A stretch of 40,488 nucleotides of DNA. It comes from Dyella sp. ASV24 (GTDB lineage: Bacteria; Pseudomonadota; Gammaproteobacteria; Xanthomonadales; Rhodanobacteraceae). Positions within the stretch are counted from its first letter, which is position 1. The number at the start of each line of letters is the position of its first letter. Below the pieces are notes generated by a model. The model was not told where the DNA came from and ran no database searches. It saw only the letters and a program-made list of their open reading frames with translations. The DNA lies in the NCBI RefSeq assembly GCF_016428905.1, contig NZ_JAELTQ010000029.1, forward strand, positions 1 through 40,488, read 5' to 3'. Below, in pieces: positions 1 to 40,488 of the stretch. Position numbers and translations under genes: made by a program.

Positions 1-692
1 CCGTCGTCGGCGCTCTCTATGCGCCGACGTGAAGTGCTTCCTCTCAACAACGAAGCACCGCCCAAGAAGTCGTCATCCGCAAGCGATGATTTGACCGGTC
101 GTCGATGATGCATCGCCACAACGAATGACTTCACGCAGCAGTCACAACTTCAACGTGTCACGCAATGCAAATTGCAAAGTGCATCACAGATATTTTCGAC
201 ACTTCAAAAGTGCCTATTTTCAGGCACTTTTTGCACACCCACGACAGCAATGAACGAGCCTTGCATTAGACCGTCGTGATGACGATTTTCACGCTCGTGC
301 TTTTTTACGAGCACCCTTTCGCGCGAGATCACGTCCGGCACTGAAAGCGCGGACAGATTCTCTTTGTTCTCAATGCCTCGCGCCGGTTTGATCGATGCAA
401 CGCTATCTGTCGCGTTCCTTACATCGAGCGACGCACTTTTTTTCGATTTGCAAGTGCATGACGTATGGGTTACCAAACGCTGCAGAGTGCTTGGGGGCAC
501 CGCCTTTTCGAGCACTCGTGATCGAGACGTGATCGCTTCACCTTCTAACGTCCGGAAGGGGCAATGAAACCGCAAGAGATTCGCTGCAACCGCGAGGTTG
601 CTGGCGTGTAGGTGAGTTGTTGTCTGTCATCGGCCGACGGAATCCTCCGCGGTCGAAAACCAATGACCAATTGCGTTCCAGGGAGAATTTCA
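1..692. other. Gene-free leader region
   Basis: No convincing gene is seen in this stretch. It is visibly richer in A and T than the rest of the window. It contains a strong hairpin-plus-T-run terminator at 207-232 and a second weaker hairpin near 293-313 (GCTCGT / ACGAGC around a T-rich loop). The only long reading frame, on the minus strand from 575 to 204, runs through the terminator hairpin and resembles no family I know. The last part is the 5' untranslated region of the secreted-protein gene that starts at 693. Confidence 0.6.
207..232. terminator. Rho-independent terminator, possibly bidirectional
   Basis: A perfect 9-bp stem (AAAGTGCCT at 207-215, AGGCACTTT at 222-230) encloses a 6-base loop and runs into five T residues on the plus strand. 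The minus strand also has a short T run. It probably ends a transcript entering from outside the window. Confidence 0.7.
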
Positions 693-1724
693 ATGCGTGC
701 ACAAACCAAGATCGCTCTTCTCGCCGGCCTGATCGCCGCCGCTTGTATTCCCGCTGTCGTATCCGCCCAGACCGCCAACCGGTTCGGCACGCTGGAAGAA
801 CAGGCCCAGGCCAGCTGGCGCGAGAGCATGGCGCACATCGCCACGCCTTCGGAAGGCTGCTTTGAAGCCACGTATCCCAGCGTTATCTGGCATCAGTCCG
901 CCTGTCACGAAGTGACGCCGCGTGTTGCGCCGGTGCCGCGTTTCAAGCTGTTCAACAACGGTGCCGCGCAGACCGCGGGCAACGGCAACGACTACACCAT
1001 CCAGACCGCCAGCCTGATCACGCAGGCCGTGGGCAGCTTCCCGTCGGTGACCGGCGTGACGTCGGAGACCGGCGTGGGCGTGGCCGCGTATGGCGGCGGC
1101 GGCATTCTTGGCGCGAACGAATATTCGCTGCAGATCAACTCCAGCTTCGACGACACCACCTCGGCCTGTAAGGGCCACTCCGGTTGTACCGTGTGGCAGC
1201 AGTTCGTCTATGCACCGGACTATGAGGTGCAGGGTTCGGCGGCTGTGTTCATGCAGTACTGGCTGATCGGCTACGGCAGCTCGCGCTGCCCGAGCGGCTT
1301 CGGCAGCGACGGTTCCGGCGACTGCTACAAGAACAGCGCCGCCGCCACCGCGCCGGACGTACCGGCCACGCAGCTGGGCAACGTCAAGCTGACCGGCAGC
1401 GTCACCGCGGGCGGCAAGGACACGGTGGTGTTTACCAACGGCACCACGGCTTACAGCTCCAGCGGTGCTGACAGCGTGCTGTATCTGGCCCAGGTGTGGA
1501 AGGTGGGCGAGTTCAACGTGGTCGGCAATGCCGGCGGTTCAGAAGCGCAGTTCAACAGCGGCTCGTCCATCACGGTCAAGCTCGCCGTGACCGACGGCTC
1601 CACCGCCGTGCCGTCGTGCGTGGCCAACTCCGGCAGCACCGGCGAAAGCAACAACCTCAACCTGGGCAGCTGCACCGCTTCGGGCGGCAGCACCCCGTCG
1701 ATCCAGTTCACCGAATCGAACTGA
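693..1724 (+). CDS. Secreted protein of unknown function
   Basis: The 343-residue product starts with a Sec signal peptide (charged MRAQTK, hydrophobic core, probable cleavage after VSA at residue 25), so it is predicted to be periplasmic or secreted. The ATG at 693 is chosen over an upstream in-frame ATG at 612 because GGGAGA lies just before it and the signal peptide begins there. The mature part is rich in Gly, Ser, Thr and Asn and has eight cysteines, an even number compatible with disulfides. It looks like a beta-rich extracellular protein. I do not recognise the family, and no catalytic motif is evident. It stands alone, with a long upstream leader and a terminator directly downstream. 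Confidence 0.75.
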   Translation: MRAQTKIALLAGLIAAACIPAVVSAQTANRFGTLEEQAQASWRESMAHIATPSEGCFEATYPSVIWHQSACHEVTPRVAPVPRFKLFNNGAAQTAGNGNDYTIQTASLITQAVGSFPSVTGVTSETGVGVAAYGGGGILGANEYSLQINSSFDDTTSACKGHSGCTVWQQFVYAPDYEVQGSAAVFMQYWLIGYGSSRCPSGFGSDGSGDCYKNSAAATAPDVPATQLGNVKLTGSVTAGGKDTVVFTNGTTAYSSSGADSVLYLAQVWKVGEFNVVGNAGGSEAQFNSGSSITVKLAVTDGSTAVPSCVANSGSTGESNNLNLGSCTASGGSTPSIQFTESN

Positions 1725-1733
1725 TCGCGATAT

Positions 1734-1765
1734 AAAAAAGAGCCCGGGAGAACCCGGGCTCTTTT
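1734..1765. terminator. Bidirectional terminator between convergent genes
   Basis: The stem AAAAGAGCCCGGG / CCCGGGCTCTTTT with loop AGAA lies 10 bp after the secreted-protein stop and about 20 bp after the lpd stop. A-tract and T-tract flanks let it serve both converging genes. Confidence 0.9.
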
Positions 1766-1786
1766 CTTTGCTTCCCTGACAGCCGA

Positions 1787-3571
1787 TTACTTTTTCTTCT
1801 TCGGCATGTACAGATCGGTGATGGTGCCTTCATAGACTTCCGCAGCCATGCCCACCGATTCACCCAGCGTGGGATGCGGATGGATGGTGAGGCCGATGTC
1901 GGACGCTTCCGAGCCCATCTCGATCGCCAGGCAGATCTCGCTGATCAGGTCTCCCGCATGCGGGCCGACGATGGCGCCACCGACGATGCGATGGGTTTCC
2001 TCATCGAAAATCAGCTTGGTGAAGCCTTCGGTGCGGTCGATGCCGATGGCGCGGCCGCTGGCCACCCACGGGAACTTGCCCACGCCGACCTTGAGGCCCT
2101 TCTCCTTGGCCTCGCGCTCGGTCACACCCACCCATGCCACTTCCGGATCGGTGAAGGCGACGGACGGAATCACGCGTGCGTCGAAATAGCTCTTCATGCC
2201 AGCAACAACTTCTGCCGCCACGCGTGCTTCATGCGTGGCCTTGTGCGCCAGCATGGGCTGCCCCACCAGGTCGCCGATGGCATAAATGTGCTGCACGTTG
2301 GTGCGCATCTGCGTATCGACGTTGATGAAGCCACGCTCCGTGACGGCCACGCCGGCCTTGTCCGCGCCAATCTTGTTGCCGTTGGGCGAGCGCCCCACAG
2401 CGACCAGCACGCGGTCAAACAGCGTGGTCTCGGGAATGCTCTCGCCTTCGTAGCTGACCTCGATGCCCTTCTTGGTGGCCTTGGCGTCCACCACCTTGGT
2501 CTTGAGATGCACGCCCTTGAGCTTTTTGCTGAGGCGCTGCGCCAGCGGCTTGATGAGGTCGGCATCGGCGCCCGGGATGATCTGGTCCATGAACTCGACC
2601 ACGGTCACTTCGCTGCCTAGCGCAGAGTACACGGTGGCCATTTCCAGGCCGATGATGCCACCGCCGACGACCAGCAGCTTCTTGGGTACTTCCTTCAGCT
2701 CAAGCGCGCCGGTGGAATCCATGATGCGCTCGTCGTCCCACGGGAAGGCAGGCAGCTTCACTGACTGCGAACCCGCCGCGATGATGGCGTTCTCGAAGCG
2801 GATGAGCTTGGTGCCCTCGGCCGTCTGGACTTCCATTTCATTCGGCGAAATGAAAGTGCCCACGCCCTGCACGGTGCGCACCTTGCGCTGCTTGGCCATG
2901 CTGGACAGGCCACCGGTGAGCTTGCCGACCACCTTGGTCTTGAAGTCGCGCAGTTTGTCGATATCGATTTTCGGCGCGCCAAAGCTCACGCCATGCGCGG
3001 CCATCGCCTCGGCCTCGTCGATCACGGCAGCCGCGTGCAGCAGCGCCTTGGACGGAATGCAGCCCACGTTGAGGCATACACCGCCCAGCGAGGCGTAGCG
3101 CTCGACCAGCACGGTATCCACGTCGAGGTCAGCAGCGCGGAACGCGGCGGTGTAGCCGCCAGGACCGGAGCCGAGCACCACGAGCCTGCATTCGATATCG
3201 GGGGTGCGACCGGACGTACCAGCCGCCTTCGGTGCCGGTGTAGCCGCAGGTGCTGCGGCCGGAGCAGGCGCGGGAGCGGCCGGCGCGGCCTTAGGAGCAT
3301 CAGCCTTCGGCGCAGGAGTCTCGGCAGCACCAGAAGTTTCCAGCACGGCAATGAGCGCGCCTTCCGACACCTCGTCACCCACCTTGACCTTCAATTCCTT
3401 GATCACACCGGCGGCGCTCGACGGAATTTCCATCGTGGCCTTGTCCGATTCCAGCGTGATCAGGCTTTGTTCCTTGGCGACGGTGTCGCCGACCTTCACC
3501 AGTACCTCGATCACCGGCACGTTGTCGTGACCGCCGATGTCGGGGACTTTGATTTCGATGGTGCTTGCCAT
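1787..3571 (-). CDS. lpdA: Dihydrolipoyl dehydrogenase (E3) with N-terminal lipoyl domain
   Basis: This 594-residue flavoprotein re-oxidises the dihydrolipoyl groups of the pyruvate dehydrogenase complex, passing electrons through FAD to NAD+ in the cytoplasm. Residues 1-80 are a lipoyl domain with the acceptor lysine at about K44 (ESDKATME). An Ala/Pro linker follows to about 120. The E3 core has the FAD motif GSGPGGY near 134, the redox disulfide C166/C171 (GGVCLNVGC), an NAD-binding glycine motif near 310, and the C-terminal HPHPTLGE with the His/Glu pair at about 566/571. The start at 3571 is preferred over 3619 because the lipoyl domain begins there and AAGGA precedes it. It is downstream of aceF on the same strand. 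E3 proteins with a lipoyl domain are known from several beta- and gammaproteobacteria. Confidence 0.95.
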
Positions 3572-3625
3572 GGGGAATCCTTGGATTTCTTGTTCGCTAC
3601 GCAGTGGGGACCGGCGCAAGATTGG

Positions 3626-3662
3626 CCCCTCACCCCAACCCTCTCCCCGAAGGGGAGAGGGA
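3626..3662. repeat. Solo hairpin repeat, same family as the ends of the 1-kb element
   Basis: This 37-bp sequence in the aceF-lpd gap contains CCCTCTCCCC GAA GGGGAGAGGG. It matches the outermost hairpin of the large elements at 17071-18137 and 30531-31607, including the adjoining CCTCACCCCAA. Here it occurs without the rest of the element. It lies between two genes probably read as one transcript, so it may affect mRNA stability or the ratio of E2 to E3. Confidence 0.85.
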
Positions 3663-3676
3663 GCAACGCTCGGGCT

Positions 3677-5362
3677 TCAGAGCAAGAGGCGGCGAATATC
3701 GCCGAGCTGCTGTGCGAGATAGGAAGCGAAGCGCGCGGCGAGCGCGCCGTCGATCACGCGGTGGTCGTAGCTGAGCGACAGCGGCAGGATCAGGCGCGGC
3801 GCGAATTCCTTGCCGTTCCACACCGGCTTGGTGGCTGCCTTGGACACGCCAAGGATGGCCACTTCCGGTGCATTGACGATCGGCGTGAACGCCGTGCCGC
3901 CGATACCGCCGAGCGAGGAGATGGAGAAGCAGCCGCCCGACATTTCCTTGGGGCCAAGCTTCTTGTCGCGTGCCTTCTTGGAGATCTCGCTCAGTTCCGT
4001 GGCGAGCTCCAGCAGACCCTTCTTGTCGCAATCGCGGATCACCGGCACCACCAGGCCATCGGGCGTATCCACCGCGATGCCGATGTGGAAGTACTTCTTG
4101 AGGATCAGCTTCTCGCCGGTTTCGTCCAGCGAGGAGTTGAACTGCGGGAACTTCTTCAGCGCTGCGACCACTGCCTTGATCTGGAATACCAGCGGGGTGA
4201 TCTTGAGATCTTTGTTCTCTTCGCCGAGCTTTTTGCGGAAAGCTTCCAGCTCGGTGATATCGGCATCTTCGTGCTGGGTGATATGAGGGATCATCGCCCA
4301 GTTGCGCGCCAGATTCGCACCGGAGATCTTCTGGATGCGCGACAGCGGCTTCTCTTCGATCTCGCCGAACTTGCTGAAGTCCACCTTCGGCCACGGCAGC
4401 AGGTTGAGGCCACCGCCGGCAGCCACCGGCGCACCGGCCGGACGCGCGCCAGAGGCCAGCGCATGCTTCACGTAACCGGTGACATCCTCACGCTGGATAC
4501 GGCCACCACGGCCACTGCCCTTCACTTGGCGGATATCCACACCCAGCTCGCGCGCGAAAGCGCGGATCGCCGGGCTGGCATACGGGGCGTCGCCCGGCAT
4601 GATGATCTTGGAGTCGAACGGCGCGCGCGCCGTCGGCGCGACATCGCCTTCCGGCGCATTGCCCGGCAGCACGCTACGACCGCCGACCGGCTCGGGCTTC
4701 TCTTCCACCTTGGGGGCTTCGACCCGGGCTGCCGCGGGCGCGGGAGCCGGCGCAGCGGCGGGCGCGCCACCGGCAGCTTCGACCAGCGCAATAAGGCTGC
4801 CTTCGGACAGCTCGTCGCCGAGCTTGACCTTGATCTCCTTCACCACGCCGGCGAACGGGGCGGGCACTTCCATCGTGGCCTTGTCCGACTCCAGCGTGAT
4901 CAGGCCCTGGTCCTTGGCGACGGTGTCACCCACCTTCACCAGGATTTCGATAACCGGCACGTTCTCGCTGCCGATATCCGGCACCTTCACTTCCTGCACG
5001 CCACCGCCGCCTGCCGCTGGTGCGGCGGCCGGTGCCGGAGCGGGAGCCGGCGCGGGGGCTGCCTTGGAAGGCGCCTCTGCCTTGGCCGGCGCAGCCTGCT
5101 TGGACGCGGGCGCAGCCGCTTCGCCGTCAGCCTCGATGATGGCGATAAGGGTGCCTTCGGACACCTCGTCACCCACCTTCAGCTTGAGTTCCTTCACCGT
5201 GCCCGCGAACGGGGCCGGCACTTCCATGGTCGCCTTGTCCGACTCCAGCGTGACCAGGCCCTGCTCCTTGGCCACCTTGTCGCCGGGTTTCACCAGCACT
5301 TCGATCACCGGCACGTTTTCGCTGCCGATATCGGGGACGCGTGCTTCTTTAAGGTCGGCCAT
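3677..5362 (-). CDS. aceF: Pyruvate dehydrogenase E2, dihydrolipoyllysine acetyltransferase
   Basis: The 561-residue E2 core protein transfers acetyl groups from lipoyl-lysine to CoA, making acetyl-CoA in the cytoplasm. Two lipoyl domains are visible, with acceptor lysines at about K43 and K161 (both in [12 protein letters not shown]). They are separated by Ala/Pro-rich swinging linkers. The peripheral subunit-binding domain is at about 260-300 ([15 protein letters not shown]). The catalytic domain ends with SYDHRVIDG, giving His534 and Asp538. The ATG at 5362 has GGAG upstream. Lpd follows about 105 bp downstream on the same strand. E. coli AceF has three lipoyl domains; here two are on E2 and one on E3. 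The E1 gene is not adjacent. Confidence 0.96.
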
Positions 5363-5478
5363 GGTTTCTCCTACGGATGGCGATGGCGAGCCGGCGGGGA
5401 TGACGGCCGCATAAGGGTTTAATCATAGCGAACGAGACCCGGTTCCGGACGCTTTTGGATCGGTTGAAGGCACCATTC

Positions 5479-5490
5479 GCATACGTATGC
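5479..5490. promoter_or_regulatory. 12-bp perfect palindrome upstream of aceF
   Basis: GCATACGTATGC is a perfect palindrome about 117 bp upstream of the aceF start, within the 215-bp gap to the MscS gene. A weak promoter-like TTAGAC with TATGCG 16 bases later overlaps it on the minus strand. It could be an operator for a pyruvate-dehydrogenase regulator. It does not match the E. coli PdhR consensus, so this is only a candidate. Confidence 0.25.
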
Positions 5491-5577
5491 ACGACTTTTG
5501 TCTAAGGTTTTGTACGGTCCGTCGTGGGGATGTCCCATGCGCCGCCCTATCAAGGCCTTCCCATGCATTCCACTTGG

Positions 5578-6414
5578 TCAGGTGGTCTGCTCCGATACGC
5601 GTCCCTGCTGCACCACGGTCACTTCGCGCTGCGGGAACGGGATGCTGATGCCATCGGCATCGAAACGCTCCTTCACTGCACGCAGAAAATCGGTCTGGGT
5701 CGGCCAGGAGTCGGCGCAGCGGGTGTGGGCTCGCATCACCAGCACCACCGAGCTGTCGGCGAGGCTGTCCAGCCATACGCCCGGCTCGGGGTCGCGCAGA
5801 ATGCGTTCGTCGGCCGCGAACAGGTCGCGGATCAACCCCATCGCCTTGCCGATGTCGTCCTGGTAGCCGATGCCCACCTTCAGTTCGAATCGGCGCGTGC
5901 CGCGGCGGTTGAAATTGATGATGGCGTCGGAGCCGATCTTGGCGTTCGGCACCACGGCCTCGCGGTTGTCGGGCATCACCAGCAGCGTGTACATCAGGCT
6001 TATACCCTCCACCGTGCCCTCCACCGTGCCTGCGCGGACGTAGTCACCCACACGCAACGGACGGAACAGGATCAGCAGCACGCCCCACGCCAGATTGCTC
6101 AGCGAGCCCTGCAGGGCAAGGCCAATGGCCAGGCCACCCGCACCCAGCGCCGCTACCAGTGGCGCCGAAGGCACGCCAGCCTGCTGCAACGTCATCACGA
6201 TCAACACCGCCACCAGCACGCCGTAGATCAGGTTGCGGAGAAAGCCGACAAGGGTTTCATCCAAGTTGGCGCGCTGCATCGCGCGACGCCCGATATTGGC
6301 AAGCCGCGCCGCCAGCCACAGGCCGATCAACAGCATCAGCAGCGCCAGGCTGAGATTGATGAGCATGGTGATGGTGCGCTCGGAAAGCGGCAGGCGGGCC
6401 AGAAGCTGGTGCAT
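5578..6414 (-). CDS. Small-conductance mechanosensitive channel, MscS family
   Basis: The 278-residue inner-membrane protein is predicted to open under membrane tension and release solutes during osmotic downshock. Two N-terminal hydrophobic helices (about 15-35 and 60-80) precede the Gly/Ala-rich pore helix (GAGGLAIGLALQGSLSN). That helix runs into the conserved LFRPLRVGDYV segment and the beta domain containing PNAKIGSDAIINF. A C-terminal alpha/beta domain completes the usual short MscS architecture, and the length is close to that of E. coli MscS (286 residues). The gene is on the same strand as the downstream aceF but 215 bp away, so it is probably transcribed on its own. Confidence 0.93.
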   Translation of the reverse strand: MHQLLARLPLSERTITMLINLSLALLMLLIGLWLAARLANIGRRAMQRANLDETLVGFLRNLIYGVLVAVLIVMTLQQAGVPSAPLVAALGAGGLAIGLALQGSLSNLAWGVLLILFRPLRVGDYVRAGTVEGTVEGISLMYTLLVMPDNREAVVPNAKIGSDAIINFNRRGTRRFELKVGIGYQDDIGKAMGLIRDLFAADERILRDPEPGVWLDSLADSSVVLVMRAHTRCADSWPTQTDFLRAVKERFDADGISIPFPQREVTVVQQGRVSEQTT

Positions 6415-6489
6415 GGATCACGGTTCTCTCAAAGAAAAACCGGGCGAGCCTAGCAGCACGCCAATCAAGGTTCCGTTGTTCCCGCCCAT

Positions 6490-6524
6490 GCAAAAGAGAC
6501 CATGCCGGGGGAACCAGCATGGTC
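6490..6524 (-). terminator. Terminator after the 58-residue ORF
   Basis: On the minus strand GACCATGC and GCATGGTC form a perfect 8-bp stem around an 11-base loop, followed by TCTTTTGC. It lies between the small ORF and the MscS gene and fits as the end of the small ORF's transcript. Confidence 0.6.
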
Positions 6525-6556
6525 CGAAAGTCGTGCTGGGGAGCCCCGACGATGGA

Positions 6557-6733
6557 TCAGTGCGCGGAGTCGCCTCCTCCGGCGCGCGCACTGTCCGTGG
6601 CTGTAATCAGCTTCTTGTTGTTGTCCGTGTCGTTATCAGCAACGAGCAGCAGGGACGAACCATGCTGCTCGGCGAAACGAGAATGGCTTATGTGTGGAAC
6701 GGTCGACGCGTCGTTCGTCATCGTGGTGTGCAT
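6557..6733 (-). CDS. Possible small protein, 58 residues
   Basis: A short frame starts MHTTMTNDASTVPHIS and ends AGGGDSAH before a TGA. It has GGGAGAGG shortly before the ATG and a terminator hairpin 33 bp beyond its stop, so it is laid out like a real monocistronic gene. The product is polar, with a short hydrophobic stretch (SSLLLVA) followed by an Asn/Asp/Lys segment. It has no cysteine and no transmembrane helix. I recognise no family. It could be a small stress or regulatory protein, or a chance frame in a structured transcript. An alternative start is the second ATG (residue 5). Confidence 0.4.
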   Translation of the reverse strand: MHTTMTNDASTVPHISHSRFAEQHGSSLLLVADNDTDNNKKLITATDSARAGGGDSAH

Positions 6734-6946
6734 CCAGCCTCTCCCTGTGCCGTGTTACGCGCATCCGTCACGCGTCGTCGAAGGTCACGATGCAGCACAG
6801 CATGAACACCCGGCATGGGCCTGTGGTCATGCCGTGCCGTCGGTCATGGGCGACTTTTGGGCTATGACGCAGCGCGCCTAGGAATGCCCCTCCGGGCACG
6901 CTAAGTTCGAGGTTCGGGAACGCAAATCGCCACGGGGAGGCGGGGA

Positions 6947-8605
6947 ATGCGGGACGGATGCGATGTGGTCGTGGTGGGAGCCGGCCTCGCAGGGCTGGTG
7001 GCCGCCACGGAGCTGGCCGATGCCGGCAAGCGTGTGCTGGTGCTGGAGCAGGAGCCGGAACAAAGCCTGGGGGGACAGGCGTTCTGGTCGTTCGGAGGAC
7101 TGTTTTTCGTCGACTCGCCGGAACAGCGACGCATGGGTGTGCGCGATTCTCACGCGCTGGCGCTGACAGACTGGATGGGCACGGCGGCGTTCGATCGCCC
7201 AGAAGATCTTTGGCCGCGCCGTTGGGCCGAAGCCTATGTGAATTTTGCTGCCGGTGAAAAACGCGCGTGGCTGCATGCCATGGGCATGCGTTGGTTTCCC
7301 GTGGTGGGCTGGGCAGAACGCGGCGGGCACGGCGCCATTGGGCACGGCAATTCGGTGCCGCGTTTTCATGTGACCTGGGGCACCGGCCCGGGAGTGATCG
7401 AACCCTTCGTGCGACGTGCACGCGCGGCGCAGGCAAAAGGCCTTCTGCAGTTTGGCTTCCGCCATCGCGTGGACGAACTCATCGTGGAAGGCGGTGCTGT
7501 CGTCGGCGTGCGCGGCAACGTACTCGCGCCCGATGGCATGGAGCGCGGCAAGCCCAGCTCGCGTGACGTACTGCATGACTTCGAACAGCGTACGCAGGCG
7601 GTGATCGTGGCCTCGGGCGGCATCGGCGGCAATCACGCGCTGGTGAGGCGAAACTGGCCGGAACGTCTCGGTCCGCCGCCGGCACACATGCTCTGTGGCG
7701 TACCCGCGCACGTCGATGGCCGCATGCTCGGCATCAGCGAAAATGCAGGCGCGCGGCTGATCAATCGCGATCGCATGTGGCATTACGTGGAGGGCATCGA
7801 GAACTGGAATCCGATCTGGCCCAAGCATGCGATCCGCATTCTTCCCGGACCGTCGTCACTCTGGTTCGATGCCACCGGCCATCGTCTGCCCGGTCCGCTA
7901 TGGCCCGGCTTTGACACGCTGGGAACGCTGGAGCACCTGCGTCGCACCGGCCACGACTACAGCTGGTTCATCCTCGATCAGCAGATCATCCGCCGCGAAT
8001 TTGCGCTGTCGGGCTCGGAGCAGAATCCTGACCTCACCGGCAAGAGCTGGCGCCAGGTGGCCAAACGCGCCATCGGCAAGGGCGCACCCGCGCCGGTAGA
8101 GGCGTTCAAACAACACGGTCGCGACTTCATCGTGCGCGACACGCTGGAAGAACTGGTCGCCGGCATGAACGCGCTGGCCGGCAATACCCTGCTCGATGTT
8201 GCGCACATCCGTCGCGAGGTCGAGGCGCGCGATCTGCAGTTCGATCATCCGTTCGCCAAGGACGGCCAAGTGATGGCCATCCACAACGCGCGGCGCTATC
8301 GCGGTGACAAACTCGTGCGTGTAGCGAAGCCGCATCGCTTGCTCGATCCGGCCAACGGCCCACTGATCGCCGTGCGCCTGAATATCCTTACGCGCAAAAC
8401 ATTGGGCGGGCTGGAGACCGACCTCGATGCGCGCGTGCTTGGCCTTGATGGGCAACCGCTGTCGGGTCTTTACGCCGTGGGCGAAGCGGCGGGTTTCGGT
8501 GGCGGCGGCCTGCACGGTTATCGCGCGCTGGAGGGCAGCTTCCTCGGTGGCTGCTTGTTCTCCGGCCGCATCGCAGGTCGCGCTGCGGCAAAGGCCGTCG
8601 CATGA
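6947..8605 (+). CDS. FAD-binding dehydrogenase (fumarate reductase / ketosteroid dehydrogenase-like)
   Basis: The 552-residue flavoprotein has an N-terminal dinucleotide-binding motif GAGLAGLVAA (residues 11-20), an acidic end to the second strand (VLEQE), and a C-terminal FAD motif (GLYAVGEAAGFGGGG, then HGYRALEGSFLGG). This layout fits the family annotated as FAD-binding dehydrogenase (COG3573), related to 3-ketosteroid dehydrogenases and fumarate reductase flavoproteins. The natural substrate is unknown. No signal peptide is seen, so it is predicted to be cytoplasmic. The ATG follows a GGGGAGGCGGGG stretch. Its stop overlaps the start of the next gene by 4 bp, indicating co-translation with a ketopantoate-reductase-like enzyme. 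Confidence 0.85.
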   Translation: MRDGCDVVVVGAGLAGLVAATELADAGKRVLVLEQEPEQSLGGQAFWSFGGLFFVDSPEQRRMGVRDSHALALTDWMGTAAFDRPEDLWPRRWAEAYVNFAAGEKRAWLHAMGMRWFPVVGWAERGGHGAIGHGNSVPRFHVTWGTGPGVIEPFVRRARAAQAKGLLQFGFRHRVDELIVEGGAVVGVRGNVLAPDGMERGKPSSRDVLHDFEQRTQAVIVASGGIGGNHALVRRNWPERLGPPPAHMLCGVPAHVDGRMLGISENAGARLINRDRMWHYVEGIENWNPIWPKHAIRILPGPSSLWFDATGHRLPGPLWPGFDTLGTLEHLRRTGHDYSWFILDQQIIRREFALSGSEQNPDLTGKSWRQVAKRAIGKGAPAPVEAFKQHGRDFIVRDTLEELVAGMNALAGNTLLDVAHIRREVEARDLQFDHPFAKDGQVMAIHNARRYRGDKLVRVAKPHRLLDPANGPLIAVRLNILTRKTLGGLETDLDARVLGLDGQPLSGLYAVGEAAGFGGGGLHGYRALEGSFLGGCLFSGRIAGRAAAKAVA

Positions 8606-9648
8606 GTGCGCATGCCCTGCCACGCATCGCCATCTATGGCGCAGGCAGCGTGGGCGGCTACCTCGCGGCACGGTTACACGAGCATGCGCGGATCACCTGC
8701 ATCGGCCGTCGCCGCGTCATCGATGCATGGCGTATCCACGGCGGGCTTGACTGGAGCGATCTGCAAGGCGCCCACGAGCACGTGGCCACAAGCGATCTGG
8801 AGCTGCAGGTGAATCCGTTCGCTGCCGCCAAGGCGCATCTGGTGCTGGTGACGGTGAAATCCGCGGCCACGGAAACCGTGGCAAAGGAACTCGCGCCCGT
8901 TCTCGCGCCCGGCGTACCGGTAATAAGTTTCCAGAATGGCCTGCACAACGCAGCGGTGTTGCGCGAGGCGCTGCCCGGTCATCCGGTACTCGCCGGCATG
9001 GTGCCATTCAACGTGTTGCAGCGCATCCCCGGCGATTTCCACCAAGGGTCCGGCGGCGAATTGATGGTCGAGGCGCACGATGCGCTCAAGGCGTTCCTGC
9101 CAGTGTTCGAAGCGTCCGGTCTGGCGCTCATGCCGCGCGCCGACATGCCTGCAGTGCTTGCCGCCAAGTTGCTGCTCAACCTCAACAACGCCATCAACGC
9201 ACTGGCTAACGTGCCTCTCAAGGAAGAGCTTTCGCAACGCGACTGGCGTCGATGTCTTGCGTTGGCCCAACGCGAAGCGCTTGCTGTGTTCGCTGCCGCG
9301 GGTATCCACCCCGCCAAGCTCACGCCGCTGCCGCCGCCGTGGCTGCCACGCGTATTGGAAATGCCAGACACCTGGTTTCGCCGCCTCGCCTCGCGACTGC
9401 TCGCGATCGATCCAGTAGCCCGCTCGTCGATGTGGGAAGACCTGGAGCGCGGGCGACCGACCGAAGTCGACGCGATCAACGGTGAGGTCGTGCGCCTCGC
9501 CGAACAACACCACGTGGCGGCTCCGGTGAATGCGCGACTCGTGGCGTTGCTCCACCAGGCCGAACAATCGCGACGCGCCTGGACCGCTCAAGAGCTGCTC
9601 GACGAGTTGCAGTCGACGCCTCTCGGTTACTCTTCCGTTGCGCCGTAG
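8602..9648 (+). CDS. Ketopantoate reductase-family oxidoreductase (PanE/ApbA-like)
   Basis: The 348-residue product has the N-terminal NADP-binding motif GAGSVGGYLAARL (about 13-25), the family's AAKLLLNLNNAINAL segment with its conserved lysine and asparagines, and the C-terminal SSMWEDLERGRPTEVDAINGE region. These place it in the 2-dehydropantoate 2-reductase family, which reduces 2-oxo acids with NADPH. It is longer than classic PanE (about 300 residues). It is translationally coupled (ATGA overlap) to an FAD dehydrogenase, so it may act on another substrate rather than in pantothenate synthesis. Its end overlaps the convergent ltrA-like gene by 22 bp. Confidence 0.85.
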   Translation: MSAHALPRIAIYGAGSVGGYLAARLHEHARITCIGRRRVIDAWRIHGGLDWSDLQGAHEHVATSDLELQVNPFAAAKAHLVLVTVKSAATETVAKELAPVLAPGVPVISFQNGLHNAAVLREALPGHPVLAGMVPFNVLQRIPGDFHQGSGGELMVEAHDALKAFLPVFEASGLALMPRADMPAVLAAKLLLNLNNAINALANVPLKEELSQRDWRRCLALAQREALAVFAAAGIHPAKLTPLPPPWLPRVLEMPDTWFRRLASRLLAIDPVARSSMWEDLERGRPTEVDAINGEVVRLAEQHHVAAPVNARLVALLHQAEQSRRAWTAQELLDELQSTPLGYSSVAP

Positions 9649-10847
9649 AGCTCACGCCGAACGCTTCGCAGCGACAAGGCCTCCCATGCGGCGACTACCA
9701 CCAGTACGACGGTGGTCGCCGTTGCCAGTGACATGATGGTCATGCCCTGCGCAGGCCATAGCAGGATCGCCAGCAGCCCCAGACCGACCAGATGCGACAA
9801 AGGCACGTTGGTCCGATTGACGGCTTGCTTGAACAACGCGTTGCCGAGCAGATACAGCGCCGGTCCGCCCAGTAGCACGGCGATTTGCGCCCTTTCCGCA
9901 ACAGCATGCGGATGGGCCAGACTCAGTTCGTCGCCCACGGCGCTTACGATGATGCCGGCGACGATCAACAGGTGCAGGTACGTGTAGGCGATGCGCGCCG
10001 TACGACCGGGATCGGCGGACTGCCGAATCGAACGGCTGCCGCGCTCTGCGCCGATGTCGAAATAGATCCACCACATCGCCACGCAGCCGATAAAGGCCAC
10101 CACGAAAGCCAGCCAAAGATCCGCGGTGCGAGCACCGTCGGCAAAGCTGCTGCCCATCACCACGACCGACTCGCCGAGCGCGATGATCACGAACAAGCTG
10201 CACCGTTCGGCCATGTGCCCGCCCTCCACGTCCCACTCACTGGTGGAGGACCGCCCGAGGCCGGGCACGTAGAAGAACGCCGCCGGCCCGAGGTACTCGA
10301 TGCCCAGCGCTACTGCCCACCACACCAAGCGAATATCACCCGAGGCAAAGGCACCGATGATCCACAGCACGCCCGTCAGGGCGAGCCAGATCGTGATGCG
10401 ATAGAAGTTGAAGCGGGCCGCCTGAGCCGCATGGCGCAGGGCCCAGATCATGAACAGGGAGCGCCCCACCTGCATGGCGACATAGGCCACGGCGAACACC
10501 TTGGCGCGACCGTCGAACGCTTCGGGCAAGGCCGTCGACAGTAGCAATCCACCGAACATCAGCCCCAACACCAACAGGCGCACGGCCAAGCGCTCCGGAT
10601 CCAGCCAGTTGGTAATCCAGCCGGTGAAAATCCACACCCACCACACCGCCAGAAACAGCACGAGCACGTGGATCGCGCCGACGATGGACAAGTCGTGCAG
10701 CAACGTGTGCGACAGCTGCGTCACCGCGTAGACGAACACCAGATCGAAAAACAACTCGATATTGGTGACCTTGCCGTGCGTTCCCGGCGCACGCATGCGC
10801 AACAGGCTCGGCGTGTGGTTCTCCACCGTGGGGGCCACGTCGGACAT
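9627..10847 (-). CDS. Low temperature requirement A (LtrA) family membrane protein
   Basis: The 406-residue integral membrane protein shows the LtrA-family N-terminal signature (NIELFFDLVFVYAVTQLSH), about ten hydrophobic segments and the mid-protein HMAERCSLFVIIALGES motif. The family is named from a Listeria locus needed for growth in the cold. Its molecular activity is not established, and some members are predicted transporters. GGGAGA lies upstream of the ATG. The 3' end overlaps the convergent PanE-like gene by 22 bp, so the two stop codons lie inside each other's coding sequence. Confidence 0.92.
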   Translation of the reverse strand: MSDVAPTVENHTPSLLRMRAPGTHGKVTNIELFFDLVFVYAVTQLSHTLLHDLSIVGAIHVLVLFLAVWWVWIFTGWITNWLDPERLAVRLLVLGLMFGGLLLSTALPEAFDGRAKVFAVAYVAMQVGRSLFMIWALRHAAQAARFNFYRITIWLALTGVLWIIGAFASGDIRLVWWAVALGIEYLGPAAFFYVPGLGRSSTSEWDVEGGHMAERCSLFVIIALGESVVVMGSSFADGARTADLWLAFVVAFIGCVAMWWIYFDIGAERGSRSIRQSADPGRTARIAYTYLHLLIVAGIIVSAVGDELSLAHPHAVAERAQIAVLLGGPALYLLGNALFKQAVNRTNVPLSHLVGLGLLAILLWPAQGMTIMSLATATTVVLVVVAAWEALSLRSVRRELYGATEE

Positions 10848-10909
10848 AAGGCGATCTCCCTGGAATCGCGCCTCTTATCGCATGAGCGGCCCGGGGCCCG
10901 CCATCTTGC

Positions 10910-11218
10910 TCAGTGAGCGTCGTCCCGGATGGCAGCCACTTTGCCGTCCGCCACCACGATGGTGACAAGGCGATTGCCTTGCCGGTATTGCCATTGCTGG
11001 CCGCTGATCGCGGATGCCTTTCCGCCTTTCTTCCCGCTCCGCCCGCTATTGGCCGTCGACTTGGCCTGCGAACGATAGGCCGGCTTGCCCAACAGTTCGG
11101 TGACCCGCGTGGCGCTGTCACCCACCACCAGCACCTGACTACCCACGCGCAGGGTTCCACCTCCCGCATGTGCAGCAGACGCAAGCATCAGTAGGGTCAA
11201 ACCGAGATATCCACGCAT
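10910..11218 (-). CDS. Small exported DUF2845 protein, copy 1
   Basis: The 102-residue product has a signal peptide (probable cleavage after AHA, residue 18) and a DUF2845 core: LRVGSQVLVVGDSATRV, then LLGKP, then WQYR and a terminal beta-hairpin. Compared with its neighbour at 11343-11615 it carries an extra Ser/Lys/Gly-rich stretch (about residues 52-70) in place of the usual acidic loop. GAGGT precedes the ATG. The function of the family is unknown. Location is predicted to be the periplasm. The two copies are adjacent on one strand and probably arose by duplication. Confidence 0.8.
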   Translation of the reverse strand: MRGYLGLTLLMLASAAHAGGGTLRVGSQVLVVGDSATRVTELLGKPAYRSQAKSTANSGRSGKKGGKASAISGQQWQYRQGNRLVTIVVADGKVAAIRDDAH

Positions 11219-11342
11219 TACTCGTTACCTCTCGCTGCGCATGACGCGCGGAGAGGCCACCCTAGCGTGGTGTCAGGGGGTGCGATATTCGCCGGAGACC
11301 GCGTTGGCGTGTCAGCGCTGCCCGCGTGCCGGCGTCATTCGC

Positions 11343-11615
11343 TCAGCGCGAGCGATCGGCGATATCCGACACCCTGCCGTCGATGATGGTGATGATCACA
11401 ATGCGCCCGTCATCGCGCAGGTACTGCCAGCGCTCGCCCTGGTAGCCACCGAAATCACTCTCCACGGGCTCCTTGAAGTCAGGCTTGCCCATCAACTGCA
11501 TGGCGCGGGCGGCACTGTCGCCGACGGTGAGTACCTGGCTTCCGACGCGGTAGGTGCTGCTCGCATAGGCAGTCGCGCTCAAAAGCAACAGGGCGAGGAG
11601 GAGGTAGCGGCGCAT
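11343..11615 (-). CDS. Small exported DUF2845 protein, copy 2
   Basis: The 90-residue product has a signal peptide (cleavage near residue 18, AYA) followed by a standard DUF2845 core: YRVGSQVLTVGDSAARA, LMGKPDFKEPVES, GERWQYLRDDGR and a final IIDGRVSDI strand. GGAG lies 6 bases before the ATG. It is the more family-typical of the two tandem DUF2845 genes. The role is unknown and a periplasmic location is predicted. The gap of about 125 bp to copy 1 suggests the two are read together or from nearby promoters. Confidence 0.85.
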   Translation of the reverse strand: MRRYLLLALLLLSATAYASSTYRVGSQVLTVGDSAARAMQLMGKPDFKEPVESDFGGYQGERWQYLRDDGRIVIITIIDGRVSDIADRSR

Positions 11616-11641
11616 GATGAACTCCGTGTCGTCGATGACAC

Positions 11642-12217
11642 TCAGAAACCGGTTCCCGGTGTCGCGAGATAGGCCTGCTCCGCAGGCGTATCGGCGCGAC
11701 CAAGAACGGCGTTGCGGTGGGGAAACCTGCCGAACTGGTCTATCACATCGTGGTGGCGGCGGGCGTAATCAAGGAAGCCTTCGTAACGGGAACGTACCGC
11801 GGCCGACTGGCTCGCCACGAGCCGCTCGAACAGGCCCACGCAATGCCGCTGCAACACCAGGCTTTCCGCATGTTCCAGCGGCATGTAGGCAAAAACACGC
11901 TGCAACGGCGGCAACTGCAGGTCAAACCCACGGGCAATGCCATCCAGCGCGATGACTTGCGTGTCCGGGTCATTGGCCCAGGCGCCAGCATCGTCGCGGT
12001 AAAGATTGCGGCTGAACTGATCGCGGACGATCAGCAGGGCCAGCCAGCCAGCGGGGACTTGCGCCCAATGGTCGAGATCGCCGCGCCGGGCAGCCGCCAG
12101 CGTCTCGGCGAAGCGCTCACGGACCGTGGCGTCGAACGCATCGCTACGCTCGAACCAGTGCGCCTGAGAGGCGCTGTCGAACCAGAAATCCAGCACGTCC
12201 GTGGGGGTCGCCGGCAC
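11642..12217 (-). CDS. DUF924 family protein
   Basis: The 191-residue soluble protein starts with the DUF924 pattern VLDFWFD and contains ALLIVRDQFSRNLYRDD, FAYMPLEHAES and RFPHRNAVLGR, all hallmarks of this helical, TPR-like family. No biochemical activity is firmly assigned, and no signal peptide or membrane segment is seen, so it should be cytoplasmic. AAGGAGGG lies just before the ATG, an almost perfect ribosome-binding site. It is followed closely (about 27 bp) by the DUF2845 copy 2 gene on the same strand. Confidence 0.92.
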   Translation of the reverse strand: MPATPTDVLDFWFDSASQAHWFERSDAFDATVRERFAETLAAARRGDLDHWAQVPAGWLALLIVRDQFSRNLYRDDAGAWANDPDTQVIALDGIARGFDLQLPPLQRVFAYMPLEHAESLVLQRHCVGLFERLVASQSAAVRSRYEGFLDYARRHHDVIDQFGRFPHRNAVLGRADTPAEQAYLATPGTGF

Positions 12218-12245
12218 ATGCCCTCCTTGTCATTGAGACGACCGG

Positions 12246-12722
12246 TTAACCGTGGGTGGTTCCGGCCAAGCAATGCATATCCTTATGGATGCCATGCAGG
12301 CGGGACAACTGGACTCTCAGCACACGCGCCGATTCGTCCGAGGCCTGCGCCATCTGTCGCTCGAAACAGTTCAACAGCACGCATTCGTTGCGGGCCAGGC
12401 AATGCACCCAGGCCGTATCCCGGTTGGACGCCATGCTGGTCACCAGCTCCGCCAGCCCACTGCGGATGACGCCCGCCAGCGTGCCATGACGGGCCGGCGC
12501 ACGCCCAGCGGAGTGAACCTGCACCTGCAGGTCACCGATCAGGGTATCCAGCGTTTGTAGATTCTCGGCCAGCAGGGCTTGCAGGCCTGGCTCGCGCACT
12601 TGGGCCAGGGCCCGGCGGTACAGGTCCCGGTCGTCGATGCCCCGTCGGATAAGGGCGTTGTAGTTTGGTACGCGCGACACGAGGTCGCCTCCTGCGGTGC
12701 CTGAAACGGTAGCGGTTGCCAT
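12246..12722 (-). CDS. PA2169-type four-helix-bundle protein (DUF2383)
   Basis: The 158-residue protein is entirely helical by composition. It matches the PA2169/DUF2383 pattern: YNALIRRGIDDRDLYRRAL, a central helix around LAENLQTLDTLIGDLQ, and a long C-terminal helix ending LHGIHKDMHCLA. The family adopts a ferritin-like four-helix bundle, but I see no full di-iron ligand set. It may be a stress-related protein, which is only an inference from family and neighbours. AAGGACGAGG precedes the ATG. DUF924 lies 28 bp downstream on the same strand. Confidence 0.75.
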   Translation of the reverse strand: MATATVSGTAGGDLVSRVPNYNALIRRGIDDRDLYRRALAQVREPGLQALLAENLQTLDTLIGDLQVQVHSAGRAPARHGTLAGVIRSGLAELVTSMASNRDTAWVHCLARNECVLLNCFERQMAQASDESARVLRVQLSRLHGIHKDMHCLAGTTHG

Positions 12723-12790
12723 CCTCGTCCTTCGCCACTTAGCAGAAGGTTAACCCTGGGCGAAGAAGCAACTCATGCTCAGCCCCCTTT

Positions 12791-13543
12791 TTACTGTCCC
12801 ACCTGAAGGAGATTCAGGGGCTGGCCACCCGCGCTGCGAATGCCTTGCTGGAGCTCCGCCAGACGCTGGACCGCCGGACACAAGGCCTGTACCTGCGGCG
12901 AAAGTGCTTGCATCCGCTGCTCCAGCCGGGGGCGTAGCTCGGTGGTCAGGTCCGCCGCAGTGTCACGCAAGCTGGCAGCGGCCTGCAGATCCCCCGTCAT
13001 GGCGGCATTGACCGCCTGCTGGCCGAGATCATTGGCCAGCAGGGGCATCAGATCCGAGGCCAATTGGTTGGCGTACTGATCGGCTAGGTTGCCTTGCCAG
13101 TCGTGCGTGCTGTTGCTGGCGGCAAGGCGCTGCTTGAGCTCGGTGGCGCGGGCAGCCACACGCTGGTCCAGTTCCGTGCGGGTGGCGGGGTCCAGCGAAA
13201 GGCGGGCCGATTCGTCATGCATGGCGGCCACCAGCATGTCCACGCCGTTGGACGCGACCGCCTTCGCCCGCGGCTCCAAAGCACGTAGCTCGCGCTCGAA
13301 CAGGGCCAGTCGGTCCTCGTCGTCCGGGCGCAGCGACACGGCAACGCCGTCCGTACGCAATGCGCCATCCCGCAATTCAACCTGACGGGGCAACGGCTGC
13401 GCGCGATCAAACAGAAGGTGATCAGGCGTTACCGTCAGGTCGTAGCTGCTGGTGGCATGGCAGGTGGTCGCCAGATCCTGCGCGCACAGCGCCGTGCTGG
13501 CGAACGGCAGAATCAGAGCAACGGCTAGGCAGCGCAGGCGCAT
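12791..13543 (-). CDS. YggN-like exported protein (DUF2884)
   Basis: The 250-residue product has a signal peptide (hydrophobic residues 6-18, cleavage about residue 21) and resembles the YggN/DUF2884 family. It has an N-terminal beta-rich part (SYDLTVTPDHLLFD, VELRDGALRTDG) followed by a long, Ala/Leu/Gln-rich helical part that ends in LPLL-type repeats and a conserved cysteine near residue 220. It is predicted periplasmic and of unknown function. The Shine-Dalgarno sequence is weak. It lies 67 bp downstream of a membrane protein gene. Confidence 0.75.
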   Translation of the reverse strand: MRLRCLAVALILPFASTALCAQDLATTCHATSSYDLTVTPDHLLFDRAQPLPRQVELRDGALRTDGVAVSLRPDDEDRLALFERELRALEPRAKAVASNGVDMLVAAMHDESARLSLDPATRTELDQRVAARATELKQRLAASNSTHDWQGNLADQYANQLASDLMPLLANDLGQQAVNAAMTGDLQAAASLRDTAADLTTELRPRLEQRMQALSPQVQALCPAVQRLAELQQGIRSAGGQPLNLLQVGQ

Positions 13544-13610
13544 GGAAAAACTCGGAACGGACGATGTCGCAGCGATAACCCGTACTGCGGCAACCGCACC
13601 TGAACCGGCG

Positions 13611-14165
13611 TCACCCGCCGGTTCGACGCAGCTTGCGAAACTGCGCGCGTATCTGCGGGCGGCCTAGCCACCAGGCCAGCCAGAGCAAGGCAGGCGCACC
13701 GGCAATCTTGGTGCCCATGGCAATGAGGAAGCTGCGATGCATGTGGGCCAGCGCCAGCTGCGATGCTGTGTCCAGCGACGACTGCGCATTCGTCAATGCA
13801 ACCGCCTGACTGAACTCGCGCCACTGCGAAAACAGCATCAAACCGCCGACGAGTCCCCAGCCGATGGCCAGCAGCACGCAGGCCACCTGCAGGCTGGCAC
13901 GCGCCCAAGCCTGGCGAAGGATGGCACCGGCGCAGATCACCACCAGCGCGAAGGCGATGATGAAATACAGCACATCCCACGCCAGCATCTTCTGCAACTG
14001 GAGAATGTCCCCCGAGTCCGACGCTGGCAGCGGTTTCAGCGCCTGCCACAACTGCCCGGCATGCGTCATGTACTGCAAGCAGCCATAAGCGGCGAGCAAC
14101 AGGATCAGCCACGCGGCAATGCGCCAGAACGCAAAGCCCTTGTCGTTACGCATGGTCAGCGGCAT
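13611..14165 (-). CDS. Four-helix integral membrane protein, function unknown
   Basis: The 184-residue protein has four hydrophobic segments at about 14-30, 64-84, 90-115 and 145-165, with a basic C-terminus (RKLRRTGG). I do not recognise a family. Its ATG at 14165 overlaps the stop of the upstream peroxiredoxin gene in the arrangement TGATG, so the two are translationally coupled, and GAAGG lies about 11 bases upstream. A second in-frame ATG sits four codons later. Coupling suggests a link to envelope redox defence, but nothing in the sequence shows an activity. Confidence 0.75.
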   Translation of the reverse strand: MPLTMRNDKGFAFWRIAAWLILLLAAYGCLQYMTHAGQLWQALKPLPASDSGDILQLQKMLAWDVLYFIIAFALVVICAGAILRQAWARASLQVACVLLAIGWGLVGGLMLFSQWREFSQAVALTNAQSSLDTASQLALAHMHRSFLIAMGTKIAGAPALLWLAWWLGRPQIRAQFRKLRRTGG

Positions 14166-14710
14166 CAGGAGGAAGCCTTCAGTGAGGCCAGGTCGGACAA
14201 CACCTGAGCTGAGTTCTTTTCCGGATCCACGTCCTGGTAGACCTTGGCGATCTTGCCCTGCGGGTCGATCAGGAAGGTGGTCCGACGCGCGTACTTGAAG
14301 CCGATCTTGGAGGCGAGCACACCGTAGGCCTGGGCCGTCTTACTGTCGGCATCGGACAGCAGCGGAAACGGCACGTGGTATTTGGCGGCGAACTCTGCAT
14401 GCGACTTCACGTCGTCCAGGCTCACGCCCAGCACATCGGCGCCCTGCTGGCGCAGCTTGGCCACGTCATCGCGAAAGCTGCAGACCTCGGTGGTGCAGCC
14501 CGGCGTAAAGTCCTTCGGGTAGAAATACAGCACCACCCAGTGGCCCTTGTGATCGGCCGGGGTATGCCACTTGCCGTTCTGATCCTCCAGGCGGAAATCG
14601 GGGGCCGCCTGCCCTACCTGGGGCATGGCGGAAGCGGGCTCGTCGGCATGCGCCGGAACGAACACCCCGAGCAAGAGACTCAGCAAGCAAAAGAACCATA
14701 AGCGACGCAT
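14165..14710 (-). CDS. Exported Bcp/PrxQ-type peroxiredoxin
   Basis: The 181-residue thiol peroxidase is predicted to reduce peroxides in the periplasm. The signal peptide covers residues 1-22 (cleavage after AHA). The mature part has APDFRLEDQNGK, the strand VVLYFYPKDFTPGC with the peroxidatic cysteine at about C72, and a resolving cysteine five residues later (C77), the PrxQ/Bcp pattern. A conserved arginine lies near the C-terminal half (YARRTTFLIDP). The start at 14710 is chosen because the signal peptide begins there; an upstream ATG at 14755 would bury it. Cytoplasmic Bcp lacks a signal peptide, so this is an exported variant. Confidence 0.9.
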   Translation of the reverse strand: MRRLWFFCLLSLLLGVFVPAHADEPASAMPQVGQAAPDFRLEDQNGKWHTPADHKGHWVVLYFYPKDFTPGCTTEVCSFRDDVAKLRQQGADVLGVSLDDVKSHAEFAAKYHVPFPLLSDADSKTAQAYGVLASKIGFKYARRTTFLIDPQGKIAKVYQDVDPEKNSAQVLSDLASLKASS

Positions 14711-14755
14711 CACGACACTCCAACCGGATAACCCGCAGAGTGTACGCGTACCCAA

Positions 14756-14783
14756 ACAAAGGGCGCCACGCGGCGCCCTTTGT
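14756..14783 (-). terminator. Terminator after the small secreted-protein gene
   Basis: A perfect 12-bp stem (ACAAAGGGCGCC / GGCGCCCTTTGT) with a 4-base loop lies 20 bp after the 14804 stop codon, with T-rich flanks on the minus strand. It separates that gene from the peroxiredoxin gene. Confidence 0.85.
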
Positions 14784-14803
14784 GTACTGCAGCAAGATGG
14801 GCC

Positions 14804-15262
14804 TTATTCGCGGGTGATGGAGAACGCACCCACCGAAACACCCAGGTTCACACCCTCGCCGCTGCCATGCAGCGCCAGCGACGTGGTGCCCTTGGACAAC
14901 ACCTGCGCCTCGCCGCTCTTGACCACACCCGCCTCGGCGCCCGCTTGCGCGTAATCGCCGAACACGTCGTCGATGCTGCGCACGTGGGTGATGTCACCCT
15001 TGCCGTTGTCGATGCGGTACTTGCCGGCAGTGAGGCCACCGCCGTTGACGCTGATCTTCACTTTGGCCTTCTGGCCATTGCTGCACATCACCGTACCGTG
15101 GCCTTCGGCGTGCTTATAGATGAGCGACCAGCCGGAGATGCTGAAGCTCAGGTCGCACTTCACGTCTGCGTCGGCCGCCCTGGCCGATGCCACTGGCAAT
15201 GCCGTCACGGCTCCCGCACAGGCAAGCACCAGAGCAGCCATACCGAATGTACGCTTGATCAT
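14804..15262 (-). CDS. Small exported protein, possibly DUF992-like
   Basis: The 152-residue product has a clear signal peptide (cleavage about residue 29, ARA). The mature domain of about 120 residues has two cysteines (KCDLSFSISGW and TVMCSNGQ), many glycines and alternating beta-strand-like stretches, ending LGVSVGAFSITRE. Its order of motifs (VKC start, GYxQA-like Ala-rich middle, ALHGSGEGVNLGVSVG end) recalls DUF992 proteins, but the match is by eye and weak. The ATG at 15262 has AGGAGAAGG directly upstream. It is flanked by its own terminator and is divergent from the stress-protein gene. Confidence 0.8.
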   Translation of the reverse strand: MIKRTFGMAALVLACAGAVTALPVASARAADADVKCDLSFSISGWSLIYKHAEGHGTVMCSNGQKAKVKISVNGGGLTAGKYRIDNGKGDITHVRSIDDVFGDYAQAGAEAGVVKSGEAQVLSKGTTSLALHGSGEGVNLGVSVGAFSITRE

Positions 15263-15621
15263 CACCTTCTCCTTGTCTCGAAAGGGAACCTGGAACACCA
15301 ACCATCGCGGTGGACGGCTCGTTCCGGCCGTCCAGCGGTGAACCTCAGTGGGTCCATCGTCGGCAGTTGCCGTGAAAGTCGTGTGCAATTCGTAGGACGA
15401 CGGGTTAACAACACCTGTCCGGCATTGACGCCAGCCTTGAAAAAAACAAACCAGGGCGGGCGGTTGCGCCTTCCTGTACGGCGCACGACGAAGGTGACGG
15501 GCGAGCTCGCCACCATGGCGCGCGCTCCCGTCGAGGATTACGCTGGAACCGTTATCCGCAGGCCGGGATGTTCCGGACCGGCACGTCCACCAACTCGCGC
15601 CTGCCTGCCAAGAGGTCATGC
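15263..15621. other. Divergent intergenic region
   Basis: This 359-bp gap separates the divergent small secreted-protein and universal-stress-protein genes and should hold both promoters. A short inverted repeat (GGACGG / CCGTCC) lies around 15313-15334 in the leader of the minus-strand gene, and a poly-A stretch lies near 15439. No gene or clear sigma-factor site was found. Confidence 0.4.
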
Positions 15622-16038
15622 ATGCTCAAGTACTCGCTGGTCGGTTATGACGGTTCGCCCACCTCGCAACGCGCGGTTCGTTTTGCCGTGGAGTTGGCGC
15701 AGGCCACTGGCGGTCGCGTCCGCGTGGTGTCCGTATTGCAGGTGACTGAGGGCAGCGCGGACACCTGTGCGCTGATGATGACCGACCAAGGCGGCACGCG
15801 TTGCTCGCGATTGCTCGACGAAGTGAAGCAAATCGTACCCGACGCGGCGTCGCTGATCGACGCGGAAGTCGTACGCGGCAGCCCGGGCGACGTGCTGCTC
15901 GAGCAGGTCCGCAAGCACCAGGTGGATCACGTGGTCATCGGCCATACCGAGCGTGGCGCCCTTGCGCGCTGGCTGCTGGGTTCCGTTTCGGGTGACGTGT
16001 TGGAGCGCGCCCACGTACCTGTGACGGTGATCCGCTGA
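15622..16038 (+). CDS. Universal stress protein, UspA family
   Basis: The 138-residue single-domain protein starts YSLVGYDGS, the first strand of the Usp fold. It ends with a nucleotide-loop-like motif (VIGHTERGALARWLLGSVS) followed by VPVTVIR, the usual last strand. This glycine-rich loop is of the ATP-binding type. Such proteins accumulate in stress or growth arrest; the exact role here is unknown. The start at 15622 (AAGAGG upstream) is preferred over 15568 because the domain begins there. Confidence 0.92.
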   Translation: MLKYSLVGYDGSPTSQRAVRFAVELAQATGGRVRVVSVLQVTEGSADTCALMMTDQGGTRCSRLLDEVKQIVPDAASLIDAEVVRGSPGDVLLEQVRKHQVDHVVIGHTERGALARWLLGSVSGDVLERAHVPVTVIR

Positions 16039-16189
16039 ACTGACGAGATACCCAGCGCGGCCCCAGGGTGAGCATTCGTTAATCCCCTGTCGGCGTCTCT
16101 CGTCGTATGCTGTCACATGATCGTCATGCCAGGCTGGCGCCGTGCCACGCGCCGCTTCAGTCCTATGGCCCCCGCACAGGAAAGACCGC

Positions 16190-17011
16190 GTGAGCTACAC
16201 CCAATCGTTGCCCTGGACTCTGGAAAGCCTGGATTTCAGTCAGATCGACATCCCGCGCGTGCGCCAGAACGAAGACCTCTTCCTCCTGCTCTGCAGCGCC
16301 TCGTTTGTCGAAAGTGGTTCGGACTTATATACGCACAACCTCGTCGACCATTTCGCTGGCGACGAAACCCTCCAGACGTGGCTCAGCCAGCATTGGGAAC
16401 ACGAGGAACTGCAGCACGGCCGCGCCCTCGCCGCCTACGTGAAGGCCGTGTGGCCTGAGTTTGACTGGGACAAAGGCTTTGCTTCGTTCTGGGCCGAGTA
16501 CGGTGCGGTTTGCACCGCCGAACAGCTGGAGCCCAGCCGCGGGTTGGAACTGGCGGCTCGCTGTGTAGTGGAAACCGGCACCGCAAGTCTGTATCGCGCG
16601 CTCAACGACATCACCGACGAGCCCGTACTCAAGCAGCTCACCGGCCACATCAAGAGCGATGAAGTCCGCCACTACAAAAACTTTTACCAGCACTTCCGCC
16701 TGTACCGCGAACGCGAAGGCTTCAGTCGCTACAAGGTGTTCCGCGCCATCCTGCGCCGCGTGAATGAGATCCGCAGCGAGGATAGCGATATCGCACTGCG
16801 TCACGTGTTCAATCAGTGCTATCCGCACTTGAAGGAGAACGAGGCGGAGTTCAAGCGCATCACTGGGCGGGCGCAGGATTTGTTGCGGCGGAATATTCCG
16901 GCGGAGATGACGGTGAAGATGTTGCTGAAGCCGTTGGAGTTGCCGCCGCGGTTGCAGAGTGCCATGGAGAAGCCGTTGGCGAAGTTGGCGGAGAAGTTGT
17001 TTCTCAACTGA
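16190..17011 (+). CDS. Ferritin-like di-iron protein (acyl-ACP desaturase-like ligand pattern)
   Basis: The 273-residue helical protein shows the full carboxylate di-iron ligand pattern: E41 (FVESGS), EELQH at 72-76, E128 (VVETGTASLY) and DEVRH at 157-161. The spacing and the paired E-E-x-x-H and D-E-x-x-H motifs resemble acyl-ACP desaturases and related oxygenases rather than iron-storage ferritins. The substrate is unknown; oxygen-dependent hydroxylation or desaturation is a reasonable inference. The GTG at 16190 is chosen because AGGAAAG precedes it and the homologous-looking sequence starts there. The last part of the gene is rich in G-ending codons compared with the first part. Confidence 0.85.
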   Translation: MSYTQSLPWTLESLDFSQIDIPRVRQNEDLFLLLCSASFVESGSDLYTHNLVDHFAGDETLQTWLSQHWEHEELQHGRALAAYVKAVWPEFDWDKGFASFWAEYGAVCTAEQLEPSRGLELAARCVVETGTASLYRALNDITDEPVLKQLTGHIKSDEVRHYKNFYQHFRLYREREGFSRYKVFRAILRRVNEIRSEDSDIALRHVFNQCYPHLKENEAEFKRITGRAQDLLRRNIPAEMTVKMLLKPLELPPRLQSAMEKPLAKLAEKLFLN

Positions 17012-17070
17012 TCGCACGCTTGAGCTTCTCTCTTCCCTTCGGGCTAGGGGCAATCTAGCCGTAGCTTTGC

Positions 17071-18137
17071 TCCCTCTCCCCTTCGGGGAGAGGGCTGGGG
17101 TGAGGGGTGGGTGCTCGCCTTATCGTTTCGATGAAACCGCCACCCCGGCGCAGGCCGGGGTCCAGTAGCGTCGGTGTTCGGTGTTCGGTGTTCGGTTTTC
17201 GCCTCATGCGCTCCCGCGATCTGGCCGCTTACGCAGCGGGCGTTTCGATCGTCTGCCGACGCTCGAGTCACTTTTCTTTTGCTGGCCCAAAAGAAAAGTA
17301 ACCCAAAGAAAATGGCCGTAAGGCCAACGCCCGCAGCATCACGATGGGATAAGCCCGAACGGGTGAGGAATCGTGTGACTTGGCCACCTTCGCCTCTACA
17401 CAGCGGGTACACCGGAGCGCTTCGCAACGCGCCATGGCGCAGAGGACTTAAAGCAGGCCTCGCTACGCTTCCCGATCGCTGAGGCTAGAGAAGGAGGACG
17501 CTACGCTTTCCTACCGACGAGGCTAGGTAAAGGGAGCGCTACGCTTTCCTACCACTGAGGCAAGGTAGAGCAGACGCTGCGCTTCCCGACCGGTGGGGAG
17601 AACTCGACACCTAACGGCATCATCGTTGTCTTCTGCCTTGGCTTTGTGTCCCTGCTCTAGAGCAGGAGCAACGCGACCTGCCGCGATGCGATGTGCAGCA
17701 ACGCTGCACGAGCCGTCCGCTTGGCGCTTTTGACCTTCGGGCCCCCTTGAGCGGCGGTGAGGGGTGGACGAAAAGGCCCCGTAGGGGTGCCGGGCAGGAC
17801 GCCCGGCACTTTTCGTCGGGGCAGGAGCCCCGTCGAAAAGCCCGGACGCCCCTCACGGACTGGCCGGCTTCACCGGCCAGCGCCGCGATGGGGGTGCCGT
17901 TTCTTTTGGTTACTTTTCTTTGGGCAAGCAAAGAAAAGTGACTCGGCCTCCGGCAGGAGGTCGAAACGCCCGCTGCGTAAGCGGCCAGGTCGCGACCACG
18001 CGACAATCAAGCGATACCGCTACTGGACCCCGGCCCTTGCCCCCTTTTGTGGGGTTCGCCGGGGTGACGGCTATAGTTGAAACGATAAGGCGAGCACCCG
18101 CCCCTCACCCCAACCCTCTCCCCGAAGGGGAGAGGGA
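17071..18137 (+). repeat. Large structured inverted-repeat element, copy A
   Basis: The 1067-bp element begins and ends with the hairpin TCCCTCTCCCC / GGGGAGAGGGA. The outer 59 bp of the two ends match in inverted orientation with two differences. Further in, each arm carries GTGCTCGCCTTATCGTTTC, then CCGGGGTCCAGTAGCG, then a block of about 95 bp with CTGGCCGCTTACGCAGCGGG and a long A/T-rich hairpin (17270-17299 left, 17912-17939 right). The core (about 17330-17890) has 38-bp tandem units and several hairpins. Reading frames inside lack ribosome-binding sites, and mirrored copies arise simply because the arms are inverted. No transposase or target-site duplication is seen. It lies 59 bp after one gene and 77 bp from the end of the opposing one. 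Confidence 0.9.
17461..17600 (+). repeat. 38-bp tandem units in element copy A
   Basis: Three consecutive units start at 17461, 17499 and 17537, each exactly 38 bp and each beginning CGCTACGCTT, followed by a degenerate partial fourth unit from 17575. Each contains a GAGGC core roughly in the middle. The units differ at several positions, so they are old rather than freshly expanded. Confidence 0.9.
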
Positions 18138-18214
18138 GAAAAGCCGACGCGACTCAGACCCGTCCAGCGCCAGCCCCTTACAGGGGCACCCAAACGCCCC
18201 AACACAACCACCCA

Positions 18215-18661
18215 TCACTTCGCCGGCCGCGCCGCCTCCTCCACCTCACGCGGCTTACCCTGCTGCGGCGAATCAAGCTTCTTCAGATCCACCGGGCGAA
18301 TCTGCTTGATGAAACACGGCGAATCCTGCGGCCCCGTCAGTACACGGTCGAACTTCACCGATACCTCGCTCGCGCTGGACGTCAGAGCGACATGATTGGT
18401 GAATTCCAGGTTGCGGCAGCGACCATCAAGGTCAATCAGCCACGCCTCGTTGGAACGCGTATAGATGGCCAACTGCTCATCACTGAGCGGCTCCCACGAC
18501 CACAGGCTGAAGTAGTGAAAACTGTTGACGGGATCGCCGGCCGCAGCAGCGTACGCCTGTTGGCGCGCTTCCATGCGGGCGGTGTAATCCTTGCCTACGC
18601 GTGTGCAACCGCCGAGGGCGGCGATCACGGCGACAGCGGCAAGAAGATGTTTGGCTGCCAT
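18215..18661 (-). CDS. Lipoprotein, DUF6491-like
   Basis: The 148-residue product has a lipoprotein signal peptide with lipobox LGGC (Cys19), so it should be lipid-anchored in the envelope. The mature part contains FHYFSLWSWEPLSDEQLAIYTRSNEAWLID in spirit, split by short loops, then CRNLEFTNHVAL and a C-terminal CFIKQIRPVD segment, which fits the DUF6491 family of Xanthomonadales. Its function is unknown. The ATG at 18661 is chosen because GGAG is about 9 bases upstream; the ATG at 18670 is too close to it. It is the last of three same-strand genes with a LytTR regulator at the head. Confidence 0.8.
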   Translation of the reverse strand: MAAKHLLAAVAVIAALGGCTRVGKDYTARMEARQQAYAAAAGDPVNSFHYFSLWSWEPLSDEQLAIYTRSNEAWLIDLDGRCRNLEFTNHVALTSSASEVSVKFDRVLTGPQDSPCFIKQIRPVDLKKLDSPQQGKPREVEEAARPAK

Positions 18662-18719
18662 GAATGTCATCTCCGTAAGTGCTGGGCGTACAAACGCATG
18701 AACTCCATGCGGGTGGACG

Positions 18720-19451
18720 TTATTTCTTCTTGGCGGACGATTTGGCGACAGCCTGCCACTTGGACGGGTCAAAGCCACCGGTTTCGAACACCAACGTTTG
18801 CTTCTTCTCACCGTCCTGAAGCGTCACGTCCATGGTGATCTTCTTGGCCTTCTCCAACTGGGCGATGAAGCCCTTGTCATCCTTGAACAGGAGCGCAGGT
18901 TCGCCGGTGGTCGGTGCGAACGCGGCGATCGTACCCGGCTTGCCATCAAAGGTGGCCTTGATCGAACACACGCCCTTGCACACGAAGCCGTGTGGGCCAC
19001 CATTGAACAGGAAGGCGTTCTGCCCCCACTCGGTGTGACGGCGCAGCACCAGGCGCACGCGCTCCTCACCCGAAGGCTGGCTGGTGTAGATGGTGGCGGT
19101 GGATTGCGTACCGCCTTCCATCGGCGACACCTGATACAGCCACAGGCCAGCCAAGCGGTTCTTTTCGCTGCTTTCCTTATAACGCTGCTCGATCGCCGGC
19201 AGGCTCTGCTGCACTTCCTTGGCGGCATCGCTGTTGGGATAGCGACTGAGGATTTCCTTACCCATCGTCACCGCCATCTCGTCGTTGCCGATGCGCTGGA
19301 GCTGGCGATAAGTGTTGAGCTTGTCCGCTGAATCGTCAGCCGGCGCCTGCGCTTGCTGCGGCGCCGGCGCCTGATCACCGGATTGGGAACAGCCCGCAAG
19401 CACGAGCAAGGCGCCGAGCGTGCTGGCGGCGAGATGGTGGCGCTGTTTCAT
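18720..19451 (-). CDS. Putative lipoprotein of unknown function
   Basis: The 243-residue product has a lipobox LAGC (Cys21) after a basic, hydrophobic signal peptide, then an Ala/Pro/Gln-rich tether. A short helical region follows (about 50-95, including ILSRYPNSDAAKEVQ, reminiscent of a single TPR-like repeat). The C-terminal domain is beta-rich with a CKGVC cysteine pair and ends in a lysine run. I do not recognise the C-terminal family. AGGAA precedes the ATG at 19451; the ATG at 19541 would destroy the signal peptide. It lies 86 bp after the LytTR gene and 58 bp before the next lipoprotein gene. Confidence 0.75.
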   Translation of the reverse strand: MKQRHHLAASTLGALLVLAGCSQSGDQAPAPQQAQAPADDSADKLNTYRQLQRIGNDEMAVTMGKEILSRYPNSDAAKEVQQSLPAIEQRYKESSEKNRLAGLWLYQVSPMEGGTQSTATIYTSQPSGEERVRLVLRRHTEWGQNAFLFNGGPHGFVCKGVCSIKATFDGKPGTIAAFAPTTGEPALLFKDDKGFIAQLEKAKKITMDVTLQDGEKKQTLVFETGGFDPSKWQAVAKSSAKKK

Positions 19452-19537
19452 GGACGGGTTCCTGTGGCGGGTAGGCACTAAGAGTGGAACGAGGGCGGAT
19501 CGGGACGCAACCTTCACGCCCATTTTTGCTAGACGAC

Positions 19538-20431
19538 TCACGCGCTGACGGGCGTGTCACCGAAGCGTTCGCGCAATTGCACACGGAAGCGGCGGCTGCA
19601 CGGAAGCGTCGCGCCGTCGCGCATGGTCAATCGGGCATCGCCGGTATCCAGCGGCTCGATCTCGGTGAGGTAATCAAGGTTCACCAGATAACTGCGATGC
19701 ACACGCACGAAGCGCGAAGGGTCCAGGCGCTCTTCGATGCCGGCCATGGTCGCGCGCAACGGGTAATCGCGGCCGCGTACATGAAGGTTCACGTAGTTAC
19801 CGGAAGCCTGCAGCCATTCGATCTCGCGCGCGGCGACAAGGAACTCCTTGCCCAGCTTGCGTACAAGGAAACGCTCCGGACGATCGACCGGCTCCACCGG
19901 CGGCCCTTCGTCCGGCTCCGCCAGCAGGCTCGCCTCACCCTGCAGGCGCAGCACAAGCAGGCGGTAACCACCAATGACGGCCAGGAACAGGAAGTAGGTG
20001 CGGACGTCCTTGAGGTACTCGTAACCCAGTTGCTGCGGCCAGTCGCTGCCGAAGTGGTAGTGCCAACCCAGAAGGGTCCGGTAGGCGACCATGCGCAGCA
20101 CGATCATCAGACCTACGTGTGCCAGACAGAACGGCACACTGAGCGCGAGGTGGATCTTCAGGTTCTGCCGCCAGTTGTCGAAGCGCAGGGTCCAGCGGCG
20201 GCTGGCCATCACTACGAAGGGCACCAGGGCCAGGATGACGAGGCTGCTGCTCGCCTCCCAGATCCACGGCTCGATGCTTTCCGCCCGGTGGGTGCGATAC
20301 GTATCGTCGAACCACGCAACGACGCCGTTGAAGACGGTGTTGACCGTCATCATGACGACCCAGAAGCCGATCTCGAAAGGTCGGCGCCAGTGTTGAAAAC
20401 GGGCGTAGTCGAAGGCCGGCTTGGTGGTCAT
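19538..20431 (-). CDS. Membrane-anchored LytTR-type transcription regulator
   Basis: The 297-residue protein has four hydrophobic segments in the first 180 residues (about 20-40, 60-75, 95-115, 145-165). A Pro/Glu-rich linker and a C-terminal LytTR DNA-binding domain follow (about 190-297; REIEWLQASGNYVNLHVRG, RFVRVHRSYLVNLDYLTEIEP, CSRRFRVQLRERF). There is no receiver domain, so a phosphorelay is unlikely. Sensing is probably through the membrane part. It is divergent from the acyltransferase gene at 20586 and followed by two lipoprotein genes, which are its plausible targets. Membrane LytTR proteins often control adjacent genes; no binding repeat was identified by eye. Confidence 0.9.
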   Translation of the reverse strand: MTTKPAFDYARFQHWRRPFEIGFWVVMMTVNTVFNGVVAWFDDTYRTHRAESIEPWIWEASSSLVILALVPFVVMASRRWTLRFDNWRQNLKIHLALSVPFCLAHVGLMIVLRMVAYRTLLGWHYHFGSDWPQQLGYEYLKDVRTYFLFLAVIGGYRLLVLRLQGEASLLAEPDEGPPVEPVDRPERFLVRKLGKEFLVAAREIEWLQASGNYVNLHVRGRDYPLRATMAGIEERLDPSRFVRVHRSYLVNLDYLTEIEPLDTGDARLTMRDGATLPCSRRFRVQLRERFGDTPVSA

Positions 20432-20585
20432 GCCCGGATTCTACGTGCAGCGGCGACCGAACCCGGCCTTTTCATCCCTCGCTGCTCGCCACTCGTCCCT
20501 GTTTCCGGTCAATCAATCACTTAGCGGACGACGAAGCGCCAGCCTCGGCGGAGCATGCGCGGCACTTTCCCATGGAGTTCCGCCC

Positions 20586-21809
20586 ATGAACCGCCGTCAT
20601 GACATCGACGCCTTGCGCGTACTGGCCTTCGGCCTGTTGATCCTCTACCACTTGGGCATGCTCTACGTGGGGCCAGCCAGTGACTGGACGTTCCACCTCA
20701 AGAGCTCTTATATCGGTGACTGGCTGGAGTACCCCATGCTCGCGTCCAGCTTCTGGCGCATGGACCTGCTGTTCCTGATCTCCGGCATGGCGGTGCACTT
20801 TCTGCGCGGGCGCCTGACCCTGCCAGCACTGGCCTGGAAGCGCACGGTGCGCCTGCTGGTGCCGTTGCTGTTTGGCATGGCGGTGGTCGTTCCCATCCAG
20901 CCCTATGTCCAGGGTGTGGCAAAGGGATTGGTGGAGCCGGGCTTCGGCCACTTCCTGCTGCACTACTACACCGGTGGTCCGTGGCCAGCGGGCGCTTTCG
21001 ATGGCTGGCAGTTCGGCGTGACCTGGAACCATCTGTGGTACCTGCCGTATGTGTGGATCTACACCCTGCTGTTGATTGTGCTGCTGCCAGCGCTGGAGTC
21101 GTCGACGGGGCAGCACGTCATTGCGGCTGTCCATCGTCTGCGCGGCTGGCCGCTGCTGCTTGCGCCTGCCTTGCCGCTCTTTGCCTACAACCTGCTGCTG
21201 GCGGCCCGCTTTCCGCAGAGCCACGCCTTGTTCGGCGACTGGTACGCCCATGCCGGGTACGCCACGATGTTCCTCTACGGTTACGCCATCGGCACGCACC
21301 AGGGCCTGTGGCAGGAGCTGGCGCGCTTGCGTCACCGCTCGCTGGGCATGGCGCTGTTCTGCTTCGCCACCTTTGTGGTGCTGGATCGCCTGAGTGATCT
21401 GATGGGGATGAACAACTGGTCCGCTTCCACGCACGCCGCCTATCACCTGTGCGAACGCGCACTACGCTTCTTCTATATGTGGAGCGCCATTGCCGCCGTG
21501 CTGGGCTGGGGACACCAGTATCTCAACCGGCCGTTCCGTTGGCTGCCGTATGCCCGGGAGGCGGTGTTCCCTTGGTACATCCTGCATCAGAGCGTGATGC
21601 TGGCCCTCGCCTACTGGCTGATTCCGCTGAAGCTCGGCCCAGTGCTGGAACCGTCGCTCATGCTGCTGGGAACGGTGGCTGGTTGCGCCGTGCTGCACGA
21701 GCTCGTCATTCGTCGCACGCGCTGGCTGCGGCCGCTATTCGGGCTCGACGCCATACCGCGCACAGCACGACCGGAATCCCCGTACGTCGCGCAGGCGCAG
21801 CAAGCCTGA
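20586..21809 (+). CDS. Acyltransferase family 3 membrane protein
   Basis: The 407-residue integral membrane protein starts with the acyltransferase-3 pattern RRHDIDALRVLAFGLLILYH and has about ten hydrophobic segments, including WNHLWYLPYVWIYTLLL and FPWYILHQSVMLALAYW. Such enzymes transfer acyl groups to sugars or glycans of the envelope (for example OpgC with glucans). The acceptor is unknown here. GGAG lies 8 bases before the ATG at 20586; the longer frame from 20421 has no such signal. It is divergent from the LytTR regulator with a 154-bp shared promoter region. Confidence 0.9.
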   Translation: MNRRHDIDALRVLAFGLLILYHLGMLYVGPASDWTFHLKSSYIGDWLEYPMLASSFWRMDLLFLISGMAVHFLRGRLTLPALAWKRTVRLLVPLLFGMAVVVPIQPYVQGVAKGLVEPGFGHFLLHYYTGGPWPAGAFDGWQFGVTWNHLWYLPYVWIYTLLLIVLLPALESSTGQHVIAAVHRLRGWPLLLAPALPLFAYNLLLAARFPQSHALFGDWYAHAGYATMFLYGYAIGTHQGLWQELARLRHRSLGMALFCFATFVVLDRLSDLMGMNNWSASTHAAYHLCERALRFFYMWSAIAAVLGWGHQYLNRPFRWLPYAREAVFPWYILHQSVMLALAYWLIPLKLGPVLEPSLMLLGTVAGCAVLHELVIRRTRWLRPLFGLDAIPRTARPESPYVAQAQQA

Positions 21810-21829
21810 TCCTCGCGGGCAGCGGGACC

Positions 21830-22132
21830 TCAGGTCTCGCTGCCCATGGCGGAATCCAGATGCTCGACGCGATGGATGTCGCCCAGCCACACGTAGCATG
21901 TCCACGCCGGTGCATCGGGCCGCTCCAGACGGACCACGCCGTTGATGCCCTCGTTGGCTTGGTCGTCGCGGAAGACCTGCACACTCGGTCGCTCGCAGAC
22001 CACGCCGTCGTAACTGGTGCCATCCCTGAGCTGCAGCACCACGTGTCCATTAGTCGGCAGTTGATCGACCAGATCCTCGATGCGGCGAATACCGGCCGCA
22101 TCCGTATACACACGTTGAGCAAACTGACCCAT
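21830..22132 (-). CDS. DUF3247 family protein (Sm-like fold)
   Basis: The 100-residue protein has IEDLVDQLPTNGHVVLQLRDG, VVCERPSVQVFRDDQANEGIN and YVWLGDIHRVEHLDS. This pattern fits DUF3247, a small family seen mainly in Xanthomonadales. To my knowledge a Xanthomonas member has a solved structure with an Sm-like beta-barrel; its partner or ligand is not known. No signal peptide is seen, so it is probably cytoplasmic. GAGGTGA precedes the ATG. It converges with the acyltransferase gene, leaving only 20 bp between the stops. Confidence 0.85.
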   Translation of the reverse strand: MGQFAQRVYTDAAGIRRIEDLVDQLPTNGHVVLQLRDGTSYDGVVCERPSVQVFRDDQANEGINGVVRLERPDAPAWTCYVWLGDIHRVEHLDSAMGSET

Positions 22133-22273
22133 GATTCACCTCGTCACCTTGTGGAGTCGTCTCCACCGTAGGGCGACGGACAGCAAGGCGGGATCACATC
22201 CATGTGAAGCGGCGGTGCTTTGCCTGGGGGCTTCAGCTGCCGATAATGGGGACATCCCCGCAAGGATCTCCCC

Positions 22274-23545
22274 ATGCCGCCCTCCCCCGCGCAAGATTCC
22301 GCGGACTCGCTGCGCTCACACCCCGCATTCGTGCAGTTCTGGTTTGCCCGCATTTGTTCGAGCTTCGGCTTTCAGATGCTCTCCGTGGCCGTGGGCTGGC
22401 AGATCTACGCCATCACCGGGCGCGCACTGGATCTGGGCTTGATTGGCCTCGTGCAGTTTTTTCCTTCCGTGATGCTGGCCTTGCCTGCCGGGCACGTAGC
22501 CGATCAGTTCGAGCGACGCCGCATCGTGATGTTCGGGCAGATCGTGGACATGCTCGCCATTGCGGTGCTCGCCGCCATCACCCTGATGCATCTGGCGCAG
22601 GAGACGATGATCCTCGCGCTGATATTCGTCATTGGCGTGGCCAAGGCGTTCGAATTCCCGGCCATGCAATCGATGCTGCCGGCACTGGTTCCCTCGGCGA
22701 TTCTGCCGCGAGCCATGGCGGCCAACGCCTCAGCGGGTCAGGCCGCGATGATCATGGGCCCTGCGGTGGGCGGCCTGCTCTACGTCGCCGGCCCGGGCAC
22801 GGTCTATACCGTGTGTGCGGTGCTGTACCTGATCGCTGTGCTGCTGATGGCGCACCTGCGCTACGAGCAGGCGCAGCCCAAACGCGAGCCAGCCACGCTG
22901 ACCACGCTGTTCGCCGGCGTGCATTTCATTCGCCGTCGCCCCGATGTGCTTGGCGTGATTTCACTCGACCTGTTCGCCGTGTTGCTGGGTGGCGCAACGG
23001 CACTGCTGCCCATCTTCGCCAAGGATGTGCTGCACACCGGCCCGTGGGGACTGGGACTCTTGCGCGCCGCACCTGCCGTGGGCGCACTGCTGATGTCGCT
23101 ATGGCTGGCCCGCCACAACATGGAACGTCGCGTCGGCCCGATCATGTTTGCGTCCGTCGCTGGCTTTGGGTTGGCGACGCTGGTGTTCGCCGTGTCCAAG
23201 GTACTGTGGCTTTCGCTGATCGCCCTGTTCGCACTCGGTGCGTTTGACATGGTGAGCATGGTGATCCGCGGCGCGCTGGTGCAGTTGGACACGCCTGATG
23301 ACATGCGTGGTCGAGTCAGCGCGGTCAATGCCATCTTCATCAATACGTCGAATCAATTAGGCGAGTTCGAATCGGGCCTGCTTGCGGCCTGGGTGGGGGC
23401 GATCAACGCCACGCTCATCGGCGGTATCGGCACCCTCGTGGTGGTGGGGCTCTGGATGGCCATGTTCCCCACCCTGCGCAGGCGGCAGAGCCTGCGAACG
23501 GAACCGCAGACGGTTGAACCGACGGGCGCCGGCGACACGATCTAG
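22274..23545 (+). CDS. MFS transporter (EntS / MFS_3-like exporter)
   Basis: The 423-residue membrane protein has about 11-12 hydrophobic helices and the family's loop DQFERRRIVMFGQ after helix 2, plus RPDVLGVISLDLFAVLLGGATALLPIFA at the start of the second half. This matches the MFS_3 group that includes the enterobactin exporter EntS and drug efflux proteins. The substrate cannot be told from sequence, and no siderophore genes lie nearby. AAGGAT lies 7 bases before the ATG. It is followed 84 bp later by a membrane protein gene on the same strand. Confidence 0.9.
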   Translation: MPPSPAQDSADSLRSHPAFVQFWFARICSSFGFQMLSVAVGWQIYAITGRALDLGLIGLVQFFPSVMLALPAGHVADQFERRRIVMFGQIVDMLAIAVLAAITLMHLAQETMILALIFVIGVAKAFEFPAMQSMLPALVPSAILPRAMAANASAGQAAMIMGPAVGGLLYVAGPGTVYTVCAVLYLIAVLLMAHLRYEQAQPKREPATLTTLFAGVHFIRRRPDVLGVISLDLFAVLLGGATALLPIFAKDVLHTGPWGLGLLRAAPAVGALLMSLWLARHNMERRVGPIMFASVAGFGLATLVFAVSKVLWLSLIALFALGAFDMVSMVIRGALVQLDTPDDMRGRVSAVNAIFINTSNQLGEFESGLLAAWVGAINATLIGGIGTLVVVGLWMAMFPTLRRRQSLRTEPQTVEPTGAGDTI

Positions 23546-23629
23546 AGCCAGTCGACCGGCTCCGCTCGAAGCTCGCTATAGTGCGTTGACCGCACATCCC
23601 GAGGCGGTCACGCACAGGGAGATCCCGGA

Positions 23630-24238
23630 ATGGCAGCGCCCGTTCGCTCGACGTTCGTGACCGTGCTGAGCTGGGCCTTCGTCGGCCTGGGCGCACTCGG
23701 CGCGATGTTCTGCTCAGTGATGGCGCTGGTTACGCTGGCGGGGCAACGCGCGGCGGACCAAGCCGACCCGTTCGGCAAACCGTACCGGCTCATGGGGCAG
23801 GCCGTGCAGGCCATGCCTTCACCATGGCCCTGGCTGTACGCGCATCAGGCTCAGCTGATGCTGGTGGCAGCGGCGCTGATGGTGGTGCACCTTGGCGTGG
23901 CGCTGGGATTGCTCGCCCGGCGTAACAGCGCCCGTATCGCCTTTGTGGTGCTGATGGTGCTGGATATCGTGTTGCAGGCACTCAGCGTGCCGTACATGCA
24001 GCATATGCAGACGGTATCGCAACAAGTCATGGCGGCGCAGATGCCGGCCCAGATGCCGCCCTTCTTCCGCGCGTGGATGGAACACGTGATGGCGTTGCAG
24101 CGCATCGAAGCGATCTTCCGGCCCGTGGCGCTCGCGGCCATCTTCGGCTGGATCGCGTGGCGGCTCTGCGGTGATGCCGTGCGCCGCGAGTTCAAAGCAA
24201 ACCGAGCGACGGCCGAGGTATCGCCAGGCTCGCCTTGA
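23630..24238 (+). CDS. Integral membrane protein of unknown function
   Basis: The 202-residue protein has four hydrophobic segments at about 8-35, 72-92, 98-118 and 160-180. Between the third and fourth helices lies a Met/Gln/Pro-rich loop (VMAAQMPAQMPPFF). I recognise no family. A Met-rich loop may be a metal contact, but it is equally common in linkers. GGAG lies upstream of the ATG (GGAGATCCCGGA). An 8-bp hairpin (24232-24251) overlaps the stop codon. Confidence 0.75.
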   Translation: MAAPVRSTFVTVLSWAFVGLGALGAMFCSVMALVTLAGQRAADQADPFGKPYRLMGQAVQAMPSPWPWLYAHQAQLMLVAAALMVVHLGVALGLLARRNSARIAFVVLMVLDIVLQALSVPYMQHMQTVSQQVMAAQMPAQMPPFFRAWMEHVMALQRIEAIFRPVALAAIFGWIAWRLCGDAVRREFKANRATAEVSPGSP

Positions 24239-24251
24239 TACGCATCAAGGC
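24232..24251. other. Hairpin overlapping a stop codon
   Basis: GCCTTGAT and ATCAAGGC pair perfectly around a 4-base loop and include the stop codon of the membrane protein gene. There is no T run, so it is not a typical intrinsic terminator. Confidence 0.5.
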
Positions 24252-24302
24252 TGACGAAACAGCCGGCGTTAGCATGGGACAACTCCCCTTCGTACCTATG
24301 CC

Positions 24303-25508
24303 ATGAACGTGGATATCGCGATTGTCGGCGCCGGCCCGGCCGGACTTTGCCTGGCCCGGTCGCTCGCTGATACGGGCCTCAGCCTTCTGGTCATCGAACA
24401 GCAGTCGCAGGATGCCTTGCAGGAGCCACCGTTCGACGGTCGCGAAATCGCACTGACGCCGCGATCTGTCCGCATCCTGCGCGACCTAGGCATCTGGCAA
24501 CGGCTCGGCCCAGCAGATATTTCCCCACTGCGCTGCGCGCGCGTGCTTAACGGCAACATGGAGCACGGCCTCCACGTCACGCCACATCGCCGAGATGATA
24601 CAGAGCTGGGGTTTCTCGTCCCCAACGACCGTATACGCCGCGCAGCGTATGCCAGCGTGGAACACGAGCCGCGCATCACCCTGGCATGCGGCACGTCGGT
24701 CGAAAGCGTCGTACTGAACGACTCTATCGCTAGGCTGCACCTGTCGAACGGCAGCGAGGTGAATGCGAAGCTGGTGATCGCCGCTGACAGTCGCTTCTCA
24801 CGGCTGCGGCGTGACGCGGGTATCGCCGCCGACATGCACGACTTTGGCAAGACCATGCTGGTCTGCCGCATGGCGCTGGAAAAGCCGCATGGCGACGAAG
24901 CGCTGGAATGGTTCGGTCATGCACAGACCTTGGCCTTGCTGCCCCTCCTTAATGGAGAAGCATCCGCCGTGGTCACGCTGCCGCCTGAAGACATGCGGCG
25001 ACTTATGGACATGGACGAAGCCGGATTCAACGCAGAGATAGGTCGGCGTTTCGACCACCGCTTCGGCGCGATGCGACTCACCTCGACACGCCATACGTAT
25101 CCCCTGGTGGGTGTGTACGCGCGCCGTTTTGTGGCCGAGCGCTTCGCCCTGATCGGCGATGCCGCCGTGGGCATGCATCCGGTCACGGCACATGGCTTCA
25201 ATCTCGGTTTGAGGAGTGTCGAGGCGCTGGCTTCGTTGATCAAACAGGCCGCTGAGAGCGGTAGAGATATCGCCTCGCCCGACCTGCTTCGCCGCTATCA
25301 GCGCATGCATCGGCACGCCACGTGGCCGCTGTACGCAGCGACGATGGCTATCGTAAAAATGTATACCAATGATCGCCCCATCGCCCGCCGTGCCCGCTCG
25401 GTATTGCTGCAGGCCAGTCAAACGCTGTCGCCCGTTCGGTATGCCATCGCGCGCACGCTTGCGGCGGGCGGCCACGGTGTTTTCAGCCCTTCCCGACATC
25501 GCGGCTGA
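24303..25508 (+). CDS. UbiH/UbiM-type FAD-dependent ubiquinone hydroxylase
   Basis: The 401-residue class A flavin monooxygenase starts DIAIVGAGPAGLCLARSLA (FAD motif near residues 8-13). It has the second FAD motif GDAAVGMHPVTAHGFNLGLRS near 285. The MHPVTAHGFNLGL version, with a short length and no membrane helix, is closest to what I know of UbiM, the 5-demethoxyubiquinol hydroxylase group; UbiH, UbiI and UbiF are the alternatives. It would hydroxylate a ring carbon in ubiquinone biosynthesis. No other ubi gene is in the window, and the Shine-Dalgarno sequence is poor. Confidence 0.75.
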   Translation: MNVDIAIVGAGPAGLCLARSLADTGLSLLVIEQQSQDALQEPPFDGREIALTPRSVRILRDLGIWQRLGPADISPLRCARVLNGNMEHGLHVTPHRRDDTELGFLVPNDRIRRAAYASVEHEPRITLACGTSVESVVLNDSIARLHLSNGSEVNAKLVIAADSRFSRLRRDAGIAADMHDFGKTMLVCRMALEKPHGDEALEWFGHAQTLALLPLLNGEASAVVTLPPEDMRRLMDMDEAGFNAEIGRRFDHRFGAMRLTSTRHTYPLVGVYARRFVAERFALIGDAAVGMHPVTAHGFNLGLRSVEALASLIKQAAESGRDIASPDLLRRYQRMHRHATWPLYAATMAIVKMYTNDRPIARRARSVLLQASQTLSPVRYAIARTLAAGGHGVFSPSRHRG

Positions 25509-25584
25509 ACAGTGCGTTCTATCATTTACGCACCGCTCACACCGCCGCTGGCAACGTGAGAGCCCTTACTGCACGGAGGACGCC

Positions 25585-25908
25585 ATGAGCCGCCACTATG
25601 ATCTTGAAAACACCGTCAACGGCGTCCGTGAGCGCGTTCGCCACTATGCCGGCGAAGCCGCCGACCGGGCGGACGATCTGATGGAACGCGGCCGTGACGC
25701 CGGTCGCCGCTTCGGCCGCAACCGCAACACCTATGCCCGCCGCATCGGCCACGCCGCAGAGGATTTCGCCGATGAGGCGAACTACCAGTACCGCCGCCTG
25801 CGCCGCAACGTGACCCGCCACCCGGTGGCGACCACGGCCATCGTCGCAGGCACGGTCGGCGCGTTTTTCCTGCTGCGTCATCTTTTCCGCAGCCGCGACG
25901 ATGATTGA
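25585..25908 (+). CDS. YqjD/ElaB-like membrane-anchored protein (DUF883 type)
   Basis: The 107-residue protein has a long, highly charged amphipathic helix (Arg, Asp, Glu, Ala rich, about 5-80) and one C-terminal hydrophobic segment (TTAIVAGTVGAFFLLRHLF) followed by RSRDDD. This layout matches the YqjD/ElaB/DUF883 family, inner-membrane proteins linked in E. coli to stationary-phase ribosome binding. GGAGGA lies 6 bases before the ATG. An intrinsic terminator follows directly, so it is probably monocistronic. Confidence 0.85.
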   Translation: MSRHYDLENTVNGVRERVRHYAGEAADRADDLMERGRDAGRRFGRNRNTYARRIGHAAEDFADEANYQYRRLRRNVTRHPVATTAIVAGTVGAFFLLRHLFRSRDDD

Positions 25909-25926
25909 ACAAGGTTCGTGACCGAC

Positions 25927-25952
25927 AAAACCCGCCGAAAGGCGGGTTTTTT
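25927..25952 (+). terminator. Rho-independent terminator
   Basis: AAAACCCGCC and GGCGGGTTTT pair around GAAA, with a run of six T residues, 18 bp beyond the YqjD-like stop codon. Confidence 0.92.
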
Positions 25953-26116
25953 ATGGCCACGTGTTACTGCTTGGGAAGATGGCATTGCGCCCTCCCCTGA
26001 TTGATTCCTCACCCTGGGTGTGAAGTCATTTCACTGCAGCGGCGTTTTTGGCGAGTGGCCATCGCGCCACACTTCCTGTGTCCGCCAAACCCCGGCGGTT
26101 CATCAGGAGCATCGAC

Positions 26117-26536
26117 ATGACCCAGCAGCTTCTTTCCAGGGACGAGACCTACGCACGCGGCCTGGTGTTGTTTGAACGCCTGCATGGTGGGCATAGCGGT
26201 CAACAACTGGCCGAATCACGCGAGGACATCTGCCCTGATTTCCTGACCATGACCATGCAATGGGCATTCGCCGGCGTGCTGGACCGCCCCGGACTTGATC
26301 TGGCGACACGGGAACTGGTGGTAATCGCGTGTTGCGTGACGCAGGGCTATCTCCTGCCGCAACTGCGAGCACACATCGAAGCGGCGCTGGTGGCCGGCGC
26401 ATCCCGCGAGCAGATCATCGAGACGATCCTGCAAACGATGTTCTATGCCGGCGGTGCGGCGGTCAACAATGCACTGGGCGTTGCTGCGGAGGTCTTTGCC
26501 GCGACTCAGCCCTCGGAGCCTCTCGTCGAAAAGTGA
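26117..26536 (+). CDS. Carboxymuconolactone decarboxylase (CMD) family protein
   Basis: The 139-residue protein matches the CMD fold: DFLTMTMQWAFAGVLDRPGLDLATRELVVIACC, then GYLLPQLRAHIEAALVAGASREQIIE and a final YAGGAAVNNALGVA. The Cys pair (CC) and the histidine in RAHIEAAL are the usual functional positions. Substrate specificity varies widely (lactone decarboxylase, AhpD-like thiol redox), and the sequence does not settle which. TCAGGAG precedes the ATG at 26117. The last 31 bp overlap the convergent lysR-type gene. Confidence 0.88.
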   Translation: MTQQLLSRDETYARGLVLFERLHGGHSGQQLAESREDICPDFLTMTMQWAFAGVLDRPGLDLATRELVVIACCVTQGYLLPQLRAHIEAALVAGASREQIIETILQTMFYAGGAAVNNALGVAAEVFAATQPSEPLVEK

Positions 26537-27408
26537 TCGAGCGCGAACTCGACGAATGCCCGCAACTTGGCGGGAAGTTCCACGTCACGCGCATAAAGCA
26601 GATAGAAATCGCGACCACGCGCCGAGTAGCCCTCCAGCAGTCGGCGCAAGCGTCCTGTCTCGAGATCCGTCTTCACCAAGCCAAGCGGCTGCAGGATGAT
26701 GCCGCCGCCAGCGAGCGCGGCCTCGCGTAGCGCGGGACCGTTATCGACGCGCAAGCGGTAGGTCACGGGCACCTCGTGCGGACCATCCGGCCCCTCGAAT
26801 CGCCACGCGTGTCGCGGCCCCCAACGGGTGTGGCCCAGACAATCGTGGGTCAGCAGATCGTCTGGCGTCATTGGGGTACCGCGCCGGGCCAGATAGTCTG
26901 GCGATGCGCAAACAACCATCCGGTAGTACGGCGGCAACGATCGCGCAACCAGTGACGAATCCGCCAGCGGCCCGATGCGGAACGCGAGATCAACACCGTC
27001 GCCCACGGGATCGACAGGCGCATCCGTCAGCACCAGCTCGATATCCACGCCCGGGTACTTCGCCTGAAATGTCGCCATGGCGGGCGCCAGTTGCGTTACG
27101 CCAAACGAGATGGGCGCAGCGATGCGCAGCTGTCCGGAGGGATCACCACGCAGTGCGGTTGCGTCATCGTCCGCCGCTTCGACTCGATCGAGTATGTCGC
27201 GACAACGCTCGAAATACAGGGCCCCCGCTTCGGTAAGTTGGTGGCGGCGAGTCGTACGATGAAGCAGCTTGGTGCCAAGGCGAGCCTCCAGCGTATTCAG
27301 GTGCTTGCCCACCATGCTTGGCGACAGACCCAACTTGTCGGCCGTTGCCGTCAGGCTACCGGTGCGCACGATCTCGACGAACACTGTCATGCTTTCGAAG
27401 CGGTCCAT
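26506..27408 (-). CDS. LysR-family transcription regulator
   Basis: The 300-residue protein has an N-terminal winged helix-turn-helix (residues 3-60; MTVFVEIVRTGSLTATADKLG, then MVGKHLNTLEARLGTKLLHRTTR) and a substrate-binding effector domain from about 90. It closely resembles the large LysR subgroup that controls adjacent oxidoreductase or efflux genes. Here the convergent CMD-family gene is the nearest neighbour, so the target is not obvious. The start at 27408 is chosen because the DNA-binding domain begins there; the frame continues 45 codons further upstream without homology. Confidence 0.92.
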   Translation of the reverse strand: MDRFESMTVFVEIVRTGSLTATADKLGLSPSMVGKHLNTLEARLGTKLLHRTTRRHQLTEAGALYFERCRDILDRVEAADDDATALRGDPSGQLRIAAPISFGVTQLAPAMATFQAKYPGVDIELVLTDAPVDPVGDGVDLAFRIGPLADSSLVARSLPPYYRMVVCASPDYLARRGTPMTPDDLLTHDCLGHTRWGPRHAWRFEGPDGPHEVPVTYRLRVDNGPALREAALAGGGIILQPLGLVKTDLETGRLRRLLEGYSARGRDFYLLYARDVELPAKLRAFVEFALDHFSTRGSEG

Positions 27409-27528
27409 GACGTAACGACAGGCTATGGGTGAGGAGTGCCCTATGGTGACGGAACCGTATCGCGTTGTGTCGGCTGGCCGTCCACTCATTGACGCTCTTG
27501 CGGCATCACTTTTCGCAATAGCGTTCAA

Positions 27529-27558
27529 GAAAAAGCCCGCCATAAGGCGGGCTTTTTC
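27529..27558. terminator. Terminator downstream of aceE
   Basis: GAAAAAGCCCGCC and GGCGGGCTTTTTC pair perfectly around ATAA, 22 bp beyond the aceE stop. The T tract on the minus strand ends the aceE transcript. The hairpin is symmetric and would also block reading from the other side. Confidence 0.92.
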
Positions 27559-27579
27559 AGTACATCAACGCTATCGGCG

Positions 27580-30273
27580 TCAGACCGTTTCCGGGTTCGG
27601 CTTGTCCGGATCCAGCTTGTACGTCTTGATGGCGCGGGCAACATCCTTGGCGTTGACCTTGCCTTCCTTCGCCAGCGCCGCCAGGGCCGCCTGCGCGATC
27701 CAGTAACGATCGACTTCGAAGAAGCCACGCAGGTGCTCGCGCGTATCCGAGCGGCCAAAGCCGTCGGTACCCAGCACGGTGTAACGCATACCGTCCGGCA
27801 TGAAAGCGCGGATCTGGTCGGCGTACTCGCGCACGTAGTCAGTAGCCGCCACGGCCGGACCCTGATGGCCCTGCAGCAGGCTGGTGACGTACGGCAGTCG
27901 CTGCTCGGCTTCCGGATGCAGACGGTTCCAGCGCTCGGCATCGAAACCGTCGCGACGCAGCTCGACAAAGCTCGGGCAGGACCAGATGTCGGCGGTCACG
28001 CCGAAATCCTTCTCCAGCAGCTCAGCGGCAGCGATGACTTCGCGCAGGATGGTGCCCGAACCCAGCAACTGCACGCGCGGCTCGCCCTTCTTCGGCTTGC
28101 CGGCATCCTTCAACAGGTACATACCCTTGATGATGCCTTCCTCGACGCCCTGCGGCAGATCGGGGTGGCTGTAGTTCTCGTTCATCACGGTGATGTAGTA
28201 GTAGACGTCTTCCTGCTCCTGCACCATGCGACGGGTGCCGTCCTGCAGGATCACCGCGATCTCGTACGAGAAGGTCGGGTCGTACGACTTCACGTTCGGG
28301 ATGGAGCCGGCCATCAGATGCGAGTGGCCGTCTTCATGCTGCAGGCCTTCGCCGTTGAGCGTGGTACGACCAGCGGTGCCGCCGATGAGGAAGCCGCGCG
28401 CACGCATGTCGCCCGCCGCCCAGGCCAGGTCGCCGATGCGCTGGAAGCCGAACATCGAGTAATAGATGAAGAACGGCAGCATCGCCTGGTTGCTGATGCT
28501 GTAGCTGGTGGCTGCAGCCATCCAGGCAGCCATGCCGCCAGCCTCGGAGATGCCTTCCTGCAGCACCTGACCCTTCTGGTCTTCGCGGTAGTACAGCAGC
28601 TGGTCGGCGTCCTGCGGACGATACTTCTGACCGAACGGCGCGTAGATGCCGATCTGGCGGAACATGCCTTCCATACCGAACGTGCGGGCTTCGTCAGCCA
28701 CGATCGGCACGATGCGCTCACCGATCTGCTTGTCGCGCAGCAGCAGGTTCATGCCGCGCACCAGCGCCATGGTGGTGGAAATTTCGCGCTCGCCGGTGCC
28801 CTTGGTGATCTGCTCGAACGCCGCCAGTTCCGGCGTCTTGAGCTTGGCATCGGCGTGACGACGACGCTGCGGCAGGAAACCACCCAGCGCGCGGCGACGC
28901 TCCATCATGTACTCCACTTCCGGCGAGTTCTTGCCCGGGTGGAAGTACGGCACGTCGGCCAGCTTGTCGTCCGTCACCGGAATATTGAAGCGGTCGCGGA
29001 AGTGGCGCACGGCGTCAGCGTCCAGCTTCTTCTGCTGGTGCGTCGGGTTCTGCGATTCACCAGCTGCACCCATGCCGTAGCCCTTCACCGTCTTGGCGAG
29101 GATCACGGTCGGCATGCCCTTGGTCTTCGTGGCCTGATCGTAGGCCGCGTACACCTTGTGCGGATCGTGGCCACCGCGGTTGAGGCGCCAGATGTCGTCG
29201 TCCGACAGGTTGGCGACCATCTCGCGGGTTTCGGGATACTTGTTGAAGAAATGCTCGCGCGTGTATGCGCCACCGAAGGCCTTGCAGGCCTGGTACTCGC
29301 CGTCGACGGTTTCCATCATCAGCTTGCGCAGCACGCCCTTGGTGTCGCGGGCGAGGAGCGGATCCCAGTAGCTGCCCCAGACGACCTTGATGGCGTTCCA
29401 GCCTGCGCCACGGAACACGCCTTCCAGTTCCTGGATGATCTTGCCGTTACCGCGCACCGGACCGTCCAGGCGCTGCAGGTTGGCGTTGATCACGAACACC
29501 AGGTTGTCCAGACCTTCGCGGCCGGCCAACGAGATGGCACCGAGCGACTCGGGCTCATCGGTTTCGCCGTCACCCATGAAGCACCAGATCTTGCGGTCGG
29601 TCTTCGGCATCAGGCCGCGGTGTTCCAGGTACTTCCAGAACTGCGCCTGATAGATCGCCTGGATCGGGCCCAGACCCATCGACACCGTCGGCACCTGCCA
29701 GTAATCCGGCATCAACCACGGGTGCGGGTACGAGGACAGGCCGCGACCATGGCCAGCCACTTCCATGCGGAACAGGTCGAGCTGTTCCTCGGCAATGCGG
29801 CCTTCCAGGAAGGAGCGTGCGTAGATACCCGGGCTGGAGTGGCCCTGATGGAACACCAGATCACCCGGGTGATCGGCGCTCGGCGCACGCCAGAAATGGT
29901 TGAAACCCACGTCGTACAAGGTGGCCGACGATGCGAAGCTCGCGATGTGACCGCCCAGCTCGCCCGGCTTACGGTTGGCGCGCACAACCATCGCCATCGC
30001 GTTCCAGCGAATCAGGGTGCGGATGCGCCATTCCATGGCGGCGTCGCCCGGCATCTTGGCTTCGTTGCCCGGCGAAATGGTGTTGACGTATTCGGTGGTC
30101 GGGTTGAACGGCAGGTAGCCGCCGGCCCGGCGCGTCGAATCGACCATCTTCTCCAAGAGGTAATGCGCGCGCTCGGTGCCATCGTGGTTGATGACGGCAT
30201 TGAGCGATTCGACCCATTCCTGGGTTTCGGTCGGGTCGAGGTCTTGATGAAGGATGTCGTCGAGCTGATCCAT
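27580..30273 (-). CDS. aceE: Pyruvate dehydrogenase E1, homodimeric type
   Basis: The 897-residue thiamine diphosphate enzyme decarboxylates pyruvate and acetylates the lipoyl groups of AceF. The thiamine/Mg motif starts GDGETDEPES at about 234 and closes with the asparagines of VINANLQ near 262-265. The N-terminal segment (about 1-50) is the usual E2-binding region. HQGHSSPGIYA at about 143 and GLQHEDGHSHL are active-site regions. Length is close to E. coli AceE (887). It is on the same strand as aceF-lpd but about 22 kb away and therefore has its own promoter. The 257-bp upstream gap abuts repeat element copy B. Confidence 0.97.
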   Translation of the reverse strand: MDQLDDILHQDLDPTETQEWVESLNAVINHDGTERAHYLLEKMVDSTRRAGGYLPFNPTTEYVNTISPGNEAKMPGDAAMEWRIRTLIRWNAMAMVVRANRKPGELGGHIASFASSATLYDVGFNHFWRAPSADHPGDLVFHQGHSSPGIYARSFLEGRIAEEQLDLFRMEVAGHGRGLSSYPHPWLMPDYWQVPTVSMGLGPIQAIYQAQFWKYLEHRGLMPKTDRKIWCFMGDGETDEPESLGAISLAGREGLDNLVFVINANLQRLDGPVRGNGKIIQELEGVFRGAGWNAIKVVWGSYWDPLLARDTKGVLRKLMMETVDGEYQACKAFGGAYTREHFFNKYPETREMVANLSDDDIWRLNRGGHDPHKVYAAYDQATKTKGMPTVILAKTVKGYGMGAAGESQNPTHQQKKLDADAVRHFRDRFNIPVTDDKLADVPYFHPGKNSPEVEYMMERRRALGGFLPQRRRHADAKLKTPELAAFEQITKGTGEREISTTMALVRGMNLLLRDKQIGERIVPIVADEARTFGMEGMFRQIGIYAPFGQKYRPQDADQLLYYREDQKGQVLQEGISEAGGMAAWMAAATSYSISNQAMLPFFIYYSMFGFQRIGDLAWAAGDMRARGFLIGGTAGRTTLNGEGLQHEDGHSHLMAGSIPNVKSYDPTFSYEIAVILQDGTRRMVQEQEDVYYYITVMNENYSHPDLPQGVEEGIIKGMYLLKDAGKPKKGEPRVQLLGSGTILREVIAAAELLEKDFGVTADIWSCPSFVELRRDGFDAERWNRLHPEAEQRLPYVTSLLQGHQGPAVAATDYVREYADQIRAFMPDGMRYTVLGTDGFGRSDTREHLRGFFEVDRYWIAQAALAALAKEGKVNAKDVARAIKTYKLDPDKPNPETV

Positions 30274-30530
30274 GGGGAGCTTCTCTCCGCGGCGCCGGGG
30301 GCTTGGCGCGGCTATAGGTGGATCGCCTCCGGGTGAGAGGCGGGAAACCCTCCGAGTGTAGCTCCGGCGGGGTTTTTCGCCAATTGGATCGAGACAATAC
30401 GGGGGCGAATGGAGATGGAGCGAAGGGGTTCGACTTTGGTCGGGGTGGCTATCGCTTGAGGCTTCTTTCTTATGAAGCGTGGTGGAGGGGCTCGTTGTTT
30501 TGTTTGGTTGTGATTTCGCGACGACCCGGC

Positions 30531-31607
30531 TCCCTCTCCCCTCCGGGCGACCCGAAGGTAGTCCCCTTTTTGGGAGAGAGGGTTGGGGTGAGGGGCGGGT
30601 GCTCGCCTTATCGTTTCATCTTTGGCCGTCATCCCGGTGGTGGTCGGGAGCCCGTTTCGTCAGTGGTCGGCTGTCGCTTCGTGCGTTACCGCGACCTGGC
30701 CGCTTACGCAGCGGGCGTTTCGATCGTCTGCCGACGCTCGAGTCACTTTTCTTTTGCTCGCCCAAAAGAAAAGTAACCCAAAGAAAATGGCCGTAAGGCC
30801 AACGCCCGCAGCATGTCCTTGGGATAAGCCCGAACGGCTGAGGAATCGTGTGGCTTGGCCACCTTCGCCTCTACACAGCGGGTACGCCGAAGCGCTTCGC
30901 AACGCGCCGGTGCGGGGAGGACTTAAAGCAGGCCGTGCTACGCTTCCCGATCGCTGAGGCTAGGGAGAGAGGACGCTACGCTTTCCTACCGCCGAGGCGA
31001 GGTAAAGGGAGCGCTACGCTTTCCCACCACTGGGGCAACGGAAAGCAGGCGCTACGCTTCCCAACCGCTGTGGAAAACTCGCCACCTAACGGCGTCGCTT
31101 TTCTCTTCTGCCTCGACTTTGTGCACCTAGAGCAGGAGCAACGCAACCCGCCGCGATGCGATGTGCAGCTTCGCTGCACGAGCCGTCTGCTGTCGCTTTT
31201 GATCTTCCGGGCCCCGTATGAGGCGGCGGGCGGATGGAGATCAGGCCCGCAGGGGAATCGGCAGGGATGCCGATTCCTTTTCGTCGGGGCAGGAGCCCCG
31301 TCGAAAAGCCCGGAACCCGACCGCGTACCTGGAGGGCGTAGCCCGGAAGGCGCCGATTCCGGGGGGCCCTTCTCTTTGGTTACTTTCTCTTGGGCAAGCA
31401 AGAGAAAGTGACCCGGCCTCCGGCAGGAGGTCGGAACGCCCGCTGCGTAAGCGGCCAGATCGCGATCACGCGATAACCAAGCGATACCGCTACTGGACCC
31501 CGGCCCTTGCCCCCTTTTGCGGGGTGCGCCGGGGTGACGGCTAAAGATGAAGCCATGAGGCGAGCACCCACCCCTCACCCCAACCCTCTCCCCGTAGGGG
31601 AGAGGGA
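30531..31607 (+). repeat. Large structured inverted-repeat element, copy B
   Basis: This 1077-bp copy has the same order of parts and the same orientation as copy A: outer hairpin, GTGCTCGCCTTATCGTTTC, arm block with CTGGCCGCTTACGCAGCGGG and the A/T-rich hairpin (30745-30774), 38-bp tandem units, core hairpins, then the mirrored arm ending at 31607. Its left terminal hairpin is altered: the loop between TCCCTCTCCCC and GGGAGAGAGGG has grown to about 20 bp. The right arm's A/T hairpin (31382-31409) and the core hairpin at 31254-31277 differ from copy A on both sides of the stem. It lies downstream of maeB and upstream of aceE. Confidence 0.9.
30936..31085 (+). repeat. 38-bp tandem units in element copy B
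   Basis: Three units start at 30936, 30974 and 31012, each exactly 38 bp, with a partial fourth from 31050. Phase and length equal those in copy A, although individual bases differ. Confidence 0.9.
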
Positions 31608-31671
31608 GAAATAAACAACGTCACCGCACCTTCGCAACACACCCCACACATCAGCAAAACAACCCACCAAA

Positions 31672-31701
31672 AACAAAAACGGGACCCTCAAGGCCCCGTT
31701 C
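31672..31701 (-). terminator. Terminator downstream of maeB
   Basis: On the minus strand AACGGGG and a partly wobble-paired GTCCCGTT form a stem followed by a TTTTTG run, 27 bp beyond the maeB stop codon. Confidence 0.8.
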
Positions 31702-31727
31702 TCGCAAAACATCAAACCAACCTAACC

Positions 31728-34019
31728 TCAACTACGACGATCACTCTGCGCCTGGCGAATCTGCGCATCCACCGCTGCAATCGCCGTCATATTCACCACG
31801 CGACGCGGCGTCGCCGCCGGCGTGAGGATATGCGCGGGCTTGTTGATGCCCATCAAGATCGGACCGATCGCCACACCGTCCGTCATCACACGCACCATGT
31901 TGTAGGTGATGTTGGCGGCGTCGAGGTTCGGCATCACGAACAGGTTGGCGCGGCCGGACAGCGTGGTGTTGGGGAACATGCGCAAGCGCAATGCCTCATC
32001 CCATGCGGTGTCGGCCTGCATTTCGCCGTCCATGTCGAGCTTGGGGCCACGCTGCACGAGAATCTCGCGGACCTTGCGCATCTTCGCCGCGCTGGCGTTC
32101 TCGTGGCTGCCGTAGTTGGAATGCGACAACAGCGCAATCTTCGGCTCGATGCCGAACAGCTTCAGGCGATAACTCGCCTGCAGCGTCGCCTCGGCGATCT
32201 GCTCGGCGGTGGGATCGCACTGCACGTGCGTGTCGAGAAAGAACCACGCGCCCTGATCGTTGATCACGCCCGTCATGGCCGAGGTGCACGACACGCCCGG
32301 GTCCAGGCCGAACACGCTTCGCATGTAGCCGAGCTTCTTGTGGAAGCGACCGACCAGGCCGCAGATCATCGCGTCGGCTTCGCCACGCTCCACCATCAAC
32401 GAAGCAATCAGCGTAGGACGCGAGCGCATCAGGTTCTTTGCCGCCGCCGGCGAGACGCCACGGCGTTCGGTCAGCGCGTGATACTGCTGCCAGTATTCGT
32501 TGAAACGCGGATCGTCATCGATGTTGGTGATTTCGAAATCGACGCCCTTGCGCATACGCAGGCCAAGGCGCTCGATACGTGTATCGATCACGCTGGGGCG
32601 ACCAATCAGGATCGGGAAGGCGAGGCGCTCGTCGATTACCGTCTGTACCGCGCGCAGCACGGTCTCTTCCTCGCCCTCGGCGTACACCACGCGCTTGATG
32701 TCAGCACGCGCACGCTCGTACACCGGCTTCATCAGCAGACCGGTGCGATAGATGAACTGGCCGAGCTTTTCCTTGTACGCGTCCATATCCACGATGGGGC
32801 GCGTGGCCACGCCGGAATCCATCGCGGCCTGCGCCACTGCCGGCGCCAGCATCACTAGCAGGCGCGGATCGAACGGGCGCGGGATGAGGTACTCAGGGCC
32901 GAAGGTCGGGATGTCCCCGCCGTAGGCGCTGGCGAGGTCACCGGCTTCCATGCGGGCCAGTTCGGCGATGGCACGCACGCAGGCGATCTTCATCGCCTCG
33001 TTGATGCCCGTGGCGCCTACGTCAAGCGCGCCGCGGAAGATGTACGGGAAGCACAGCGCGTTGTTGACCTGGTTCGGGTAGTCCGAGCGGCCCGTGCCGA
33101 TGATGCAATCGGGACGTACCTTCTTGGCATCTTCCGGCGAAATCTCGGGATTGGGGTTGGCCAACGCAAAAATGACCGGTTTATCGGCCATGGTGGCGAC
33201 CATTTCCGGCTTCAGGATGCCGCCGGCGGACAGGCCCAGGAACACATCCGCGCCCACGACGATCTCGGCCAGCGTGCGCTTGTCGGTGTTACGCGCATAG
33301 CGCTGCTTGTCCGGATCCATCTGGTCACGGCCGGTGTACAGCACGCCTTCGCGATCGAACGCTAGGATGTTCTCCGGCTTCAAGCCCAGCGCCACCAGCA
33401 TATCCAGGCACGCAATGCCCGCGGCGCCCACGCCGGTGGTGGCGAGCTTGACGTCCTCGATCTTCTTGCCGACCACTTCCAGCGCATTGACCACAGCGGC
33501 GCCGACGATGATGGCCGTGCCATGCTGATCGTCGTGGAACACGGGGATCTTCATCCGCTCGCGCAGCTTGCGCTCAACGATGAAGCACTCCGGCGCCTTG
33601 ATGTCTTCGAGATTGATACCGCCGAACGTCGGCTCGAGCGAGGCGATGATGTCGACCAGCTTGTCCGGGTCGCGCTCGTTGATCTCGATGTCGAACACAT
33701 CGATACCAGCGAACTTCTGGAACAGCACGCCCTTGCCTTCCATCACCGGCTTGCCGGCGAGCGGACCAATGTCGCCCAGGCCCAGCACGGCGGTGCCGTT
33801 GGTAATGACGGCGACAAGGTTGCCGCGCGCAGTCATTTCACTGGCGGCGTTTGGGTCTTCGACAATGGCCTCGCAGGCATAGGCCACGCCGGGCGAGTAC
33901 GCCAGCGCCAGGTCGCGCTGCGTGACCATCGGCTTGGTCGCGGAGACCTTGATCTTTCCGGGACGTGGGAGGCGGTGATACTCGAGAGCGGCGAGGCGCA
34001 GTTCTTCGGGAAGGGCCAT
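31728..34019 (-). CDS. maeB: NADP-type malic enzyme with phosphotransacetylase-like domain
   Basis: The 763-residue enzyme converts malate to pyruvate and CO2 with reduction of NADP+. The malic domain (about 1-420) begins [15 protein letters not shown] and contains [16 protein letters not shown] and the NAD(P)-fold [13 protein letters not shown]. The C-terminal phosphotransacetylase-like domain (about 430-763) is of the regulatory type seen in E. coli MaeB, where acetyl-CoA controls activity. Length equals the family norm (about 760). The Shine-Dalgarno sequence is weak. Its product, pyruvate, is the substrate of the nearby aceE product. The NADP preference is taken from the family and not shown by the sequence. 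Confidence 0.95.
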
Positions 34020-34185
34020 GGGATAGAGGGATCAGATGTGATGGGGAATCGGGGCCGCAATAGCGGTATCGGGCAATGGTATCACCGGCGACACCCCTCT
34101 CCCGACCGTGCGGTGCAGCATGGTGACGCGGTGGTTCACACAACTGGTATGCAAGCGGAAGACACCGCGAGCAAACCATCGATCA

Positions 34186-35460
34186 TCAAAGACTGAGCGA
34201 CAACGTCTCCGCCTGCACCTTGCCCATGTGTATGCGATTGACGAACAAGGAGAAGGCCAGCTTGCCCGCCAGTCCGTGAGCATGCTGCATCCAGGGCGGC
34301 AGCCAGCGTGGCGCGGCGATCGCACCGGACTCAAAGTACGGTTGCAGGCTGATGACATCGTGCAGCGCCAGCTTGCCGGCGAAGAGATTCCGCAGCATGT
34401 CCATGCGGCGCTGCTTGAGCGCCCAGCGGAAGAAGGTGTGCACGGTGAGCAAGCCGGACAGGTAGACGTTGTCTTTCGCGAACGCTGCGCCGCCGGTGAG
34501 CGGCACGCCGCGGAACACGCGCTGCGCCGAGTGGAAGCTATCCGCCGGGTTCTGCCCGCACTCGCTGAAGAAACGGTAGACCTCAACGAAATCCGCACCA
34601 CTTAGCGCCATGTCGATCGCCAGAATGCGCAGGCTGATGCGCTTGAGCCGCGAAATGTCGATGGCGCCCGAGATCAGTTCGGCGAACACCGCCAAGCCTT
34701 CCTGCGTGGCGGTGACGCGGGGCGAGGTGCGCCCAAACGAGGCAAGCAGCGGCTGCGCGCGCCCATTGAGCGCAGTCAACGAGTGGACGAGGGCCTCGTG
34801 GGCCAGCAACTGGTGCCGGTCGTAATCGGTGAAACGCGTACCGCCGCGCAGGCGGATGCGTGTGGCGCCGGCCGCCGCCTTGGCGGTGAGTTCCGGATCC
34901 ACCTCCACGGAGATCAACGGCTCGCCGAAGAAGTCATCCAATGTTTTGCTCAAGTCCGCGCGCAGTTCGTCGGCGGAAATCGCCACGTTCACGTCATCCG
35001 CGATCAGGTCCGAACCCAATTCGTCCGACAGCTCGACAAAGTAGCGAGCGGCGTCGAGGTTGCTGCGGTCGCTGCCTGGAATCACGTCGCCTGGGCGGCC
35101 GTACAACACGATGGACGGTGCCGTCACTTGATCCGTGCCCACCGCTTCGAGCATCTCGGCGGCAATGCGCCATGACTCGGCTGTGCGGCACAGGTACTCG
35201 CCGAGCGGGTCGTCGTAGCCCGCCTCGCGCTCGATCGCGGCCAGTTCGGCGCGCTCGGTGGAGAGATCCGGTACGTGGTAGTTCACCTCCGGCAGCGTGA
35301 ACTGGCCTTTGGCATAGGCCGCGATCATGCGGTCTTCCAGCGAGGCGGGCCAGGCCACCGTGGGAAGGATGCGAATGCCTTTGACCGCCGCCAGCAGGCG
35401 CTGGTCGAGGTCGGCGTAGCGTTGCAACTCGGGGCTGAAGCGGGTGGCGTCGACGTTCAT
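34186..35460 (-). CDS. DUF1704 protein, MATCAP-like putative metallopeptidase (QEGLA motif)
   Basis: The 424-residue protein carries a zinc-type HExxxH motif (HEALVH, residues 221-226) followed by TQEGLAVFAE, with the glutamate at about 254 as a likely third ligand. This is the DUF1704 pattern shared with the eukaryotic tyrosine carboxypeptidase family MATCAP. Bacterial members are annotated as flavohemoglobin expression-modulating QEGLA motif proteins. The substrate here is unknown, and no signal peptide is seen. The C-terminal half is helical with a basic tail. Its ATG overlaps the stop of the upstream membrane protein gene by 4 bp, so the two are coupled. Confidence 0.85.
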   Translation of the reverse strand: MNVDATRFSPELQRYADLDQRLLAAVKGIRILPTVAWPASLEDRMIAAYAKGQFTLPEVNYHVPDLSTERAELAAIEREAGYDDPLGEYLCRTAESWRIAAEMLEAVGTDQVTAPSIVLYGRPGDVIPGSDRSNLDAARYFVELSDELGSDLIADDVNVAISADELRADLSKTLDDFFGEPLISVEVDPELTAKAAAGATRIRLRGGTRFTDYDRHQLLAHEALVHSLTALNGRAQPLLASFGRTSPRVTATQEGLAVFAELISGAIDISRLKRISLRILAIDMALSGADFVEVYRFFSECGQNPADSFHSAQRVFRGVPLTGGAAFAKDNVYLSGLLTVHTFFRWALKQRRMDMLRNLFAGKLALHDVISLQPYFESGAIAAPRWLPPWMQHAHGLAGKLAFSLFVNRIHMGKVQAETLSLSL

Positions 35461-35939
35461 GCCTTCCTCCGGCGTGCTGCGTCCACGGACTCGATCAACT
35501 GCGTGGCAATGGGATTGGGCTTGAACATGGCAAAAAAGCTCTGGCGACTGACTGGCACGAAGGCAATCGTCTTACCCAGATGGGAAGACTCTGTGCGAAG
35601 GGTCAAGGAAATACGGGGCGGATTGATGAACATCGTGACGCTTACGTTCATCACGTTGTCGAGCGCGACGCTTACTTGATCGCCGCGATTCCTGACCAGG
35701 AGGTGGTCGCCAGTCAGCCACACCTCATCAACCAGATCAAAGATGATGAGCTTGAAGATCACGAATCCGATGATCGCCATGAAAACCGGGGGCATCAGCG
35801 CCATCCAGGGCTCGACCCGCTTCCCCGCACCATGGGGCGCTATCCACATCCCGGTTACGCTGATGGCAACCATGCCGAACCAGAACAAGGGAAACAGCCG
35901 CTTGTAAAAAAAAGTCCAACGCGACGACAGCCGCTGCAT
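35457..35939 (-). CDS. Two-helix membrane protein with PH-like domain
   Basis: The 160-residue protein has two hydrophobic segments (about 17-35 and 45-68) and a C-terminal beta-rich part (VWLTGDHLLVRNRGDQVSVALDNVMNVSV, then PPRISLTLRTES and GKTIAFVP). This resembles the bacterial PH-domain membrane proteins, though no specific family is recognised. GGGAG lies 6 bases before the ATG at 35939. An earlier in-frame ATG at 35957 is possible but less well placed. It is coupled to the DUF1704 gene by an ATGA overlap, which suggests a shared process at the membrane. Confidence 0.75.
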   Translation of the reverse strand: MQRLSSRWTFFYKRLFPLFWFGMVAISVTGMWIAPHGAGKRVEPWMALMPPVFMAIIGFVIFKLIIFDLVDEVWLTGDHLLVRNRGDQVSVALDNVMNVSVTMFINPPRISLTLRTESSHLGKTIAFVPVSRQSFFAMFKPNPIATQLIESVDAARRRKA

Positions 35940-36012
35940 GCCCGCTCCCCAAACCACGATGCCCCGATACTAGTGCCTTCCGGCCCCAAGGCAGCAAAAC
36001 CGCGGCGTTCAA

Positions 36013-37074
36013 CTATTCCCGGTCGCGGGTATGACGATTGCCATGCGGCTTGGTCGCCGGCCGTCCGCCGCGCTGGCGGCGCAGCTTGGCTTCCAGCGTT
36101 GTCGCCTGTTCTTCGCGCTCGTCCCGCAGCTTCAGATAGTTGCGCCAGCGCTCGGCGGACAGATCGCCACTATCCAGCGCCGCCTGCACGGCGCAGCCCG
36201 GCTCGCTGCCATGGCCGCAATCGGCAAAGCGGCATTGCTCCGCCAGCGCGTCGATATCGGCGAACAGATCCAGGTTTTCCTCGCCGGTGAGCTTGAGCTC
36301 ACGCATGCCAGGGGTGTCGATCAGGCAGCCGCCACTGGGCAACTGCAACAGTGCCCGGTAGGTCGTGGTGTGGCGTCCGCGGCTGTCGTGTCCACGGACG
36401 GCGCTGGTGGCCATCCTCTCGGTGCCCAGCAGCGTATTGGTAAGCGTGGATTTACCCGCGCCGGACGAACCCACCAGTACGGCGCTGTCACCGGGCTGCA
36501 GATAGGGCAACAGCAGGTCGATACTGGCCGGGTCCTTGCCATTGATGGCATGGATGGGCGTGCCCTGCGGCAGCCGCGCACGCAGCGCCGCCAGCAGTTC
36601 GGCCGCGTCGTCACGGGTATCGAGTTTGCTCAACAGCACCACGGGCTGGGCCCCGGAGCCCTCGGTCAGCGAGAGATAGCGCTCAATGCGTGCGGGGTTG
36701 AAGTCGCCATCCAGGCCGGTCAGCACCAGCACGTAGTCGATGTTGGTGGCGATGATCTGGCGCTCGTAGCGCTCGCCGGCCGCCGCCCGGGAAAGCACCG
36801 TCCGCCGCGGTTGCACCTGCACGATGTGCGGCGGCTTGCCAGACTCGATTTCCACGAAGTCGCCCACCGCTGGCCGTTCGGCTGGATCCAGGCTGCGCTT
36901 GAGGAAATGACCGGCCGGCTGCGCGCCGAACAGGTGTTCGCCATCGTGCAGTTCATAGCCCGCACGGTGTTGAGCGACCACACGGGCCAACTGCCTACCC
37001 TCGGAGGGTAGGGTCTCGCCACGCCAGCCGATGCGGCGCAGTCGTTCGATGATTTCGGGGGCCATCATGGGCAC
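36013..37074 (-). CDS. rsgA: Small-subunit ribosome-dependent GTPase A
   Basis: The 353-residue GTPase helps the late maturation of the 30S subunit. It has an N-terminal OB-like domain (to about 100) and then the circularly permuted GTPase order typical of this family: LSKLD (148-152) before the P-loop GSSGAGKST (202-210) and DTPG (253-256). A C-terminal zinc-binding motif has C281, C286, H288 and C294. The GTG at 37074 is chosen because AAGG lies 8 bases upstream; ATG codons at 37068 and 37065 are alternatives that shorten it by two or three residues. Confidence 0.95.
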   Translation of the reverse strand: MPMMAPEIIERLRRIGWRGETLPSEGRQLARVVAQHRAGYELHDGEHLFGAQPAGHFLKRSLDPAERPAVGDFVEIESGKPPHIVQVQPRRTVLSRAAAGERYERQIIATNIDYVLVLTGLDGDFNPARIERYLSLTEGSGAQPVVLLSKLDTRDDAAELLAALRARLPQGTPIHAINGKDPASIDLLLPYLQPGDSAVLVGSSGAGKSTLTNTLLGTERMATSAVRGHDSRGRHTTTYRALLQLPSGGCLIDTPGMRELKLTGEENLDLFADIDALAEQCRFADCGHGSEPGCAVQAALDSGDLSAERWRNYLKLRDEREEQATTLEAKLRRQRGGRPATKPHGNRHTRDRE

Positions 37075-37262
37075 TCATTATGCCTTGGGATGCCCTGTTT
37101 CATTCCACAAGGATGACGCAGGACACGCCCAAGGGCGCCCCGCCTCAAAAAAGCCCCAGAAACGGCGTTTTTTGACTCCCACCCCACGCAAAGACGCTGT
37201 TAGCATCCGGTTGACGGCTGCTTTCTTGCGCCGCAACAACATCAAGACGAAGGACGCTTGCG
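37075..37262. promoter_or_regulatory. Divergent promoter region rsgA / aminotransferase
   Basis: This 188-bp gap lies between the divergent starts. It contains A- and T-runs around GCC...GGC near 37146-37170 that could form a short hairpin in the leader of the plus-strand gene. No clean sigma-70 promoter pair was found. Confidence 0.35.
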
Positions 37263-38507
37263 TTGGCCTCGATCAAACCCAGTGCGCACCTGGCGGACGT
37301 GCGCTATGAAATCCGCGGCGCCCTCACCCGGCGATCCCGTGAGCTGGAGGCCGCTGGCCTGCCGATCATCAAGCTCAATATCGGCAACCCCGGCCGCTAC
37401 GGTTTCGAAACCCCCGCCCATCTGCGCGAGGCCATCGCCCGCCATCTGCACGACAGCGAGGCCTACGGCCACGAGCAAGGTCTGGAAGAGGCCCGCGAAG
37501 CCATCGCCGCGCAGCAGCGTGGCCGCGGCGCGCATGGCGTGGAAGTGGAGCGCATCTTCGTAGGCAACGGCGTCAGTGAGCTGATTGACCTGAGCCTGCG
37601 CGCCCTGCTGCAACCGGGTGACGAGGTGCTGCTGCCCAGCCCCGATTACCCGTTGTGGAGTGCCGCGACCATCCTCAATGACGGCAAGCCGCGCTATTAC
37701 CGCTGTCTGGCGGAAAACGGCCACCTGCCCGATCCGGACGAAATCGAATCACTGATCACCCCGCGCACCCGCGCTCTGGTGCTGATCAACCCGAACAATC
37801 CGACCGGCGCGGTGTATCCGCGTGAGCTGCTGGAACGCATTGTCGACATCGCCGCACGCCATCGCCTGCTGCTGCTCAGCGATGAGATTTACGACGAGAT
37901 TCTGTACGACGGCACCGCGTTTCAACCGCTGGCGGCTGTCGCCGGCGATGTGCCTTGCGTGAGCTTCGGCGGCCTGAGCAAGGTGCATCGCGCTTGCGGT
38001 TACCGCGTGGGCTGGATGAGCCTGTCGGGTGATCCTTCGCGCACCACCGACTATCGCGACGCCCTGCAATTGCTGGCCGCGTTGCGCCTGTGCGCCAACG
38101 TCACGGCCCAGTGGGCCGTGCGCCCCGCGCTGGAATCCGCACCGACCATCAACACGCTCACCGCGCCGGGTGGCCGCCTGCACGAGGCGCGCCGCGCCGT
38201 GCTGGACGGCGTGGCCGCCAGCCAGTTCCTTGACCTGGTATCGCCTGCCGGTGCGCTGTATGCCTTCCCTCGCGTGCGCGCCGATCGCATCGCCGATTTC
38301 GACGACAACGCCTTTGCGCTGCGCCTGCTGGAAGAGGAATCGGTGCTGGTCGTGCCCGGCAGCAGCTTCAACGTGCCGCACAGCCGCCACCTGCGCCTGA
38401 CCCTGTTACCGCCGCCCGAGCAGCTGCGCGAGGTGTTTGAACGCATCGAGCGCGTGCTTTCCGGCATGGCCCGGACGCAGAAGCCGCGCGCGGCAGCGGT
38501 TGCCTGA
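37263..38507 (+). CDS. Class I aminotransferase, AlaA-like
   Basis: The 414-residue PLP enzyme has the fold-type I landmarks: GNPGRYGFETP at 41-51, NPNNPTGAVYP at 176-186, the PLP-ring aspartate D207 (SDEIYDEILYDG) and the Schiff-base lysine K240 (SFGGLSKVHRACGYRVGW). The sequence pattern is closest to the AlaA/YfbQ alanine-synthesising transaminases (pyruvate + glutamate to alanine + 2-oxoglutarate). The specificity is inferred. The start is a TTG at 37263, supported by AAGGA 8 bases upstream. The next gene follows only 3 bp after its stop. Confidence 0.88.
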   Translation: MASIKPSAHLADVRYEIRGALTRRSRELEAAGLPIIKLNIGNPGRYGFETPAHLREAIARHLHDSEAYGHEQGLEEAREAIAAQQRGRGAHGVEVERIFVGNGVSELIDLSLRALLQPGDEVLLPSPDYPLWSAATILNDGKPRYYRCLAENGHLPDPDEIESLITPRTRALVLINPNNPTGAVYPRELLERIVDIAARHRLLLLSDEIYDEILYDGTAFQPLAAVAGDVPCVSFGGLSKVHRACGYRVGWMSLSGDPSRTTDYRDALQLLAALRLCANVTAQWAVRPALESAPTINTLTAPGGRLHEARRAVLDGVAASQFLDLVSPAGALYAFPRVRADRIADFDDNAFALRLLEEESVLVVPGSSFNVPHSRHLRLTLLPPPEQLREVFERIERVLSGMARTQKPRAAAVA

Positions 38508-38510
38508 CGC

Positions 38511-39110
38511 GTGTTGCGCTATCTCGCGCTAGGCGATTCGTATTCCATCGGCGAAGGGGTGCCCGAAGCCGGTCGCTGGCCCATGCAGTTGGCGGTGCGC
38601 CTGCGCCGCGAAAACGTGGCGCTGGATGACCCGACCATCGTCGCCACCACCGGCTGGACCACGGACGAGCTGTCCGCCGCCATGGATGCCACTCCGTTTA
38701 CGCCCCCCTACGACCTGGTCAGCCTGCTGATTGGTGTGAACAACCAGTACCGCGGGCGTAGCGCCGATGACTACCGCGACGAGTTCCGCCGCATGCTCGA
38801 CCGCGCCATCGGCCTGGCCGGCCAGCGCGCCGGGCGCGTGCTGGTGCTGTCTATTCCCGATTGGGGCGTTACACCGTTTGCACACGGCAGCGGCCGCGAC
38901 GTACTGCGCATCGCCGACGAACTGGACGTCTATAACGCCATCGCCCGCGAAGAAGCCGATCGCCTCGGCGCATCGTTCGTCGACATCACCGGCATTTCCC
39001 GCCAGCACCCCGCCCTGTTGGCGGACGATGGCCTGCACCCGTCCTCGGCGCAGTACGCGCTGTGGACGGAGGCGGCCGTGCCGACCGCCCTGGCGATGCT
39101 CACCGGCTGA
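38511..39110 (+). CDS. SGNH/GDSL hydrolase
   Basis: The 199-residue esterase or lipase-like enzyme has GDSYS at 8-12 (nucleophile S10), a GVNNQYRG block III near 75 and DGLHPSS with D173 and H176, which complete the catalytic triad of the SGNH family. No signal peptide is seen, so it is probably cytoplasmic. The substrate is unknown. The start is GTG at 38511, 3 bp after the aminotransferase stop, so the two genes form one transcript and translation is probably coupled. An internal TTG at 38514 is an alternative. Confidence 0.9.
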   Translation: MLRYLALGDSYSIGEGVPEAGRWPMQLAVRLRRENVALDDPTIVATTGWTTDELSAAMDATPFTPPYDLVSLLIGVNNQYRGRSADDYRDEFRRMLDRAIGLAGQRAGRVLVLSIPDWGVTPFAHGSGRDVLRIADELDVYNAIAREEADRLGASFVDITGISRQHPALLADDGLHPSSAQYALWTEAAVPTALAMLTG

Positions 39111-39233
39111 CAGATCGTTTCTGCGAGAAAAGTGGCGGGGCTTGCGCGGAAACCACACTGCAACCTTCCCGCCATCCCACGGTGACGTAACCACGGCATT
39201 CTGGCATCCCGGTAACCACCGGGAGAGACTGCC

Positions 39234-40091
39234 ATGGCGACCTTCCACTGCCGCAGCGCCTTCATATCAGACGTGCATCTGGGCACACCTGACTGCAAGG
39301 CCCGCTACCTGCTCGACTTCCTGCGCAAACTGCGTTGCGAAAAGCTGTACCTCGTCGGCGACATCATCGACATGGAAGCACTGGCTCGCCGCACGTGGTG
39401 GCATGCCGACCACGGTGCCGTCATCGCCGAAGTGCTGGACCTTGCCCGTCGAGGCGTCGAGGTCATCTACATCCCCGGCAACCATGACGCACCCGTGCGT
39501 GGGTTGGCCGGCCAGAGTTTCGGTGGCGTAAAGATCGAACTGGACGCGGTGCACGAAGGCGCCGACGGCCGCCGCTACCACGTCAGTCACGGTGACGAAT
39601 TCGATCCGGAGCAGGTTGGGCGCACATGGATGGTGCACCTGGGGGAGGTAATGCATCGCTTCATCTGTTGGACCAATCGACGGGTCCACGCAATGCGCAG
39701 CCGCCTGGAATTACCCTATCTGCCGCTGTCGATCATCGTGAAGTCGCACATCGGCAAGGCCCTGGCTTATATCCGCGCCTACGAAGAACGCGTGGCGAAC
39801 GATGCCCGCGAGCGTGGTTTCGACGGCCATATCTGCGGCCACATCCACTTCGGCCACGTGCGCGATATGAATGGTGTGCTGTATCTCAACGACGGCGATT
39901 GGGTGGAGCATTGCACGGTGCTGGTGGAAGACCACACTGGCGCGATGGAGTTGATCCATTGGAGCGAGCAGTACGCGCCGCTGGGGCGCGCCAGTCGCGA
40001 ACTGGTGTTGCCTTCGCCTGCTGCTGCGTTGGCGCTGGCGCCACTCACGCGGGCGAAGTTGGATTTGACGGAGTTGAGGCCGGCGGCGTAG
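39234..40091 (+). CDS. UDP-2,3-diacylglucosamine diphosphatase-like metallophosphoesterase (LpxH-like)
   Basis: The 285-residue calcineurin-like enzyme carries every metal motif of the family: SDVH (12-15), GDIID (42-46), GNHD (82-85), HGDEFD (119-124) and GHIH (202-205). The order and the HGDEFD element match the COG2908 (LpxH) group, which removes UMP from a lipid A precursor. It is longer than classic LpxH (about 240), and the chromosome may have another LpxH. It therefore could act on a related substrate. GGGAG lies before the ATG. It is 123 bp from the SGNH gene, and the third repeat copy follows. Confidence 0.88.
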   Translation: MATFHCRSAFISDVHLGTPDCKARYLLDFLRKLRCEKLYLVGDIIDMEALARRTWWHADHGAVIAEVLDLARRGVEVIYIPGNHDAPVRGLAGQSFGGVKIELDAVHEGADGRRYHVSHGDEFDPEQVGRTWMVHLGEVMHRFICWTNRRVHAMRSRLELPYLPLSIIVKSHIGKALAYIRAYEERVANDARERGFDGHICGHIHFGHVRDMNGVLYLNDGDWVEHCTVLVEDHTGAMELIHWSEQYAPLGRASRELVLPSPAAALALAPLTRAKLDLTELRPAA

Positions 40092-40488
40092 CGGTTTGTA
40101 GGGTGGTTTTTGGTTTCGCAACCTGTGCGTGTACCGCAATGGCGGTAAGGGCCAGGAGCAATTTGCAACGGTGAAGTTAGTCGTCTCGCGTTGTTGGTGG
40201 TTGGTGGTTGGTGGTTGCATCGTGCGCTACCGCGATCGGGCCGCTTACGCAGCGGGCGTTTCGATCGTCTGCCGACGCTCGAGTCACTTTTCTTTTGCTC
40301 GCCCAAAAGAAAAGTAACCCAAAGAAAATGGCCGCAAGGCCAACGCCCGCAGCATTTCGATGGGATAAGCCCGATCGGCTGAGGAATCGTGTTGCTTGGT
40401 CACCTTCGCCTCTACACAGCGGGTACGCCGTAGCGCTTCGCAACGCGCCGGTGCGGAGAGGACTTAAAGCAGCTTTCGCTACGCTTCC
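40092..40488. other. Intergenic sequence up to the window end
   Basis: No gene is supported here. The first 130 bp are unique sequence ending in a short tandem heptamer (near 40194-40218), and the rest is repeat copy C, which runs out of the window. Confidence 0.75.
40222..40488 (+). repeat. Large structured element, copy C (cut by window end)
   Basis: The sequence matches copies A and B from the arm block (GGCCGCTTACGCAGCGGG) through the A/T-rich hairpin (40286-40315, stem ACTTTTCTTTT / AAAAGAAAAGT) and the AACGCCCGCAGCAT block into the first 38-bp unit, where the window ends. Unlike A and B it lacks the outer hairpin and the GTGCTCGCC arm piece on the left; the LpxH-like gene ends 130 bp before. 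Confidence 0.88.

Follow-up and report, generated by a model that had tools for sequence, protein, structure and literature searches.

We found that the window, the 40,488-nucleotide stretch of DNA analysed here, carries an inverted-repeat element of kilobase size that is dispersed in many copies between the genes of its host. The window is contig 217 of the draft genome of Dyella sp. ASV24 (5.63 Mb, 635 contigs), a soil bacterium. The element has a conserved fold and a multicopy inverted architecture, is biased to the 3′ ends of genes, sits at positions shared between species and contains structured units that are homogenised within each genome. At slightly less than even confidence, we prefer to read it as a BIME-like intergenic composite around one or two units of the TwoAYGGAY kind, which would act as a distributed predicted CsrA-binding RNA.

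A multicopy inverted-repeat element of this size had been proposed from the window alone, and it is confirmed by the alignment of copies 1 and 2, by the mirrored arms and by matches throughout the genome. Copies 1 and 2 are 83.6% identical over 1,060 bp; the part of copy 2 homologous to copy 1 spans 30570-31607, with a variant outer repeat at the left end from 30531. Copy 3 is 89.7% identical to copy 1 over 301 bp, after which the contig ends. As originally predicted, there are three copies in one orientation; all are on the + strand, and the third runs from 40189 to 40488. The common orientation holds within the window only: both orientations occur throughout the closed genomes G124 and G113 and on single contigs of the host (C299 and C199), and a replichore-linked orientation, hinted at by the window and neighbouring copies on contigs C217, C436, C585 and C299, was dropped for this reason.

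The element is laid out as a nested palindrome, A-B-CD-E-core-E'-DC'-B'-A' (Table 1). From the outside inward, the left arm consists of module A, module B, the small hairpins C and D, and hairpin E, and the right arm mirrors this order; between the arms lie the left core, imperfect tandem repeats of ~38 bp, a middle part and the right unit. The arms are long and imperfect, as predicted, with 17071-17311 and 17900-18137 being 76.8% alike in copy 1 and 30573-30792 and 31365-31593 being 75.0% alike in copy 2, but the core between them measures ~590 bp instead of the expected 550 bp or so. The tandem-repeat stretch (17456-17610 in copy 1) is shorter in many copies of G124, where matches skip positions 175-266 of the query. 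The left core had been a candidate for an inverted unit, since model R1 (see below) matches it on the - strand in all three copies (17264-17406, 30739-30881 and 40280-40422) at 39-43 bits, but by eye these matches rest on hairpin E and the spacer, and the candidate was rejected. In Dyella, the left half has no clear unit beyond hairpin E and lacks A(N)GGA hairpins; at four loci from other genera of the host's family (L039, L043, L046 and L049), both halves are clear units of 164-231 bits.

Copy 1 lies between a + strand gene (16142-17011) and a - strand open reading frame (18215-18811), which is the convergent arrangement originally described. Copy 2 sits between two minus-strand genes at 27580-30273 and 31728-34019, which were named as aceE and maeB in the original prediction. 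A codon-based gene caller placed no gene in 17012-18719 or 30274-31727, in line with the claim that the element is intergenic and has no protein of its own; the same caller also missed the open reading frame at 18215-18811, so its gene list is not complete.

Table 1 Features of the element and its parts in the window.
Feature	Position	Strand	Evidence
Complete element, copy 1	17071..18137	+	sequence, BLAST, pairwise alignment
Complete element, copy 2	30531..31607	+	sequence, pairwise alignment
Copy 3, left part only, ends at contig end	40189..40488	+	pairwise alignment
Outer module A, left, 38 bp, CTCCCTCTCCCC..GGGGTGAGGGG repeat	17071..17108	+	
Outer module A, right, inverted	18098..18137	-	
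Module B, left, CGTC-type REP-like palindrome	17133..17166	+	
Module B, right, inverted, with an additional insert of ~20 nt	18018..18072	-	
Modules C/D, left, small hairpins	17219..17272	+	
Modules C/D, right, inverted	17941..17994	-	
Hairpin E, left	17266..17310	+	
Left core, found in the genus; no recognisable unit beyond hairpin E and spacer	17311..17455	+	
Imperfect tandem repeats of ~38 bp (by eye)	17456..17610	+	
Structured unit of copy 1	17738..17945	+	model R1, 208.6 bits
Structured unit of copy 2	31207..31415	+	model R1, 173.7 bits
Hairpin P4 of copy 1, apical loop AGGAC at 17796-17800	17787..17809	+	
Hairpin P5 of copy 1, apical loop AGGA at 17823-17826	17810..17839	+	
Hairpin P4 of copy 2, apical loop AGGGAT at 31263-31268	31254..31277	+	
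Hairpin P5 of copy 2, apical loop AGGA at 31291-31294	31278..31307	+	
Hairpin E, right end of copy 1 unit	17899..17945	+	
Solo module A outside any element, in a short gap between two minus-strand genes	3625..3662	.	

Nucleotide and covariance searches of the host genome and its relatives, as the original prediction had proposed, returned many copies in many genomes. With BLAST, all 40 scored candidates (of 178) in the host genome contain an element match of at least 558 bp, and there are at least 109 matching pieces. Model R1, a covariance model of the right unit with hairpin E built from 21 sequences, gave 84 matches in the host genome at E≤1e-6 (150 of 3,587 candidates scored), and at least 51 of them, among those listed, reach 144 bits or more; the remaining 33 may include left halves and fragments. 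These counts agree with the expectation of very many copies. With 150 candidates scored per genome, R1 found 77 matches in G124 and 51 in G113, which belong to the host's genus; three genomes from other families gave 15, 22 and 4. The contigs C495, C105, C599, C33, C629, C2 and C57 of the host start or stop inside the element, as does the window at 40488; because contigs begin or end inside copies, the element probably causes part of the fragmentation of the 635-contig draft.

The unit is present in many Proteobacteria. An inner DNA query matched 104 of 147 genomes of the host's family at E≤0.001 (the host genome included), R1 matched 63 of 274 genomes of its class, and a second model, R2, matched 79 of 398 genomes of a phylum sample at E≤1e-5. 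Alignments of 1.3-1.6 kb with Dyella loci, at 72-85%, were obtained for several host loci. An exact pattern of the Dyella type was found in 64 stretches, from Dyella tabacisoli, silvae, silvatica, solisilvae and halodurans, Dyella sp. C11, two Rhodanobacter and a contig labelled Candidatus Eremiobacteraeota (L134), which may be a binning error. Among named records, R2 matched Aeromonas caviae (114.9 bits) and Pseudoalteromonas (91.4 bits), and more weakly Ilyobacter polytropus (43.6 bits) and Burkholderia cenocepacia (37.6 bits, essentially hairpin E). A database match that would overturn the prediction was sought: no Rfam family reached its gathering threshold, no phage record matched the element, and plasmid records matched over 36-59 bp only. 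In the titles, opening parts of abstracts and paper sections covered by the literature search, none of the papers listed gives an account of elements of this kind as a whole.

There is good support for the structural identity of the element. RNAalifold, applied to a MAFFT alignment of 21 units of ~210 nt, gave 70 base pairs, 33 of which changed on both sides. In the family alignment with controls, 97.5% of the cells are paired and the covariation is 0.352; shuffled partners give 0.125 and slid partners no more than 0.084. Across the class, 57 distinct units, aligned by fitting to the covariance model, are 91.7% paired, with 69 of the 70 pairs changed on both sides and a covariation of 0.551 versus 0.133 after shuffling. 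Alignment A1 was made without recourse to a structure model; once columns with a wobble as the commonest pair are left out, it contains 27 G-U against 9 A-C pairs (p=0.004, with related rows); the counts from alignments A2 (106:41) and A3 (87:33) were set aside, as both alignments lean to the strand of the model. The unit of copy 1 has a predicted folding energy of -135.2 kcal/mol on the + strand (z -8.07) and -117.2 kcal/mol on the - strand (z -7.62). Because G-U pairs exceed A-C pairs in A1 and the + strand folds at lower energy, the + strand is the better structural strand of the unit. The element probably acts as RNA. At class-wide loci, units lying within 1.3 kb of each other form 36 neighbouring pairs, of which 31 have a head-to-head arrangement with hairpin E outside, two face each other and three are in tandem; some loci of this sample were fetched because they looked paired.

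Structural and sequence comparisons place the element near several known systems. By the usual marks of REPs and BIMEs (palindromes of 20-40 bp, many copies, alternating orientation), modules A and B fit, and the unit of ~210 nt and the total of ~1.07 kb do not. The original claim that the element exceeds ordinary REP or BIME repeats needs qualification, as the outer modules are REP-like and the element does not fall outside REP/BIME biology. Module B resembles the CGTC-tagged REPs in the published sections on them (PMC3733652), with a CGTC tag, a GC stem, inverted pairs and, in its better copies, a CCA tail; unlike them, it is just one shell of a kilobase element. The same sections identify dRS3 of Neisseria as a CGTC-1 REP and describe REP dimers within a larger palindrome in H. 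neapolitanus, of 41 bp only (PMC3733652). With REPIN/RAYT and TIRYT, the element shares inverted pairs of structured repeats between genes, and module A holds GGGGTGAG, which fits the TIR motif GGGGWSAS. It resembles CsrA-titrating sRNAs of the CsrB/RsmZ type in its several GGA-loop hairpins. Those sRNAs are dedicated transcribed genes, whereas the element, known from sequence alone, exists as dozens of intergenic copies per genome.

None of 4,227 Rfam families reached gathering on the window, and HEARO/IS605-associated RNA had no Rfam match there. TwoAYGGAY (RF01731) is absent even from the window's weak list (E≤5) and from 12 loci of the host's family at E≤0.5. In loci of other families, RF01731 scores above gathering in 12 of 50 related loci scanned, a few of which cover the same place (L192 and L220, L257 and L317): L190, L193, L194 and L212 among 18 scanned, L222, L259, L260, L263 and L264 among 14 (one being the named Pseudoalteromonas record), and L298, L312 and L313 among another 18. 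The unit and TwoAYGGAY share a pair of adjacent hairpins that have A-N-GGA loops and are enclosed by an outer stem. The loops in the window (AGGAC/AGGA and AGGGAT/AGGA) are of the form A(N)GGA, not strict AYGGAY; one locus of the host's family (L043) has ATGGAT in both loops of a unit. Hairpin E, the head-to-head pairing, the REP shells, the copy number and an apical type without GGA set the element apart from TwoAYGGAY as given in the published passages on that motif. We treat the element as a putative distant relative of TwoAYGGAY and not as a member. The original statement that a named family was not known for these copies needs qualification for the inner unit, whose distant relation appears through other families. 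The published entry of 2010 lists TwoAYGGAY as probably an RNA and probably not cis-regulatory, in gut sequences, Gammaproteobacteria and Clostridiales (PMC2864571), and a passage of 2014 proposes CsrA binding for it (PMC4333381).

The published CsrA site consists of a short hairpin whose loop contains GGA (PMC7366521). The unit has GGA in the apical loops of stable hairpins, as expected of a CsrA-binding RNA: among class-wide matches, GGA loops are found in 54 of 65 P4 hairpins and 53 of 65 P5 hairpins, compared with 5, 27 and 19 of 65 for P3, P6 and E. At the loci of the host, G124 and G113, all 81 units have at least one A(N)GGA hairpin and 74 have at least two. In the mechanism that we propose, the units would sit head to head inside nested REP-like palindromes, and read-through transcripts from flanking genes would contain the unit. 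Hairpins P4 and P5 would expose their A(N)GGA loops for binding by a dimer of the host's CsrA/RsmA, and the many copies might jointly form a distributed CsrA-binding RNA that titrates the protein or controls 3′ ends. Recombination would keep the copies alike and may also flip the core between the inverted arms. This proposal joins REP-type repeats, an orphan Rfam motif and the Csr/Rsm regulon, which are usually handled apart. Should CsrA bind the units, every genome with dozens of copies would contain a large sink for this protein that has gone unrecognised, and the long-standing question of the role of REP-like repeats could be put to the test.

To compare loops with csrA presence, csrA was sought by Pfam PF02599, which gave two matches in the host genome. 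The loop test (an A(N)GGA hairpin with a stem of at least 4 bp) was designed after the sequences of family f108 had been seen, and it was applied to 124 units from 69 genomes, the units being the best matches listed. In the 54 csrA-positive genomes, 63 of 81 units have such a hairpin, compared with 1 of 81 on the antisense strand; in the 10 complete csrA-lacking genomes, the counts are 2 of 30 and, antisense, 3 of 30. The Fisher value of this difference is 5e-12, for rows that are not independent; an earlier, stricter loop test gave 43 of 81 versus 1 of 30. In five drafts without a found csrA (73-95% complete), 12 of 13 units have the hairpins, and G269, the draft of 95% completeness, could be a genuine exception. 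The loop test detected no A(N)GGA hairpin in 11 of the 54 csrA-positive genomes, two of which (G227 and G352) have, by eye, GGA loops on 3-bp stems.

The complete csrA-lacking set consists of seven genomes of f108 together with f186, f192 and f193, absence in the last two meaning that they are not among the 220 positives. In f108, all ten element-bearing genomes, each 100% complete, are without csrA; the units from seven of them keep the stems, the pairing and hairpin E and differ in the apical part, which in several reads TGTYTGARCG..AG(C/T)GAGTT. We take f108 to be betaproteobacterial because BLAST of its unit finds Variovorax and Comamonas, and f186, f192 and f193 may also be betaproteobacterial or kin of f108. 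In a published survey, only two betaproteobacterial species are positive for csrA (PMC7366521). The csrA-lacking units probably come mostly from one clade, and the contrast may reflect a single event, with seven of the ten genomes in one family, so that it is suggestive only. A second apical type, TGTTTGAGCG..AGCGAGTT (the GAGCG type), is without GGA hairpins and occurs in csrA-positive genomes too; therefore CsrA binding is not a universal function, and the GGA type, rather than the element itself, seems to be tied to CsrA. The presence of the element was also tried as a correlate of csrA and rejected, as csrA is found in 55 of 63 genomes with a match and in 180 of 211 without. Taken with this one suggestive natural contrast, CsrA binding by the units is a specific hypothesis. 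A broader version, which we consider unlikely, is that concertedly evolving palindromes across the class are CsrA-binding RNAs with a swapped apical module (GGA with CsrA, GAGCG without), whose inverted pairing would yield one sense unit from read-through on either side.

Units without GGA hairpins were seen at L268, L270, L273, L276, L288, L295, L302, L305, L306 and L307. Most of these ten loci carry TGTTTGAGCG..AGCGAGTT or a variant, and no Rfam family reached gathering at any of them.

The positions of copies were mapped against gene orientation, as had been suggested, and the elements are biased to gene 3′ ends, with convergent gaps favoured and divergent gaps rare. The sample comprised 154 loci from Dyella and close relatives, all with a unit, from which 132 elements were kept after low-scoring and duplicate units were dropped and both neighbours were required to be called. 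Genes were called with a fixed stretch around the unit masked, so the counts refer to the neighbours called on either side of it. The 132 elements lie in 55 convergent, 70 co-directional and 7 divergent gaps, compared with 35, 119 and 27 among 181 background gaps of at least 60 bp (Fisher 2.6e-5 for convergent and 0.009 for divergent gaps). This comparison is conservative because the background loci hold elements themselves. Unit orientation in co-directional gaps is even (32 versus 38), which, like the lack of an A(N)GGA hairpin in the left half, speaks against the CsrA reading.

Such a distribution would also be expected of a BIME-like transcription-end element, that is, a two-way terminator, a protector of RNA ends or a nucleoid or gyrase site, in which the GGA loops are incidental or ancestral. 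The lack of an orientation preference is what a palindrome predicts, and REPs lie mainly downstream of genes according to the published sections on them (PMC3733652). We regard this explanation as possible, if on balance unlikely, as it does not account for GGA loops that are kept while the stems vary freely and that are nearly missing from the complete csrA-lacking genomes examined; by eye, moreover, no T run follows the outer hairpins.

Element positions are inherited, and the units are homogenised within each genome. The orthologous gap of copy 2 was inspected in 20 genomes of the genus, of which G124, G426, G078 and G425 could not be judged. A full element is present in seven (the host, G064, G427, G113, G090, G035 and G049), inverted in G427, G113 and G035; an element end lies at a contig break in G421 and G420; remnants were seen by eye in G134, G102, G424 and G423 (in G423 also by BLAST); and the gap is clean and short in G144, G422 and G013. 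When 30 host loci were compared with 30 each from G124 and G113, 14 pairs had both flanks in common, including two in which the core is flipped, and others had a single flank in common. Units are 87.4% alike within the host genome and 92.8% within G124, values that could be inflated because the loci were picked by similarity to copy 1. Between the host and G124, units are 83.0% alike at 12 shared loci (those passing a length filter, of 14 tried) and 83.5% in random cross-genome pairs; for G113, the values are 83.2% at five of eight shared loci, 83.3% over all pairs with the host and 87.4% within one genome. That shared-locus units are no more alike than random cross-genome pairs is the reason for concluding that positions are inherited and units homogenised. 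The segment to the left of the unit shows no homogenisation in G124 (78.0% within this genome versus 79.0% between the host and G124); within the host genome, this segment is 89.8% alike. Whatever the function, it is unusual for dispersed intergenic units to be homogenised while their loci are inherited.

Shared loci between species, together with homogenisation within genomes, argue against active transposition. We therefore consider it quite improbable that the element is a MITE-like DNA transposon, with the inverted units as long terminal repeats, a transposase acting in trans and the hairpins as DNA recognition sites, even though head-to-head pairs occur in many families and the element is present or absent between species at one orthologous gap. 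Many positions are common to several species, and the most alike pairs within one genome reach 92-95% among the sampled loci (two pairs at 100% were one place fetched twice). Direct repeats flanking the 26 elements for which both ends were found are no more frequent than in shuffled pairs, in agreement with the lack of a target duplication noted originally. Mobilisation by a RAYT or TIRYT transposase, prompted by the GGGGWSAS motif, was rejected: Y1 transposase (PF01797) is found once each in the host and G113, neither gene has the element's arms, and G124 has none despite its 77 R1 matches. An autonomous copy with a gene between the units was also sought, and the spacers of five long-spaced pairs hold other genes or short open reading frames, by eye without a transposase-like one.

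A passive relic of recombination, in which REPs and old structured RNAs were piled up by slippage or ectopic recombination and have no present function, would explain the mosaic copies, the variable tandem stretch and the decayed remnants in the orthologous gap. This is very improbable in our view, as class-wide compensatory change and loop conservation suggest selection on structure.

Several minor observations were made at individual loci. The Y1 transposase gene of the host (L121, C111:22018-22341) has 19-bp inverted repeats near its ends, which are unrelated to the element. The orthologous gap of G423 (L250) contains another REP-like palindrome, GTAGGAGCGCACCCTGTGCGCGACC, inverted around module B. 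On a megaplasmid of the fusobacterium Ilyobacter polytropus (L266:2376-2552), there is a weak unit-like match with hairpin E, and BLAST finds six places in this record; transfer between phyla is possible. In Burkholderia cenocepacia (L267:2532-2644), most of the unit is absent around hairpin E, and the Rfam sRNA Bp1_684 begins inside the 3′ arm of this hairpin.

What the first reader, a model, noticed from the sequence alone, without database searches (positions are those of the whole stretch)
17071..18137. Kilobase-size multicopy inverted-repeat element with no protein of its own
Copies at 17071-18137 and 30531-31607 and a truncated copy from about 40222 share the same order of parts and the same orientation. 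Both complete copies have long mirrored arms (roughly 230-250 bp each side, imperfect) and a core of about 550 bp. Three copies in 40 kb implies very many in a genome. No transposase, target duplication, tRNA or ribosome-binding site is seen in them. None interrupts a gene: one lies between convergent genes, one between maeB and aceE, one after a plus-strand gene. Their size and build exceed ordinary REP or BIME repeats. I do not know a named family for them; similar sequences in related genomes may be hidden as hypothetical ORFs.
Basis: partly seen in the sequence, partly recalled or inferred. Interest (0 to 1): 0.8.

Follow-up and report, generated by a model that had tools for sequence, protein, structure and literature searches.

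The report
Multicopy repeat carrying CsrA-site-like RNA hairpins
A kilobase-long non-coding repeat scattered through this soil bacterium's genome contains a conserved RNA fold whose paired loops look like docking sites for the global regulator CsrA/RsmA; if transcribed, it would be a regulator-binding RNA copied into many gene ends.

Summary
Confirmed: copies at 17070-18138 and 30531-31611 plus a truncated one from about 40204, with ~250-bp inverted arms. The own genome (Dyella-like) has dozens more: 40 of 178 candidate places were scored, all 40 matched. Copies sit at gene 3' ends, over half between convergent genes; 17 of 20 sites checked carry element DNA in a sister species too. Each is a mosaic of two outward-facing halves. 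The left half (A), aligned only from this genus, is unexplained. The right half (B) holds a ~105-nt core: a closing helix and two hairpins with A(N)GGA loops. A model of it matches 20 of 69 sampled genera of the order, often as head-to-head pairs. Stems change by compensatory pairs while loops stay. Covariance models link the core to Rfam TwoAYGGAY (RF01731), predicted in print to bind CsrA (untested) and placed by Rfam in one clan with RsmX/Y/W; Rfam's own model does not report the window copies. So the core is a known but functionally unproven RNA kind; carrying it in a high-copy kilobase inverted repeat at gene ends is the new part. Best reading: transcribed copies bind CsrA/RsmA. RNA fold well supported; expression and binding inferred; mode of spread unknown.

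The parts
17070..18138 (+). complete copy 1 (A half + B half)
17072..17094 (.). left terminal palindrome CCCTCTCCCC-TTC-GGGGAGAGGG
17140..17169 (.). REP-like palindrome in left arm (resembles CGTC-tagged REPs; family consensus not tested)
17267..17303 (+). left arm hairpin, 37-mer
17461..17591 (+). 38-bp tandem array (3.4 units) in the A half
17753..17857 (+). B core, TwoAYGGAY-like RNA domain
   Evidence: R1 112.1 bits (this core is in R1's training set); R2, built without any sequence of the own family, 75.3 bits, E 4.7e-19
17757..17764 (+). closing helix P2, 5' strand (pairs with 17849-17856)
17787..17809 (+). hairpin HP1, loop AGGAC at 17796-17800
17810..17839 (+). hairpin HP2, loop AGGA at 17823-17826
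17849..17856 (+). closing helix P2, 3' strand
17908..17942 (-). right arm hairpin HP5, 35-mer, about 50 nt after the core
18022..18070 (.). REP-like palindrome in right arm
18114..18136 (.). right terminal palindrome
30531..31611 (+). complete copy 2, between aceE and maeB
30742..30778 (+). left arm hairpin of copy 2
31222..31325 (+). B core of copy 2
   Evidence: R1 112.5 bits; R2 78.2 bits, E 6.7e-20
31378..31413 (+). right arm hairpin of copy 2 (CTCTTG variant)
40204..40488 (+). truncated copy 3 (arm and A half only; cut by window end)

Best explanation
The element is an old, multicopy, non-coding mosaic repeat made of two outward-facing halves with REP-like terminal arms. The B half carries a structured RNA domain of the TwoAYGGAY kind: a closing helix holding two hairpins with A(N)GGA loops. 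When neighbouring genes are read through at their 3' ends, the outward strand of a B half becomes RNA and its two loops can be bound by the two faces of a CsrA/RsmA dimer, so the copies act as dispersed 3'-end CsrA sites, and together perhaps as a sponge. In head-to-head B-B elements either direction of read-through gives one sense B unit. Shown here: copy number (floors), architecture, compensatory stem changes with kept loops, link to RF01731, presence of csrA. Inferred: transcription, CsrA binding, titration, mode of spread.
For: Covariation on 30 diverse cores: 95.8% of cells paired, 106 double-change cells vs 30.0 (sd 4.6) shuffled, 0 of 500, and at most 25 when slid; on 14 cores from outside the own family, 25 of 31 pairs with double changes (that alignment was fitted to the structure and leans to it). 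HP1 loop holds GGA in 97 of 103 units over 20 different inner-stem strings, some of them register variants; HP2 loop columns read C-AGGA-G in 97 of 101 rows. A(N)GGA loops per folded unit: outward strand 2.02, other strand 0.14, shuffled 0.10; at least two in 97 of 106 units, 6 of 106 on the other strand, 2 of 318 shuffles. G-U 12 vs A-C 3 on the outward strand in the 30 diverse cores. At 13 sites shared by G000 and G491, 0 changes in 85 loop positions vs 574 of 3957 elsewhere. RF01731 over gathering in Pseudoalteromonas L243 and L239, just below in L232, L236, L238; R2 hits the same three L243 places (E 1.7e-6 to 3.3e-6) and the window cores. CsrA in 12 of 12 genomes, CsrB model in 0 of 12 with E. 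coli control positive; the HREEIY stretch is present in 4 of 4 CsrA read. Convergent 32, tandem 26, divergent 2 of 60 evaluable copies vs 54, 201, 57 of 312 background pairs.
Against: No expression or binding data. No sigma-70-like promoter in 17000-18200. Tandem copies show no sense bias (10 sense, 14 antisense), so A-B copies are not placed to be read in sense. G-U vs A-C over the broad set shows no strand preference for HP1 (15 vs 17) and HP2 (0 vs 4); HP4 (18 vs 6) and HP5 (97 vs 13, mostly one fixed pair) favour the outward strand. The A half has no such loops on its outward strand and 0.17 per unit on the other. HP1 lost GGA in 6 of 103 units. RF01731 does not report the window copy even at E 10. 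R1 reports neither L239 nor L243 at E 1, and R2's hit in L239 is not at the RF01731 place. The 0-of-85 loop count used sites where the own copy has the motif, which roughly halves the expected number of changes; gene conversion could also mimic it.
Confidence: 0.58

Rival explanations
1. A DNA-level non-autonomous mobile element (MITE- or REPIN-like): hairpins and loops are kept because a transposase recognises them in single-stranded DNA, and RNA plays no part.
For: Inverted arms, terminal palindromes, tens of copies, 19 alike cores in G416 whose whole elements are about 86-97% alike, a site without the element in the sister genome (L021/L133), mosaic association with REP-like palindromes.
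Against: No Y1/HUH transposase hit in G491 although it has 42 copies in the loci read, and the single one in G000 has unrelated inverted repeats; no target duplication seen by eye at L021/L133 or at the 10 of 19 G416 copies with both ends printed; 17 of 20 sites shared with the sister species, so little recent movement; HP4 and other loops vary while HP1 and HP2 keep A(N)GGA.
Confidence: 0.22
2. A gene-end punctuation element: long hairpins between convergent genes end or insulate transcription or stabilise 3' ends, as proposed for REPs.
For: Excess between convergent genes; very stable predicted folds.
Against: In copy 1 the T-runs lie before, not after, the terminal hairpins, and terminator-like hits are at chance (2 vs 1.5 expected); does not explain constant A(N)GGA loops with changing stems.
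Confidence: 0.12
3. Neutral debris of an ancient repeat that avoids promoters and genes; conservation reflects shared ancestry and gene conversion only.
For: Full-length copies are 79-87% alike to copy 1 within the genome, shared-site B halves 84.5-89.5%, many partial copies.
Against: Stem pairs change together across families while loops stay; loops unchanged at shared sites.
Confidence: 0.08

Closest known systems
TwoAYGGAY RNA (Rfam RF01731, clan CL00106)
   Same: Two adjacent hairpins with GGA loops inside a closing helix; R2 and RF01731 meet at the same three places in L243, and RF01731 (sub-threshold) and R1 meet in L232, L236 and L238.
   Different: Window cores not reported by RF01731 at E 10; loops are A(N)GGA rather than strict AYGGAY; here inside a high-copy kilobase inverted repeat, with an extra small CCC-GCA-GGG hairpin.
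CsrB / RsmX / RsmY / RsmZ / RsmW sponge RNAs
   Same: GGA in hairpin loops; one genome of the own family gives a sub-threshold RsmW match at the core (L190, 34.8 bits, gathering 52).
   Different: Here many copies, no promoter found; the CsrB model has no match in 12 of 12 genomes.
RsmU of Xanthomonas campestris (PMC7694677, passages seen, some from the abstract)
   Same: RsmA-binding RNA processed from an mRNA 3' UTR, in a genus that to my knowledge belongs to the same order.
   Different: Described there as made from one mRNA, limited to Xanthomonas and without Rfam homologues.
GTAG/CGTC REPs, BIMEs and TIR families (PMC3733652; abstract, sections 7 and 16, passages seen)
   Same: Palindromic modules, mostly downstream of genes and between convergent or same-direction genes; REP-like modules lie in the arms.
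   Different: REPs are given as 20-40 bp; this element is about 1 kb with a constant internal RNA core and no RAYT link found.
Pseudomonas fluorescens intergenic repeats, e.g. R178/R200 (PMC2718517, passages seen)
   Same: Multicopy intergenic repeats (101 and 320 bp for these two) with tail-to-tail bias for the largest families.
   Different: Sequences not compared here.

Membership tests
TwoAYGGAY RNA (RF01731) | Score at or above the Rfam gathering cut-off | tested here: not met
   No RF01731 row for window 17000-18200 at E<=10 nor for L001 and L012, which hold both window copies, at E<=5; met by L243 and L239
TwoAYGGAY RNA (RF01731) | Two adjacent hairpins inside a closing helix, supported by covariation | tested here: met
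   31 pairs, 95.8% of cells paired, 0 of 500 shuffles
TwoAYGGAY RNA (RF01731) | Terminal loops strictly AYGGAY | tested here: not met
   HP1 loops of 30 diverse cores: ATGGAT 9 and ATGGAC 1; 19 others hold GGA in another form, 1 is CACGAC
TwoAYGGAY RNA (RF01731) | Homology by transitive covariance-model link | tested here: met
   R2 hits both the window cores and the RF01731 places in L243; but not the RF01731 place in L239
CsrA-binding RNA | A(N)GGA in hairpin loops, in pairs | tested here: met
CsrA-binding RNA | Binds CsrA | not testable with these tools
   No binding data
CsrB-type sRNA gene | Own promoter and terminator | tested here: not met
   0 promoters; terminators at chance (copy 1 only, consensus scan)
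MITE | Terminal inverted repeats | tested here: met
MITE | Target site duplication | tested here: inconclusive
   None seen by eye at one site without the element and at 10 of 19 G416 copies
MITE | Parent transposon with the same ends | not tested
   No genome-wide search for genes flanked by these ends
REPIN/RAYT | RAYT associated with the repeat | tested here: not met
   Y1_Tnp 0 in G491, 1 in G000 with unrelated repeats

The most novel reading that the evidence does not exclude
A CsrA/RsmA-binding RNA domain has been amplified as a repeat to tens of copies per genome across much of this order (and as head-to-head pairs in a Pseudoalteromonas), giving a genome-wide, read-through-driven sponge that ties transcription past gene ends to the level of free CsrA, in genomes where no CsrB match was found.
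Probability: 0.3. Interest if true: 0.85.

Novelty: new variant of a known kind. Interest (0 to 1): 0.66.

Why it matters
TwoAYGGAY was listed in 2010 as a probable RNA of unknown role, with a later CsrA-binding prediction that its authors left untested. Finding it as the conserved heart of an abundant repeat gives many natural copies to test, covariance models that find them where Rfam's does not, and a possible answer to what binds CsrA in genomes where no CsrB match was found (0 of 12). It would also be a case of a dispersed repeat supplying sites for a global RNA-binding regulator.

Tried and rejected
Rejected: (1) RAYT-mobilised REPIN: no Y1 transposase hit in G491 and unrelated repeats at the one in G000. 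(2) Core inversion between arms: shared sites first looked inverted; this came from loci not being turned to the query. One search, which looked for same-orientation pairs only, found 13; window copy 2 is reversed in G491. (3) The terminal palindrome as a 23-bp target duplication: the loops of the two ends are reverse complements or unlike, not direct copies, in the G416 copies printed. (4) Pseudoalteromonas Pf1-Pf3 as the same RNA: their papers (PMC9927453 abstract and outline, PMC11882849 passages) describe CsrB-type sRNAs with promoters; sequences not compared. (5) Protein coding: 5 ORFs, 0 families. (6) Phages: no match in the phage collection. (7) A half as a CsrA RNA.

Weak or contrary results kept: G-U/A-C counts conflict between the broad set and the 30 diverse cores. 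Of 8 plasmid records hit through the arm hairpin 6 were fetched; Pasteurella, Ilyobacter and Burkholderia (L241, L240, L242) gave no R1 hit at E 1 and no R2 hit at E 10. The class-wide arm-pattern scan hit 5 of 369 genomes, own included; the phylum-wide R1 scan 6 of 299, own included, two of them weak and outside the order. Loci L177-L206 were fetched with a model that includes the loops, so their loop counts (24 of 30 with two, 6 of 30 with one, other strand 0) are biased upward. Papers with nothing on this element: PMC12306157 (one reference passage) and PMC2267715 (no occurrence of the terms).

Dropped rows: 13 of 73 copies had no gene on one side; 7 mixed G491 copies were left out of the orientation count; cores over 92% alike were thinned from 94 to 30; of 106 units 104 had a readable HP2 and 103 of those a perfect HP1 stem; only pairs with a B half in both genomes were used (13 of 20).

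Full report
WHAT IS THERE. The window holds two complete copies and one truncated copy of a repeat. Self-BLAST gives 84.5% between the complete copies over 1080 columns and a 79% inverted match between the two arms of copy 1 over 256 columns. A pattern for the hairpin in each arm occurs 109 times in the own genome, reversed control 0; the listed ones are 37 or 35 bases long, the left- and right-arm forms of copy 1. BLAST gave 178 candidate places, 40 scored, all 40 matching. The assembly has 635 contigs and five of the 40 places begin at base 1 of a contig, so copies probably break it.

WHO HAS IT. An exact 78-base pattern found three stretches of two named genomes, both Dyella. The sister genome G491 has one contig of 5,355,565 bases, the same length as the contig behind two Dyella terrae proteins. 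With the inner 791 bases as query, 136 of 197 genomes of the family and 22 of 26 genera matched; two places per genome were scored, and most listed matches outside the genus lie in the right part. With covariance model R1, 46 of 200 genomes of the order (20 of 69 genera, four families) and 6 of 299 of the phylum matched. At most 19 and 13 places per genome were scored, with stricter filters, so these are floors. In 400 kb of evenly spaced G491 stretches R1 found 8 cores, about 107 per genome by proportion; they fell in 4 of 20 stretches, so this is rough. In the G491 loci read, 42 distinct copies were catalogued.

ARCHITECTURE. Each full copy is two outward-facing halves. In the window the left half (A) has a 38-bp tandem array; 41 copies of it were aligned, all from three genomes of the genus. 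The right half (B) holds the core. In other Dyella and other genera the element is often B-B, head to head: 10 of 32 loci scanned show it (eight printed), and 7 of 42 G491 copies have mixed orientation. Ends are palindromes of the form CTCCCTCTCCCC-loop-GGGGAGAGGG. The arms hold REP-like palindromes. The maeB-aceE spacer could be read whole in 12 of the 20 genus genomes searched, own included: three have about 240-275 bp without an element, others carry a lone REP-like module, a partial or a full element.

AGE AND MOVEMENT. Left flanks of 20 own copies were all found in G491. Element DNA is present at 17 of the 20 sites (two of these arms only) and absent at 3: at L018/L115 G491 has only a solo palindrome, at L021/L133 no trace, at L017/L126 unrelated DNA; at window copy 1 it has arms without a core. 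At 13 sites both genomes have a B half in the same orientation, 84.5-89.5% alike. No target duplication was seen by eye. The only Y1 transposase hit of G000 has unrelated repeats and G491 has none. How it spreads is unknown.

POSITION. Gene calls by my own codon-usage script: of 60 evaluable copies 32 lie between convergent genes, 26 in tandem, 2 between divergent genes. Background in G491: 54, 201 and 57 of 312 pairs; with gaps of 100 bp or more 25, 98 and 52. Fisher p against the 312 pairs: 1.8e-8 for convergent, 0.0018 for divergent. Copies are related and many sites are shared between the two genomes, so these p values are too small, but the direction is clear. Tandem copies show no strand preference (10 sense, 14 antisense).

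THE RNA CORE. Thirty diverse B cores fold into one shape: closing helix P2, a small CCC-GCA-GGG hairpin, HP1 and HP2. 95.8% of cells pair; 106 double-change cells against 30.0 shuffled; slid controls reach 25. Loops stay A(N)GGA: HP1 97 of 103 with 20 inner-stem strings, some of them register variants; HP2 97 of 101 rows; in the 30 diverse cores GGA is in 29 HP1 loops and 30 HP2 loops. Folded one by one, 106 units have 2.02 A(N)GGA loops on the outward strand, 0.14 on the other, 0.10 after shuffling. Order-wide loci keep the loops with other stems. G-U exceed A-C 12 to 3 in the diverse set, but not for HP1 and HP2 in the broad set, where decayed copies may dominate. At 13 shared sites no loop position changed in 85, against 574 of 3957 elsewhere, with the bias stated above.

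NAME. From memory I recalled TwoAYGGAY and tested it. RF01731 matches Pseudoalteromonas loci L243 (65.1 bits twice, and 51.8) and L239 (51.3), gathering 43; L236, L232 and L238 reach 42.6, 42.0 and 41.5, and L230 of this order 37.4. R1, built from own-family cores, matches L232, L236 and L233 at 4-6e-6 and L238 at 0.002, but not L239 or L243. R2, built from 14 cores of other families, aligned by R1, matches the window cores at 5e-19 or better and L243 at the RF01731 places at 2-3e-6; its L239 hit (E 3.5e-4) lies elsewhere. The arm hairpin follows the core in these loci too. So the B core and TwoAYGGAY are best read as one kind. Rfam's clan CL00106 is printed for TwoAYGGAY and also for RsmW, rsmX and RsmY. 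One paper (PMC4333381, passages; authors Gardner and Eldai by recall) proposed CsrA binding for TwoAYGGAY and called it a testable hypothesis; another (PMC2864571, passages; Weinberg by recall) lists it as a probable RNA of human gut, gamma-Proteobacteria and Clostridiales. The passages I saw in these and in PMC11701678 and PMC11661157 mention no repeat element. That CsrA prefers A(N)GGA in loops is recalled; one search bears out GGA in hairpin loops, in pairs.

HOST. CsrA is in 12 of 12 genomes checked, a CsrB match in 0 of 12 while E. coli rings; other Rsm RNA families were not searched genome-wide. In Xanthomonas a 3'-UTR RNA, RsmU, binds RsmA (PMC7694677, passages).

LITERATURE. Ten searches were made. 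No title or abstract listed there describes this element; a search for its letters found one unrelated archaeal paper. Most subscription papers are not held, so the element may be described elsewhere.

VERDICT. Its conserved heart is an RNA of a known but functionally unproven kind; its packaging as a high-copy kilobase inverted repeat at gene ends is the new part. CsrA binding is likely but untested; expression is the open step.

Noticed in passing
window 3625-3673: A lone right end of the element (CCCCTCACCCCAACCC.. with the terminal palindrome) with no core beside it in the self-BLAST, 94-100% to the ends.
   Followed up: no
window 3348-3527, 4770-4978, 5124-5332: Imperfect repeats, 78-83% alike, perhaps repeated domains of a protein.
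   Followed up: no
window 17171-17201: Microsatellite TCGGTGT x 4.4 inside copy 1.
   Followed up: no
window 34186-35460, minus strand: Protein matching Pfam MATCAP, microtubule-associated tyrosine carboxypeptidase, E 1.9e-109, in a bacterium.
   Followed up: no
L136: The only Y1 transposase hit of the genome, with a 19-bp inverted repeat at 1354-1372/2143-2161, unlike the element.
   Followed up: partly
G000:C44:28874-29038: A second, weak CsrA-family match (28.1 bits, cut-off 27; open frame 108 aa) in the own genome.
   Followed up: no
L243, 398-2582: Seven TwoAYGGAY matches (three over gathering) on alternating strands in 2.2 kb of a Pseudoalteromonas piscicida replicon, like tandem head-to-head pairs.
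   Followed up: partly
G112: Eleven matches of a related arm hairpin (GTGACTTTTCTTTG..CGCCAAAGAAAAGTAAC) in a genome of another family of the class.
   Followed up: no
L195, 1537-1600, minus strand: Sub-threshold match (26.1 bits, gathering 35) to Bacillaceae-1 on the strand opposite to the core, the strand relation that PMC4333381 noted for CsrA sites.
   Followed up: no
L232, 2359-2444: C4 antisense RNA, 71.4 bits, near an element copy in a genome that looks Pseudomonas-like by its repeats (the genus is my guess).
   Followed up: no
L001, 3763-3839: Sub-threshold gyrA motif RNA (30.2 bits, gathering 45) downstream of copy 1.
   Followed up: no
L238 (NZ_AP026896.1): A 4.9-Mb Aeromonas caviae record filed as a plasmid, by its size probably a chromosome.
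   Followed up: no
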